Shown here one piece after another: positions 1 to 37,949 of a DNA stretch of 37,949 nt. Below the pieces are notes generated by a model. It was not told where the DNA came from. It did no database searches and was given only the letters and a program-made list of their open reading frames with translations. The stretch's first letter is position 1; the number at the start of each line of letters is the position of its first letter. The DNA comes from Gluconacetobacter tumulicola (GTDB lineage: Bacteria > Pseudomonadota > Alphaproteobacteria > Acetobacterales > Acetobacteraceae), in the NCBI RefSeq assembly GCF_014174215.1, contig NZ_JABEQL010000035.1:1-37949 (forward strand), written 5' to 3'. The position numbers and the translations under genes were made by a program.

Positions 1-906
1 CAAACACCCCAGAAGGGCCAAAGAAACTAGCAGGTCATCCCCACCAGGTCAAGAACCTCAGCCCCGGCGGTGAAGAGCGATCTACACCCCACCCCTAACA
101 CCGTCAACAGCCGACTTTCATCCGAGGGCATAAAAAATTCACCCCTGCGCCTCCCAGGCCGCCGCAAGGCGCAGGAAACCGGGTTTTTTCCCGATTCAAA
201 AAAATCACGTGGATGACTCAGAACTCCCCGGATACGCCCACCCGTGATTCGCCCCGCCGCCTTTATCCGCAACATTCTGCGGTCGGCACGCGACTCATAG
301 CTGAAGAAAACAGCGAATCAGGCGATCAGCGGCGCCACCGTCGCCTCCCGGCTGTCGGTCCATGACCGATCATGGAGACTGCCCCATCGGATCCAACCCT
401 ACGAGAGGACCGCGCTCCGGCATCTTTTGGGCCGACGTCCCGTCGGTACCCTCATGACAAGGGCAGGCAGCCAGACGGGATGGCCCACATTGAGATCGGC
501 AGCATCAACGCCACCATGATCCCAATCCGCCGGATTGCAGAAGGGGACGGTCACGCCAGTTTCAGAAGCAACACGACCGCACACCGAACCTGGATCCGCC
601 AAGCCCGAGGCCAGGATGCCATGCATAAGAGGCACAAGGCCTGATCGTCGCATGCAGCAGCATGCTCAGCATACCGTCCTTCGTCGTAGCTCAAGGGCAA
701 CCCATTGCAGACGGACCACCAATCCCGCCAAAACCTATAGCGGCAGCACATGAGGCTGATCGCAGATCGTTACCAGCCCCAACACCATCGGAATTTTCGG
801 CTCTACGCGCTACTGAACCGTATCCTCCGCTGGGAACGGAGCGACATCCATCGCTCTACTCACCGCTTCGGACGAAGGCCTGCCGCAGCGCAGCGATTCG
901 ACGCAT
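1..906. other. Intergenic stretch without a supportable gene
   Basis: Several short open frames of 60-90 codons exist on both strands here, but they overlap each other. None has a recognisable domain, a convincing ribosome binding site or the codon regularity of the neighbouring genes. The stretch at 166-210 contains GGCGCAGGAAACC followed by T-rich sequence. This faintly resembles the end of the palindromic element core seen at 5788-5846, so part of the region may be decayed repeat. A decayed mobile element is possible but I cannot name one. Confidence 0.5.
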
Positions 907-970
907 GCCTCCCAACATCGGCGCGGCGCGGAGCGGCCCGATCGACCGCAGCCCCCGAAGCGCAGGAAAC
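907..970. repeat. Diverged core of the palindromic 3'-end element
   Basis: This segment aligns with the 59-bp core at 5788-5846 and 11593-11651. It shares CATCGG, then GCGGAGCGGCC, then CCGAAGCGCAGGAAAC at its end. It differs by an insertion of about 5 bp (extra GCGCG) and by substitutions in the GGCC hairpin. I could not find outer inverted arms. Its right end is 41 bp before the stop codon of the minus-strand DUF192 gene, in the same orientation as the other copies have to their neighbouring gene. Confidence 0.6.
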
Positions 971-1011
971 ACCCACCGAATCGCCGGCAGAACAGCCGTG
1001 TCAGCTGTCTC

Positions 1012-1524
1012 TCAGCCTGCCGGGGCCGTGAGCGTCTTGCTGTCCACCTTGTCACCAACGACGATGCCCAGCTTTTCGGTCAAGCCGCCCTGCAATTCCA
1101 GCGTTGCGCGCACTGGCCCATGGCTGCTGATCCGCGCCAGGCTCTGCGGCACGGCATTCTCGGCAATCGCCGAAATCCGCCCATCCTCGCCGATGAAGAC
1201 GATATCCAACGAGACCAGCGTATTCTCCATCCACATGTCGCTCTGCTGCGGATAGGGCCAGACGAACAGCATGCCGCGATCGGCCGGCACCGAGGTACGG
1301 AACATCTCGCCGATGCGCTGCTGGCCCGGGGTGGTGGCCAGTTCGACGGAGAAGACGTGCTTCGCCCCCTTCGCGTTCGTGATGGTCAGGTTTTCGCGCG
1401 GCAGTTCGGACTGCGCCTTGGTCGGGGTGTCATCCTGGGCCCGGGCCGTTCCGACCATCTGCCCTCCGGCCAGCGCCACGACCAGACCGCACGCAGCGGC
1501 ACACATGCGCATATCCCACATCAT
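1012..1524 (-). CDS. DUF192 family secreted protein
   Basis: A 170-aa protein with an N-terminal signal peptide: a hydrophobic stretch at residues 11-28 and a likely cleavage after TARA. The rest matches the DUF192 family over almost its whole length, with ATTPGQQRIGEMFRT, DRGMLFVWPY, MWMENTLVSLDIVFI and the typical C-terminal LELQGG segment. DUF192 proteins are small periplasmic or secreted beta-barrel-like proteins whose biochemical role is not settled. The start has a purine-rich AGAAGAGAG upstream. It lies 29 bp downstream of the metallo-hydrolase gene on the same strand and is probably co-transcribed with it. A diverged copy of the palindromic repeat lies just after its stop. Confidence 0.85.
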   Translation of the reverse strand: MMWDMRMCAAACGLVVALAGGQMVGTARAQDDTPTKAQSELPRENLTITNAKGAKHVFSVELATTPGQQRIGEMFRTSVPADRGMLFVWPYPQQSDMWMENTLVSLDIVFIGEDGRISAIAENAVPQSLARISSHGPVRATLELQGGLTEKLGIVVGDKVDSKTLTAPAG

Positions 1525-1553
1525 TCATTGCTCTCTTCTGTTTGTCGGCGGCA

Positions 1554-2234
1554 TCAACGCAGGAACGGGTTGGTACGCCGCTCGGCGCCAATCGTGGTCA
1601 TGTCCCCATGGCCGGGCAGGATCGTCACCTCGTCGCCCAACGGCAGAAGACGATCGGTAATGGCCTGAAGCAGTTGAGGACCGTTTCCATAGGGAAAATC
1701 GGTGCGTCCGACCGATCCGCGAAACAACGTATCCCCCACGAAGGCAAAACCGGCCTTCGGGTCGTGGAACACCACATGGCCAGGCGTGTGACCGGGAACA
1801 TGCAGCACCGCCAGCGACCGGCCCAGCACCGGCAGGATTTCACCATCGGTCACATAACGGTCCACCGTCACGTTGCCCATACCGGTCAACCCATACCGGG
1901 CCGCCTGCGCCGCGATATCGGACAGCAGGAACGCATCGCGCTCATCCGGCCCGATGATCGGCACCGTTCCACCCTGAAGGCGAACCAGTTCGTTACGCAG
2001 CGCATCCGCCCCACCGGCATGGTCCAGATGGCCATGCGTCAGCAGGATGCAGTCCACCGTCAGGTCACGCGCCGCGAGCGCGTGCAGCAGGACAGGAACA
2101 TCCCCGCCCGGATCGACCACCACCGCATGGCGGGTGACGGGGTCCCACAGGATCGAACAATTCTGCCCGAAGGCGGTCACCGGCACGACAGCCAGTTCCA
2201 GCCCGGCCAGATCCGGCGTGGAAGACAAAGACAT
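1554..2234 (-). CDS. MBL-fold hydrolase, glyoxalase II-like
   Basis: A 226-aa metallo-beta-lactamase-fold protein. The metal-binding THGHLDH motif lies near residue 70. It is followed by HVPGHTPGH, FVGDTLFRGSVGRTDFP and the C-terminal LPGHGDMTTIGAERRTNPF. The set is that of short glyoxalase-II-like hydrolases (YcbL type) that act on glutathione thioesters or related thioesters, with the metal site complete. The start at 2234 is chosen because AGGAG lies 8 nt upstream. An in-frame start at 2303 would add 23 basic residues unlike the family. It precedes the DUF192 gene and is divergent from xdhC. The exact substrate cannot be read from the sequence. Confidence 0.88.
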   Translation of the reverse strand: MSLSSTPDLAGLELAVVPVTAFGQNCSILWDPVTRHAVVVDPGGDVPVLLHALAARDLTVDCILLTHGHLDHAGGADALRNELVRLQGGTVPIIGPDERDAFLLSDIAAQAARYGLTGMGNVTVDRYVTDGEILPVLGRSLAVLHVPGHTPGHVVFHDPKAGFAFVGDTLFRGSVGRTDFPYGNGPQLLQAITDRLLPLGDEVTILPGHGDMTTIGAERRTNPFLR

Positions 2235-2407
2235 GATGACGACTCCTGGCCTTACGCGCCGCGAAGGCGGGTTCCGGGCTGGTTTCCGACCTCCGGCCCG
2301 CACCCGGCACCAAAGGTTTCCGTTGTGTACGAGCCGGCGGCCAGTGGAGCAAGACTGCCCTGCCCCGCAGCGGGCACCGCTGGCCTGTCTATATCCGCGC
2401 TGATAGA

Positions 2408-3493
2408 GTGGCCGACATGATGTCGCAGCCCCTCCTTCACGATCCGCTGGACCTGGCCATCGCCTGGGCCGAAGCCGGGCAGCCGGCGGCGCTGGCCACC
2501 GTCATCGCCACCTGGGGCAGTTCCCCGCGTCCCTCCGGCAGCATGATGGCGGTCAATGGCGGCGGCCGCATCGAAGGATCGGTCAGCGGCGGCTGCGTCG
2601 AGGCGTCCGTCCTCGATGCGGCGATGACCGCTATGCATGATGGCCGGCCCAACCTGCTGTCCTATGGCGTGACATCGGAACAGGCATGGACAGTCGGCCT
2701 GGCCTGCGGCGGCGAACTGGACGTGCTGGTGGAAGCGATCGGACCAGGCGGCACCCTGCCCATGGCCATATTGCGCACGGCGGTCGCGTTGCGGCACCAG
2801 CGGAAACCGGCGCTGCTGGCGACGCGCCTGTCCGACATGCACCACGTCCTGATCACACGCACGGCCGGCGATGAACCCACAAGCGTCGCCGACGACCCGA
2901 TCGATCCGCACCTGGCTCCGATGCTGGAGCAGGTGTTCCGCGATGGCCGCAGCCGCCGCGTCACCTGTGCAGACGACGAATCCTGGTTCCTGCACCTGCT
3001 GACGGCACCCTATCGGCTGCTGATCGTCGGCGCGGTCCATATCGCCCAGGTCCTGGCCCCGCTGGCGACAACGATGGGCTTCGCGGTGACCGTCATCGAC
3101 CCGCGCACGCAACTGGCCACCCCGGAACGCTTTCCCGGCATCGCACTGGTCACCGAATGGCCGGACGAAGCCCTGGAAACCCTTTCCATCGACACCCATA
3201 CCGCGATCGTCACCCTGACCCATGACGCCAAGCTGGACGACCCCACCCTGCGGACGGCATTGGACAGCCCTGCCTTCTATATAGGTGCGCTGGGGTCGCG
3301 TAAGACGCAGGCATCGCGACTGGCCCGGCTGGCAGCCGACGGTATCGGCCCCGAACGAACGGCACGCATCCACGGACCGGTCGGGCTGGCCATCGGCGCG
3401 ATCGGCGCTTCCGAGATCGCCCTGTCGATCCTGGCGGAAATCGTGGCCGTGCGCCGCGACGCCACCCTGGGCCGCCACCCCGGCTGGACATGA
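2408..3493 (+). CDS. xdhC: XdhC/CoxI family molybdenum-enzyme maturation protein
   Basis: A 361-aa protein with both XdhC parts. The N-terminal XdhC/CoxI domain has ATWGSSPRPSGSMMAV and EGSVSGGCVEASVL. The C-terminal Rossmann-like domain has LLIVGAVHIAQVLAP, ALGSRKTQASRLARL and IHGPVGLAIGA. Family members bind molybdenum cofactor and help insert the sulfurated cofactor into xanthine-dehydrogenase-type enzymes. The GTG at 2408 gives MADMMSQ; ATG codons at 2417 and 2420 are equally possible. It overlaps the next gene by 4 nt (ATGA). No xdhA/xdhB-type oxidoreductase genes are in the window, so the client enzyme is unknown. Confidence 0.9.
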   Translation: MADMMSQPLLHDPLDLAIAWAEAGQPAALATVIATWGSSPRPSGSMMAVNGGGRIEGSVSGGCVEASVLDAAMTAMHDGRPNLLSYGVTSEQAWTVGLACGGELDVLVEAIGPGGTLPMAILRTAVALRHQRKPALLATRLSDMHHVLITRTAGDEPTSVADDPIDPHLAPMLEQVFRDGRSRRVTCADDESWFLHLLTAPYRLLIVGAVHIAQVLAPLATTMGFAVTVIDPRTQLATPERFPGIALVTEWPDEALETLSIDTHTAIVTLTHDAKLDDPTLRTALDSPAFYIGALGSRKTQASRLARLAADGIGPERTARIHGPVGLAIGAIGASEIALSILAEIVAVRRDATLGRHPGWT

Positions 3494-4236
3494 TTCCGGC
3501 TCCAGCCCCCATCACCGCATTGATTCTGGCCGCCGGCCAGTCGTCACGCTCGGCCCCGCACCACAAGCTGCTGGTCGCCGACGCTACGGGCACACCGATG
3601 ATCGTCCGCACCCTGCAGGCCGTATGCATCGGCGCGGTCGACCATGTCGTCATCGTGCTGGGCCACCGCGCGGCAGAGCTGCAGGCCGCGATCGACGCCC
3701 ACGCACCCTATGCCCGGCCCGTGAATATCACCGTCGCGGCCGACCATGCGACCGGCCTGTCCGCCAGCCTGCGCGCCGGCCTGCAGGCAATCGCCGACCG
3801 ACCCGCCGCAGGCGTGCTGGTCTGCCTGGGCGACATGCCGAACCTTCGCCCGGACCTGATCGACCGGCTGATCACCCGCCATCGGCGCGACACGCCACCC
3901 GTCACGATCCCCGTTCACGCCGGGCGACAGGGCCATCCCGTCCTGTGGGACCGGACGATGATCCCGGAGTTGAGGACCCTGAACGGCGACCGGGGCGGCG
4001 GCGCCCTGATCCGCACCCTGGGCGCCCGCGCGGCCATCGTGCCGGGCGACGAGACGATCCATGAGGATTTCGACACGCCCGCCCGGCTGGAACGGTTCGC
4101 CGTGACAATGTCATCCCCTGGGCCATCCCCCGGGCCGCCCCCTGGGCCGCCCCCGGAGCCACACCCCAGGGCGGTTGACCGCCCCCGGCCCGGTGTCGGA
4201 GAAGGGCAGGCGCGGCCCGGGTGGCCGCCAACATGA
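3490..4236 (+). CDS. MobA-like nucleotidyltransferase (molybdenum cofactor cytidylyltransferase-type)
   Basis: A 248-aa NTP-transferase. The nucleotide-binding signature LILAAGQSSR is at residues 10-19, a lysine follows in HHKLL, ADHATGLSASLRAGL is mid-protein and the metal-binding CLGDMP is near residue 118. HPVLWDR and LNGDRGGGALI complete the MobA/MocA-type fold. Coupling to xdhC by an ATGA overlap favours MocA, the CTP:molybdopterin cytidylyltransferase for xanthine-dehydrogenase-family enzymes, but GTP-type MobA cannot be excluded. The last 45 or so residues are an unusual Pro/Gly/Arg-rich tail (SPGPSPGPPPGPPPEP) encoded by short tandem GC repeats at 4115-4165. The enzyme domain appears complete before this tail. 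Confidence 0.85.
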   Translation: MIPAPAPITALILAAGQSSRSAPHHKLLVADATGTPMIVRTLQAVCIGAVDHVVIVLGHRAAELQAAIDAHAPYARPVNITVAADHATGLSASLRAGLQAIADRPAAGVLVCLGDMPNLRPDLIDRLITRHRRDTPPVTIPVHAGRQGHPVLWDRTMIPELRTLNGDRGGGALIRTLGARAAIVPGDETIHEDFDTPARLERFAVTMSSPGPSPGPPPGPPPEPHPRAVDRPRPGVGEGQARPGWPPT

Positions 4237-4248
4237 AGGACTGGCCCA

Positions 4249-4599
4249 ATGAGCAAGATCATCCGCACGGAACCGAACGCGATCCTGTCCAAGGTCGTGG
4301 AATATCACGGCTTCCTGTTTACCCAGGGTTTCGTCGCGCGCGACCTGAAGGGCGACGTCTCCGCCCAGACGCGCGATATTCTGGAGCAGATCGACGAAGC
4401 GCTGGAACTGCACGGCACGGACAAGACCCGCCTGCTCCAGGCCCAGATCTGGCTGAAGGACATCACCGACCGCGATGCCCTGAATGTCCTGTGGTCCGCC
4501 TGGCTGCCCAAGGATGGCGCCCCGGCCCGCGCCTGCGTCCAGGCCACGATGGCCAGCCCGGACGTCCTGGTCGAGATCATGCTGATCTGCACCAAGTAA
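4249..4599 (+). CDS. RidA family protein
   Basis: A 116-aa protein of the RidA/YjgF/UK114 family, with HGFLFTQGFVARD, the helix TRDILEQIDEALELHGTDKTRLLQAQIWLKD and a C-terminal VQATMASPDVLVEIMLI strand. RidA enzymes hydrolyse reactive enamines and imines formed by PLP enzymes. This protein belongs to the RutC/YoaB-like side. The usual catalytic arginine of the CRACVQA motif appears as ARACVQAT, so that arginine is retained. It begins 12 bp after the MobA-like gene on the same strand and may share its transcript. Length is normal for the family. Confidence 0.85.
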   Translation: MSKIIRTEPNAILSKVVEYHGFLFTQGFVARDLKGDVSAQTRDILEQIDEALELHGTDKTRLLQAQIWLKDITDRDALNVLWSAWLPKDGAPARACVQATMASPDVLVEIMLICTK

Positions 4600-4607
4600 G
4601 CCCTCGA

Positions 4608-4666
4608 CCCGCTCGGGAGCGGGACCCGCCAGCCACAAAGGCTGTCGCTTTTATGCAACGGGTCCC
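4608..4666. terminator. Two mutually exclusive GC-rich hairpins after the RidA gene
   Basis: Hairpin 1 is CCCGCTC/GAGCGGG (4608-4614 with 4617-4623, 2-nt loop). Hairpin 2 is GGGACCCG/CGGGTCCC (4621-4628 with 4659-4666) enclosing a small CAGCC/GGCTG stem. They share bases 4621-4623 and cannot both form fully. It starts 9 bp after the RidA stop. No T tract follows directly, so Rho-independent termination is not certain. Confidence 0.45.
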
Positions 4667-4915
4667 GATTCCGATTCTGCTGCCGCCTGCCTCGGACCTT
4701 TCGTCCACCCGGCTCCCCTCAATTTCCATTTTTCATTGAAAAACTGCGGTCTGCATTTTTCCATAAGGAATATATTCCTATTTTTTGAATCCAAACTGCC
4801 GGTTTTCTGAAAATGTCATCGATCGCGCACGAGAAATGCGGCGGCGTCTTGTCAGGGTTGCGGCCTCGTTGCTACCCCTGTTTGGGCAACGACAGTGCGT
4901 ATGAGGTCTTGTGGG
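4667..4915 (+). promoter_or_regulatory. AT-rich control region upstream of the CHAP-domain gene
   Basis: This non-coding stretch is markedly richer in A+T than its surroundings. It carries a TTTTTC-ATT-GAAAAA hairpin at 4729-4743 and a perfect 14-bp palindrome AGGAATATATTCCT at 4766-4779, followed by ATTTTTTG. The palindrome lies about 137 bp before the preferred start of the CHAP gene and could be an operator. No clear -35/-10 pair was identified. Confidence 0.4.
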
Positions 4916-5668
4916 ATGCGGGCAGGTGGTTTGGGACGTGCGTTCCTCTTTTCTGTAGCAGCGGCGTCCTTGGGCCTCGTCTTCTCCTCCAACGCAGATG
5001 CCCGCCAGTCGGTTCATCGCGCCACGCATATCACCCATGCCAATCATACGGCCTACACCGCGCATCATGGACGCCACGTCGCGTTCCGCACCGGCAGGCA
5101 TCATGAAGCAGGCCGGGTCATCCAGTGCGTGGCCTTCGCCAAGTCGGCATCCGACGTCATGCTGCGCGGAAACGCCGCCAACTGGTGGTACAACGCCGCC
5201 GGCGTCTACGCCCGCGGTGCCGCGCCCGAAGCCGGCAGCATCCTGAATTTCCGCGCCAACCGCCGCATGCCGCTGGGTCATGTCGCGGTCGTCCGCCAGA
5301 TCGTCGACAGCCGCACCATCGTGATCGACCAGTCGCATTGGGCCCAGCGCGGCATCAGCCGCAACGTGGCGGTGATCGACGTCTCGCCCAACAATGACTG
5401 GACGGCGGTTCGCGTCGCGCTGAACCAGAACGGCGCCTATGGCAGCATCTATCCGACCTACGGGTTCATCTATTCCCGCCCGGACAGCAGCGGCCGCATC
5501 ATGACCGCCAGCAGCGAGCGCTCGATCCCGCAGCCCCTCAACAGCGCACCGAGCGACCTGCGCCACCCGATGCGGACGACCGAAGTGGCCGAAGCGCCCG
5601 AGAGCCTGCCGAGCGTCACCTACGGCCACGCCTTCCGCGAAGACGCCCCGAACCGTTCCATTCGTTAA
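4916..5668 (+). CDS. Secreted CHAP-domain protein (putative cell-wall amidase/peptidase)
   Basis: About 250 aa with an N-terminal signal peptide (MRAGGLGRAFLFSVAAASLG, ending near SNADA), then a His-rich linker and a CHAP domain. The probable catalytic cysteine is in QCVAFAK (near residue 71) and the histidine in MPLGHVAVV (near 122). The IDQSHW segment follows, as in CHAP cysteine amidases of peptidoglycan. The last 60 residues look disordered. The start at 4916 has GAGG upstream and gives a normal signal peptide; in-frame starts at 4895 (GTG) and 4901 (ATG) are alternatives. It stands alone, convergent with rlmH, with an AT-rich upstream region that suggests its own promoter. Confidence 0.8.
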   Translation: MRAGGLGRAFLFSVAAASLGLVFSSNADARQSVHRATHITHANHTAYTAHHGRHVAFRTGRHHEAGRVIQCVAFAKSASDVMLRGNAANWWYNAAGVYARGAAPEAGSILNFRANRRMPLGHVAVVRQIVDSRTIVIDQSHWAQRGISRNVAVIDVSPNNDWTAVRVALNQNGAYGSIYPTYGFIYSRPDSSGRIMTASSERSIPQPLNSAPSDLRHPMRTTEVAEAPESLPSVTYGHAFREDAPNRSIR

Positions 5669-5723
5669 GAACCTGATCGAAACACTGATGGATCACCGCC
5701 GCCGCGCATAACATTCGGGCTCC

Positions 5724-5889
5724 AAAAGCCTGCTTGGAAATGTGGGCTGGTGAGCGAGAGTGCCGCAAAGCGGCACGCCCGTCGTGTGTTTCCGAGCATC
5801 GGAGCGGAGCGGCCTCAATGGCCGTGAGCACCGAAGCACAGGAAACGCGCGTCGGATCGCCACCAGCCCGCATTTACAAGCAGGCTTTT
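5724..5889. repeat. Palindromic 3'-end element, copy A
   Basis: A 166-bp element. Its outer arms 5724-5750 and 5863-5889 are inverted repeats of 27 bp with 25 matches. Inside are a perfect 7-bp hairpin GTGCCGC-AAA-GCGGCAC at 5760-5776, then 11 nt, then the 59-bp core 5788-5846. The core runs from GTTTCCGAGCATCGG to GCACAGGAAAC with an internal CGGCC/GGCCG hairpin. It fills the gap between the convergent CHAP and rlmH genes, and its right arm ends on the first base of the rlmH stop triplet (plus-strand TCA). It could act as a bidirectional transcript end. Confidence 0.8.
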
Positions 5890-6347
5890 CAGGGGCGTCC
5901 GGCGCGGTGGTAGGGATGGCCTGACGCAATCGCCCGCGCGCGGTAAAGCTGCTCGGCCAGCAAGCCCCGCACCAGCATATGCGGCCACGTCATGGGCCCC
6001 AGCGACAATGTATCGTCGGCACGCGCCAGCACCGGCCCATCCAGCCCTTCCGCTCCCCCGATCAGGAAACAGACCGGCCGCGACAGGCCCAGCCAGCGCT
6101 CGACATGCCGGGCAAAATCCAGGCTGGCATGCGCCCGCCCGCCTTCGTCCATTGCAATGACGAAGGCCCGGTCAGGCAGGGCGGAGAGCAGAGCCTGCCC
6201 TTCGCGCCGCTTGATTTCCGCGGCAGCCCCCCTGCCCTCGGCGACCTCGACCATGTCCAGCTTCGGCGTCAGCCGTTCGGCATAACGCTGGAACAGGTCG
6301 CGTTCCACACGGTCCTTCATGCGCCCGACAGCGATCAGCCGCATCAT
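5889..6347 (-). CDS. rlmH: 23S rRNA (pseudouridine-1915 N3)-methyltransferase RlmH
   Basis: A 152-aa SPOUT methyltransferase. It begins [20 protein letters not shown]. It shows [14 protein letters not shown], the SAM-binding knot segment [10 protein letters not shown] and the family C-terminus [20 protein letters not shown]. RlmH methylates pseudouridine 1915 in helix 69 of 23S rRNA on the assembled ribosome. The start at 6347 (or the adjacent ATG at 6344) fits the family length; the upstream in-frame start at 6410 would run into the rsfS coding end. It lies 11 bp after rsfS, a common neighbour in bacteria. Its stop codon touches the arm of palindromic element A. Confidence 0.93.
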
Positions 6348-6358
6348 CGGACCGCGTC

Positions 6359-6961
6359 CTATTCGGCCTCCGGGGCCCCGCCGGGCGGCACGTCGAGATC
6401 GGCCCCCCACATGCGCTCCAGACCGTACTGGGCCCGCGCGTCGGTCTTGAACAGGTGCACGACAATGTCCCCGGCATCGATCAGCACCCAGTCGGACCCA
6501 TTCGCGCCCTCGATCAGCACCCGCTTCAGCCCCGCTTCACCCAGCTTGCGCTCCAGATGCGTCGCCATCGCCGAAATCTGGCGGTCGGCAATGCCGGTCG
6601 CGATCACCATCCGGTCGGCGAACGACGCACGCCCCGTCAGGTCCAGCACCACGATATCCTCGCCCTTGTCGTCGGCCAGGCTCTCGGTGATGACCGTCAG
6701 ATATTTTTCGAGCTTGCTGATTTCCGCCGGTTCGCGGTTCACCGCCTTGCCGGGGCCGGCAACGGCCGCCTTCTTGCGCGGCGTGCCCGGCGCCCGTGCG
6801 GCACCGGGTACCGCGGCCAATCCGGCCGGAGTCTTTCTGCCGGTCGTGCCGGCTGTCTTCTTGGGTGCCGTGCGACGAGTGGTACCCGTATCGGCCGGAG
6901 GCTTCCTGGCGATGACTCTTACTCCTGCTTCATCCTGTGCGGGATCACCTTGCCGCGCCAT
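6359..6961 (-). other. rsfS: Ribosomal silencing factor region (possible separate rsfS reading from internal ATG)
   Basis: This is the RsfS half of the NadD-RsfS frame. If translated alone from the in-frame ATG at 6961 ([13 protein letters not shown]), it gives a 200-aa protein. That is long for RsfS (usually 105-150 aa), because about 80 low-complexity residues precede the domain. A weak GAAGAG lies 4 nt before this ATG. The domain itself is complete. It is followed 11 bp later by rlmH, the usual partner. Confidence 0.6.
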
Positions 6962-7567
6962 CGCGCTCTTCAACGCGCCGGCACGCAATTCCGTTGCTGA
7001 TATACCGATCTGCGGGGCAGGAAGAAAGGCCCAGGCACACGGCGCGCAATCGGCCAGGATCGGCGCCTCCCGCGCCGGCCGCCGCCAGCGGCCGAGCGCC
7101 AGCGCCGCCCGCCCCCGCAAAGCCGCCGGATTGTAAGAGGGCCGGGGCAGCACCGCGAACGGAACCATCGAGACGATACGCCGCCAGCACCGCCAGCGGG
7201 GCAATTCCGCCAGCCCATCCGCCCCCATCAGCCAGACGAATTCCACATTGGGAAAACGCCTGACCAGCAAAGCCAGCGTGTCGACCGTATAGCGGGTTCC
7301 AAGATGCCGCTCGATATCGGTGGCGATGATGCGCCGCCCATCGACCTGTGCCGCTACCGCCGCCAGCCTGGCCGCAAGCGGCGCCATGCCCTTTGCAGGT
7401 TTCAGCGGATTGCCCGGCGAGACCATCAGCCAGACCTGATCGAGCCGCAACAGCCGCAACGCCCGCCGCGCCAGTTGCAGATGGCCGACATGCACCGGAT
7501 TGAACGATCCCCCCAGGAGACCGACCCGGATGCGCCGCCCGTCTCCCCACACCGGAAGCGCTGTCAT
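6359..7567 (-). CDS. nadD: Nicotinate-nucleotide adenylyltransferase continuous with ribosomal silencing factor (NadD-RsfS)
   Basis: A single 402-aa frame with no stop. Residues 1-205 or so are NadD, which makes nicotinate adenine dinucleotide in NAD synthesis. They carry [20 protein letters not shown], the nucleotidyltransferase GGSFxPxHxGH signature, then [18 protein letters not shown] and the terminal ISATELR. A linker of about 75 residues rich in Lys, Pro, Ala and Thr follows. Then comes RsfS (about 280-395), with [48 protein letters not shown] and YGLERMW. RsfS blocks subunit joining on L14. The ATG at 7567 is 2 bp after the proA stop. Whether the cell makes one fusion protein, or RsfS separately from the internal ATG at 6961, cannot be decided here. 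Confidence 0.85.
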
Positions 7568-7569
7568 GG

Positions 7570-8850
7570 TCAGGGACGAAGCTGGCCCGTCCCGATGACT
7601 TCGTAGCGAAAGGTCGTCAACTGCTCCAGCCCGACCGGACCACGCGCATGGATGCGCCCGGTCGCGATGCCGATTTCCGCCCCGAATCCGAACTCCCCGC
7701 CATCGCAGAACTGGGTCGAGGCATTCCACATCACCACCGCGCTGTCGGTGCCGTTCAGGAACCGCGCCGCAACCGCCGCATCCTCGGTCACGATCGCCTC
7801 GGTATGCGCACTGCCGAACCGCGCGATATGCGCCAGCGCATCGTCCACCCCATCGACCACCGCGATCGACAGGATCGCATCCAGCCATTCGGTACCGAAA
7901 TCGGCCTCACTGGCCGCCGGCAGATCGGGCAGAATCGCCCGCGCCCGCGCATCCGCCCTGAAGGCACATCCCTTGGCCGCCAGATCCGCAACAATGCCCG
8001 GCAACAGCGCCGGCGCCACCGCAGCATCGATCAGCAGCGTCTCGGTCGCGCCGCAAATCCCCGTCCGACGCATCTTGGCATTGACCACCAACGCCCGCGC
8101 CATCTCCGGATCGGCGGCTTCATGGACATAGGTGTGGCACAGCCCCTCGGCATGCGCGAGCACCGGCACCCGCGCCTCGCGCTGCACGCGCTCGACCAGC
8201 GACTTGCCGCCACGCGGAATGATCAGGTCGATCTGCCCGGCCGCCCCCAGCATATCCGCCACATGGCGCCGGTCGGTATCGGGCGCGATCTGCACCGCCG
8301 CCTCCGGCAGGCCGGCGGCACGCAGGCCGGCCGCCATCGCCCCATGGATGGCCCGCGCGCTATGCAGGCTCTCCGACCCGCCGCGCAGGATCACCGCATT
8401 GCCCGACTTGATGCACAGGCCCGCCGCATCGGCACCGACATTGGGGCGACTTTCATAGATCATGCCAATCACGCCCACCGGCGTGGCCACCCGGCTGATG
8501 CGCAGCCCATTGGGCCGAGTCCACTCCGCCAGCACCCGCCCGACCGGATCAGGCAGCTGCGCGATATCTTCCAGCCCCGCCGCCATCGCCTCCACCCGCG
8601 CCGGGGTCAGGGTCAGCCGATCACGGAACGCGGCGGTCGCGGTAGATGCGGCAAGATCAAGCGCATTCGCCGCCAGGATCTCGTCCTGCCGCTCCCGCAG
8701 GGCAGCCGCCGCATGGCGCAGGGCGGCGTTGCGCGTCTCGGACGAACTCTGCGCCAGAACCCGGGCGGCGGCACGGGCCCGCGCGGCCAGCTCCGGCATG
8801 GCCGGGGCCCACTGGCCCTCTGCTTCCATGACGGACGTGACTGCGTTCAT
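7570..8850 (-). CDS. proA: Glutamate-5-semialdehyde dehydrogenase (gamma-glutamyl phosphate reductase)
   Basis: A 426-aa ProA, second enzyme of proline synthesis. It reduces gamma-glutamyl phosphate with NADPH to glutamate semialdehyde. It has the aldehyde-dehydrogenase fold with [40 protein letters not shown] and the catalytic cysteine in [18 protein letters not shown] is replaced by the equivalent [16 protein letters not shown], and [10 protein letters not shown] and [14 protein letters not shown] close the protein. GGGAGG lies 6 nt before the ATG. proB is not adjacent in the window. proC for the last step lies at 19363. It leads the proA-nadD/rsfS-rlmH block with almost no spacing to nadD. 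Confidence 0.96.
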
Positions 8851-8938
8851 AGCCGGCCTCCCTGCCTCGATAACGGCTCATTTTCGAACCGCACGCCCGG
8901 CATGGGCAAGGGAGAAAAAAGCCGGGCGATCATTTCCC

Positions 8939-9017
8939 GTTCTTTTTTGCAAAAAAGAACCAAAAAACGCTGATTCGTTCAGGAGCCTTGCGCTTGCACC
9001 GTAGGAGGCTCCTGAAC
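8939..9017. repeat. Perfect 22-bp palindrome and 12-bp stem hairpin upstream of proA
   Basis: Positions 8939-8960 are a perfect palindrome (GTTCTTTTTTG and its complement). Positions 8977-8988 (GTTCAGGAGCCT) pair exactly with 9006-9017 (AGGCTCCTGAAC) around a 17-nt loop, with an A run following on the plus strand. Read on the minus strand, the stem is followed by T-rich sequence. It lies between ychF and proA and probably helps end the ychF transcript. Confidence 0.55.
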
Positions 9018-9034
9018 GGAAAAAAGTCTTTTTG

Positions 9035-9058
9035 CTTCTTTTTCTTCAGAAAAAGAAG
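9035..9058 (-). terminator. Hairpin terminator candidate after ychF
   Basis: CTTCTTTTTC at 9035-9044 pairs with GAAAAAGAAG at 9049-9058 around a TTCA loop, 9 bp past the ychF stop. On the minus strand it is followed by AAAAAGACTTTTTTCC, which supplies a T tract. The stem is AT-rich and so weak, but the neighbouring 12-bp GC-richer stem at 8977-9017 backs it up. Confidence 0.5.
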
Positions 9059-9067
9059 AAGGGCCTC

Positions 9068-10162
9068 TTACACGTTGAAGCGGAACAGCAGGACATCCCC
9101 ATCCTGCACCACATAATCACGGCCTTCGATCCGCAGCTTGCCTGCTTCCTTGGCCCCGGCCTCGCCCTGATACCGGACATAATCCTCATAGGCGACGGTC
9201 TCGCAGGCAATGAAGCCCCGCTCGAAATCGTTATGAATCACGGCGGCGGCCTGCGGCGCGCGGGTGCCGGCCGTAATCGTCCAGGCGCGGGTTTCCTTCG
9301 GCCCGACCGTGAAATAGGTTCGCAGCCCCAGCAGCCCGTACCCGGCGGCAATCACGCGATCCAGCCCGCTATCGGTCAGGCCCAGCCCTTCGAGGAACTC
9401 CTTGCGGTCCTCGGCCCCCAACTGGCTGACTTCCGCCTCGATCGCCGCCGAAACGACAACAGCGGCTGCCCCTTCAGCCTCCGCGCGGGCCTGCACCTTC
9501 TTCGAGAACGCATTGCCGGTGGCCGCCGAAGCCTCCTCGACATTGCACACATACAGGACCGGCTTGCTGGTCATCAGCTGCAGGCGGCGCACGGCCTCCT
9601 CCTGCCCGGCCGGGATCGCCTTGCGCGCCGGCTGCCCCTCGCGCAGGGCCGCAATCAGCGGCTCCATCAGCGCGACCTGAGCGGCGGCCTCGCGATCATT
9701 GCCCTTGGCCTTCTTCTGCAGGGCAACGATCCGCTTTTCCAGCGACTCCAGGTCGGCCAGCATCAGCTCGGTCTCGATAATCTCCGCATCACGGATCGGA
9801 TCGACCCCGCCTTCGACATGCGTGATGTCGTCATCCTCGAAACAGCGCAGCACATGGATGATCGCATCGACCTCGCGGATATTGGCCAGGAACTGGTTGC
9901 CCAGCCCCTCCCCGCGCGAGGCGCCGCGCACCAGGCCCGCGATATCGACGAACTCCAGGCTGGTCGGCAGGATCTTCTGCGACTTGCCGATCGCCGCCAG
10001 CGCCGACAGGCGTGGGTCAGGCACCGCCACCCGGCCGACATTCGGCTCGATGGTGCAGAACGGATAATTCGCGGCCTGGGCCGAAGCCGTCTCGGTCAGG
10101 GCGTTGAACAGGGTCGACTTGCCGACATTCGGCAGGCCCACGATACCGCAATTGAACCCCAT
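9068..10162 (-). CDS. ychF: Redox-regulated ATPase YchF
   Basis: A 364-aa Obg-family P-loop NTPase. The P-loop is GLPNVGKST (residues 8-16). Switch sequences are NYPFCTIEPNVGRVAVPD and FVDIAGLVRGASRGEGLGNQFL. The NxxE motif YVCNVEEAS stands where GTPases have NKxD, which is why YchF prefers ATP. A coiled-coil insertion lies at about 130-170. The TGS-like C-terminus is LRTYFTVGPKETRAWTI...GFIACETVAYEDY...GRDYVVQDGDVLLFRFNV. YchF associates with ribosomes and responds to oxidative stress. Its ATG overlaps the pth stop by one base (TGATG), indicating coupled translation. Confidence 0.96.
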   Translation of the reverse strand: MGFNCGIVGLPNVGKSTLFNALTETASAQAANYPFCTIEPNVGRVAVPDPRLSALAAIGKSQKILPTSLEFVDIAGLVRGASRGEGLGNQFLANIREVDAIIHVLRCFEDDDITHVEGGVDPIRDAEIIETELMLADLESLEKRIVALQKKAKGNDREAAAQVALMEPLIAALREGQPARKAIPAGQEEAVRRLQLMTSKPVLYVCNVEEASAATGNAFSKKVQARAEAEGAAAVVVSAAIEAEVSQLGAEDRKEFLEGLGLTDSGLDRVIAAGYGLLGLRTYFTVGPKETRAWTITAGTRAPQAAAVIHNDFERGFIACETVAYEDYVRYQGEAGAKEAGKLRIEGRDYVVQDGDVLLFRFNV

Positions 10163-10740
10163 CAGCCCTTCTCCCCGGCCAGCATGGCCATTTTGGTCAT
10201 GAACAGTTCGGGCTTCCCGTCCGCAAGGACCGGCGCCGTGTCGGACAGGCCGTCGAGCATCGGCTCCAGCCAGTCCTGATCGCTTTTCGAGAAATCGCCC
10301 AGCACATGGCCCGTCACACGCTCCCGCGCGCCGGGGTGCCCGATGCCGAGGCGTACCCGCCAGTAATCCTGGCTGCCCAGCATCCTGTCCATCGACCGCA
10401 GGCCGTTATGGCCCGCCGCCCCACCGCCCCGCTTCACCCGCACCCGACCGGGCGCCAGGTCCAGCTCGTCATGGAAGGCAGTGATGGACTCGACCGGTAT
10501 CTTGTAGAAGGCAGCCGCCTGCTGAACGCTTTCACCCGAAAGGTTCATATAGGTCATGGGCTTGAGCAGCAGCACCTTGTGCATGCCCACCCGCCCCTCG
10601 GCCACCTCGCCGCGAAAGCGTTTCCGCCATGGCGTGAAGCCATGGCGGGACGCGATGCGGTCGACGGCCATGAAACCGACATTGTGCCGATGCCGGCTCA
10701 TTCCCGGCTCAGGATTACCGAGCCCGGTCCAGAGCAGCAT
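10162..10740 (-). CDS. pth: Peptidyl-tRNA hydrolase
   Basis: A 192-aa Pth. It cleaves the ester bond of peptidyl-tRNAs released from stalled ribosomes. Catalytic elements are visible: WTGLGNPEPGMSRHRHNVGF with the essential Asn and His, MTYMNLSGE, AFHDELDL with the catalytic Asp, and RGGGAAGHNGLRSM for tRNA contact. AGGAA precedes the ATG. It lies 34 bp after rplY and overlaps ychF by one base. The rplY-pth-ychF order is a frequent arrangement in proteobacteria. Confidence 0.95.
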   Translation of the reverse strand: MLLWTGLGNPEPGMSRHRHNVGFMAVDRIASRHGFTPWRKRFRGEVAEGRVGMHKVLLLKPMTYMNLSGESVQQAAAFYKIPVESITAFHDELDLAPGRVRVKRGGGAAGHNGLRSMDRMLGSQDYWRVRLGIGHPGARERVTGHVLGDFSKSDQDWLEPMLDGLSDTAPVLADGKPELFMTKMAMLAGEKG

Positions 10741-10774
10741 TACGCGTTCCTGTCGTCTGGCCGTCTGGCCGTTC

Positions 10775-11416
10775 TTACTTCTTCGCCGCGCCCTTGCCCG
10801 GAGCCGCCTTGGCCGGGGCCGCCGCTGCTTCCGCAGGAGCCGTGTCGTCGACGCTCGGCGCCGCGACGGTGGCGATGACGAAGTTCGGGATCTGCAGAAG
10901 CGGCGTCACATCCGCGGTGCCCTGCAGATCGTCCCAGCGCACGTTGTCGTGGATGTCGAGCTGCGACAGATCGACCGTGAACGAGGACGGAATGTTCGCC
11001 GGATCGACGCTGACTTCCACGCTGTGGCGGACGATGTTCAGCACGCCGCCGCGCTTGATGCCGGGGGACTTGTCTTCACCGGTGAAGATGATGCGCACTT
11101 CGACATGCACGTGCTCGCCGGCGGCCAGACGCTGGAAGTCGACATGGACCGGCTGGTCGGTCACCGGGTGAAGCTGGACTTCACGCATCAGCGCGGTGGA
11201 CGACACACCGTCGACGGTGATGTCGTACACGCGCGAACGCCAGCCGCCCTTGTGCATCTCGCGCAGCACCAGACGCGGGTCCAGCGCGATCAGCGTCGGT
11301 TCCTGCTTCGCACCATAGACAACGGCCGGCACCTGACCGGCACGCCTCGTCGCGCGCGCTGCCCCCTTACCAGCCTTCGCGCGCGAAGAAGCCTCGAGTT
11401 TCGTAAATTGGGTCAC
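10775..11416 (-). CDS. rplY: 50S ribosomal protein L25 (CTC form)
   Basis: A 213-aa long form of L25, which binds 5S rRNA. The N-terminal L25 domain has [29 protein letters not shown] and the RNA-binding loop. The C-terminal TL5/CTC beta domain (about 95-185) has [32 protein letters not shown]. An Ala/Lys/Pro tail ([17 protein letters not shown]) ends the protein. Translation starts at a GTG with AGGAG 7 nt upstream (MTQFTKLE). It is the first gene of rplY-pth-ychF. Its upstream region ends at palindromic element B. Confidence 0.94.
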
Positions 11417-11529
11417 TGTAATGCTCCTGAAAACCTGTTCACGCAGGCCTCCAGGGGTGCCCGCGCGTGGGGGCGTTTAACGGAAAAGCCCGGCCGAGGC
11501 AAATATTTCGGCACCAACCGACGCTCTCG

Positions 11530-11692
11530 GAGGCTGTTTCAAAAGCTTCGATGGTGAGTGGAAGCGTGGCGCCCGCCACGCGTCTGGCGGTGGTTTCCGA
11601 GCATCGGAGCGGAGCGGCCTTGATGGCCGAGAGCACCGAAGCGCAGGAAACCGCCGTCAGGCCGCCGCCAGCGGGGTTTTTGAAACAGCCTC
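11530..11692. repeat. Palindromic 3'-end element, copy B
   Basis: A 163-bp element with outer arms GAGGCTGTTTCAAAA (11530-11544) and its exact complement (11678-11692). A perfect 7-bp hairpin GCGTGGC-GCCC-GCCACGC lies at 11564-11581. An 11-nt spacer and the 59-bp core 11593-11651 follow. Flanking CTGGCGG (11584-11590) and CCGCCAG (11665-11671) also pair. The core matches copy A at 55 of 59 positions, while arms and side hairpin differ in sequence but keep pairing. The right arm ends directly against the stop triplet (11693-11695) of the histidine phosphatase gene. Confidence 0.8.
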
Positions 11693-12289
11693 TCAGCCCA
11701 TCACGTCCAGGCTCCACACCGCGGCGCCATCCGCCGGCGGCTGAACCCACAGCGGCGTGGCATTGGGCAGGCGCACATTGGCCGGCAGGCCCATCGCCGA
11801 CCGCAGGGCCCGGAACATCGCCCCGTGGCAGACGATCAGCACCGTCCCCTCGCCATCCAGCGCGCGGTTCACGGCCGCCACCGCCCGGGCCCGCAGCTCG
11901 GCGAACGGTTCGGCGCCCTTCGGCGTATACTCTCCGGCAATCCAGCTATCGTACCAGTCGCCCATGGGCTGACCTTCCTGATCGCCGAAGCAGACTTCCT
12001 GGAGCCCGTCATCCACCGCAACCGGCACGGCTTCCGCCCCAGGCCCGGCCATCGCCCGCGCCACGATCTGCGCCGTACGCAGGGCACGGCTGAGCGGCGA
12101 GGACACGATCCGCGCAACCGGCGCATACGCGGCCTCGTCCCGGGCCAGCAGCGCACCCGCCGCCTCGGCCTGGGCGATTCCGCGCGCGTTCAGGGGAATA
12201 TCGGACCGCCCCTGAGAGCGCCCCTCGGCGTTCCAGTCCGTCTCGCCATGACGCAGATACCAGTAAGGCCGGGCGATCATCCGGGTCAT
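11693..12289 (-). CDS. Histidine phosphatase family protein
   Basis: A 198-aa phosphoglycerate-mutase-like protein. The phospho-acceptor motif YLRHGETDWN lies near residue 14, followed by GRSDIPLNARGIAQA and SSPLSRALRTAQIVA, and the second histidine is in VLIVCHGAMFRALR. These are the core catalytic residues of the family. It is too short and generic for cofactor-dependent phosphoglycerate mutase of glycolysis and more likely a small phosphatase (CobC or GpmB type). No cobalamin genes are near. It lies between prs and palindromic element B on the minus strand, 79 bp after prs. Confidence 0.85.
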   Translation of the reverse strand: MTRMIARPYWYLRHGETDWNAEGRSQGRSDIPLNARGIAQAEAAGALLARDEAAYAPVARIVSSPLSRALRTAQIVARAMAGPGAEAVPVAVDDGLQEVCFGDQEGQPMGDWYDSWIAGEYTPKGAEPFAELRARAVAAVNRALDGEGTVLIVCHGAMFRALRSAMGLPANVRLPNATPLWVQPPADGAAVWSLDVMG

Positions 12290-12368
12290 GTCCGGGGGCT
12301 CCTATTATCGATCCACCCATCCCGGATAGGTCGCCGGCCCCCCACCGGTCAATCCGATGCGTGTCCCC

Positions 12369-13349
12369 TCAGTCGAACAGCGAGGAGACCGAGCTTTCGT
12401 CCGACACCGCCCGCATGGCGCGCGACAGCAGGTTGGCGGTGCTGATCTGGCGGATATTCTCCGCCTTCGCCACGGCTTCGGTCGCGGCGATGCTGTCGGT
12501 CAGCGTCAGCATGCGGATCGGCGACTGGGCGACGCGCGACACCGCGCTGCCGGTCAGCACGCCGTGGGTCACATAGGCCTCGACCGCCACCGCGCCCTCG
12601 TTCATCAGCGCCACGGCGGCATTGCACAGCGACCCGCCGCTATCGACGATATCGTCGACCAGGATGCAATAGCGGCCGCGCACGTCGCCGATCACGTTCA
12701 TCACCTCGGACACGCCGGCCCGCTCGCGCCGCTTGTCGATGATCGCCAGGTCCACATTCAACCGCTGCGCCAGTTGCCGGGCGCGCACCACGCCGCCGAC
12801 ATCGGGCGAGACGATCATCAGATTCTCGAACCCGCCGGGAATCTCCAGCGCCGGCGCCGCATAGGGCAGCGAACCGGGCTCGATCCGCCCCTTGATGTCG
12901 CGCGTGAACAGCGGCGCGGCGTAGAGATTGTCCACCGGAATGTCGAAGAAGCCCTGGATCTGCATCGCATGCAGGTCCATCGTCAGGATGCGGTTCGCCC
13001 CGGCCTCGACCAGCAGGTTCGCCACCAGCTTGGCGCTGATCGGCGTGCGGGGCCCGGATTTGCGATCCTGCCGCGCATAGCCGAAATAGGGCATCACCGC
13101 CGTGACCCGACGCGCCGACCCGCGACGCAGCGCGTCGAGCATGATCAGCAGCTCCATCAGATTGTCGTTGGTCGGCGAGCAGGTGCTCTGAATGACGAAG
13201 ACGTCCTCGCCACGCACATTCTCATGGATCTCGACGAACACTTCCATGTCCGCGAAGCGCCGGACCGAGACATTGCACAGCGGCATCCGCAATTCCGCCG
13301 CGACCTTCTCGGCCAGGGGCAAATTGCTGTTACAGGCGACGATCTTCAT
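12369..13349 (-). CDS. prs: Ribose-phosphate pyrophosphokinase (PRPP synthase)
   Basis: A 326-aa class I PRPP synthase making phosphoribosyl pyrophosphate from ribose 5-phosphate and ATP for purines, pyrimidines, His, Trp and NAD. Visible are [31 protein letters not shown], the flexible-loop segment [46 protein letters not shown] and the PRPP-binding [20 protein letters not shown] precedes the ATG. It lies 119 bp after the lipoprotein gene on the same strand and may have its own promoter there. Confidence 0.96.
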
Positions 13350-13468
13350 CTGGCAACGCTCCCGGACGGCGCACTCATGGCTGGCGCGCGGGTTCTAGCA
13401 ATCGCGCCCCGTCCTGTCATCCGTCTCGCGTATCGATCGCGCATGTCGGCCATGCCGCGAACGCGGGA

Positions 13469-14431
13469 TCATCCTTGGCGTTGCGCCTTCGCCACAGCAG
13501 GCGCCCCGGCGGGCGGCGGCAGCGGCGTGTTGTCACGCCCCGAATAGCGCGAAATCACCTGCCGCACCCCACCCGCCGCCTCCTGCGCGGCGGCAATGGC
13601 AACCTCGCCCCAATACCCATCCAGCGAATGGGCATCGATGTCATGCAGCTGCGTGGCAGCCCCCGATTCCTTGCCCTGCGCGTCCACCACCCGCCACACC
13701 AGTTGCAGATGCTGCTGCGGATGGCCGGAGCCCCCGGGAATGACCTCGCTGACACTCACCGCGCAGGAAACGGTGAAATCCGCCTCGCGCGGACTCTCCT
13801 GCACCGCATCCTCGGCATCCCGCAGCGACGCCACGAAGGCCTGGGCCAGCGCCACGTCGCCATCGCCCGGCGCCCCCTTCACCCCGGCGAAATAGATCCG
13901 CGCGGCCCGATGCTTCAGACTGTGCGGGTCCTGCGCCATCTGATCGGCCTGGATGCCCGTCAGGGCACCCGCGATCGCCAGCGCAAGCTGGCGCGCGGAC
14001 TGCCGCAGGGCCTCCGCATCGCCGGCCGCCCAGACGGCGGCGGGAACACCCACCCCTTCCCCGGAGCCGCGCACCGCACCGGCCGGCGTCATGATGCTGT
14101 AGGTCGGGACCACCTGCCCGCCACGCGCCTCCGCCCCCAGCCGCAGCCACCAATCGCCGGGGCGCACCGGCTGGGCCAGGGCCGGCACCGTCTGCTCCAG
14201 CAGGGCGGCCGCCATGTCGCGGCTCCATTCCCGCGCGGCATCGTCACCCAGCAGGGCCGCCGCCGGCAGCGGAATCGCCAGCCGCGCCGGCGGCGCATTG
14301 CGCGCCAGCGACCGCCCGACCCGCCCCGGATCGCGGAACGGGTGCGGCACGTCCAGACATCCGGACAGAAGCAGCAGACTGGCGGCACCGGCCAGACCAG
14401 CGAGACGACGAACAGGAAGCACGCGAATCAT
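13469..14431 (-). CDS. Putative lipoprotein of unknown function
   Basis: About 320 aa. A lipoprotein signal (MIRVLPVRRLAGLAGAASLL then LSGC) gives a lipidated cysteine near residue 24, so the mature protein is anchored in the envelope. The rest mixes alpha and beta and has no domain I recognise. Repeated Trp/Gly segments such as PGDWWLRLGAEARGG and LQLVWRVVDAQGKESG suggest a beta-rich core. The C-terminus is Pro/Ala-rich. Its ATG overlaps the pgeF stop (ATGA), so it is translationally coupled to the lgt-midA-pgeF genes. Being coupled to lgt, the enzyme that lipidates such cysteines, fits but does not give a function. Confidence 0.8.
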   Translation of the reverse strand: MIRVLPVRRLAGLAGAASLLLLSGCLDVPHPFRDPGRVGRSLARNAPPARLAIPLPAAALLGDDAAREWSRDMAAALLEQTVPALAQPVRPGDWWLRLGAEARGGQVVPTYSIMTPAGAVRGSGEGVGVPAAVWAAGDAEALRQSARQLALAIAGALTGIQADQMAQDPHSLKHRAARIYFAGVKGAPGDGDVALAQAFVASLRDAEDAVQESPREADFTVSCAVSVSEVIPGGSGHPQQHLQLVWRVVDAQGKESGAATQLHDIDAHSLDGYWGEVAIAAAQEAAGGVRQVISRYSGRDNTPLPPPAGAPAVAKAQRQG

Positions 14432-15258
14432 GCCAGACCTGTAGCACCAGCCGGCGCGATGACCGAAATCTGGTGCCCGATCGGCCCGCCCCCCGCCAGC
14501 GTCCGCCGCCGATGGCTGAAAAAGCGCACCTCGTCGCCCAGCGTGTCGACACCCAGCGCCACCGCCTGTCCCACGCCCGCACGGCGCAGGCGCGCCACGC
14601 AATACCCCGCCAGATCGAACTGAAAATGATCCGCCCGCCGGCCAGCGGCAAAGAACGATGCCGCCGCCGGATCGGCCGCCAGCGCCTGGGCGCGCATATC
14701 GCCCCCAACCTCGTAACTGTCCTGCGCAATGCACGGACCGACCACCGCCCGCACCGAAGACGCCGCCGCCCCCAGCGCCACCATGGCCGCCAGCGTCGCC
14801 TCCAGCACACCGCCGACGGCCCCGCGCCACCCCGCATGCGCCGCCCCAACGACCCTGCCATCCGCCGAGGCGAACAGGACCGGCCCGCAATCGGCGGTAA
14901 TCACCCCCAGCGCCAGACCCGGCCGGTCGGTCACCATCGCGTCGGCGGCCGGTCCCTGTCCCACCGGCCAGGGCACCGTCACCGTCGCCACCCCGTCGCC
15001 ATGCACCTGCGTCACGCCCAGCAAATATTCCGGCGCCACACCCATGGCCAGCGCCACCCGCCGCCGGTTTTCCGCCAGCGCCGCCGGATCGTCGCCCGAG
15101 CGGGTCGAGCAGTTGAGGCTGGCATAAGGCCCCTCCGACACGCCGCCCAACCGGGTAAAGAACCCGTGCGGCACACCGCCCAGCAGATCATGGCGCAGGA
15201 TCGCATCCGAAGGAATCATCCCCTCGATATCATCACGGATCATGGCATCCTCCCTCAT
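14428..15258 (-). CDS. pgeF: Peptidoglycan editing factor PgeF / laccase-domain (YfiH) protein
   Basis: A 276-aa multicopper-oxidase-like laccase-domain protein (YfiH/DUF152). It shows GFFTRLGGVSEGPYASLN, the metal-site segments QVHGD, ITADCGPVLFA and GAAHAGWRGAVGGVL, VVGPCIAQDSYEVG and a C-terminal FFSHRR. Members of this family in bacteria prevent misincorporation of serine into peptidoglycan stems by hydrolysing faulty precursors. It overlaps midA upstream and the lipoprotein downstream by 4 nt each (ATGA). A second in-frame ATG at 15243 is possible. Confidence 0.9.
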   Translation of the reverse strand: MREDAMIRDDIEGMIPSDAILRHDLLGGVPHGFFTRLGGVSEGPYASLNCSTRSGDDPAALAENRRRVALAMGVAPEYLLGVTQVHGDGVATVTVPWPVGQGPAADAMVTDRPGLALGVITADCGPVLFASADGRVVGAAHAGWRGAVGGVLEATLAAMVALGAAASSVRAVVGPCIAQDSYEVGGDMRAQALAADPAAASFFAAGRRADHFQFDLAGYCVARLRRAGVGQAVALGVDTLGDEVRFFSHRRRTLAGGGPIGHQISVIAPAGATGLA

Positions 15259-16289
15259 CGCGCATCGCCTCCGGCCGGCTCGACAGCAAAACCGGGGGGC
15301 GCGGGCAGACCCGGCGACGTGATCGCCAGTGCCTTGAACAGGCGCCCCATCCGGTCCGGCGCCGCCAGCCGCTGGGCGGCGTCACGAATGGCATGGGCTT
15401 CCACCGGCGGCCGGTTGCGGGCCAGTTGCTCCGCCCGCGCGAACAGGCCCAGCCCGGCCAGCAGCGCCCCCTGCGTCACGCTGCCATGGCAGGCCGCCCC
15501 CGCCGCCGCGCGGGCAAAGGCCGCGAAATCGACATGCGCCGTCAGGTCCGCCAGCCCGGGATCGGCCAGCGGCCAGGCCGGCTGGCCATCCCGCAGGGCC
15601 TGCAACGTGTCGCCCCACAGCGCGCCGTCATACCCGTAATCGATGAACAGGGCCGTGCCGGGCGACCGGGCAAACCGCGCCGCCAGCCTCCGCGCCACCG
15701 CCAGCGCCTCCGGGCAGCATTCCAGGATCTCGCCCTCGGGCACGGGCCGGTCGAACGGCGCCTCCGGCAGGTCTTCTGCCGGCAGGGCCACAAACCCCAC
15801 CCCGTCCACAAAGCGTTCGCTCCACCCCGCCCCGGTCCTGACGAACTGCCGGATCGGCAACGCATCGAGAAATTCATTGGCCAGCAGGATCATCGGCCCG
15901 TCCGGCAGCGCCTCGATCCGGTCATGCCACGCCACCGGCTGCGCCGTCCGCCCCGCCAGCGCCGCGCGCTGCACCTCCCGCAGCCGGGGCGAGGTCTCGA
16001 CCAGATGCACCCGCGCCGCTTCATGACAATCCGGCGCAACCCGCGCCAGCAGCCGCGTCATGTCGGCCATCAGCGTACCGCGCCCGGGTCCCGCCTCGGC
16101 CAGGATGAACGGGTCCGGCCGCCCCATCCCCTGCCACGCAATGGCCACCCAGGCACCGAGGATCTCACCGAACATCTGCGAGATCTCGGGCGCCGTGACA
16201 AAATCGGCGAACGGGTCGCGCCCGGCATAATAGGCCGCATTGGCCCGCGCCATGAACCGGTCCAGCCGCTCCGGCGCGGTACCGCTCAC
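15255..16289 (-). CDS. SAM-dependent methyltransferase, MidA/NDUFAF7 family (DUF185)
   Basis: A 344-aa protein. It has YYAGRDPFADFVTAPEISQMFGE, the SAM-binding EAGPGRGTLM (canonical ELGPGRGTLM), HLVETSPRLREVQ, LLANEFLDALPIRQFV and GTALFIDYGYDG. These define the NDUFAF7/MidA group. The mitochondrial member symmetrically dimethylates an arginine of the NDUFS2 subunit of complex I. A role in NADH dehydrogenase assembly is inferred by homology. The start is the GTG at 16289, which overlaps the lgt stop as GTGA; the open frame continues further upstream but inside lgt. It overlaps pgeF by 4 nt. Confidence 0.9.
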   Translation of the reverse strand: MSGTAPERLDRFMARANAAYYAGRDPFADFVTAPEISQMFGEILGAWVAIAWQGMGRPDPFILAEAGPGRGTLMADMTRLLARVAPDCHEAARVHLVETSPRLREVQRAALAGRTAQPVAWHDRIEALPDGPMILLANEFLDALPIRQFVRTGAGWSERFVDGVGFVALPAEDLPEAPFDRPVPEGEILECCPEALAVARRLAARFARSPGTALFIDYGYDGALWGDTLQALRDGQPAWPLADPGLADLTAHVDFAAFARAAAGAACHGSVTQGALLAGLGLFARAEQLARNRPPVEAHAIRDAAQRLAAPDRMGRLFKALAITSPGLPAPPGFAVEPAGGDAR

Positions 16290-17140
16290 GGGCGTTCCGC
16301 CTCTTCCGTCCCGATTGCGGCCGGCATCAGCACCGGACGCGGCGGCCGCATCATCGCCTGCGCCATCAGTCCCGCCCCCGCGATCGCCATCGGAATGCAC
16401 AGGATCTGCCCCATCGTGGTCCCGAAGGGCAGGAACCCGATAAACGCATCGGGCTCGCGGAAGAACTCGCAGAAACTGCGCGCCACCGCATAGCCGAACA
16501 GGAACAGCCCGGCGAGGAAGCCCGGCCGTTCGCGAATCCGTTCGCTGCGCGCCACCAGCCACATGATCGTAAACAGCACCGCACCTTCCAGCAGCGCCTC
16601 ATACAGTTCCGAAGGATGGCGCGGCTCCGGCCCCGCCTGCGGAAAGACCATCGCCCAGGGCAGGTCGGCCGGCGCGGCACGGCCCCACAATTCCCCGTTG
16701 ATGAAGTTCGCGACCCGGCCCAGCCCCAGCCCCATCGGCACCACGATGGTCACCCGGTCGGAAAAGGCCAGGAAGCTCAGCCCGTTGCGCCAGGCAAACA
16801 GGGCCAGCGCCAAGACCACCCCCAGCGCGCCGCCATGGAAGGACATCCCGCCATGCCACACCTGCAGGGCGGCCAGCGGATGCTCCAGATAAAGCTGGGG
16901 CTGATAGAACAGGATATAGCCCAGCCGCCCCCCCAGCACGACGCCGAGCGTCGCCCAGGTCAGGAAATCGTCGACCTGCTCCGGCGTGCCGGCCTGCGGC
17001 GTCAGCGTGACCAGACGGCGCACCAGCCGCCAGCCGACCACCAGCGCGGTGATATAGGCCATGGCATACCAGCGGATCGCCAGCGGCCCGACATGCACCA
17101 TGACCGGATCGAATTGCGGAAAGATCAGTACAGGCAGCAT
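16286..17140 (-). CDS. lgt: Prolipoprotein diacylglyceryl transferase
   Basis: A 284-aa inner-membrane enzyme. It transfers diacylglycerol from phosphatidylglycerol to the lipobox cysteine of prolipoproteins. About seven membrane segments are visible. Motifs are WYAMAYITAL, VWHGGMSFHGG with the catalytic histidines, the Lgt signature GLGRVANFINGELWGR and HPSELYEALLEG. The start at 17140 (MLPVLIFPQFDPV) matches the family N-terminus. An upstream start at 17239 would overlap hldD and add basic residues. It is 43 bp downstream of hldD and is coupled to midA by GTGA. Confidence 0.95.
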   Translation of the reverse strand: MLPVLIFPQFDPVMVHVGPLAIRWYAMAYITALVVGWRLVRRLVTLTPQAGTPEQVDDFLTWATLGVVLGGRLGYILFYQPQLYLEHPLAALQVWHGGMSFHGGALGVVLALALFAWRNGLSFLAFSDRVTIVVPMGLGLGRVANFINGELWGRAAPADLPWAMVFPQAGPEPRHPSELYEALLEGAVLFTIMWLVARSERIRERPGFLAGLFLFGYAVARSFCEFFREPDAFIGFLPFGTTMGQILCIPMAIAGAGLMAQAMMRPPRPVLMPAAIGTEEAERP

Positions 17141-17183
17141 GCGGCGTCCTTCGACGTCGAAAAGGGCAGAAACCGGGCGGGCG

Positions 17184-18164
17184 TCACAGATACGCGTCGT
17201 CGGTGGCGAGATAATCGTGAACGTAACGGCGGATGCCATCCTCCAGCGACGTGAAGGGCCTGGTGTATCCCGCCGCCCGCAGCCGCGTCATGTCGGCGCA
17301 GGTATAGGATTGATATTGCCCCCGCAGCGCCTCGGGCATGTCGACGAACGCGACCTGCCGGGGCAGCCCGGCCGCATCGCACACCGCATGGGCCAGGTCC
17401 AGATAGGTCCGCGCGACGCCGGTGCCGCAATTGAACAGCCCGCTGACCTGCGGATTGTCCAGCAGCCACAGCATGACGTTCACCACGTCTCCCACCCAGA
17501 TGAAGTCGCGCGCCTGCGCCCCATCGGCCAGCCCCGGCACGTTCGAGCGGAACAGCGTGGCCGGCTGGCCACGACGCACCTCGTCGTACTTCACCTTGAC
17601 GACCGAGATCATGCCGCCCTTGTGATACTCGTTGGGGCCGTAGACGTTGAAGAATTTCAGCCCGGCCCATTGCGCGGGCGCCGGCTCCCCCCCGGCAACC
17701 CAGCCCTGCACATGGCGGTCGAACACATGTTTCGACCAGCCATACAGGTTCAGCGGCCGCAGCGCCTCCAGCCGCGCCGGATCGTCGGAAAACGGCTCCG
17801 GCCGGTCGGCGCCGCCATAGGTCGCGGCCGAGGACGCATAGATGAACCGCGCCCCTTCCCGCGCGCACCACTGCCACAGGCGCGCCGACAGATCGACATT
17901 GGTCCGCCAGACCAGGTCGCCATCCCGGGCGGTCGTCTCGCTGATCGCACCCATATGCAGCACGGCCGACACGTCCGGCCGAGTGTCCAGGAACGCGTCC
18001 AGCGCCTCGGGGGCCACCAGCCGGTCGGGCGCATGGCGCGCCACGTTGCGCCATTTGTCGCCCGTCCCCAGCCAGTCGACGACCACCGTCTCCTCGCCCC
18101 GCGCCCGCAGCGCCGCCTGTAGACACGAGCCGATGAAACCGGCCCCTCCGGTGATGATGATCAT
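17184..18164 (-). CDS. hldD: ADP-L-glycero-D-manno-heptose 6-epimerase
   Basis: A 326-aa short-chain dehydrogenase-type epimerase that makes ADP-L-glycero-D-manno-heptose for the LPS inner core. It shows the N-terminal NADP-binding TGGAGFIGS, HMGAISETTARDGD, the catalytic FIYASSAATYGG and YGWSKHVFD (Tyr/Lys pair), LKFFNVYGPNEYHKGGMISV and RDFIWVGDVV. The KFFNVYGPNEYHKG segment and the length are specific for HldD/RfaD rather than UDP-glucose epimerases. It is the first gene of the envelope operon, divergent from ubiK, with a CATCCGC/GCGGATG hairpin at 18225-18242 in the shared upstream region. Confidence 0.94.
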   Translation of the reverse strand: MIIITGGAGFIGSCLQAALRARGEETVVVDWLGTGDKWRNVARHAPDRLVAPEALDAFLDTRPDVSAVLHMGAISETTARDGDLVWRTNVDLSARLWQWCAREGARFIYASSAATYGGADRPEPFSDDPARLEALRPLNLYGWSKHVFDRHVQGWVAGGEPAPAQWAGLKFFNVYGPNEYHKGGMISVVKVKYDEVRRGQPATLFRSNVPGLADGAQARDFIWVGDVVNVMLWLLDNPQVSGLFNCGTGVARTYLDLAHAVCDAAGLPRQVAFVDMPEALRGQYQSYTCADMTRLRAAGYTRPFTSLEDGIRRYVHDYLATDDAYL

Positions 18165-18224
18165 GCCCTACTCTATAAAACAGATCGCGCCGCGTTCGAA
18201 GAGGCGCCACGTCAGCCACCCACC

Positions 18225-18242
18225 CATCCGCATTGGCGGATG
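18225..18242. promoter_or_regulatory. Perfect 7-bp hairpin between divergent hldD and ubiK
   Basis: CATCCGC and GCGGATG pair around ATTG. It sits 61 bp before the hldD start and 106 bp before the ubiK start, so it could be a protein-binding dyad in the divergent promoter region. No promoter boxes were confidently identified. Confidence 0.3.
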
Positions 18243-18347
18243 GCCTTGCGGCGCCGGACTGTCTATATGCTGCGCATGCAATTCCCTGTCCGTGCCGCCC
18301 CGGCGGGTGCGGGCGCAGACCCGGCAGTGAACACAGGAGGACCCGCC

Positions 18348-18671
18348 ATGTCCGACAGGCCACGCTTTTTTGACGATCTCGCCGGTGTCGCCGGCGGCGC
18401 GCTCTCGGCCCTGGCCGGCGTGCGCGAGGAGGTCGGCGCCATCGTCCGCGTGCGGGTCGACGAAGTGCTGTCGACGCTGAACCTGGTCCGGCGCGAGGAA
18501 TTCGAGGTCGTGCGCGAACTCGCCGCCCGCGCCCGCGCGGCCCAGGAGGATTCCGACGCCCGTCTGGCGGCACTGGAAGCACGAGTCGCGACGCTGGAAG
18601 CCATCATCACTCCGGACCAGCCCTTCCAGGCCCCTGAACCGCCGGGCGGCCCGTTCGGCAATTACGCCTGA
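18348..18671 (+). CDS. ubiK: Ubiquinone biosynthesis accessory factor UbiK (BMFP family)
   Basis: A 107-aa protein with RPRFFDDLAGVAGGALSALAG and the heptad-rich C-terminal coiled coil [20 protein letters not shown]...LAALEARVATLEA. This is the pattern of YqiC/BMFP proteins. UbiK assists the late ubiquinone-synthesis complex in gammaproteobacteria; here the role is by homology. The ATG at 18348 has ACAGGAGG 8 nt upstream, which decides against longer in-frame starts. A COQ9-like gene lies three genes downstream. Confidence 0.88.
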   Translation: MSDRPRFFDDLAGVAGGALSALAGVREEVGAIVRVRVDEVLSTLNLVRREEFEVVRELAARARAAQEDSDARLAALEARVATLEAIITPDQPFQAPEPPGGPFGNYA

Positions 18672-18862
18672 AAAATAAATTTTTCGTCTCCATTGTCCGC
18701 ACGCATGCGCGTGCGCTTGCCAGCATGGCAAGACCGCCCATAGGGTTGGGGTGTGACCGCGTTCCCACCCGTGGCGGGAACGGCACACGGTCCGTTCTGC
18801 AGACGTACGGGGTCCGACGCTCGACGCCGGCCCCCTCCCTCCACGGCCTAGGGGAGTCCCAC
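18670..18862 (+). promoter_or_regulatory. Structured leader with four consecutive hairpins before the ybjN-proC pair
   Basis: The 191-bp gap after ubiK holds GAAAAAT/ATTTTTC (18670-18685), GCACGC/GCGTGC (18699-18714), TTGCCA/TGGCAA (18717-18731) and CGTTCCC/GGGAACG (18760-18782). All four pair perfectly. They are followed by GC-rich sequence and then AGGGGAG ahead of the ATG at 18863. The first may be an end signal for ubiK. The others could form a 5' leader RNA. No known riboswitch class was recognised. Confidence 0.4.
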
Positions 18863-19366
18863 ATGCCTGCCCTCTCCATCTCCTCTCCCAAGCATGACGC
18901 CAACCCGCTCGACCTGATGGAACAGATCGTCGGCGGGTACGAATGGGCGTTCGAACGCCGCAACGATTCGGAAATGGCCGCCGAGGCCCCCGGGAAATGG
19001 TGCGACTACGGTCTGTACTTCTCCTGGTCGCGCGAAGTCAGCGCCATGCATTTCACCTGCACGTTCGACCTCAAGGTCCCGCCCCAGCAGCGCCGGGCCC
19101 TGTTCGAACTGGTGGCGCTGGCCAACGAGCGGTTGTGGATCGGTCATTTCGGGATGGACCTGGAAAGCGGGATGCCACTGTTTCGCCACGCCGTCCTGCT
19201 GCGCGGCGCACCCGGCGCGTCGATGGAAAGCCTGGAAGACATGATCGACATCGCCATCACCGAGTGCGAACGCTTCTACCCCGCCTTCCAGTTCGTGCTG
19301 TGGGGCGGCAAGACCCCGACCGAGGCGCTCGAGGCCGCCATGCTCGACTGCGCGGGCGAGGCGTGA
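18863..19366 (+). CDS. YbjN domain-containing protein
   Basis: A 167-aa protein with the YbjN fold, related to type III secretion chaperone-like sensors: EQIVGGYEWAFERRND, WCDYGLYFSWSREVSAMHFTCTFDL, LFELVALANERLWIGHFGMD and FQFVLWGGKTPTEALEAAMLDC. YbjN proteins have been linked to stress and motility regulation in enterobacteria, but the molecular role is unclear. AGGGGAG lies 8 nt before the ATG. Its stop overlaps the proC start as GTGA, so the two are translationally coupled. Confidence 0.85.
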   Translation: MPALSISSPKHDANPLDLMEQIVGGYEWAFERRNDSEMAAEAPGKWCDYGLYFSWSREVSAMHFTCTFDLKVPPQQRRALFELVALANERLWIGHFGMDLESGMPLFRHAVLLRGAPGASMESLEDMIDIAITECERFYPAFQFVLWGGKTPTEALEAAMLDCAGEA

Positions 19367-20193
19367 CCGAGGGAAAGACCCTGGCGGGTTCGCTTCCCCC
19401 GCTGCTGCTCGTCGGATGCGGGCAGATGGGCGGAGCGATGCTGGCCGGCTGGCTGGCGGACGGGCTGGCCCCGTCCGTCATTCTCGACCGGCACCGCGAC
19501 GATATCCCGGCACCGCACAGCGTGGTCCGGCAGGCCTCCGACCTGCCGGACGATTTCGCGCCCGCCCTGATCATCCTGGCGACGAAACCGCAGAAGGCGG
19601 CCGAGATCCTGCCCTCTATCGCGCATTTCGCCCGCCACGCGCCAATCCTGTCGGTCATGGCCGGCAAGACGGTCGGCGGCCTCACCGCAGCCCTTGCCGA
19701 AGCCGGCACTCCGGGCGCGACCGTCATCCGCGCCATGCCCAACACCCCCAGCGCCGTCGGCCAGGGCATGACCGTCTGCTTCGCCCCTCCCACGGCGACC
19801 GAGGCCGATCGCGCACTCTGCACCCGCCTCCTTTCGGCGGTGGGCGACGTGGCCTGGGTGGCGGACGAGGCCCAGATGGATGCCGTCACCGCCGTATCCG
19901 GCAGCGGCCCGGCCTATGTCTTCCTGCTGGCCGAGCTGATGGAGCAGGCCGGCATCGCCCAGGGCCTGCCCGCCGACCTGGCCCGGCGGATCGCCCGGCG
20001 CACCGTCTCGGGCGCCGGCGCGCTGATGGAACAGTCCGGCATCGACGCGGCCGAACTGCGCCGCCGCGTCACCAGCCCCGGCGGCACGACCCAGCAGGCG
20101 CTGGAGGTGCTGATGGCCCCGCAGGCCTGGCCGGCGACGATGGAGCAGGCCATCGCCGCCGCCACGCGGCGCGCGCGCGAACTCGCATCCTGA
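19363..20193 (+). CDS. proC: Pyrroline-5-carboxylate reductase
   Basis: A 276-aa ProC catalysing the last step of proline synthesis, NAD(P)H reduction of pyrroline-5-carboxylate. The Rossmann N-terminus is LLLVGCGQMGGAMLAGWL. It also has ILATKPQKAAEILP, SVMAGKTVGGL and VIRAMPNTPSAVGQGMTV. The C-terminal signature reads AVSGSGPAYVFLLAELMEQAGIAQGL and RRRVTSPGGTTQQALEVL. The start is the GTG at 19363 overlapping the ybjN stop by 4 nt. proA is in the window at 7570, on the other strand. Confidence 0.95.
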   Translation: MTEGKTLAGSLPPLLLVGCGQMGGAMLAGWLADGLAPSVILDRHRDDIPAPHSVVRQASDLPDDFAPALIILATKPQKAAEILPSIAHFARHAPILSVMAGKTVGGLTAALAEAGTPGATVIRAMPNTPSAVGQGMTVCFAPPTATEADRALCTRLLSAVGDVAWVADEAQMDAVTAVSGSGPAYVFLLAELMEQAGIAQGLPADLARRIARRTVSGAGALMEQSGIDAAELRRRVTSPGGTTQQALEVLMAPQAWPATMEQAIAAATRRARELAS

Positions 20194-20279
20194 GCAGCGA
20201 ACTTGCACGCGCCTGCGCCGTAATTTAACCGCAATGAAGACCAAGCCTTCCGGATCGGCCGGACCAGGCCACAGACCAG

Positions 20280-20948
20280 ATGACCGTCAGAAAGCTTATG
20301 GATAACGATCAGTTCGACGATGCCCTGCTTCGCGCCGCCATGGAGCGTGCCGCCCTTTACGGCTGGGGACGGCTGAGCGTCGTCGATGCCGCGCGCGATG
20401 CCGGCGTTCCGCTGGACGAGGCAAGGCGCCGCTTTCCGGTCAAGACCGCCATCCTGCTGAAGCTGGGACGGCTGGCCGACGAATCCGCCCTGGTCGATGA
20501 CGGCAGCACCGGCGACGTGCGGGAACGGCTGTTCGACGTGCTGATGCGCCGCTTCGACGTCCTGCAGCAATATCGCGAGGGCGTGCGCGCGGTCATGCGC
20601 GCCCTGCCGTTCGACCCCGCGCTGGCCCTGTTCCTGGCCGCCACGACGGCCGAGAGCATGCGCTGGATGGCGGGCGCCGCCGGCCTCGACATCTCCGGCC
20701 CCGCGGGCGCGCTGCGCATCCAGGGCCTGATCGGCGTCTGGGCCTATACGATGCGCGCGTGGGAACGCGATGACAGCGAGGACATGTCCCGCACCATGGC
20801 GGCCCTGGACCAGGCGCTGGACCGCGCCGCCCGCCTGGGCAGCATGCTGACCCGGCGCCGCGCGGCCACGCCGGAGATCACGCAGCCCATGGAGCCGATC
20901 GATCCGTCGATCGACCTGCCGCTCGACCCGCAGCCCGATCAGTTCTAA
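20280..20948 (+). CDS. COQ9-like protein (TetR-fold ubiquinone biosynthesis factor)
   Basis: A 222-aa all-helical protein. The N-terminal helix-turn-helix-like part (ALLRAAMERAALYGWGRLSV) resembles TetR proteins. The C-terminal half FLAATTAESMRWMAGAAGLDISG...GLIGVWAYTMRAWERDDSEDMSRTMAALDQALDRAARLG follows the COQ9 lipid-binding domain pattern. COQ9 binds ubiquinone intermediates and partners COQ7. The acidic/Pro tail is not conserved in the family. ATG at 20280 or 20298 are both possible. It follows proC by 86 bp, with UbiK in the same gene row, supporting a ubiquinone link. A true TetR regulator is the alternative. Confidence 0.72.
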   Translation: MTVRKLMDNDQFDDALLRAAMERAALYGWGRLSVVDAARDAGVPLDEARRRFPVKTAILLKLGRLADESALVDDGSTGDVRERLFDVLMRRFDVLQQYREGVRAVMRALPFDPALALFLAATTAESMRWMAGAAGLDISGPAGALRIQGLIGVWAYTMRAWERDDSEDMSRTMAALDQALDRAARLGSMLTRRRAATPEITQPMEPIDPSIDLPLDPQPDQF

Positions 20949-21025
20949 ACCCGCGATACAGAACCCCCTTTACGCGGCCCCGTCCTTCCCTCTAGAAGGG
21001 CGTGGCCGACACGATCGGGTCCAAA

Positions 21026-21100
21026 TGGGGCGTAGCCAAGCGGTAAGGCAGCGGATTTTGATTCCGCCATGCGGAGGTTCGAATCCTCCCGCCCCAGCCA
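21026..21100 (+). tRNA. tRNA-Gln(TTG)
   Basis: A 75-nt tRNA with encoded CCA. The acceptor stem TGGGGCG pairs with CGCCCCA. The D arm contains AGCCAAGCGGTAAGGC, the anticodon stem is GCGGA/TCCGC with loop TTTTGAT giving anticodon TTG, and the T arm GGAGG-TTCGAAT-CCTCC is intact. It follows the COQ9-like gene with no separate promoter that I could identify. Confidence 0.97.
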
Positions 21101-21537
21101 GTCTCACAATGCGATGCCATGCTCCCCCGCCGCTGCCCCCTCGAACGCAGGGGCCGGGCGCGACCGGCCATGCATCCGCAGCGGAGCCCATCCCCATCGT
21201 CGCCACGGGTCTTCTTCATATTGATTTCGAAAAAAATAAGGTATTGAAGATTTCCGTTGCGCGATCGCATCGTCAGCCGGTCATGACAATTATGCCGGCC
21301 GCGCGCAGCCTGTCCGCAACAGATGAATCAGTGGACCCGGATGCCGGGATTTCATAATCAGGAAGACATGCGCAGGATATTTCCGACCTCGACCCTGACA
21401 GACCGAAATCCTGGCCATTCCTTGCGCTGACGACGCCATGATCGCGTCAGGACCGGGCCCCTGAAGAACAGAACCGGCGCGCCCTCTCCGATCGGGCAGA
21501 GAAAGCGGATCTTTTCACGCCCGTCACGCGGGCGCGG
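21101..21537. other. Intergenic stretch between tRNA-Gln and the HU gene
   Basis: No coding frame with a recognisable product or ribosome site is seen. There are small dyads (CCCGG-ATG-CCGGG near 21335; CTGACG...CGTCAG near 21426-21450) and an AT-rich patch at 21215-21260. The dyads may be transcript ends. I see nothing else. Confidence 0.5.
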
Positions 21538-21562
21538 GCCACGGCCGACAGGCGGCCGTGGC
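21538..21562 (-). terminator. Strong GC hairpin after the HU gene
   Basis: GCCACGGCC (21538-21546) and GGCCGTGGC (21554-21562) pair perfectly around a 7-nt loop, 11 bp beyond the HU stop. On the minus strand no T tract follows at once (TGAAAAGATCC comes about 25 nt later), so it is a likely but not classical terminator. Confidence 0.5.
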
Positions 21563-21573
21563 GGGAAGGCTGT

Positions 21574-21843
21574 TCAGACCGCCTTCTTCAGGTTCGGACT
21601 GGCCTTGAAACGAACGGTCTTGCCGGCCTTCACCTTCACCGGCTCGCCGGTGCGCGGGTTCAGCGCCTTGCGCGCCTTGGTCTTCTTGACCGTAAAGGTC
21701 CCGAAAGACGGCAGCGTGAACCCGCCTTCCTTCTTCAGTTCCTTGACGATCGCAGCAATCAGATCGGACGCGGCCTGGTTGGCGGCGACCCCCGTGCAGT
21801 CGATCGAATCCTGGATGACGGCTGCAATGAAGGCTTTGCTCAT
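21574..21843 (-). CDS. HU family DNA-binding protein
   Basis: An 89-aa histone-like protein. It shows LKKEGGFTLPSFGTFTVKKTKARKALNPRTGEPVKV and VRFKASPNLKKAV, the beta-arm and C-terminal region of HU/IHF proteins that bend DNA as dimers. The arm tip RNPxTGE motif reads LNPRTGEP. CAGGAGAAG lies upstream of the ATG at 21843; longer in-frame starts are not supported. It is single-copy here and followed by a GC hairpin. Its 5' region is shared with the divergent RgpF-like gene. Confidence 0.92.
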   Translation of the reverse strand: MSKAFIAAVIQDSIDCTGVAANQAASDLIAAIVKELKKEGGFTLPSFGTFTVKKTKARKALNPRTGEPVKVKAGKTVRFKASPNLKKAV

Positions 21844-22090
21844 GTGTTCTCTCTTCTCCTGCCAGGTCCTGGAAATACATTCGCAACGGGGCGGACCGTT
21901 GCGACGCTCTGAATCAGCGGTCGCGGCTTTTAGCGCGCTGTTAAATATTATGCCACAAAATTCTTTGATGCATGCGAATTCTTGCTGACACGCACTGCGA
22001 AATAGCCACCCCTTCCCGAAACTGCCCGATTTCGCGGAAAACTGGACAAGAGACGATGAAAGATAACGGCCTCGCACCACTTTTCGTCCG
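21844..22090. promoter_or_regulatory. Divergent control region between the HU and RgpF-like genes
   Basis: A 247-bp non-coding region with an AT-rich centre (21930-21985, containing TTAAATATTATGCC and AATTCTTTGATGC). This centre probably holds the HU promoter and perhaps the opposite one. I could not fix a -35/-10 pair with acceptable spacing. Confidence 0.4.
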
Positions 22091-23011
22091 ATGACCCGGC
22101 CGCGCGTCACCTGCCTGTTCGCCCAATACGACCCGGCAGGCCTGCTGCGCCCACATGTCCGCCATTACCTGGGCGAGCTCGCCGCCTGCGGCATGACGGT
22201 CCATCTCGCGCTTTCGGGGGCCCGCGACCTGTCGGCGGACATCGCCCGCTTCTGCGCGGAGCGGGGCATCACGCCGCATCTCCGGCCCAATCGCGGCATG
22301 GATTTCGGCGCATGGCAGGATCTTCTGGCCGCCGGCTGCGCCAGGGGCGCCGAACGGGTCGTCCTTGCCAATGACAGCGTGTTCGGCCCGCTGCGTCCCC
22401 TGGCACCGATCCTGGACCGCATGATGGCGCGCCCCGCCGATGTCTGGGGCCTCGTCGAATCCCGCTTTCCGGTCTGGCATCTGCAATCCTGGTTCCTGTG
22501 CTTCGGCGCCGATGCACTCGCCCACCCGGCCATCCAGCGCGTCCTCACCCTGCCATTCGCCGAGATGAACAAGGACGAGATCATCCTGCACGGCGAAATG
22601 GGCCTGGGCACCGCCATCCGCGCGGCGGGCCTGCGCACGGCCTCGGCCTGGGCCGACACTGCACGGGGGCCGCGCCGCCTCGTCCCCGTCAATCCGATGC
22701 ATATCGACTGGCTGTCGATCGCGCGCGCGCCCGACACCCCCTTCATCAAGATCGAGCTTCTGCGCGACAATCCCTGTGGAATCGGCTGGACAGGCGCCTG
22801 GCGCGGCCTGCTGGCAAAACGCGATCATTTCCCCGCCGCCTGGATCGACGACATGCTGCGTGGCCGGCCCGACACCGCCTGCATGGCCGGGTGGAAAAGC
22901 CGCCTGCTGTTCCTGCTGCTCAGCCGGGACCGGCCGGCAATCCTTCGGGCCATGACCCGGCGGCCCCCCGCAGCAGTTCCAGCAATGTCTCCGCCTGCTG
23001 TTGCCAGGTAA
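22091..23011 (+). CDS. Rhamnan synthesis F (RgpF)-like glycan protein
   Basis: A 306-aa protein of the RgpF-like family, with RPNRGMDFGAWQDLL, VVLANDSVFGPLRPL, VWGLVESRFPVWHLQSWFLCFG and MNKDEIILHGEMGL. RgpF-type proteins take part in assembly or side-chain addition of rhamnose-containing and related surface polysaccharides. The final 30 residues are Pro/Ala/Arg-rich and overlap, on the opposite strand, the end of the 907-aa glycosyltransferase gene by 92 bp. It is first in a cluster of glycan genes. Confidence 0.8.
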   Translation: MTRPRVTCLFAQYDPAGLLRPHVRHYLGELAACGMTVHLALSGARDLSADIARFCAERGITPHLRPNRGMDFGAWQDLLAAGCARGAERVVLANDSVFGPLRPLAPILDRMMARPADVWGLVESRFPVWHLQSWFLCFGADALAHPAIQRVLTLPFAEMNKDEIILHGEMGLGTAIRAAGLRTASAWADTARGPRRLVPVNPMHIDWLSIARAPDTPFIKIELLRDNPCGIGWTGAWRGLLAKRDHFPAAWIDDMLRGRPDTACMAGWKSRLLFLLLSRDRPAILRAMTRRPPAAVPAMSPPAVAR

Positions 23012-25643
23012 CCAGTTGGCTCTTGCAGGGATTGACATGGCCCGCCAGACGGTCCGGCCGGTCCAGCAGTTCCGTCACCGCCGCCACAAGCGCGTCCGCA
23101 TCGGCCGTCAGCCCGATCAAGGTGCCGTTCACGCCGGCGACGATATCCTCCGCCTGCCCCCCCGGCGCCGAGGCAACAACCCATACGTCGCGGGCCAGGG
23201 CCTCGCGTACGGTCAGGCCATAGCTTTCCGGCCAGCATGACGGAAACAGCAGGACGTCGATCGAATCAAAGAAGGCATCGATCGTCCCGTCATCATAGGC
23301 CGGCACCACCTCGACCGTGCCCTGCGTCCGCCAGTCGGCGACGTCGACCGTGTTCATGCCCAGCACCGTCTTGTTGTCGACCAGGCGCAGCACCCAGTCT
23401 CCCCGCCCCAGTGCCTCGAACGCAGCACGGATCAGCGGATAACCCTTCACCGCCTCCACACCCCCGACATAGCCGAAACGCAGCGGGCTGCCGGCCGGCC
23501 GCCGCGACCTGCGCCCGACCGGCCAGCGAAAGCCGTTGCGGTGCACCACGATCCGCGCCGGATCGACACCATTGGACAGATGCAGGTCGCGATGCGTGGC
23601 GCTGGGGCTGAGCAGAAGTGCTGCATCGCGCAACGCGGCCCCCGCCAGCGCCGCCCGATCCTCCAAATGCCGTGCCTCCGATTGGCAGCGCTGGCAGGTC
23701 CGAAGATCGATCTGTTTCTGGCCGCAGAACCGCCCATCCGCGCGCACCATGAACTGCCGGTCGCACAACCACCAGGAATCATGCAGCGTGATGACATAAG
23801 GAATGCCCCGCGCCCGGCACACATCCACCAGCCCCACGCCCAGCCCCTGGGTGGCATGAAGATGGACCACATCGGGACGAAACGCCGCGACATGCTGGTC
23901 GAACAGCGCGGCGGCCGCCGGATGATGAAACATCATGATGCCATCGGCCGTCGCCGGCAGATCGACCGCCACCACCGGCACGCCGCGATGCGTATAGCGC
24001 GCCGCCGCCGCCGGACGGTCCGGATCGCCCGCATGGCCCGGCCGGGCGGTGAAAACCGACAGCGCGGCCCGCCCGCTGGCCTGCAACCGCTCGACCATTT
24101 TCACGGCAACATGCGTCGCCCCGCCGAAAGCCCTCGGCGGGTAATAGACATTCACGCACAACACCCTCAACCGCCCGTCCCGGACCACGGGCGGCGGCGC
24201 ACCGAATGCCGCCCGCACCTGCGCCTGCGCCACCCGCGCGGGGGCATAGCGCGCCATGACATCGGCACGCGCCCGCTCCCCCATGGCGCGCCGCAGCGCC
24301 CCATCGCCCGCCAGCACCAGAAGCGCACGCGTCCAGTCCGCTTCGCGCGCGGCCAGACAACCGGTGTGGCCATCGACGATCACATCGGCAAAAGCCCGCC
24401 GGGGCGAACAGACCAGCGGCACGCCGACAGCGGCAGCTTCCAGATATTTGATGTTGCTCTTCGCATCATTGAAGACACTGTCTTCCAGAGGCGCGATCGC
24501 GATATCCGCGCGCGCCATCAGCGCCAGATAATCCGCATAGGGCCGGCCGGGCATCACCACGACCCGCTCACCCAGCGCCCGTATCGCGGGCGGCAATGCC
24601 AGCTCGCCCACAATCCACAGCACCAGCCGCGCATCTTCCGCCATTGCCGCGATCAGCCCAGGCGCCGCCACAAGAAAATCGGCATCATGCGTGCGCGTGC
24701 CCGATCCGTAGATCACGACGACCGGCCCGCCCTCATCGTCCGCCCGGCGCGGCAGGGATGCCAGAGCCGACCGCGCCGCATCCAGCGTTTCCGCATCAAG
24801 TGCGTTGTCGATAACGGCCACGTCCACCACGCCGGCATCCAGCATCGCCTGTGCCAGAACGGGGGTGGAGGCAATTCCCTTTTCACATCCCAGCATGCAG
24901 GCACGGAACAGTCCCGCCCCGAACAGAAGCTGCCCACGCTCCTGTTTCGACAGCATCGCCAGGTTGCCGTTCCGGGCATACAGGTCACGGTCGAAGATCA
25001 GATCGTCGACCTCCCACCAGGACGGAATGGCGAGACGACGCGCCTCCTCCAGCATCCCCTGCACGGACGCGAAGGCCGGCACGCGATAGAACACCACGCC
25101 GGAACAGAATTGCAGCGCACCGAGCGCCTCTTCGGTATGGCGCCAATCCACCACCCGGCATTCCCAGCCCAGAAGCCGCATCTGTTCGACGCGCTGCCAG
25201 ACACGATATTTCGCACATTGGGCCAGCCTGATTTCCGCGATGATCAGGATCACGGGCGTCCAGTCGGCCGGCGTCACCACGGGCAGGATCTCTTCCTGCC
25301 CCCGGCGCGATGGGGCGCCGGACGCGCGCGGAAACAGCGCGCGCCCGACATAGCCCAATGCCGGCCCGATTCCGTCACGCCCGACCCGGGCCCACAGGCG
25401 CGCCGCCGCCTCGCCCAACGGGCGGCCAAACGGATCGCGACCGAGCGTCATCGCCCGGACGATCCGCGCCACACGCAGGAGACGACCGGACAATGCCCGA
25501 TCCTGCAGCGTCACCAGATGGCGCAACCGGTCCAGTTCCGCCCGCAGATCCGCCGCCCGCGCGGCCTGTAGCCGCACACCGGCCTGCGCAAGGCCAGGAT
25601 CGTCGGCAGGCAACAGGCCGGAAGCGGAAGCGGAACCGTCCAT
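22920..25643 (-). CDS. Large glycosyltransferase with two GT4-type modules
   Basis: A 907-aa protein. Module 1 (about 130-485) has AQCAKYRVWQRVEQM, WEVDDLIFD, YGSGTRTHDADF and FNDAKSNIKYLEAAAVGVPLVCSP. Module 2 (about 493-895) is a typical GT4. It begins VLCVNVYYPPRAFGGATHVA, has HLHATQGLGVG and a Cys-rich insert (C627, C640, C650, C653), and contains the EX7E-type PSCWPESYGLTVREAL near 801-816. The N-terminal 60 residues form a helix or coiled coil. Such proteins transfer sugars from nucleotide donors to glycans or proteins; donor and acceptor are unknown. The ATG is 9 bp after the RTX gene stop, so the two are co-transcribed. Confidence 0.85.
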   Translation of the reverse strand: MDGSASASGLLPADDPGLAQAGVRLQAARAADLRAELDRLRHLVTLQDRALSGRLLRVARIVRAMTLGRDPFGRPLGEAAARLWARVGRDGIGPALGYVGRALFPRASGAPSRRGQEEILPVVTPADWTPVILIIAEIRLAQCAKYRVWQRVEQMRLLGWECRVVDWRHTEEALGALQFCSGVVFYRVPAFASVQGMLEEARRLAIPSWWEVDDLIFDRDLYARNGNLAMLSKQERGQLLFGAGLFRACMLGCEKGIASTPVLAQAMLDAGVVDVAVIDNALDAETLDAARSALASLPRRADDEGGPVVVIYGSGTRTHDADFLVAAPGLIAAMAEDARLVLWIVGELALPPAIRALGERVVVMPGRPYADYLALMARADIAIAPLEDSVFNDAKSNIKYLEAAAVGVPLVCSPRRAFADVIVDGHTGCLAAREADWTRALLVLAGDGALRRAMGERARADVMARYAPARVAQAQVRAAFGAPPPVVRDGRLRVLCVNVYYPPRAFGGATHVAVKMVERLQASGRAALSVFTARPGHAGDPDRPAAAARYTHRGVPVVAVDLPATADGIMMFHHPAAAALFDQHVAAFRPDVVHLHATQGLGVGLVDVCRARGIPYVITLHDSWWLCDRQFMVRADGRFCGQKQIDLRTCQRCQSEARHLEDRAALAGAALRDAALLLSPSATHRDLHLSNGVDPARIVVHRNGFRWPVGRRSRRPAGSPLRFGYVGGVEAVKGYPLIRAAFEALGRGDWVLRLVDNKTVLGMNTVDVADWRTQGTVEVVPAYDDGTIDAFFDSIDVLLFPSCWPESYGLTVREALARDVWVVASAPGGQAEDIVAGVNGTLIGLTADADALVAAVTELLDRPDRLAGHVNPCKSQLVTWQQQAETLLELLRGAAGSWPEGLPAGPG

Positions 25644-25652
25644 GTGCTGCGA

Positions 25653-27002
25653 TCAGCTCAGGGTAAAGTCGCTGGCCTTCAGGTCGGTAATGCCAACGAA
25701 CGTGATGCGCGTATTGTCGCTCAGCTGGATCGTGCTGTTGCCACCCGCAATGGTCGCGGCGGACAGAATCCCCTGCAATCCATTATTGTTCTGGTAGCCA
25801 TATTGATAGAGCGCGACCAGGTTCCCCGCCGCACTGCCGAAATCGGTAATGACATTGTTGCCGCCGCTGCCGGGCCCGTTGGTGAAGGCGAACAGATTGT
25901 CGCCGCTGCCACCCGTCATCGTCGCGCTGCCGGTGCCGCCCACCAGCGTATCGTTGCCCGTCCCGCCCACAAACGTCACATCGCCGCCGTCCGCAAAGGC
26001 ATGGAGCGGGTTGCTGGCCTGCGCGCCGTCCAGCGTCTCGTTGCCCTCATTGGCCACGAACAGGGTCGGGCCGGAGGCCCCCAGCGTCATGCTCAGGCCC
26101 GCCGAGCCGAAGATGGTGGACTGGCCGGCCACCACGCTCGTCATGCCGGTGCCGTTCAGGAAGGTCAGGCTGCCGGTCACACTGATCGTATTGCCGACAC
26201 CCTGGACAACCTGCAGGTCTCCGGCTGCGGAAATCGTATCGGAAACCGCTCCGCCGATGGTGCCCGACGACCCCGTGAACGAAACCCGGTCCTGCGCCCC
26301 GCCGGAGACGGTGCTGCCACCGCCCACCGAGACGATGCTGCCGGCGGCATTGTCGACGACGGTCGCATTCGTCCCCAGCAGGACCAGCGAACTGCCGGCA
26401 TTGATGGTCACCGACTGGGTACCGAGGGCGCCGACGATGGTGTCCGTTCCCATCGAAACGACATCATTGTTGCCTTCACCGAGGAAGATCCGGTTTTCAC
26501 CCCCTCCCGCATTGACGGTATCGTTCCCGCCGTCGGTCACGACCAGATCGTTGCCCGCGCCCATATTGATGGTAAAGTTACCTGTCCCGCCGATGAAGAC
26601 ATTGTCACCGGCCGTCGCCAGAAAGCTTCCGCCTGCCGGCCCGCCCAGGAAGGTCGTGCCGCCCAGCGTGCCGGAAATGACATCCACCGAGGTCGTGACC
26701 TTGTGGGCGTCGATGGCCACAGGCGCCATCTGCACGGCATCGGGCGCACTGCCCGACAGCGCGCCCGCCACGATGTTGACATAGGCGCCATCCAGCGCAT
26801 AGGCGCCGCCGACCGTGATCATCCCGACCGCATTGGCGCTGCCGGCGGCGTTGAAGCCATTCTGCTGAGTGGAAAAATTCTTGCCCGCGGCACTTGCCCG
26901 CAGGGTCTGCGCATAGGCATTGGCCAGGGCAAGCGTATCGCCGCCATCGACCGTCACGTTCACATTGGTACCCACCGCACCCATCACGGTTACAATCGCC
27001 AC
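25653..27002 (-). CDS. RTX-type calcium-binding secreted protein
   Basis: A 449-aa Gly/Asn/Thr-rich protein with very little Lys and Arg and no Sec signal peptide. Loose RTX motifs GGxGxDxL occur at about 137-160 (FIGGTGNF, NMGAGNDLV) and 345-370 (FVGGTGNDTLVGGTGSATM, then GGSGDNLF). The C-terminus NVITDF...LSDNTRITFVGITDLKASDF is the usual end of type I-secreted RTX proteins. It is therefore likely exported by an ABC/MFP/TolC system (not in the window) and folds in calcium outside the cell. The GTG start has GGGGAG upstream. It leads a two-gene unit with the 907-aa glycosyltransferase, so glycosylation of this surface protein is a reasonable guess. Confidence 0.78.
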   Translation of the reverse strand: MAIVTVMGAVGTNVNVTVDGGDTLALANAYAQTLRASAAGKNFSTQQNGFNAAGSANAVGMITVGGAYALDGAYVNIVAGALSGSAPDAVQMAPVAIDAHKVTTSVDVISGTLGGTTFLGGPAGGSFLATAGDNVFIGGTGNFTINMGAGNDLVVTDGGNDTVNAGGGENRIFLGEGNNDVVSMGTDTIVGALGTQSVTINAGSSLVLLGTNATVVDNAAGSIVSVGGGSTVSGGAQDRVSFTGSSGTIGGAVSDTISAAGDLQVVQGVGNTISVTGSLTFLNGTGMTSVVAGQSTIFGSAGLSMTLGASGPTLFVANEGNETLDGAQASNPLHAFADGGDVTFVGGTGNDTLVGGTGSATMTGGSGDNLFAFTNGPGSGGNNVITDFGSAAGNLVALYQYGYQNNNGLQGILSAATIAGGNSTIQLSDNTRITFVGITDLKASDFTLS

Positions 27003-27201
27003 AGCCCGCTCCCCGACGTTGCCTGGCCGGACGACGACATGTCATCAGCCATTACAAACCGATCCGGAACCGCATCGCATGACGATGGCCGCCCGGAATG
27101 ACGGGACCATGTAAGCGTGGAGACCTTCCCAAAATATTAACATCCTGTCGTGCAGGATCAAAAAATCATCGGCCACCGCAAGAGGGACGCACGACATTCC
27201 G
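27003..27201. promoter_or_regulatory. Divergent promoter region of the RTX and 944-aa glycosyltransferase genes
   Basis: A 199-bp non-coding region. ATCCTG (27142-27147) and CAGGAT (27153-27158) form a hairpin around TCGTG, next to AAAATATTAA on one side and CAAAAAATC on the other. It lies about 45-60 bp before the plus-strand gene and could be an operator or a leader hairpin. No promoter was pinned down. Confidence 0.4.
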
Positions 27202-30036
27202 ATGGATGCAGACGATTGGCTCCCCATGGCCCACACGCTGCCGGACGCGCCCGGATTGCTGGGATGCGACGCGCTCGATCCCTATTTCGTGACGCCGCCG
27301 GACCTGGACCCCGATCCCGCCATCAATATGGTGCTGCCGTTCCTGGCCTGGATAGTCACCCTCGCCCGCCCCCACGGCATCGGCCTGGCCCCCGGCCGCC
27401 CCGCCCTGCACGCGCTCCTGACGGAACAGGCCCACCGCCTGCGCCTGAATCTGACCGTCCACGCCATGACCGACCGTCCATGTCCCGGCACCTGCGACCT
27501 GCTGTGGGTGGCGTTGCCGCCGGCGGATATCGGCGACCAGACACCGGATCGGCTCGTCCCGCTCCTGTCACCGCACGGTGCGTTGCTGCTGTACGGGCTG
27601 GATGGCGCAACCGACCGGCATGCCGCATGGTCCCGCTGGCTGGCCGAAATCCCGCGCGCCACAATGCCGCTGGGTCGCGGGCTGACATTAGCATTGCCCG
27701 GGCCGGGCGCACCGCTCGCGGGCCTTTGCGACGCCCTGAACCGCGCGCAGGGGGATAGCGTGGCCGCCAACCTGGCCAGCCGCTTCGCCGCCATCGGCAC
27801 CCATTGGGCAACCCGGCGCGCCCTGGCCGATGCGCGGGCGGAACTGGCCGAGACCCGCGCCTCCCTCAGCCGCACCCGGCTGGACGCCATGGAATTGCGG
27901 CTCGAACGGAACCGGCACGCACCGCCCGCCGATCCGCCGGCCTCCCCTCCTCCCGACAGTCCAACACCAACCATCTCCGCGTCACCACCCACGCCCACGC
28001 CCACACTCGCCCTGCGGGCCCGGCTGGCCCGGCGGCTGGCACGCCCGCAGCCCATCCCGGCGGAAACACCGCCTCCCGAACCAGCACCCGCCCGCCGGCC
28101 CATCCGCACGGTCCTGTTCATCTCGGGCGAACCGGCGACACCCGGCACGATCTACCGTGTCGACCGCAACGCAGCCGCCTGCCGCGCAGCCGGGTACGAG
28201 GCAAGAAGCCGCGACTGCGCCGCCGTCGGCCCCGACGACATTCTCTGGGCCGACCTGATCGTCCTGTGGCGCGTGGACTATAGCGGCCATGTCGATACGC
28301 TGATCCGGCTGGCGCGCGCGCGCGGCGCCCTGCTGGCCTTCGACGCCGACGATATCGTGTTCGAACCCGAACTGGCCCGCGGCGACCTGATCGACGGCAT
28401 CCGCACCAGCCCTGCCCCCGTGGCGCGGATCGAACGCATGTATGCCGACATGCAGCGGACCCTCCGCCAGTGCGATCTCGCCATCGCCACCACCGAAACC
28501 CTGGGCGACCGGATGCGCCCCTACACGCCCCTGACGGTGATCGTGCCCAACATCCACGACCAGGGCACGCTGGCGCGGTCGCGCCGGGCCGCCCGCCGCC
28601 GCGCGGCCACCCCATCCGACGGGCTGGTGCGGATCGGCTACGCCACCGGATCGCGTACCCACCAGCGCGATTTCGCCCGCGCCCTGCCGGGGCTGCTGGC
28701 GGTCATGGCCCGGCGGCCGGAGGTGCGGCTGGTCCTGTTCCGCGAACCGGGGGGCGGCCGCCCGCTGCTGCTGACCGAGGAATTCCCCGCCCTGCACGCC
28801 CGCGCATCGCAGATCGAATGGCGCGACATGGTCGCGCTGGACGCCCTGCCCGACGAACTGGCGCGGCTGGACATCTCGATCGCTCCGCTGGAGACCGGCA
28901 ATCCGTTCTGCGAAGCCAAGAGCGAACTGAAATTCTTCGAGGCCGCCCTGGCCGGGACCTGCACCATCGCCTCCCCGACCGCCCCCTTCCGGGCGGCGAT
29001 CCGCGATGGCGTCACCGGCCTGCAGGCCGACAGCGACGCGGAATGGGAAGAGGCACTGCTCCGGCTGGTGGACGATCCACCCCTGCGCGCCCGCATGGCG
29101 CGCGACGCGCTGCATACGGTCCTGTGGGAATACGGCCCCCAGCGCCAGGCCACCCTGCTGGGCCTGACGATCGCGGGCCTGGCAGGCGGCCAGGCCGCCG
29201 CGCAGGCCGGCGCGCTGGCGCTGGCATGCGGCGCCACCCGCGTGCGCGCCGTGCCCACCATCCCCGACAGCGAGACATTGCTGCACCAGGACCAGTTGCA
29301 GGATGCCGCCGTCACAATCGTCATCACCACGTACCAATATGCCGATCATGTCATCGAGGCCCTGGAATCGGTCCGCCACCAGACGCTCGAACCGCTGGAC
29401 CTGATCGTGGTGGACGATGCCTCGACCGACGATACGACGGCCCTGGTCAGCGGCTGGATGGCCCGGCACGGCAGGCGCTTCAACCGCCTGCTGCTGCTGC
29501 GCGCGCGCCACAATGCCGGGCTGGGCGGCGCCCGCAATATCGGCATGGCCGCCGCCGAAACCCCGTATGTCATGCAGCTCGATGCCGACAACCGCCTGCT
29601 GCCCGACGCGTGCGCCCGCCTGCTGGATACCATCCGGCAGGCGGATGCGGGCTTCGCCTATCCCATCATTCGCCGCTTCGGCCGGGCGGACGGCGTGATG
29701 GGCGATATCCCCTGGCATCCGGGGCGCCTGGTCGGCGGCAATGTCGTCGATGCCATGGCCATGGTGGCAAAATGGGCGTGGGCGGCGGCCGGCGGCTATT
29801 ACGTGTCCCGCGACGCCATGGGGTGGGAGGATTACGATCTCTGGTGCAGCCTGGCCGAACGGGGCATCGCCGGGGCGCATGTGCCCGAAATCCTGGCCGA
29901 ATACCGCGTCCACGACGCCGCCATGACCGACGGCGTGACCGAACGCGCGGCCCACAAGCAACGCGTGGTCGCCCTGCTGCGTGCCCGCCATCCCTGGATA
30001 CGCCTGACCGCGCCGGAGGCGAGAAGCCGGGCCTGA
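27202..30036 (+). CDS. Multidomain glycosyltransferase (methyltransferase-like, GT4-type and GT2 domains)
   Basis: A 944-aa protein. Residues 40-175 resemble a class I SAM methyltransferase in layout but lack an E/D-x-G-x-G motif. A coiled coil at 205-240 and a Pro/Thr-rich linker (240-300) follow. A GT4-like module (301-655) has TIYRVDRNAAACRAAGYEA, FDADDIVFE, YATGSRTHQRDF and FCEAKSELKFFEAALAG. A GT2 domain (703-930) has VTIVITTYQYADHVIEALES, VVDDASTDDT, MQLDADNRLLPD (DxD) and GWEDYDLW. Two active transferase modules would let it add successive sugars; substrates are unknown. It is divergent from the RTX gene. A decayed palindromic arm lies 80 bp after its stop. Confidence 0.85.
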   Translation: MDADDWLPMAHTLPDAPGLLGCDALDPYFVTPPDLDPDPAINMVLPFLAWIVTLARPHGIGLAPGRPALHALLTEQAHRLRLNLTVHAMTDRPCPGTCDLLWVALPPADIGDQTPDRLVPLLSPHGALLLYGLDGATDRHAAWSRWLAEIPRATMPLGRGLTLALPGPGAPLAGLCDALNRAQGDSVAANLASRFAAIGTHWATRRALADARAELAETRASLSRTRLDAMELRLERNRHAPPADPPASPPPDSPTPTISASPPTPTPTLALRARLARRLARPQPIPAETPPPEPAPARRPIRTVLFISGEPATPGTIYRVDRNAAACRAAGYEARSRDCAAVGPDDILWADLIVLWRVDYSGHVDTLIRLARARGALLAFDADDIVFEPELARGDLIDGIRTSPAPVARIERMYADMQRTLRQCDLAIATTETLGDRMRPYTPLTVIVPNIHDQGTLARSRRAARRRAATPSDGLVRIGYATGSRTHQRDFARALPGLLAVMARRPEVRLVLFREPGGGRPLLLTEEFPALHARASQIEWRDMVALDALPDELARLDISIAPLETGNPFCEAKSELKFFEAALAGTCTIASPTAPFRAAIRDGVTGLQADSDAEWEEALLRLVDDPPLRARMARDALHTVLWEYGPQRQATLLGLTIAGLAGGQAAAQAGALALACGATRVRAVPTIPDSETLLHQDQLQDAAVTIVITTYQYADHVIEALESVRHQTLEPLDLIVVDDASTDDTTALVSGWMARHGRRFNRLLLLRARHNAGLGGARNIGMAAAETPYVMQLDADNRLLPDACARLLDTIRQADAGFAYPIIRRFGRADGVMGDIPWHPGRLVGGNVVDAMAMVAKWAWAAAGGYYVSRDAMGWEDYDLWCSLAERGIAGAHVPEILAEYRVHDAAMTDGVTERAAHKQRVVALLRARHPWIRLTAPEARSRA

Positions 30037-30115
30037 CGGGCGCCCGCGCCGCGCCGCGGACCTGCGTCAGCATCATGCACCTGCCATCCCCGACCGCAAC
30101 CGGCCATTCAGTCCG

Positions 30116-30148
30116 CTCTCGCCCGCCAGCCCACATTTCCAGGCTCTC
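30116..30148. repeat. Solo arm of the palindromic 3'-end element
   Basis: CTCTCGCCCGCCAGCCCACA followed by TTTCC (30116-30140) matches the reverse complement of the inner left arm of copy A (5736-5760) at 23 of 25 positions. The match resumes at AGGCT after a 4-bp gap. No core or partner arm was clearly found between it and the upstream stop at 30036. Relative to that gene the orientation is the same as in the other copies. Confidence 0.5.
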
Positions 30149-30316
30149 ATCGGCGCCCCGAGGGATCGGCAGTGAACCGCCCCGGGATTGGCGGAGACGA
30201 CCGGACGCCACCCTCATGAACCCCGGCGGAGGCATACCAACTATTTAATTCTGGGCATCTCATTTTCATGGCCTGTTCGCGCGCGTACAAGACATGAACT
30301 GGAAGAGGATATCTCC

Positions 30317-31132
30317 ATGGTTGGTAGTGCATTCCCCGTCGGCAGAAGAAGCGCATGGGGCACCCGTATGGCGGCGGCCTTGCTTGCCCTGGCAACGGTA
30401 GCCACAGATGACGCGGCGTATGCCGCCGAAAGCGACGTACAGTCCCAGTCCACGCAATCCCTGATCATTTCCTATCGCAGCACTCCTGCCGGGCGACCGG
30501 CCCTGCTGCACACGCTGCGTACCCAACTGGCACCACGCCTGCATGCGTTGCAGGCCCAAGGCAGCCTGGCACATTACCGCATCCTGTTCAGCCGCCTTGT
30601 CGACGCGAACACCTGGGACGCATTGCTGATCCTCGACTTGCGCAACGATGCACAGCTCACCTCCTGGCGGACGATCGATGCCAGAACCCCCGCCGGGCTG
30701 AGCGCGACTGACTTGACGAATGTCACAGCCGTGGAAAGCACGCTCTCCGATCCGGTCGGCCATGGCGGCCCTGCCGATGACGGTCCGGACGCGGTCTACA
30801 TGGTGGTTCCATACGATTATTTCGTGCCGACGAAGGACTACACTGCCTATGTCCGATCCTATGTCTTTCCGCAGACCGACGGGTGGATCGCGGCCGGCGC
30901 TCTCAATGCCTACCAACTCTATGCCGCCCGCTACGGTGCCGGCCGGAACTGGATGTCGATGCTGGTGCTGGCCTATCACGGCGATAACGGGCTGGACCAG
31001 CGCAACGACGTCATCGCCGCTACCCGCAAGACCTTGAGCGCGAACCCCGGCTGGGCGGCAACGGCTAGCGGAAAAGGCCATATCCGTACAGAGAAAGCCG
31101 CCATGATCGCGGACCTGATCGCCGGCGGCTGA
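30317..31132 (+). CDS. Secreted protein of unknown function with duplicated domain
   Basis: A 271-aa protein with a signal peptide (MAAALLALATVATDDAAYA, cleavage near residue 36). I do not recognise a named family. Two segments look like diverged copies of one alpha/beta unit: residues 48-108, with GSLAHYRILFSRLVDANTWD then ALLILDL, and residues 158-220, with GALNAYQLYAARYGAGRNWM then SMLVLAY. The strand-helix-strand pattern recalls dimeric alpha-beta-barrel (NIPSNAP/Dabb-like) proteins, as inference only. The ATG at 30317 has AAGAGG upstream; a longer frame from 30188 lacks a signal peptide. It is convergent with the YncE-like gene and stands alone on its strand. Confidence 0.78.
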   Translation: MVGSAFPVGRRSAWGTRMAAALLALATVATDDAAYAAESDVQSQSTQSLIISYRSTPAGRPALLHTLRTQLAPRLHALQAQGSLAHYRILFSRLVDANTWDALLILDLRNDAQLTSWRTIDARTPAGLSATDLTNVTAVESTLSDPVGHGGPADDGPDAVYMVVPYDYFVPTKDYTAYVRSYVFPQTDGWIAAGALNAYQLYAARYGAGRNWMSMLVLAYHGDNGLDQRNDVIAATRKTLSANPGWAATASGKGHIRTEKAAMIADLIAGG

Positions 31133-31294
31133 ACCCGGGCGCCCGGCTCGCCATTGGCTGATCCCGCACGGGCGCCATGTCTGCAAGCCGCCGCCCCATA
31201 TACCGGCGCGGCCCCGCGGGGGAACCGTGCCGGTATGGCGCCCAAGGTTCCGGCGCCAGCGACCGGCTGAACGCGGCACGCCGGCGCGCGGCGT
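31133..31294. terminator. Convergent gap with a 12-bp perfect stem at the yncE-like gene end
   Basis: CCGGCTGAACGC (31263-31274) pairs exactly with GCGTTCAGCCGG (31291-31302) around a 16-nt GC-rich loop. The right half contains the stop codon of the minus-strand beta-propeller gene. CCCCGCGGGG also occurs near 31213. There is no T tract on either strand, so it is a strong dyad between convergent genes rather than a textbook terminator. Confidence 0.45.
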
Positions 31295-32305
31295 TCAGCC
31301 GGCGCGTACGACCAGAACGTGAAAGCTGCCTGGGATCATGGCCCCGTGCGCCTGCCCGGGCGCGGGGGGCGAGAAACGCGCGGCGGGCAGATACAGCGTG
31401 CCGGTCCGGGCGTCCAGGGCGCCGGTGCGTGCGCCCGTTTCGGTCGGAATGCGCTTCACGCCCCCGGGCACGCCGGCACCCGCCAGCGAGATCTGGTCCA
31501 ATTCCCCGCTGGCGCCGCATGGGATGTAGGCGCGCCGCCGCATGGCATCAAGGATGACGGCATCGGGCCCGCCGCCGATGGCGACCAGGCCTTCCAGCGT
31601 CTTCCGCCCAGCCGAGACGATTGCGGCCTTGCCATTGGCGCAGGCCGCGATCAGCCGGTCCGATGCCTTGTCGTACGCCAGGCCGCTGGGCCCGGCGCAC
31701 GCGCCCAGCGCGATGGCCGGCCCCGCCGCCATGGCGGCGGTGTCGACCGTCTCGATCTCGTTGGCGTCCTCGTTATTGACGTAAAGCGTCCCATCCTGGC
31801 CCAGCGCGGGGAATTCCAGCCCCGGCTTCAGCGTCACGGTGGCTGTGACCTCCCTGGATGCCAGGTCGATGACCGACACCGTGCCTCCTTTGGCGTTCAT
31901 CACGAATGCCCGTCCGTGTCGCTCGTCGATGACGGCGCCATCCGGCTTGCGGCCGACGGCGACGCGGCCCGTTTCATGTCCGTCCGTCCTGTCGATGAAA
32001 CGAACGGTATCGTCGTCACCGCTCGTCACCAGCAGATCCGTGCGGCCCTTCAAGGGCAGCACGGCATGGCCATGCTGGATCTGCCCGATGCTGACGGCGG
32101 CCTTCCCGTTCTTCAGGTCGTAATCCGTCACGGAGGTCGCCCGCGCGACATACAGGTGGCCCGTCCCGCGATCGAATGCCGCATAGTCGTAATTGCCGTC
32201 CGGCCCCGGCAGGTCGCCGGCCCGGGCAGCCGGCGCCGCGCAGGCGCATGCCGCGACCATGCCGGCCACGAAGCCCCATCCGATCGATTTCAATCCACGC
32301 TTCAT
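31295..32305 (-). CDS. YncE-like beta-propeller periplasmic protein
   Basis: A 336-aa protein with a signal peptide ending near AARA. It has six or seven repeats of YVTN type: YVARATSVTDYDLKNGK, LLVTSGDDDTVRFIDRTDG, AFVMNAKGGTVSVIDLASREV, LYVNNEDANEIETVD, LIAACANGKAAIVSAG and AYIPCGASGELDQISL. YncE-like propellers are periplasmic and are often found beside TonB-dependent receptors (E. coli yncE beside yncD). Two Cys residues (in GACAGPSGLA and AACANG) could form a disulfide. GGAG lies 8 nt before the ATG. It is 61 bp downstream of the receptor gene and probably in its operon. Confidence 0.85.
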   Translation of the reverse strand: MKRGLKSIGWGFVAGMVAACACAAPAARAGDLPGPDGNYDYAAFDRGTGHLYVARATSVTDYDLKNGKAAVSIGQIQHGHAVLPLKGRTDLLVTSGDDDTVRFIDRTDGHETGRVAVGRKPDGAVIDERHGRAFVMNAKGGTVSVIDLASREVTATVTLKPGLEFPALGQDGTLYVNNEDANEIETVDTAAMAAGPAIALGACAGPSGLAYDKASDRLIAACANGKAAIVSAGRKTLEGLVAIGGGPDAVILDAMRRRAYIPCGASGELDQISLAGAGVPGGVKRIPTETGARTGALDARTGTLYLPAARFSPPAPGQAHGAMIPGSFHVLVVRAG

Positions 32306-32366
32306 GTCATATTCTCCAGATTTCCGATATACTGCTGTACCGTGACGCGTCGACCGACGCCCCGGC

Positions 32367-35189
32367 TCAGAAATGTCCGCGCACGCCGCCCAGCACGGTC
32401 TCGTAATAGACCTCGCGCTGGATGGGCCGGCTGTCGCTGGTGCCTTCGATGAACTTCAATGGCGTATTGGTCAGATTCTTGACCGAGGCATAGAGCGCCA
32501 GGTTTTTCGTGATGGAATAGGACGCCGACATGTCGACGCGCAGGCGGTCCGCCGTCCAGATATCGGTGGCCTGGGAACCGCCGATCGCGAACAGGTTGCG
32601 CGAGACATAGTTGACGCCGACGCGGATGCTGAATTTCGGGTCCTCGTAATAGAGCGCCGCATTGATATTGTTGTTCGAGGTGGATGGCAGCGGCGCGTCG
32701 ATACCGGGATGGACCTGCCCGGTCGAGTTGATCCAGGTATAATTTCCCTCGAACCCCGTATATTTCAGGATGCTCGGCAGGAACGCGAATTTCTGGTTAT
32801 AGACGGCCTCGAAACCGTAGGCCTGGGCATGAGGAATATTTTTCCAGCTGACGACGTTCACGATGCCGGACAGGCCGCCGTAATTCACGTAACGATCCTG
32901 CCGCGGCATGATGTAGTTGCTGATTTCCTTGTCGAAGGCACCGACGGAGATCAGCCCTCCGTTGCCGGTATAATATTCGAGCGATGCATCGAAGGCGTCG
33001 CTCGTCATGGCCGGCAGGCCGGGATTACCGCGCGAGATGGTGCCCGTGCTGGCATCGACGGTCGTGGAGGCGGTATTCTGGTTGAATCCGGGACGCGCCA
33101 GCGCGGTGGAATAGGACAGCCGCCCGATCAGGCGCGGCATGAAGGTATAACGGAATTCGACATCCGGCAGGTAATTGAAATAATTCTGCCTGACTGTCGT
33201 CGGGGAGAGCACTGTATTGCCATTGGCGTCGATCGTCGTCAGAACGCCCTGGTAATGTCCGTTCGTCGCCTCGAAACGCATGCCGGCCATGACATGTAGT
33301 GCCTCGGAGATGTTCCCTTCATACTGGAAATAGCCGGCATAGACATTTTCGTGGTCGAGCTGCGTTCCCTGCAGGCTGGAAATCGCGTCGCCCGCCGGGT
33401 CGGACTGGGGCAGGGCGGGCGTGCCGGCAAGGGCGTAAATCCCGGCGCTGTCCACGAACGGGCCGATGTTATATTGGTTCTTGTAATAAAGATTGTTCGG
33501 ACCGTAGGCGAAGCTGGACAGCGGGATCGTGCCGTCGCCGGTCCAGTTCCTGTTATCCTGGGACGTGGTGCGACGACGCAGACGGACCAGGACGCCGACC
33601 TTCAACGAACTCTGATTGCGCAGGACGTCCAGCGGGATCAGGGCGTTGGCACCGCCCGACCATTCATTGTCGGAATTTTTCTGCATAGTGTCCGCGAGGC
33701 TGGTCAGCCTGTAATCGCGGTTCGCGTAGCCTGTGCCATCCAGTGCGGCAAGCGTCGGCTGGTTGGGAGTGGCCATATTGTTGTAGGCGACGGCGGTCGG
33801 GCCGGACATGTCGGTGAAGGTCGCCGTCCGGGCCAGCGGGAAATTGCCGTCGCCATGCGACCAGGCTCCATGATAGTCGATCCTGACCCGGCCGATCGTG
33901 TTCCGCCCGCCCCAGGTCGCCATGTCGTTCTGGACCGTGTTCAGGCGTTCGACAGCCTGTTTCTGAAAGGTCGCCTGCGGGGCGACGAATCCGGCCTGGT
34001 TCGTACCGGCAAGACAATTATAGGGCGCGGGACAATTGCCGTCCCCGGCGCCTGAATCCAGGCCGTTCGCGATCAGGCTGTACCGGTGATACCCTTCGTG
34101 ATAGCCCGATTCCGCGAACCGGACGAAGAAATGATTGTCTCGGTTCGGATCGAAATCCAGTTCGCCGCCCCGATTGTAGCGGCGGCGAAAATACTGATAG
34201 CGCCGCATGTCGATCGTCGAGAGCAGCTTGTCCGGATAGCCCAAGGATTGCTGGTCGGAATAGGCCTCTTCCACATCGTCGACGCCGCGCTGGTCGTTAT
34301 ACATGCCGGCCGTGGCGAAGATGGAAAACGGCCGCGGGTTGGAAACCCAGCCCCCACCCACGCCCGACCCGGCCTGGCCATAGGGGCCCGGATGCCCGCC
34401 GAAGCCGAAGCTGGCTCCGGCGGTGATCTGGCCGTTGACCACCGGCGTGCCGCGCAGGGGTTCGGCGCCGCCGCCGATGTCAAATTCGACGAACGGCTTG
34501 CCGTTGGGTTCCTGCGTGCGGGGCACGAGGTCGATCGTACCGCCCATGGCCTCGCCATCCTGGTCCGGACGCATCGTCTTGGTCAGGACGACCGAGGCCA
34601 CCATGCCGGCCGGAATCGCGTCCAGCGCGACCGCGCGGGCACCGCCGAAGACCGAAGCCTGGTTCGACGGCATCACGCGCACGCCGCCGAACGTGACGCC
34701 GCTCAAATCCGCGTCGAGACCGCGAATATTGACGAATCGCCCTTCGCCGGTATCGGTCTGGAGCGAGACGCCCGACATGCGCGAAATTGCCTCGGCCATG
34801 TTGATGTCAGGGAGTTTGCGGATTTCTTCCGCCGTGCGGACGGTGATCGCATTCGGCGCGTTGCGTTCGGACGCATTCGATGCCGCAATGCCGGTCAAGG
34901 CGCCGATCACGTCGAACTTCTCGCCCGCCCCTCCATTGCGGGCCGGCGCATCGTCGTGGATGGCGGCAGCCGTGGCTGGAGCAGCGGCGGCGGGTTGGGC
35001 CGTGCGGTGGGCATGGCGGGCCACCATATGTTTGCGCGTCCCGGCCTTGCCGCCCTTCGCCTGCGGGTCCTGGTGACTGGTGCCGTCGCCGGCGCGCGCG
35101 GATGCCGGCATGGAAACTCCGGCCATCAAAGTCAAAGAAATGGCGAGACTACCGTACCGACACGCCTTGCGATGAGCAGAATACTGCAT
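32367..35189 (-). CDS. TonB-dependent outer-membrane receptor
   Basis: A 940-aa receptor. It has a signal peptide (1-33, ending PASARA), a His/Ala-rich linker (50-85), a possible TonB box around KFDVIGALTG (91-100), a plug (about 108-225) with AITVRTAEEIRKLPDINMAEAISRM and GRFVNIRGLDADLSGVTFGG, then a 22-strand barrel ending in aromatic VLGGVRGHF. The plug and ARPGFNQNT segment resemble the Xanthomonas/Caulobacter-type receptors often used for carbohydrates; the ligand here is unknown. AAAGGTG precedes the ATG. It lies downstream of the histidine kinase, 176 bp away, and upstream of the YncE-like gene, suggesting regulation by that two-component system. Confidence 0.92.
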   Translation of the reverse strand: MQYSAHRKACRYGSLAISLTLMAGVSMPASARAGDGTSHQDPQAKGGKAGTRKHMVARHAHRTAQPAAAAPATAAAIHDDAPARNGGAGEKFDVIGALTGIAASNASERNAPNAITVRTAEEIRKLPDINMAEAISRMSGVSLQTDTGEGRFVNIRGLDADLSGVTFGGVRVMPSNQASVFGGARAVALDAIPAGMVASVVLTKTMRPDQDGEAMGGTIDLVPRTQEPNGKPFVEFDIGGGAEPLRGTPVVNGQITAGASFGFGGHPGPYGQAGSGVGGGWVSNPRPFSIFATAGMYNDQRGVDDVEEAYSDQQSLGYPDKLLSTIDMRRYQYFRRRYNRGGELDFDPNRDNHFFVRFAESGYHEGYHRYSLIANGLDSGAGDGNCPAPYNCLAGTNQAGFVAPQATFQKQAVERLNTVQNDMATWGGRNTIGRVRIDYHGAWSHGDGNFPLARTATFTDMSGPTAVAYNNMATPNQPTLAALDGTGYANRDYRLTSLADTMQKNSDNEWSGGANALIPLDVLRNQSSLKVGVLVRLRRRTTSQDNRNWTGDGTIPLSSFAYGPNNLYYKNQYNIGPFVDSAGIYALAGTPALPQSDPAGDAISSLQGTQLDHENVYAGYFQYEGNISEALHVMAGMRFEATNGHYQGVLTTIDANGNTVLSPTTVRQNYFNYLPDVEFRYTFMPRLIGRLSYSTALARPGFNQNTASTTVDASTGTISRGNPGLPAMTSDAFDASLEYYTGNGGLISVGAFDKEISNYIMPRQDRYVNYGGLSGIVNVVSWKNIPHAQAYGFEAVYNQKFAFLPSILKYTGFEGNYTWINSTGQVHPGIDAPLPSTSNNNINAALYYEDPKFSIRVGVNYVSRNLFAIGGSQATDIWTADRLRVDMSASYSITKNLALYASVKNLTNTPLKFIEGTSDSRPIQREVYYETVLGGVRGHF

Positions 35190-35365
35190 AAAACACCTTT
35201 TAACCGGTAAATATAGAGTGCGGCGCTCTCTGACGGCGCCTTACCGGTCTCCGCCAAAACCATATCCGCGAACAGCCAATTACATTTTTTTACAATATTT
35301 GCGCATGAAGATTGGGTTACAGTCCAAAGTGTAGCAATACTTAATCTATGTTGGGTATTATTAAC
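35190..35365 (-). promoter_or_regulatory. AT-rich regulatory region of the TonB receptor gene
   Basis: A 176-bp gap, clearly AT-rich at 35270-35370. It holds TTACA at 35280 and 35290 (one helical turn apart), with a third at 35317. Close to the receptor start lies an inverted pair CCGGTAA (35204-35210) and TTACCGG (35241-35247). OmpR-type regulators bind direct repeats with roughly this spacing, so the encoded response regulator may bind here. Exact promoter boxes were not assigned. Confidence 0.45.
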
Positions 35366-36778
35366 TTACCAACCATTCCGGTGCGCGCCTGTGGTGGCCG
35401 GCATGGTCACTTCGCAGCGCAGGCCATGCGGCGCATTGTCCAGCAGCCTGATCTCACCACCATGAAGACGGACGATCGCGCGCACCATGCTCAGCCCCAG
35501 GCCCGTTCCCGGCGTGGCACGGCTGCCGTCCAGACGGACCATCTTGCCGAACACACGCTCGCGCTCATGCGCCGGAATGCCCGGGCCGGTATCGGCGACG
35601 GCCAGGACGACCTTCCCACCCGCCCGCCGCGCAGTGACCGTGATCCTGGTTCCCGCGGGGGAATGGTTGATCGCGTTCTCGATCAGGTTCGCCAGCACCT
35701 GGGTCAGCAGGACGCGGTTGCCGTCCAGTTCCAGTCCGCCTTCCGGCGGGACCAGGACCAGCATCTGTCCGTGATCCTCGGCCACCGGGCCGTAGAGACC
35801 GGCGAGAGACGCCAGAAGATCGGCGACCGGCAGTCTCTGGGGGTCAGGCGCCCTGTCGTCGGCCTCGATCTGCGCCAGCTTGAGCAGCGTGGAGAAGATC
35901 TCCAGCGCCTCGTCGAGACAGGCCATCGACCGCGTGATCGCGCGCACGCGGTCCTGCGGCGCCGTGGCCTCGGCGGCCATGTCCAGTTGCTCGCCCAGGC
36001 GCGCCAGCGGACGACGCATGTCGTGCGCGATATCGTTCGTGACCTGGCGGATGCTGGCGATCTGCGCCTCATTCCTGTCGAGCATGGCGTTGAGGCTGCC
36101 GGCCAGATGTTCGAATTCGTCGTTCGTCGCGTTCAGGACGATGCGGCGCGAAATGTCGCCGCGCATGATATCGCGCGCAGTCTGGCTGATGGTCTCGATC
36201 CGCCGCAACACCAGGCGGCTCAGGACGAAGCCGCCGCCAAGACCGATCAGGAGGAACCCCCCGCCGCTCCAGACCAGTGTGAGCCATACGTCACGCCGCA
36301 TGGAGCGCAGGGACGCGCCGTCCATGCCGACGAAGAAATATCCGCCGTCGTCCAGCACCTGTCCCTGGCCAACGACCGGATGTCCGTCCGGCGGCAGCGG
36401 AAACCAGGTCCAGGACAGATGACGCGGGCCGTCGATGCGCGGCAGATCGCGCATGTTGCCGGCCACGGTCCGCCCGTGCGCGTCCTGCAGAAGATAATAG
36501 ACGGTGGGATCGGACCGGATCGCCGAGCGGATGGCGGACGTGAGATGCGCGACGTCACGGCTGGATACACCCGACAGTGCCTCATCCCGTTCATTGGCGA
36601 TGGCCTCGTGGATCTGCCGGGTCAGCGAATGCAGGCTGCGATAGCCGGACAGCGCGGTGACCGTCATTCCGCAGATAAAGCAGCAAGCGGCGAACAGGGC
36701 GACGATGCGGAAGGACGAGCTGCGCAGGACGGACAGCCTCGACGGGGTTCCATCCGCCTGCCCGTCCATCCATGTCAT
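35366..36778 (-). CDS. Sensor histidine kinase
   Basis: A 470-aa inner-membrane kinase. Membrane segments are at about 23-45 and 167-188, enclosing a periplasmic sensor of about 120 residues. A HAMP linker (190-240) follows. HisKA has the phospho-accepting His in NDIAHDMRRPLARL (about H252). HATPase_c has the N box NLIENAINHSP, G1 DTGPGIP and G2 GTGLGLS. It phosphorylates the response regulator whose gene overlaps it by 4 nt (ATGA). The H-x-R/x-P context HDMRRPL is slightly unlike the common HELRTPL, as in several EnvZ-like kinases. Confidence 0.92.
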   Translation of the reverse strand: MTWMDGQADGTPSRLSVLRSSSFRIVALFAACCFICGMTVTALSGYRSLHSLTRQIHEAIANERDEALSGVSSRDVAHLTSAIRSAIRSDPTVYYLLQDAHGRTVAGNMRDLPRIDGPRHLSWTWFPLPPDGHPVVGQGQVLDDGGYFFVGMDGASLRSMRRDVWLTLVWSGGGFLLIGLGGGFVLSRLVLRRIETISQTARDIMRGDISRRIVLNATNDEFEHLAGSLNAMLDRNEAQIASIRQVTNDIAHDMRRPLARLGEQLDMAAEATAPQDRVRAITRSMACLDEALEIFSTLLKLAQIEADDRAPDPQRLPVADLLASLAGLYGPVAEDHGQMLVLVPPEGGLELDGNRVLLTQVLANLIENAINHSPAGTRITVTARRAGGKVVLAVADTGPGIPAHERERVFGKMVRLDGSRATPGTGLGLSMVRAIVRLHGGEIRLLDNAPHGLRCEVTMPATTGAHRNGW

Positions 36779-37488
36779 TGGCCTCGCAGCATGTAACCCT
36801 GTCCCCGTACAGTATGGATCAGGGGCGGAGCGTCCCGGCCCAGCCGGTCCCGAAGACGGCTGACATTCGATTCCAGCAGGTTGGTGCGGATCGGGAAATC
36901 GATGTCCCAGACGGCCTGCAACAGCATCTCGTGCGACAGGACAATATTCGGATGGCGCATGAAATATTCGAGGAGTTTCAATTCCTGATCCTGAATGAAC
37001 AGTTTTTTTCCCGCGCGGTACGCCTGGCGTGCGACAAGATCGACCTCGATATCCGCGAAAATCAGCCGCATCGCCTGGGACGGGGGCCGCAACCGGCGCA
37101 TCAGGACGTCCAGGCGGGCCGACAATTCGCGGATCGAGAACGGTTTGACAAGATAATCGTCAGCCCCGCGTCGCAGTCCCGTCACACGGTCCTGGATACC
37201 GTCCATGGTCGTCAGGATCAGGACGGGCACCAGCATTCCCATAGCGCGCAGGTCGGCCAGGATCGCCAGACCGTCGCCGCCAGGCAGGCGGCGATCCAGA
37301 ATGATGCAGTCCCACCCGCCCGTCAGCGCCAGTGCCCGCCCGCGTTTCCCGTCCTCGGCCACCGTGATCGCGATATGGGCAAGATGCGCGGATCCAATGA
37401 CATAGGCGACGGTCTGCCGATCGTCCTCCACCCAAAGGATTTCCGGAGCGGCAGCGGCCCATTCATTGGTCATGCAGCCGATCGGCAT
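36775..37488 (-). CDS. OmpR-family response regulator
   Basis: A 237-aa regulator. The receiver domain (about 17-130) has acidic residues in WVEDDRQ, the phospho-Asp in CIILDRRLPGGDG (about D65), LILTTMD and Lys in DDYLVKPF (about K115). The C-terminal winged helix has LIFADIEVDLVARQAYRAG, LTxxE-like QDQELKLLEYFMRHPNIVLS and SRLRDRLG...IHTVRGQGYML. Either ATG 37488 or 37473 may be the start; neither has a clear ribosome site. It is first in the order regulator, kinase, receptor, YncE-like gene. An IS remnant begins about 130 bp upstream. Confidence 0.92.
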   Translation of the reverse strand: MPIGCMTNEWAAAAPEILWVEDDRQTVAYVIGSAHLAHIAITVAEDGKRGRALALTGGWDCIILDRRLPGGDGLAILADLRAMGMLVPVLILTTMDGIQDRVTGLRRGADDYLVKPFSIRELSARLDVLMRRLRPPSQAMRLIFADIEVDLVARQAYRAGKKLFIQDQELKLLEYFMRHPNIVLSHEMLLQAVWDIDFPIRTNLLESNVSRLRDRLGRDAPPLIHTVRGQGYMLRGQ

Positions 37489-37619
37489 GGGATGGTCACA
37501 ATCTGATTTCCGACGTGGCCATGATTATGAACGTGAGGATAAGGGACACAAGAGGCTCCCGGAAAGATTGGGCATTGTTAATCCGTCGTCCGCGGCATCC
37601 CCCGATCGCGCTTTGATAG
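37489..37619. promoter_or_regulatory. Region upstream of the response regulator
   Basis: About 130 bp between the response-regulator start and the transposase remnant. It presumably contains the promoter of the two-component genes. I see no clear boxes or dyads. Confidence 0.25.
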
Positions 37620-37866
37620 GATCGTGGTCGCTGGGACGCGGATGCGTTGCGTGACGTGGTGCGCGATCATGTTGTCGAGCATCTGGGGAATGCGGACGCG
37701 GTGCTGGTGGTCGACGAGACCGGTTTCCTCAAGAAGGGTTCTGCATCGTGCGGTGCGCCCCGCGGGCAAAGGCTTCGTCCTTGGCGTCAACGCCAATCAC
37801 TGGTTCCATTCCTGGCGTCCGGACATCCGCTGGTCCGGCGCCGGGCTGCTGGCGGTGGCGCGATAG
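37620..37866 (+). pseudogene. Decayed IS701-like transposase fragment
   Basis: One frame (37620-37745) reads DRGRWDADALRDVVRDHVVE, then NADAVLVVDETGFLKKG. This is the first catalytic-Asp region of IS701-family transposases. The next frame (about 37750-37866) reads KGFVLGVNANHWFHSW, which belongs over 100 residues further on in such proteins. An internal deletion plus frameshift therefore joins the two. A TAG at 37617 precedes the first part, so the N-terminus is also missing. No terminal inverted repeats were found. It cannot be functional. Confidence 0.75.
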
Positions 37867-37949
37867 AAAACTCAGCGTATCTCCCATGGGTGGGTATGGT
37901 TCTCCTGCCAGCCGACGCGGTGCAGCAAGGGCATGTCATCATCGCATTC
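37867..37949. other. Window edge, not assignable
   Basis: The last 83 bp read on the minus strand as PLLHRVGWQENHTHPWEIR followed by a stop, which could be the end of a gene lying outside the window. The piece is too short to identify and may be part of the same decayed IS region. Confidence 0.3.

What the first reader, a model, noticed from the sequence alone, without database searches (positions are those of the whole stretch)
5724..11692. A family of palindromic elements placed directly at gene 3' ends
Seen: elements at 5724-5889 and 11530-11692 share a 59-bp core with 55 identities. A diverged core lies at 907-970 and a solo arm at 30116-30148. In both complete copies the right arm touches the stop triplet of a minus-strand gene (rlmH; histidine phosphatase). 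The diverged copy is 41 bp from the DUF192 stop, and the solo arm is 80 bp from the 944-aa gene stop in the matching orientation. Inference: these are transcribed as structured 3' ends and may stop transcription, protect mRNA or bind a protein. A non-autonomous mobile element with a preference for gene ends would also fit.
Basis: partly seen in the sequence, partly recalled or inferred. Interest (0 to 1): 0.75.

Follow-up and report, generated by a model that had tools for sequence, protein, structure and literature searches.

The report
Jumping hairpin element at stop codons
The two hairpin-like repeats are copies of a small mobile DNA element of vinegar-type bacteria that often sits right behind the stop codon of a gene, nearly always in the same direction there, and whose folded shape is kept by matched mutations in its two arms.

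Summary
In detail: two ~163-bp palindromic elements touching TGA stops, a decayed copy and a solo arm. They belong to a family of about 93 core copies in this Gluconacetobacter genome, found in 14 of 14 genus genomes; the core occurs in 25 of 102 sampled Acetobacteraceae genera. It is mobile DNA: at the histidine-phosphatase stop a ~97%-identical relative has the empty site, and the difference is exactly 163 bp plus a 3-bp TGA duplication. Ends and target (TCTNAGA) match IS5-family elements of the genus. So it is a MITE, and the stop contact follows at least partly from its target. Two things are unusual. At stops it sits almost only in one orientation (40 to 1 in this genome). A three-way-junction fold is also conserved, by paired changes even between orthologous copies, and it pairs best on the strand antisense to the upstream gene. 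Whether copies are steered to stops or kept there is open: the test depends on how strictly the target is written. No T-run terminator was found. Function is inferred. New variant of a known kind.

The parts
5725..5888 (-). Complete element 1, type A arms; R orientation = minus strand, same sense as rlmH. Outermost paired bases 5724-5889
   Evidence: orthologous copies at the rlmH stop in named Gluconacetobacter species
5747..5866 (+). Three-way-junction fold of element 1 on the better-pairing (F) strand
   Evidence: model R1, 141.2 bits on + against 29.5 on -, (this copy is in the model's alignment)
5788..5846 (+). 59-bp conserved core, element 1
5889..5891 (-). TGA stop of rlmH, left target copy
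11530..11692 (-). Complete element 2, 163 bp, type B arms (GAGGCTGTTTCAAAA)
   Evidence: empty site in G003
11551..11671 (+). Three-way-junction fold of element 2 on the F strand
   Evidence: 120.5 bits on + against 31.5 on -, (this copy is in the model's alignment)
11593..11651 (+). 59-bp conserved core, element 2
11693..11695 (-). TGA stop of the histidine phosphatase = left copy of the 3-bp target duplication
11527..11529 (-). Right copy of the target duplication, decayed to CGA
880..1011 (-). Decayed copy directly behind the DUF192 stop (1012-1014)
   Evidence: 880-990, E 0.04
30116..30148 (+). Solo right arm, same orientation to the 944-aa gene ending at 30036
   Evidence: read by eye, no model hit
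11693..12289 (-).
1012..1524 (-).

Best explanation
The elements are a non-autonomous transposable element (MITE) family of IS5 type. Shown: terminal inverted repeats, 3-bp mostly TNA duplications in a TCTNAGA target, an exact empty site, many copies, and IS5-family elements in the genus with the same kind of ends and duplications. A TGA stop preceded by C already supplies four bases of that target, and insertion there leaves the gene intact, as at the phosphatase. Shown: copies at stops are almost all in one orientation; copies as a whole exceed the target expectation at stops; paired substitutions keep the arms and the three-way-junction core folded after insertion. Inferred: IS5 transposases act in trans; copies behind stops in that orientation are preferentially kept because the folded element is harmless or useful there. 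The most likely use, in my view, is a structural boundary at the gene end acting through the F-strand fold (blocking RNA made towards the gene, or binding a protein). Arm pairing may be kept partly by template switching.
For: Empty site: own and G005 have 233 bp between the stop and a shared sequence, G003 has 67, difference 166 = 163 + 3. Identical flanking triplets at 24 of 108 sites, 11.8 +- 2.5 by shuffling, 0 of 5000 as high. Target logo TCTNAGA from those 24. At 6 of 35 IS5-type transposase loci, elements of 883-930 bp with ends like GAGCCCGATCCGAAAG or GAGACTGTTTGGAAA and TNA duplications; two of their transposases tested, both IS5 family. A 76-bp remnant in the own genome is 91% identical to the end of one of them. 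Own genome: 40 copies stop-adjacent in R orientation, 1 in F, 38 elsewhere; 41 of 79 against 0.297 of CTNAG sites, p = 3e-5. Outer arms in 43 orthologous comparisons: 60 Watson-Crick double changes against 10.6 expected. Core: 25 of 45 pairs with a change on both sides, 97.6% of cells paired, 0 of 500 shuffles. F strand better folded in 79 of 80 copies. Other genera: 19 of 34 matches stop-adjacent in R, 2 in F.
Against: No transposition and no transcript was observed. None of the 7 IS5-type transposase places of the own genome showed these ends (two of them lie 144 bases from a contig end). The six IS copies carry TTA, TCA or TAA, none TGA. Of 108 sites 42 are neither at a stop nor read into. 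The claim that copies are kept at stops, rather than steered there, depends on the target: copies with an intact duplication lie at stops in 6 of 17 cases, which equals expectation for CTNAG (0.297, p = 0.39) but exceeds it for YTNAR (0.125, p = 0.014) and for CTNA or TNAG (0.165, p = 0.048). Outer-arm single changes show no strand bias (GU on R 18, on F 17), and half of the outer double changes are transversions (30 of 60), which fits template switching as well as selection. The 79 of 80 folding result counts related copies. No RNA is known from the F strand.
Confidence: 0.72

Rival explanations
1. Fixed host 3'-end signals (intrinsic terminators or mRNA-stabilising hairpins) inherited with each gene, not mobile.
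For: Precise position behind stops, strong folding, one orientation.
Against: Exact empty site with target duplication; no T-run; 42 of 108 sites elsewhere; copy numbers differ between relatives (93, 119 and 64 core matches).
Confidence: 0.08
2. Arm and core pairing are kept only by a mutation mechanism (template switching between palindrome arms), with no selection; the element is a plain selfish MITE.
For: Half of outer double changes are transversions (30 of 60); no strand bias in outer singles; the mechanism is proposed for RNA hairpins (PMC8794818, abstract and opening seen).
Against: Internal-loop mismatches of the consensus are mostly kept rather than corrected, with many invariant purines there; GU exceeds AC on the F strand 98 to 11 cells in the 30-sequence core alignment; inner single changes favour F 25 to 11 (p = 0.03); the core is conserved across genera while the arms differ.
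Confidence: 0.3
3. Transposition itself is steered to stop codons or transcribed gene ends.
For: Stop adjacency in other genera with other arms and with TGA, TAA and TAG stops (19 of 34 matches in R, 2 in F); intact-duplication copies exceed expectation at stops for the looser targets YTNAR and CTNA/TNAG (p = 0.014 and 0.048).
Against: For the strict target CTNAG the same copies lie at stops as expected (6 of 17 against 0.297, p = 0.39).
Confidence: 0.17
4. REP-type repeats moved by a RAYT (Y1 tyrosine transposase), in single-stranded form.
For: Hairpin, strand asymmetry, tandem arrays, mostly extragenic position.
Against: No Y1_Tnp match in 14 of 14 genus genomes, with the control positive in 5 of 14 well-known genomes; a 3-bp duplication is made, while IS200/IS605 elements are said to make no larger ones (PMC2817692, passages); far longer than the 20-40 bp of REPs (PMC3733652, abstract start in a listing).
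Confidence: 0.03

Closest known systems
Bacterial MITEs (RUP of pneumococcus, Correia/NEMIS)
   Same: Short, inverted-repeat ends like those of a resident IS family, target duplication, high copy number (PMC2229807 and PMC10969869, passages)
   Different: 3-bp TNA duplication and IS5-type ends instead of TA; GC-rich rather than A+T-rich; strongly structured core conserved across genera; stop-codon and orientation bias; paired arm evolution at single loci
ERIC/IRU elements
   Same: Short intergenic repeats transcribed with neighbouring genes; an orientation-dependent effect on the upstream mRNA is reported (PMC2229807, passages)
   Different: No sequence comparison made here; ERIC length and TA target are recalled; fold and core not compared
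IS5 family, IS1031-type insertion sequences
   Same: Ends of the GAGNCYGNNNNGRAA kind and 3-bp TNA duplications; three-nucleotide insertion sites are named as an IS1031-group feature (PMC2516522, passage)
   Different: Those encode a transposase; this element is too short to and carries its own conserved core. The subgroup IS1031 was not tested, only IS5 family
REP/BIME
   Same: Extragenic hairpins, occasional tandem arrays
   Different: No Y1 gene in the genus, target duplication present, much longer

Membership tests
MITE | Terminal inverted repeats | tested here: met
   80 of 93 own copies have paired arms with score 12 or more
MITE | Target-site duplication on insertion | tested here: met
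MITE | Ends shared with an IS family of the host group | tested here: met
   6 of 35 loci, all six in other genomes of the genus; IS5 family for the 2 transposases tested; 76-bp remnant in the own genome
MITE | Mobility (empty sites) | tested here: met
   phosphatase site only: present in 2 of 14 genus genomes, absent in 12
MITE | Transposition by the IS5 transposase in trans | not testable with these tools
   needs an assay
REP/RAYT | Y1 tyrosine transposase in the genome | tested here: not met
   0 of 14
Intrinsic terminator | GC hairpin followed by a T-run | tested here: not met
   none of the 9 sites found lies in either element; tested for the two window copies only
Known Rfam family | Match at the gathering score | tested here: not met
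   whole window; 5600-6000, four weak hits far below gathering
Integron attC | Core-site boxes and integron integrase | not tested
   considered from memory only
ERIC/IRU | ERIC consensus and TA duplication | not tested
   no ERIC sequence compared

The most novel reading that the evidence does not exclude
A strand-specific, three-way-junction nucleic-acid fold that acts at gene ends across Acetobacteraceae is spread by borrowing the ends of IS elements, and is then domesticated behind stop codons in one orientation: transposition as a supplier of ready-made 3' boundary elements whose functional strand is antisense to the gene.
Probability: 0.3. Interest if true: 0.82.

Novelty: new variant of a known kind. 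Interest (0 to 1): 0.6.

Why it matters
It is an abundant mobile element family of acetic acid bacteria, not described in the papers that my searches reached, that touches stop codons without harming the gene, and a natural case where paired mutations accumulate within single orthologous insertions. That makes the old question whether compensatory change in hairpins comes from selection or from template switching directly testable. If the orientation bias reflects function, it shows how a selfish element becomes a gene-end signal.

Tried and rejected
Intrinsic terminator: no T-run in the two window copies. Known RNA families: none. REP/RAYT: no Y1 gene in 14 genomes. Stop codons made by the insertion: at the phosphatase site the stop is the natural one, though 9 of 108 sites look like read-in, with a stop inside the arm. 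Stop-directed insertion: undecided, see the three target definitions. First IS-end searches assumed one strand or a fixed start and were replaced. The decayed IS5 end was first read by eye and then checked. First ortholog comparison was polluted by tandem arrays that joined unrelated copies; only pairs with a left flank at least 85% identical were kept (43 comparisons used, 179 dropped for flank, 14 for length; the same site can appear in up to three of the 43). The same pollution may affect the 108-site clustering, so own-genome counts are given beside it. In one search the 2-base line of the duplication test is meaningless and is not used.

Parts used: 13 of 93 own cores without arms at score 12 were dropped; 39 of 203 elements with arm score below 14. 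Of G003's 119 core matches I fetched 38 stretches (54 elements read), of G006's 64 I fetched 42 stretches (56 elements read), chosen from the places that one search listed, not at random. One search used the 31 best-ranked loci of 15 genomes and 34 of 35 model matches; the weak match overlapping the L396 hit on the other strand was left out, and its stop window (-16 to +8) is wider than the +-3 used for Gluconacetobacter. Genes are from a home-made finder trained on 194 long ORFs of these same regions.

Literature: no description of this family was found in searches, which cover open PMC papers only.

Full report
OBSERVATION. The two elements, their 59-bp core (55 identities; best of 200 shuffles 34), the decayed copy and the solo arm are present. 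Both complete elements fold far better than shuffled sequence (z -10.0 and -6.9). The window is a whole contig (C35) of a 4.29-Mb genome in 90 contigs. The nearest named relatives by rlmH are Gluconacetobacter aggeris (98%) and G. asukensis (97%), so I take the genus to be Gluconacetobacter.

FAMILY. Searches with either element give dozens of copies, with a cap on how many are scored. A core pattern with up to 3 mismatches gives 93 places in the own genome against 1 for the reversed pattern, 119 in G003 and 64 in G006. Among 100 genomes the element is found in 14 of 14 of the genus, 8 of 46 further genomes of the family and 0 of 40 of other families of the class, at E up to 1e-5. A covariance model of the core finds it in 37 of 200 family genomes, 25 of 102 genera (strict filters, so a lower bound). 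Arms fall into several types that share the core. In other genera the arms differ from these but mostly still pair.

MOBILITY. At the phosphatase stop the own genome and G005 carry the element and the 12 other genus genomes do not. G003, 96.8% identical to the window over 3.2 kb at rlmH, keeps the same stop TGA and the same downstream sequence. The spacing is 233 against 67 bp, a difference of 166 = 163 + a 3-bp duplication; the right copy has decayed to CGA. This is the one empty site that I examined base by base; at rlmH some named species lack the element but are too diverged for an exact comparison. In the own genome identical triplets flank 15 of 80 elements against 7.7 expected, 3 of 2000 shuffles as high. 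Over 108 sites from three genomes the count is 24 against 11.8 (0 of 5000). The target of those 24 reads TCTNAGA. Of 35 loci with an IS5-type transposase domain, 6, all in other genomes of the genus, show elements of 883-930 bp with ends such as GAGACTGTTTGGAAA or GAGCCCGATCCGAAAG and TTA, TCA or TAA duplications. The two transposases tested are IS5 family. The own genome holds a remnant, 76 bp at 91% identity, of the end of one such element, with end GAGCCTGTTTGG. No Y1 transposase was found in the genus. This is a MITE of IS5 type.

GENE ENDS AND ORIENTATION. I orient each copy so that its core reads GTTTCCTG...CGGAAAC and call that strand R and the other F. Of 80 own copies with arms, 63 have the left gene in the same sense, and in 42 of these the stop lies within 3 bases of the element boundary (33 TGA, 5 TAG, 4 TAA). 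With a stricter arm cut the own genome has 40 stop-adjacent in R, 1 in F and 38 elsewhere; the fetched parts of G003 25, 1 and 17; of G006 25, 1 and 16 (some sites are shared). The motif explains part of this: of element-free CTNAG sites outside coding DNA in the fetched stretches, 27 of 91 are stops (0.297). All own elements exceed this (41 of 79, p = 3e-5). Those with an intact duplication do not (6 of 17, p = 0.39), but they do if the target is written more loosely: YTNAR 0.125, p = 0.014; CTNA or TNAG 0.165, p = 0.048. So it stays open how much is target, steering or retention. At sites away from stops TGA exceeds TCA on the R strand 15 to 5 at the left end and 10 to 5 at the right (p = 0.04 for the first), a mild insertion preference that does not by itself give 40 to 1 (P of at most 1 in 41 at 0.2 is 0.001). 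In other genera 19 of 34 matches are stop-adjacent in R and 2 in F, 13 elsewhere, with TGA, TAA and TAG stops and a wider window. The decayed copy at DUF192 also begins at the stop.

STRUCTURE. The core forms a three-way junction: 45 pairs, 25 with a change on both sides, 97.6% of cells paired, 0 of 500 shuffles as good, and slid controls at 30-49%. The structure was derived from the same 30 sequences. Many internal-loop purines are invariant. The F strand is favoured: mean folding energy -117.3 against -99.7 kcal/mol, F better in 79 of 80 copies (copies are related, so these are few independent facts), and GU exceeds AC on F 98 to 11 cells, in 16 against 10 columns. Between orthologous insertions (43 comparisons of own, G003 and G006) the outer 17 pairs show 60 Watson-Crick to Watson-Crick double changes against 10.6 expected if independent; the inner pairs show 18 against 3.7; 27 of 43 comparisons have at least one. 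At rlmH the outer arm differs in matched fashion among named species (AAAG/CTTT, AAAT/ATTT, GAAT/ATTC). Half of the outer double changes are transversions (30 of 60) and outer single changes show no strand bias, so template switching between arms (PMC8794818, abstract and opening) may contribute.

HOW IT MOST LIKELY WORKS. Shown: mobility, target, duplication, IS5-type ends, orientation and stop bias, structure kept after insertion. Inferred: IS5 transposases act in trans; copies behind stops in R orientation are selectively kept; the F-strand fold matters to the cell, perhaps by blocking RNA made towards the gene or by binding a protein. Not supported: intrinsic termination.

NOVELTY. As a mobile element it is a new member of the MITE kind. 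The combination of a junction fold conserved across genera, differing arms, one orientation behind stops and paired evolution within single loci makes it a new variant. No description was found in the searches listed, which cover open PMC papers only.

Noticed in passing
G000 C3:165384-166019 (locus L184); G000 C4:199017-199377 (L188); G011 C1:961781-962709: Tandem arrays of the element, unit spacing about 147-166 bp, with 4, 3 and 6 copies.
   Followed up: partly
L089 (G. aggeris, rlmH 3' end): The rlmH copy lacks its core but keeps arms and the small hairpin; it looks like a deletion between two GGAAA repeats.
   Followed up: no
G000 C29:8852-9000 (L226): Apparent hybrid copy: type B left half joined to a type A right half, so the outer arms match poorly; the G006 locus L084 aligns on both sides but not there.
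   Followed up: no
L097, L098, L109 (Novacetimonas, Komagataeibacter); L091, L094, L095 (other Gluconacetobacter): Where this element is absent behind rlmH, other palindromic or repetitive sequences lie close behind the stop, e.g. AAGCTTTTTACAAAAAGCTTC or CAAAGGGC...GCCCTTTGG types.
   Followed up: no
G000 C27:50612-50760 (L263): A short arm-only palindrome (GAGGCTGTTTGAAAAG...CAAACAGCCTC) lies inside another degraded copy, like a nested insertion.
   Followed up: no
window 21026-21097: One tRNA gene, the only Rfam match in the window at the gathering score.
   Followed up: no
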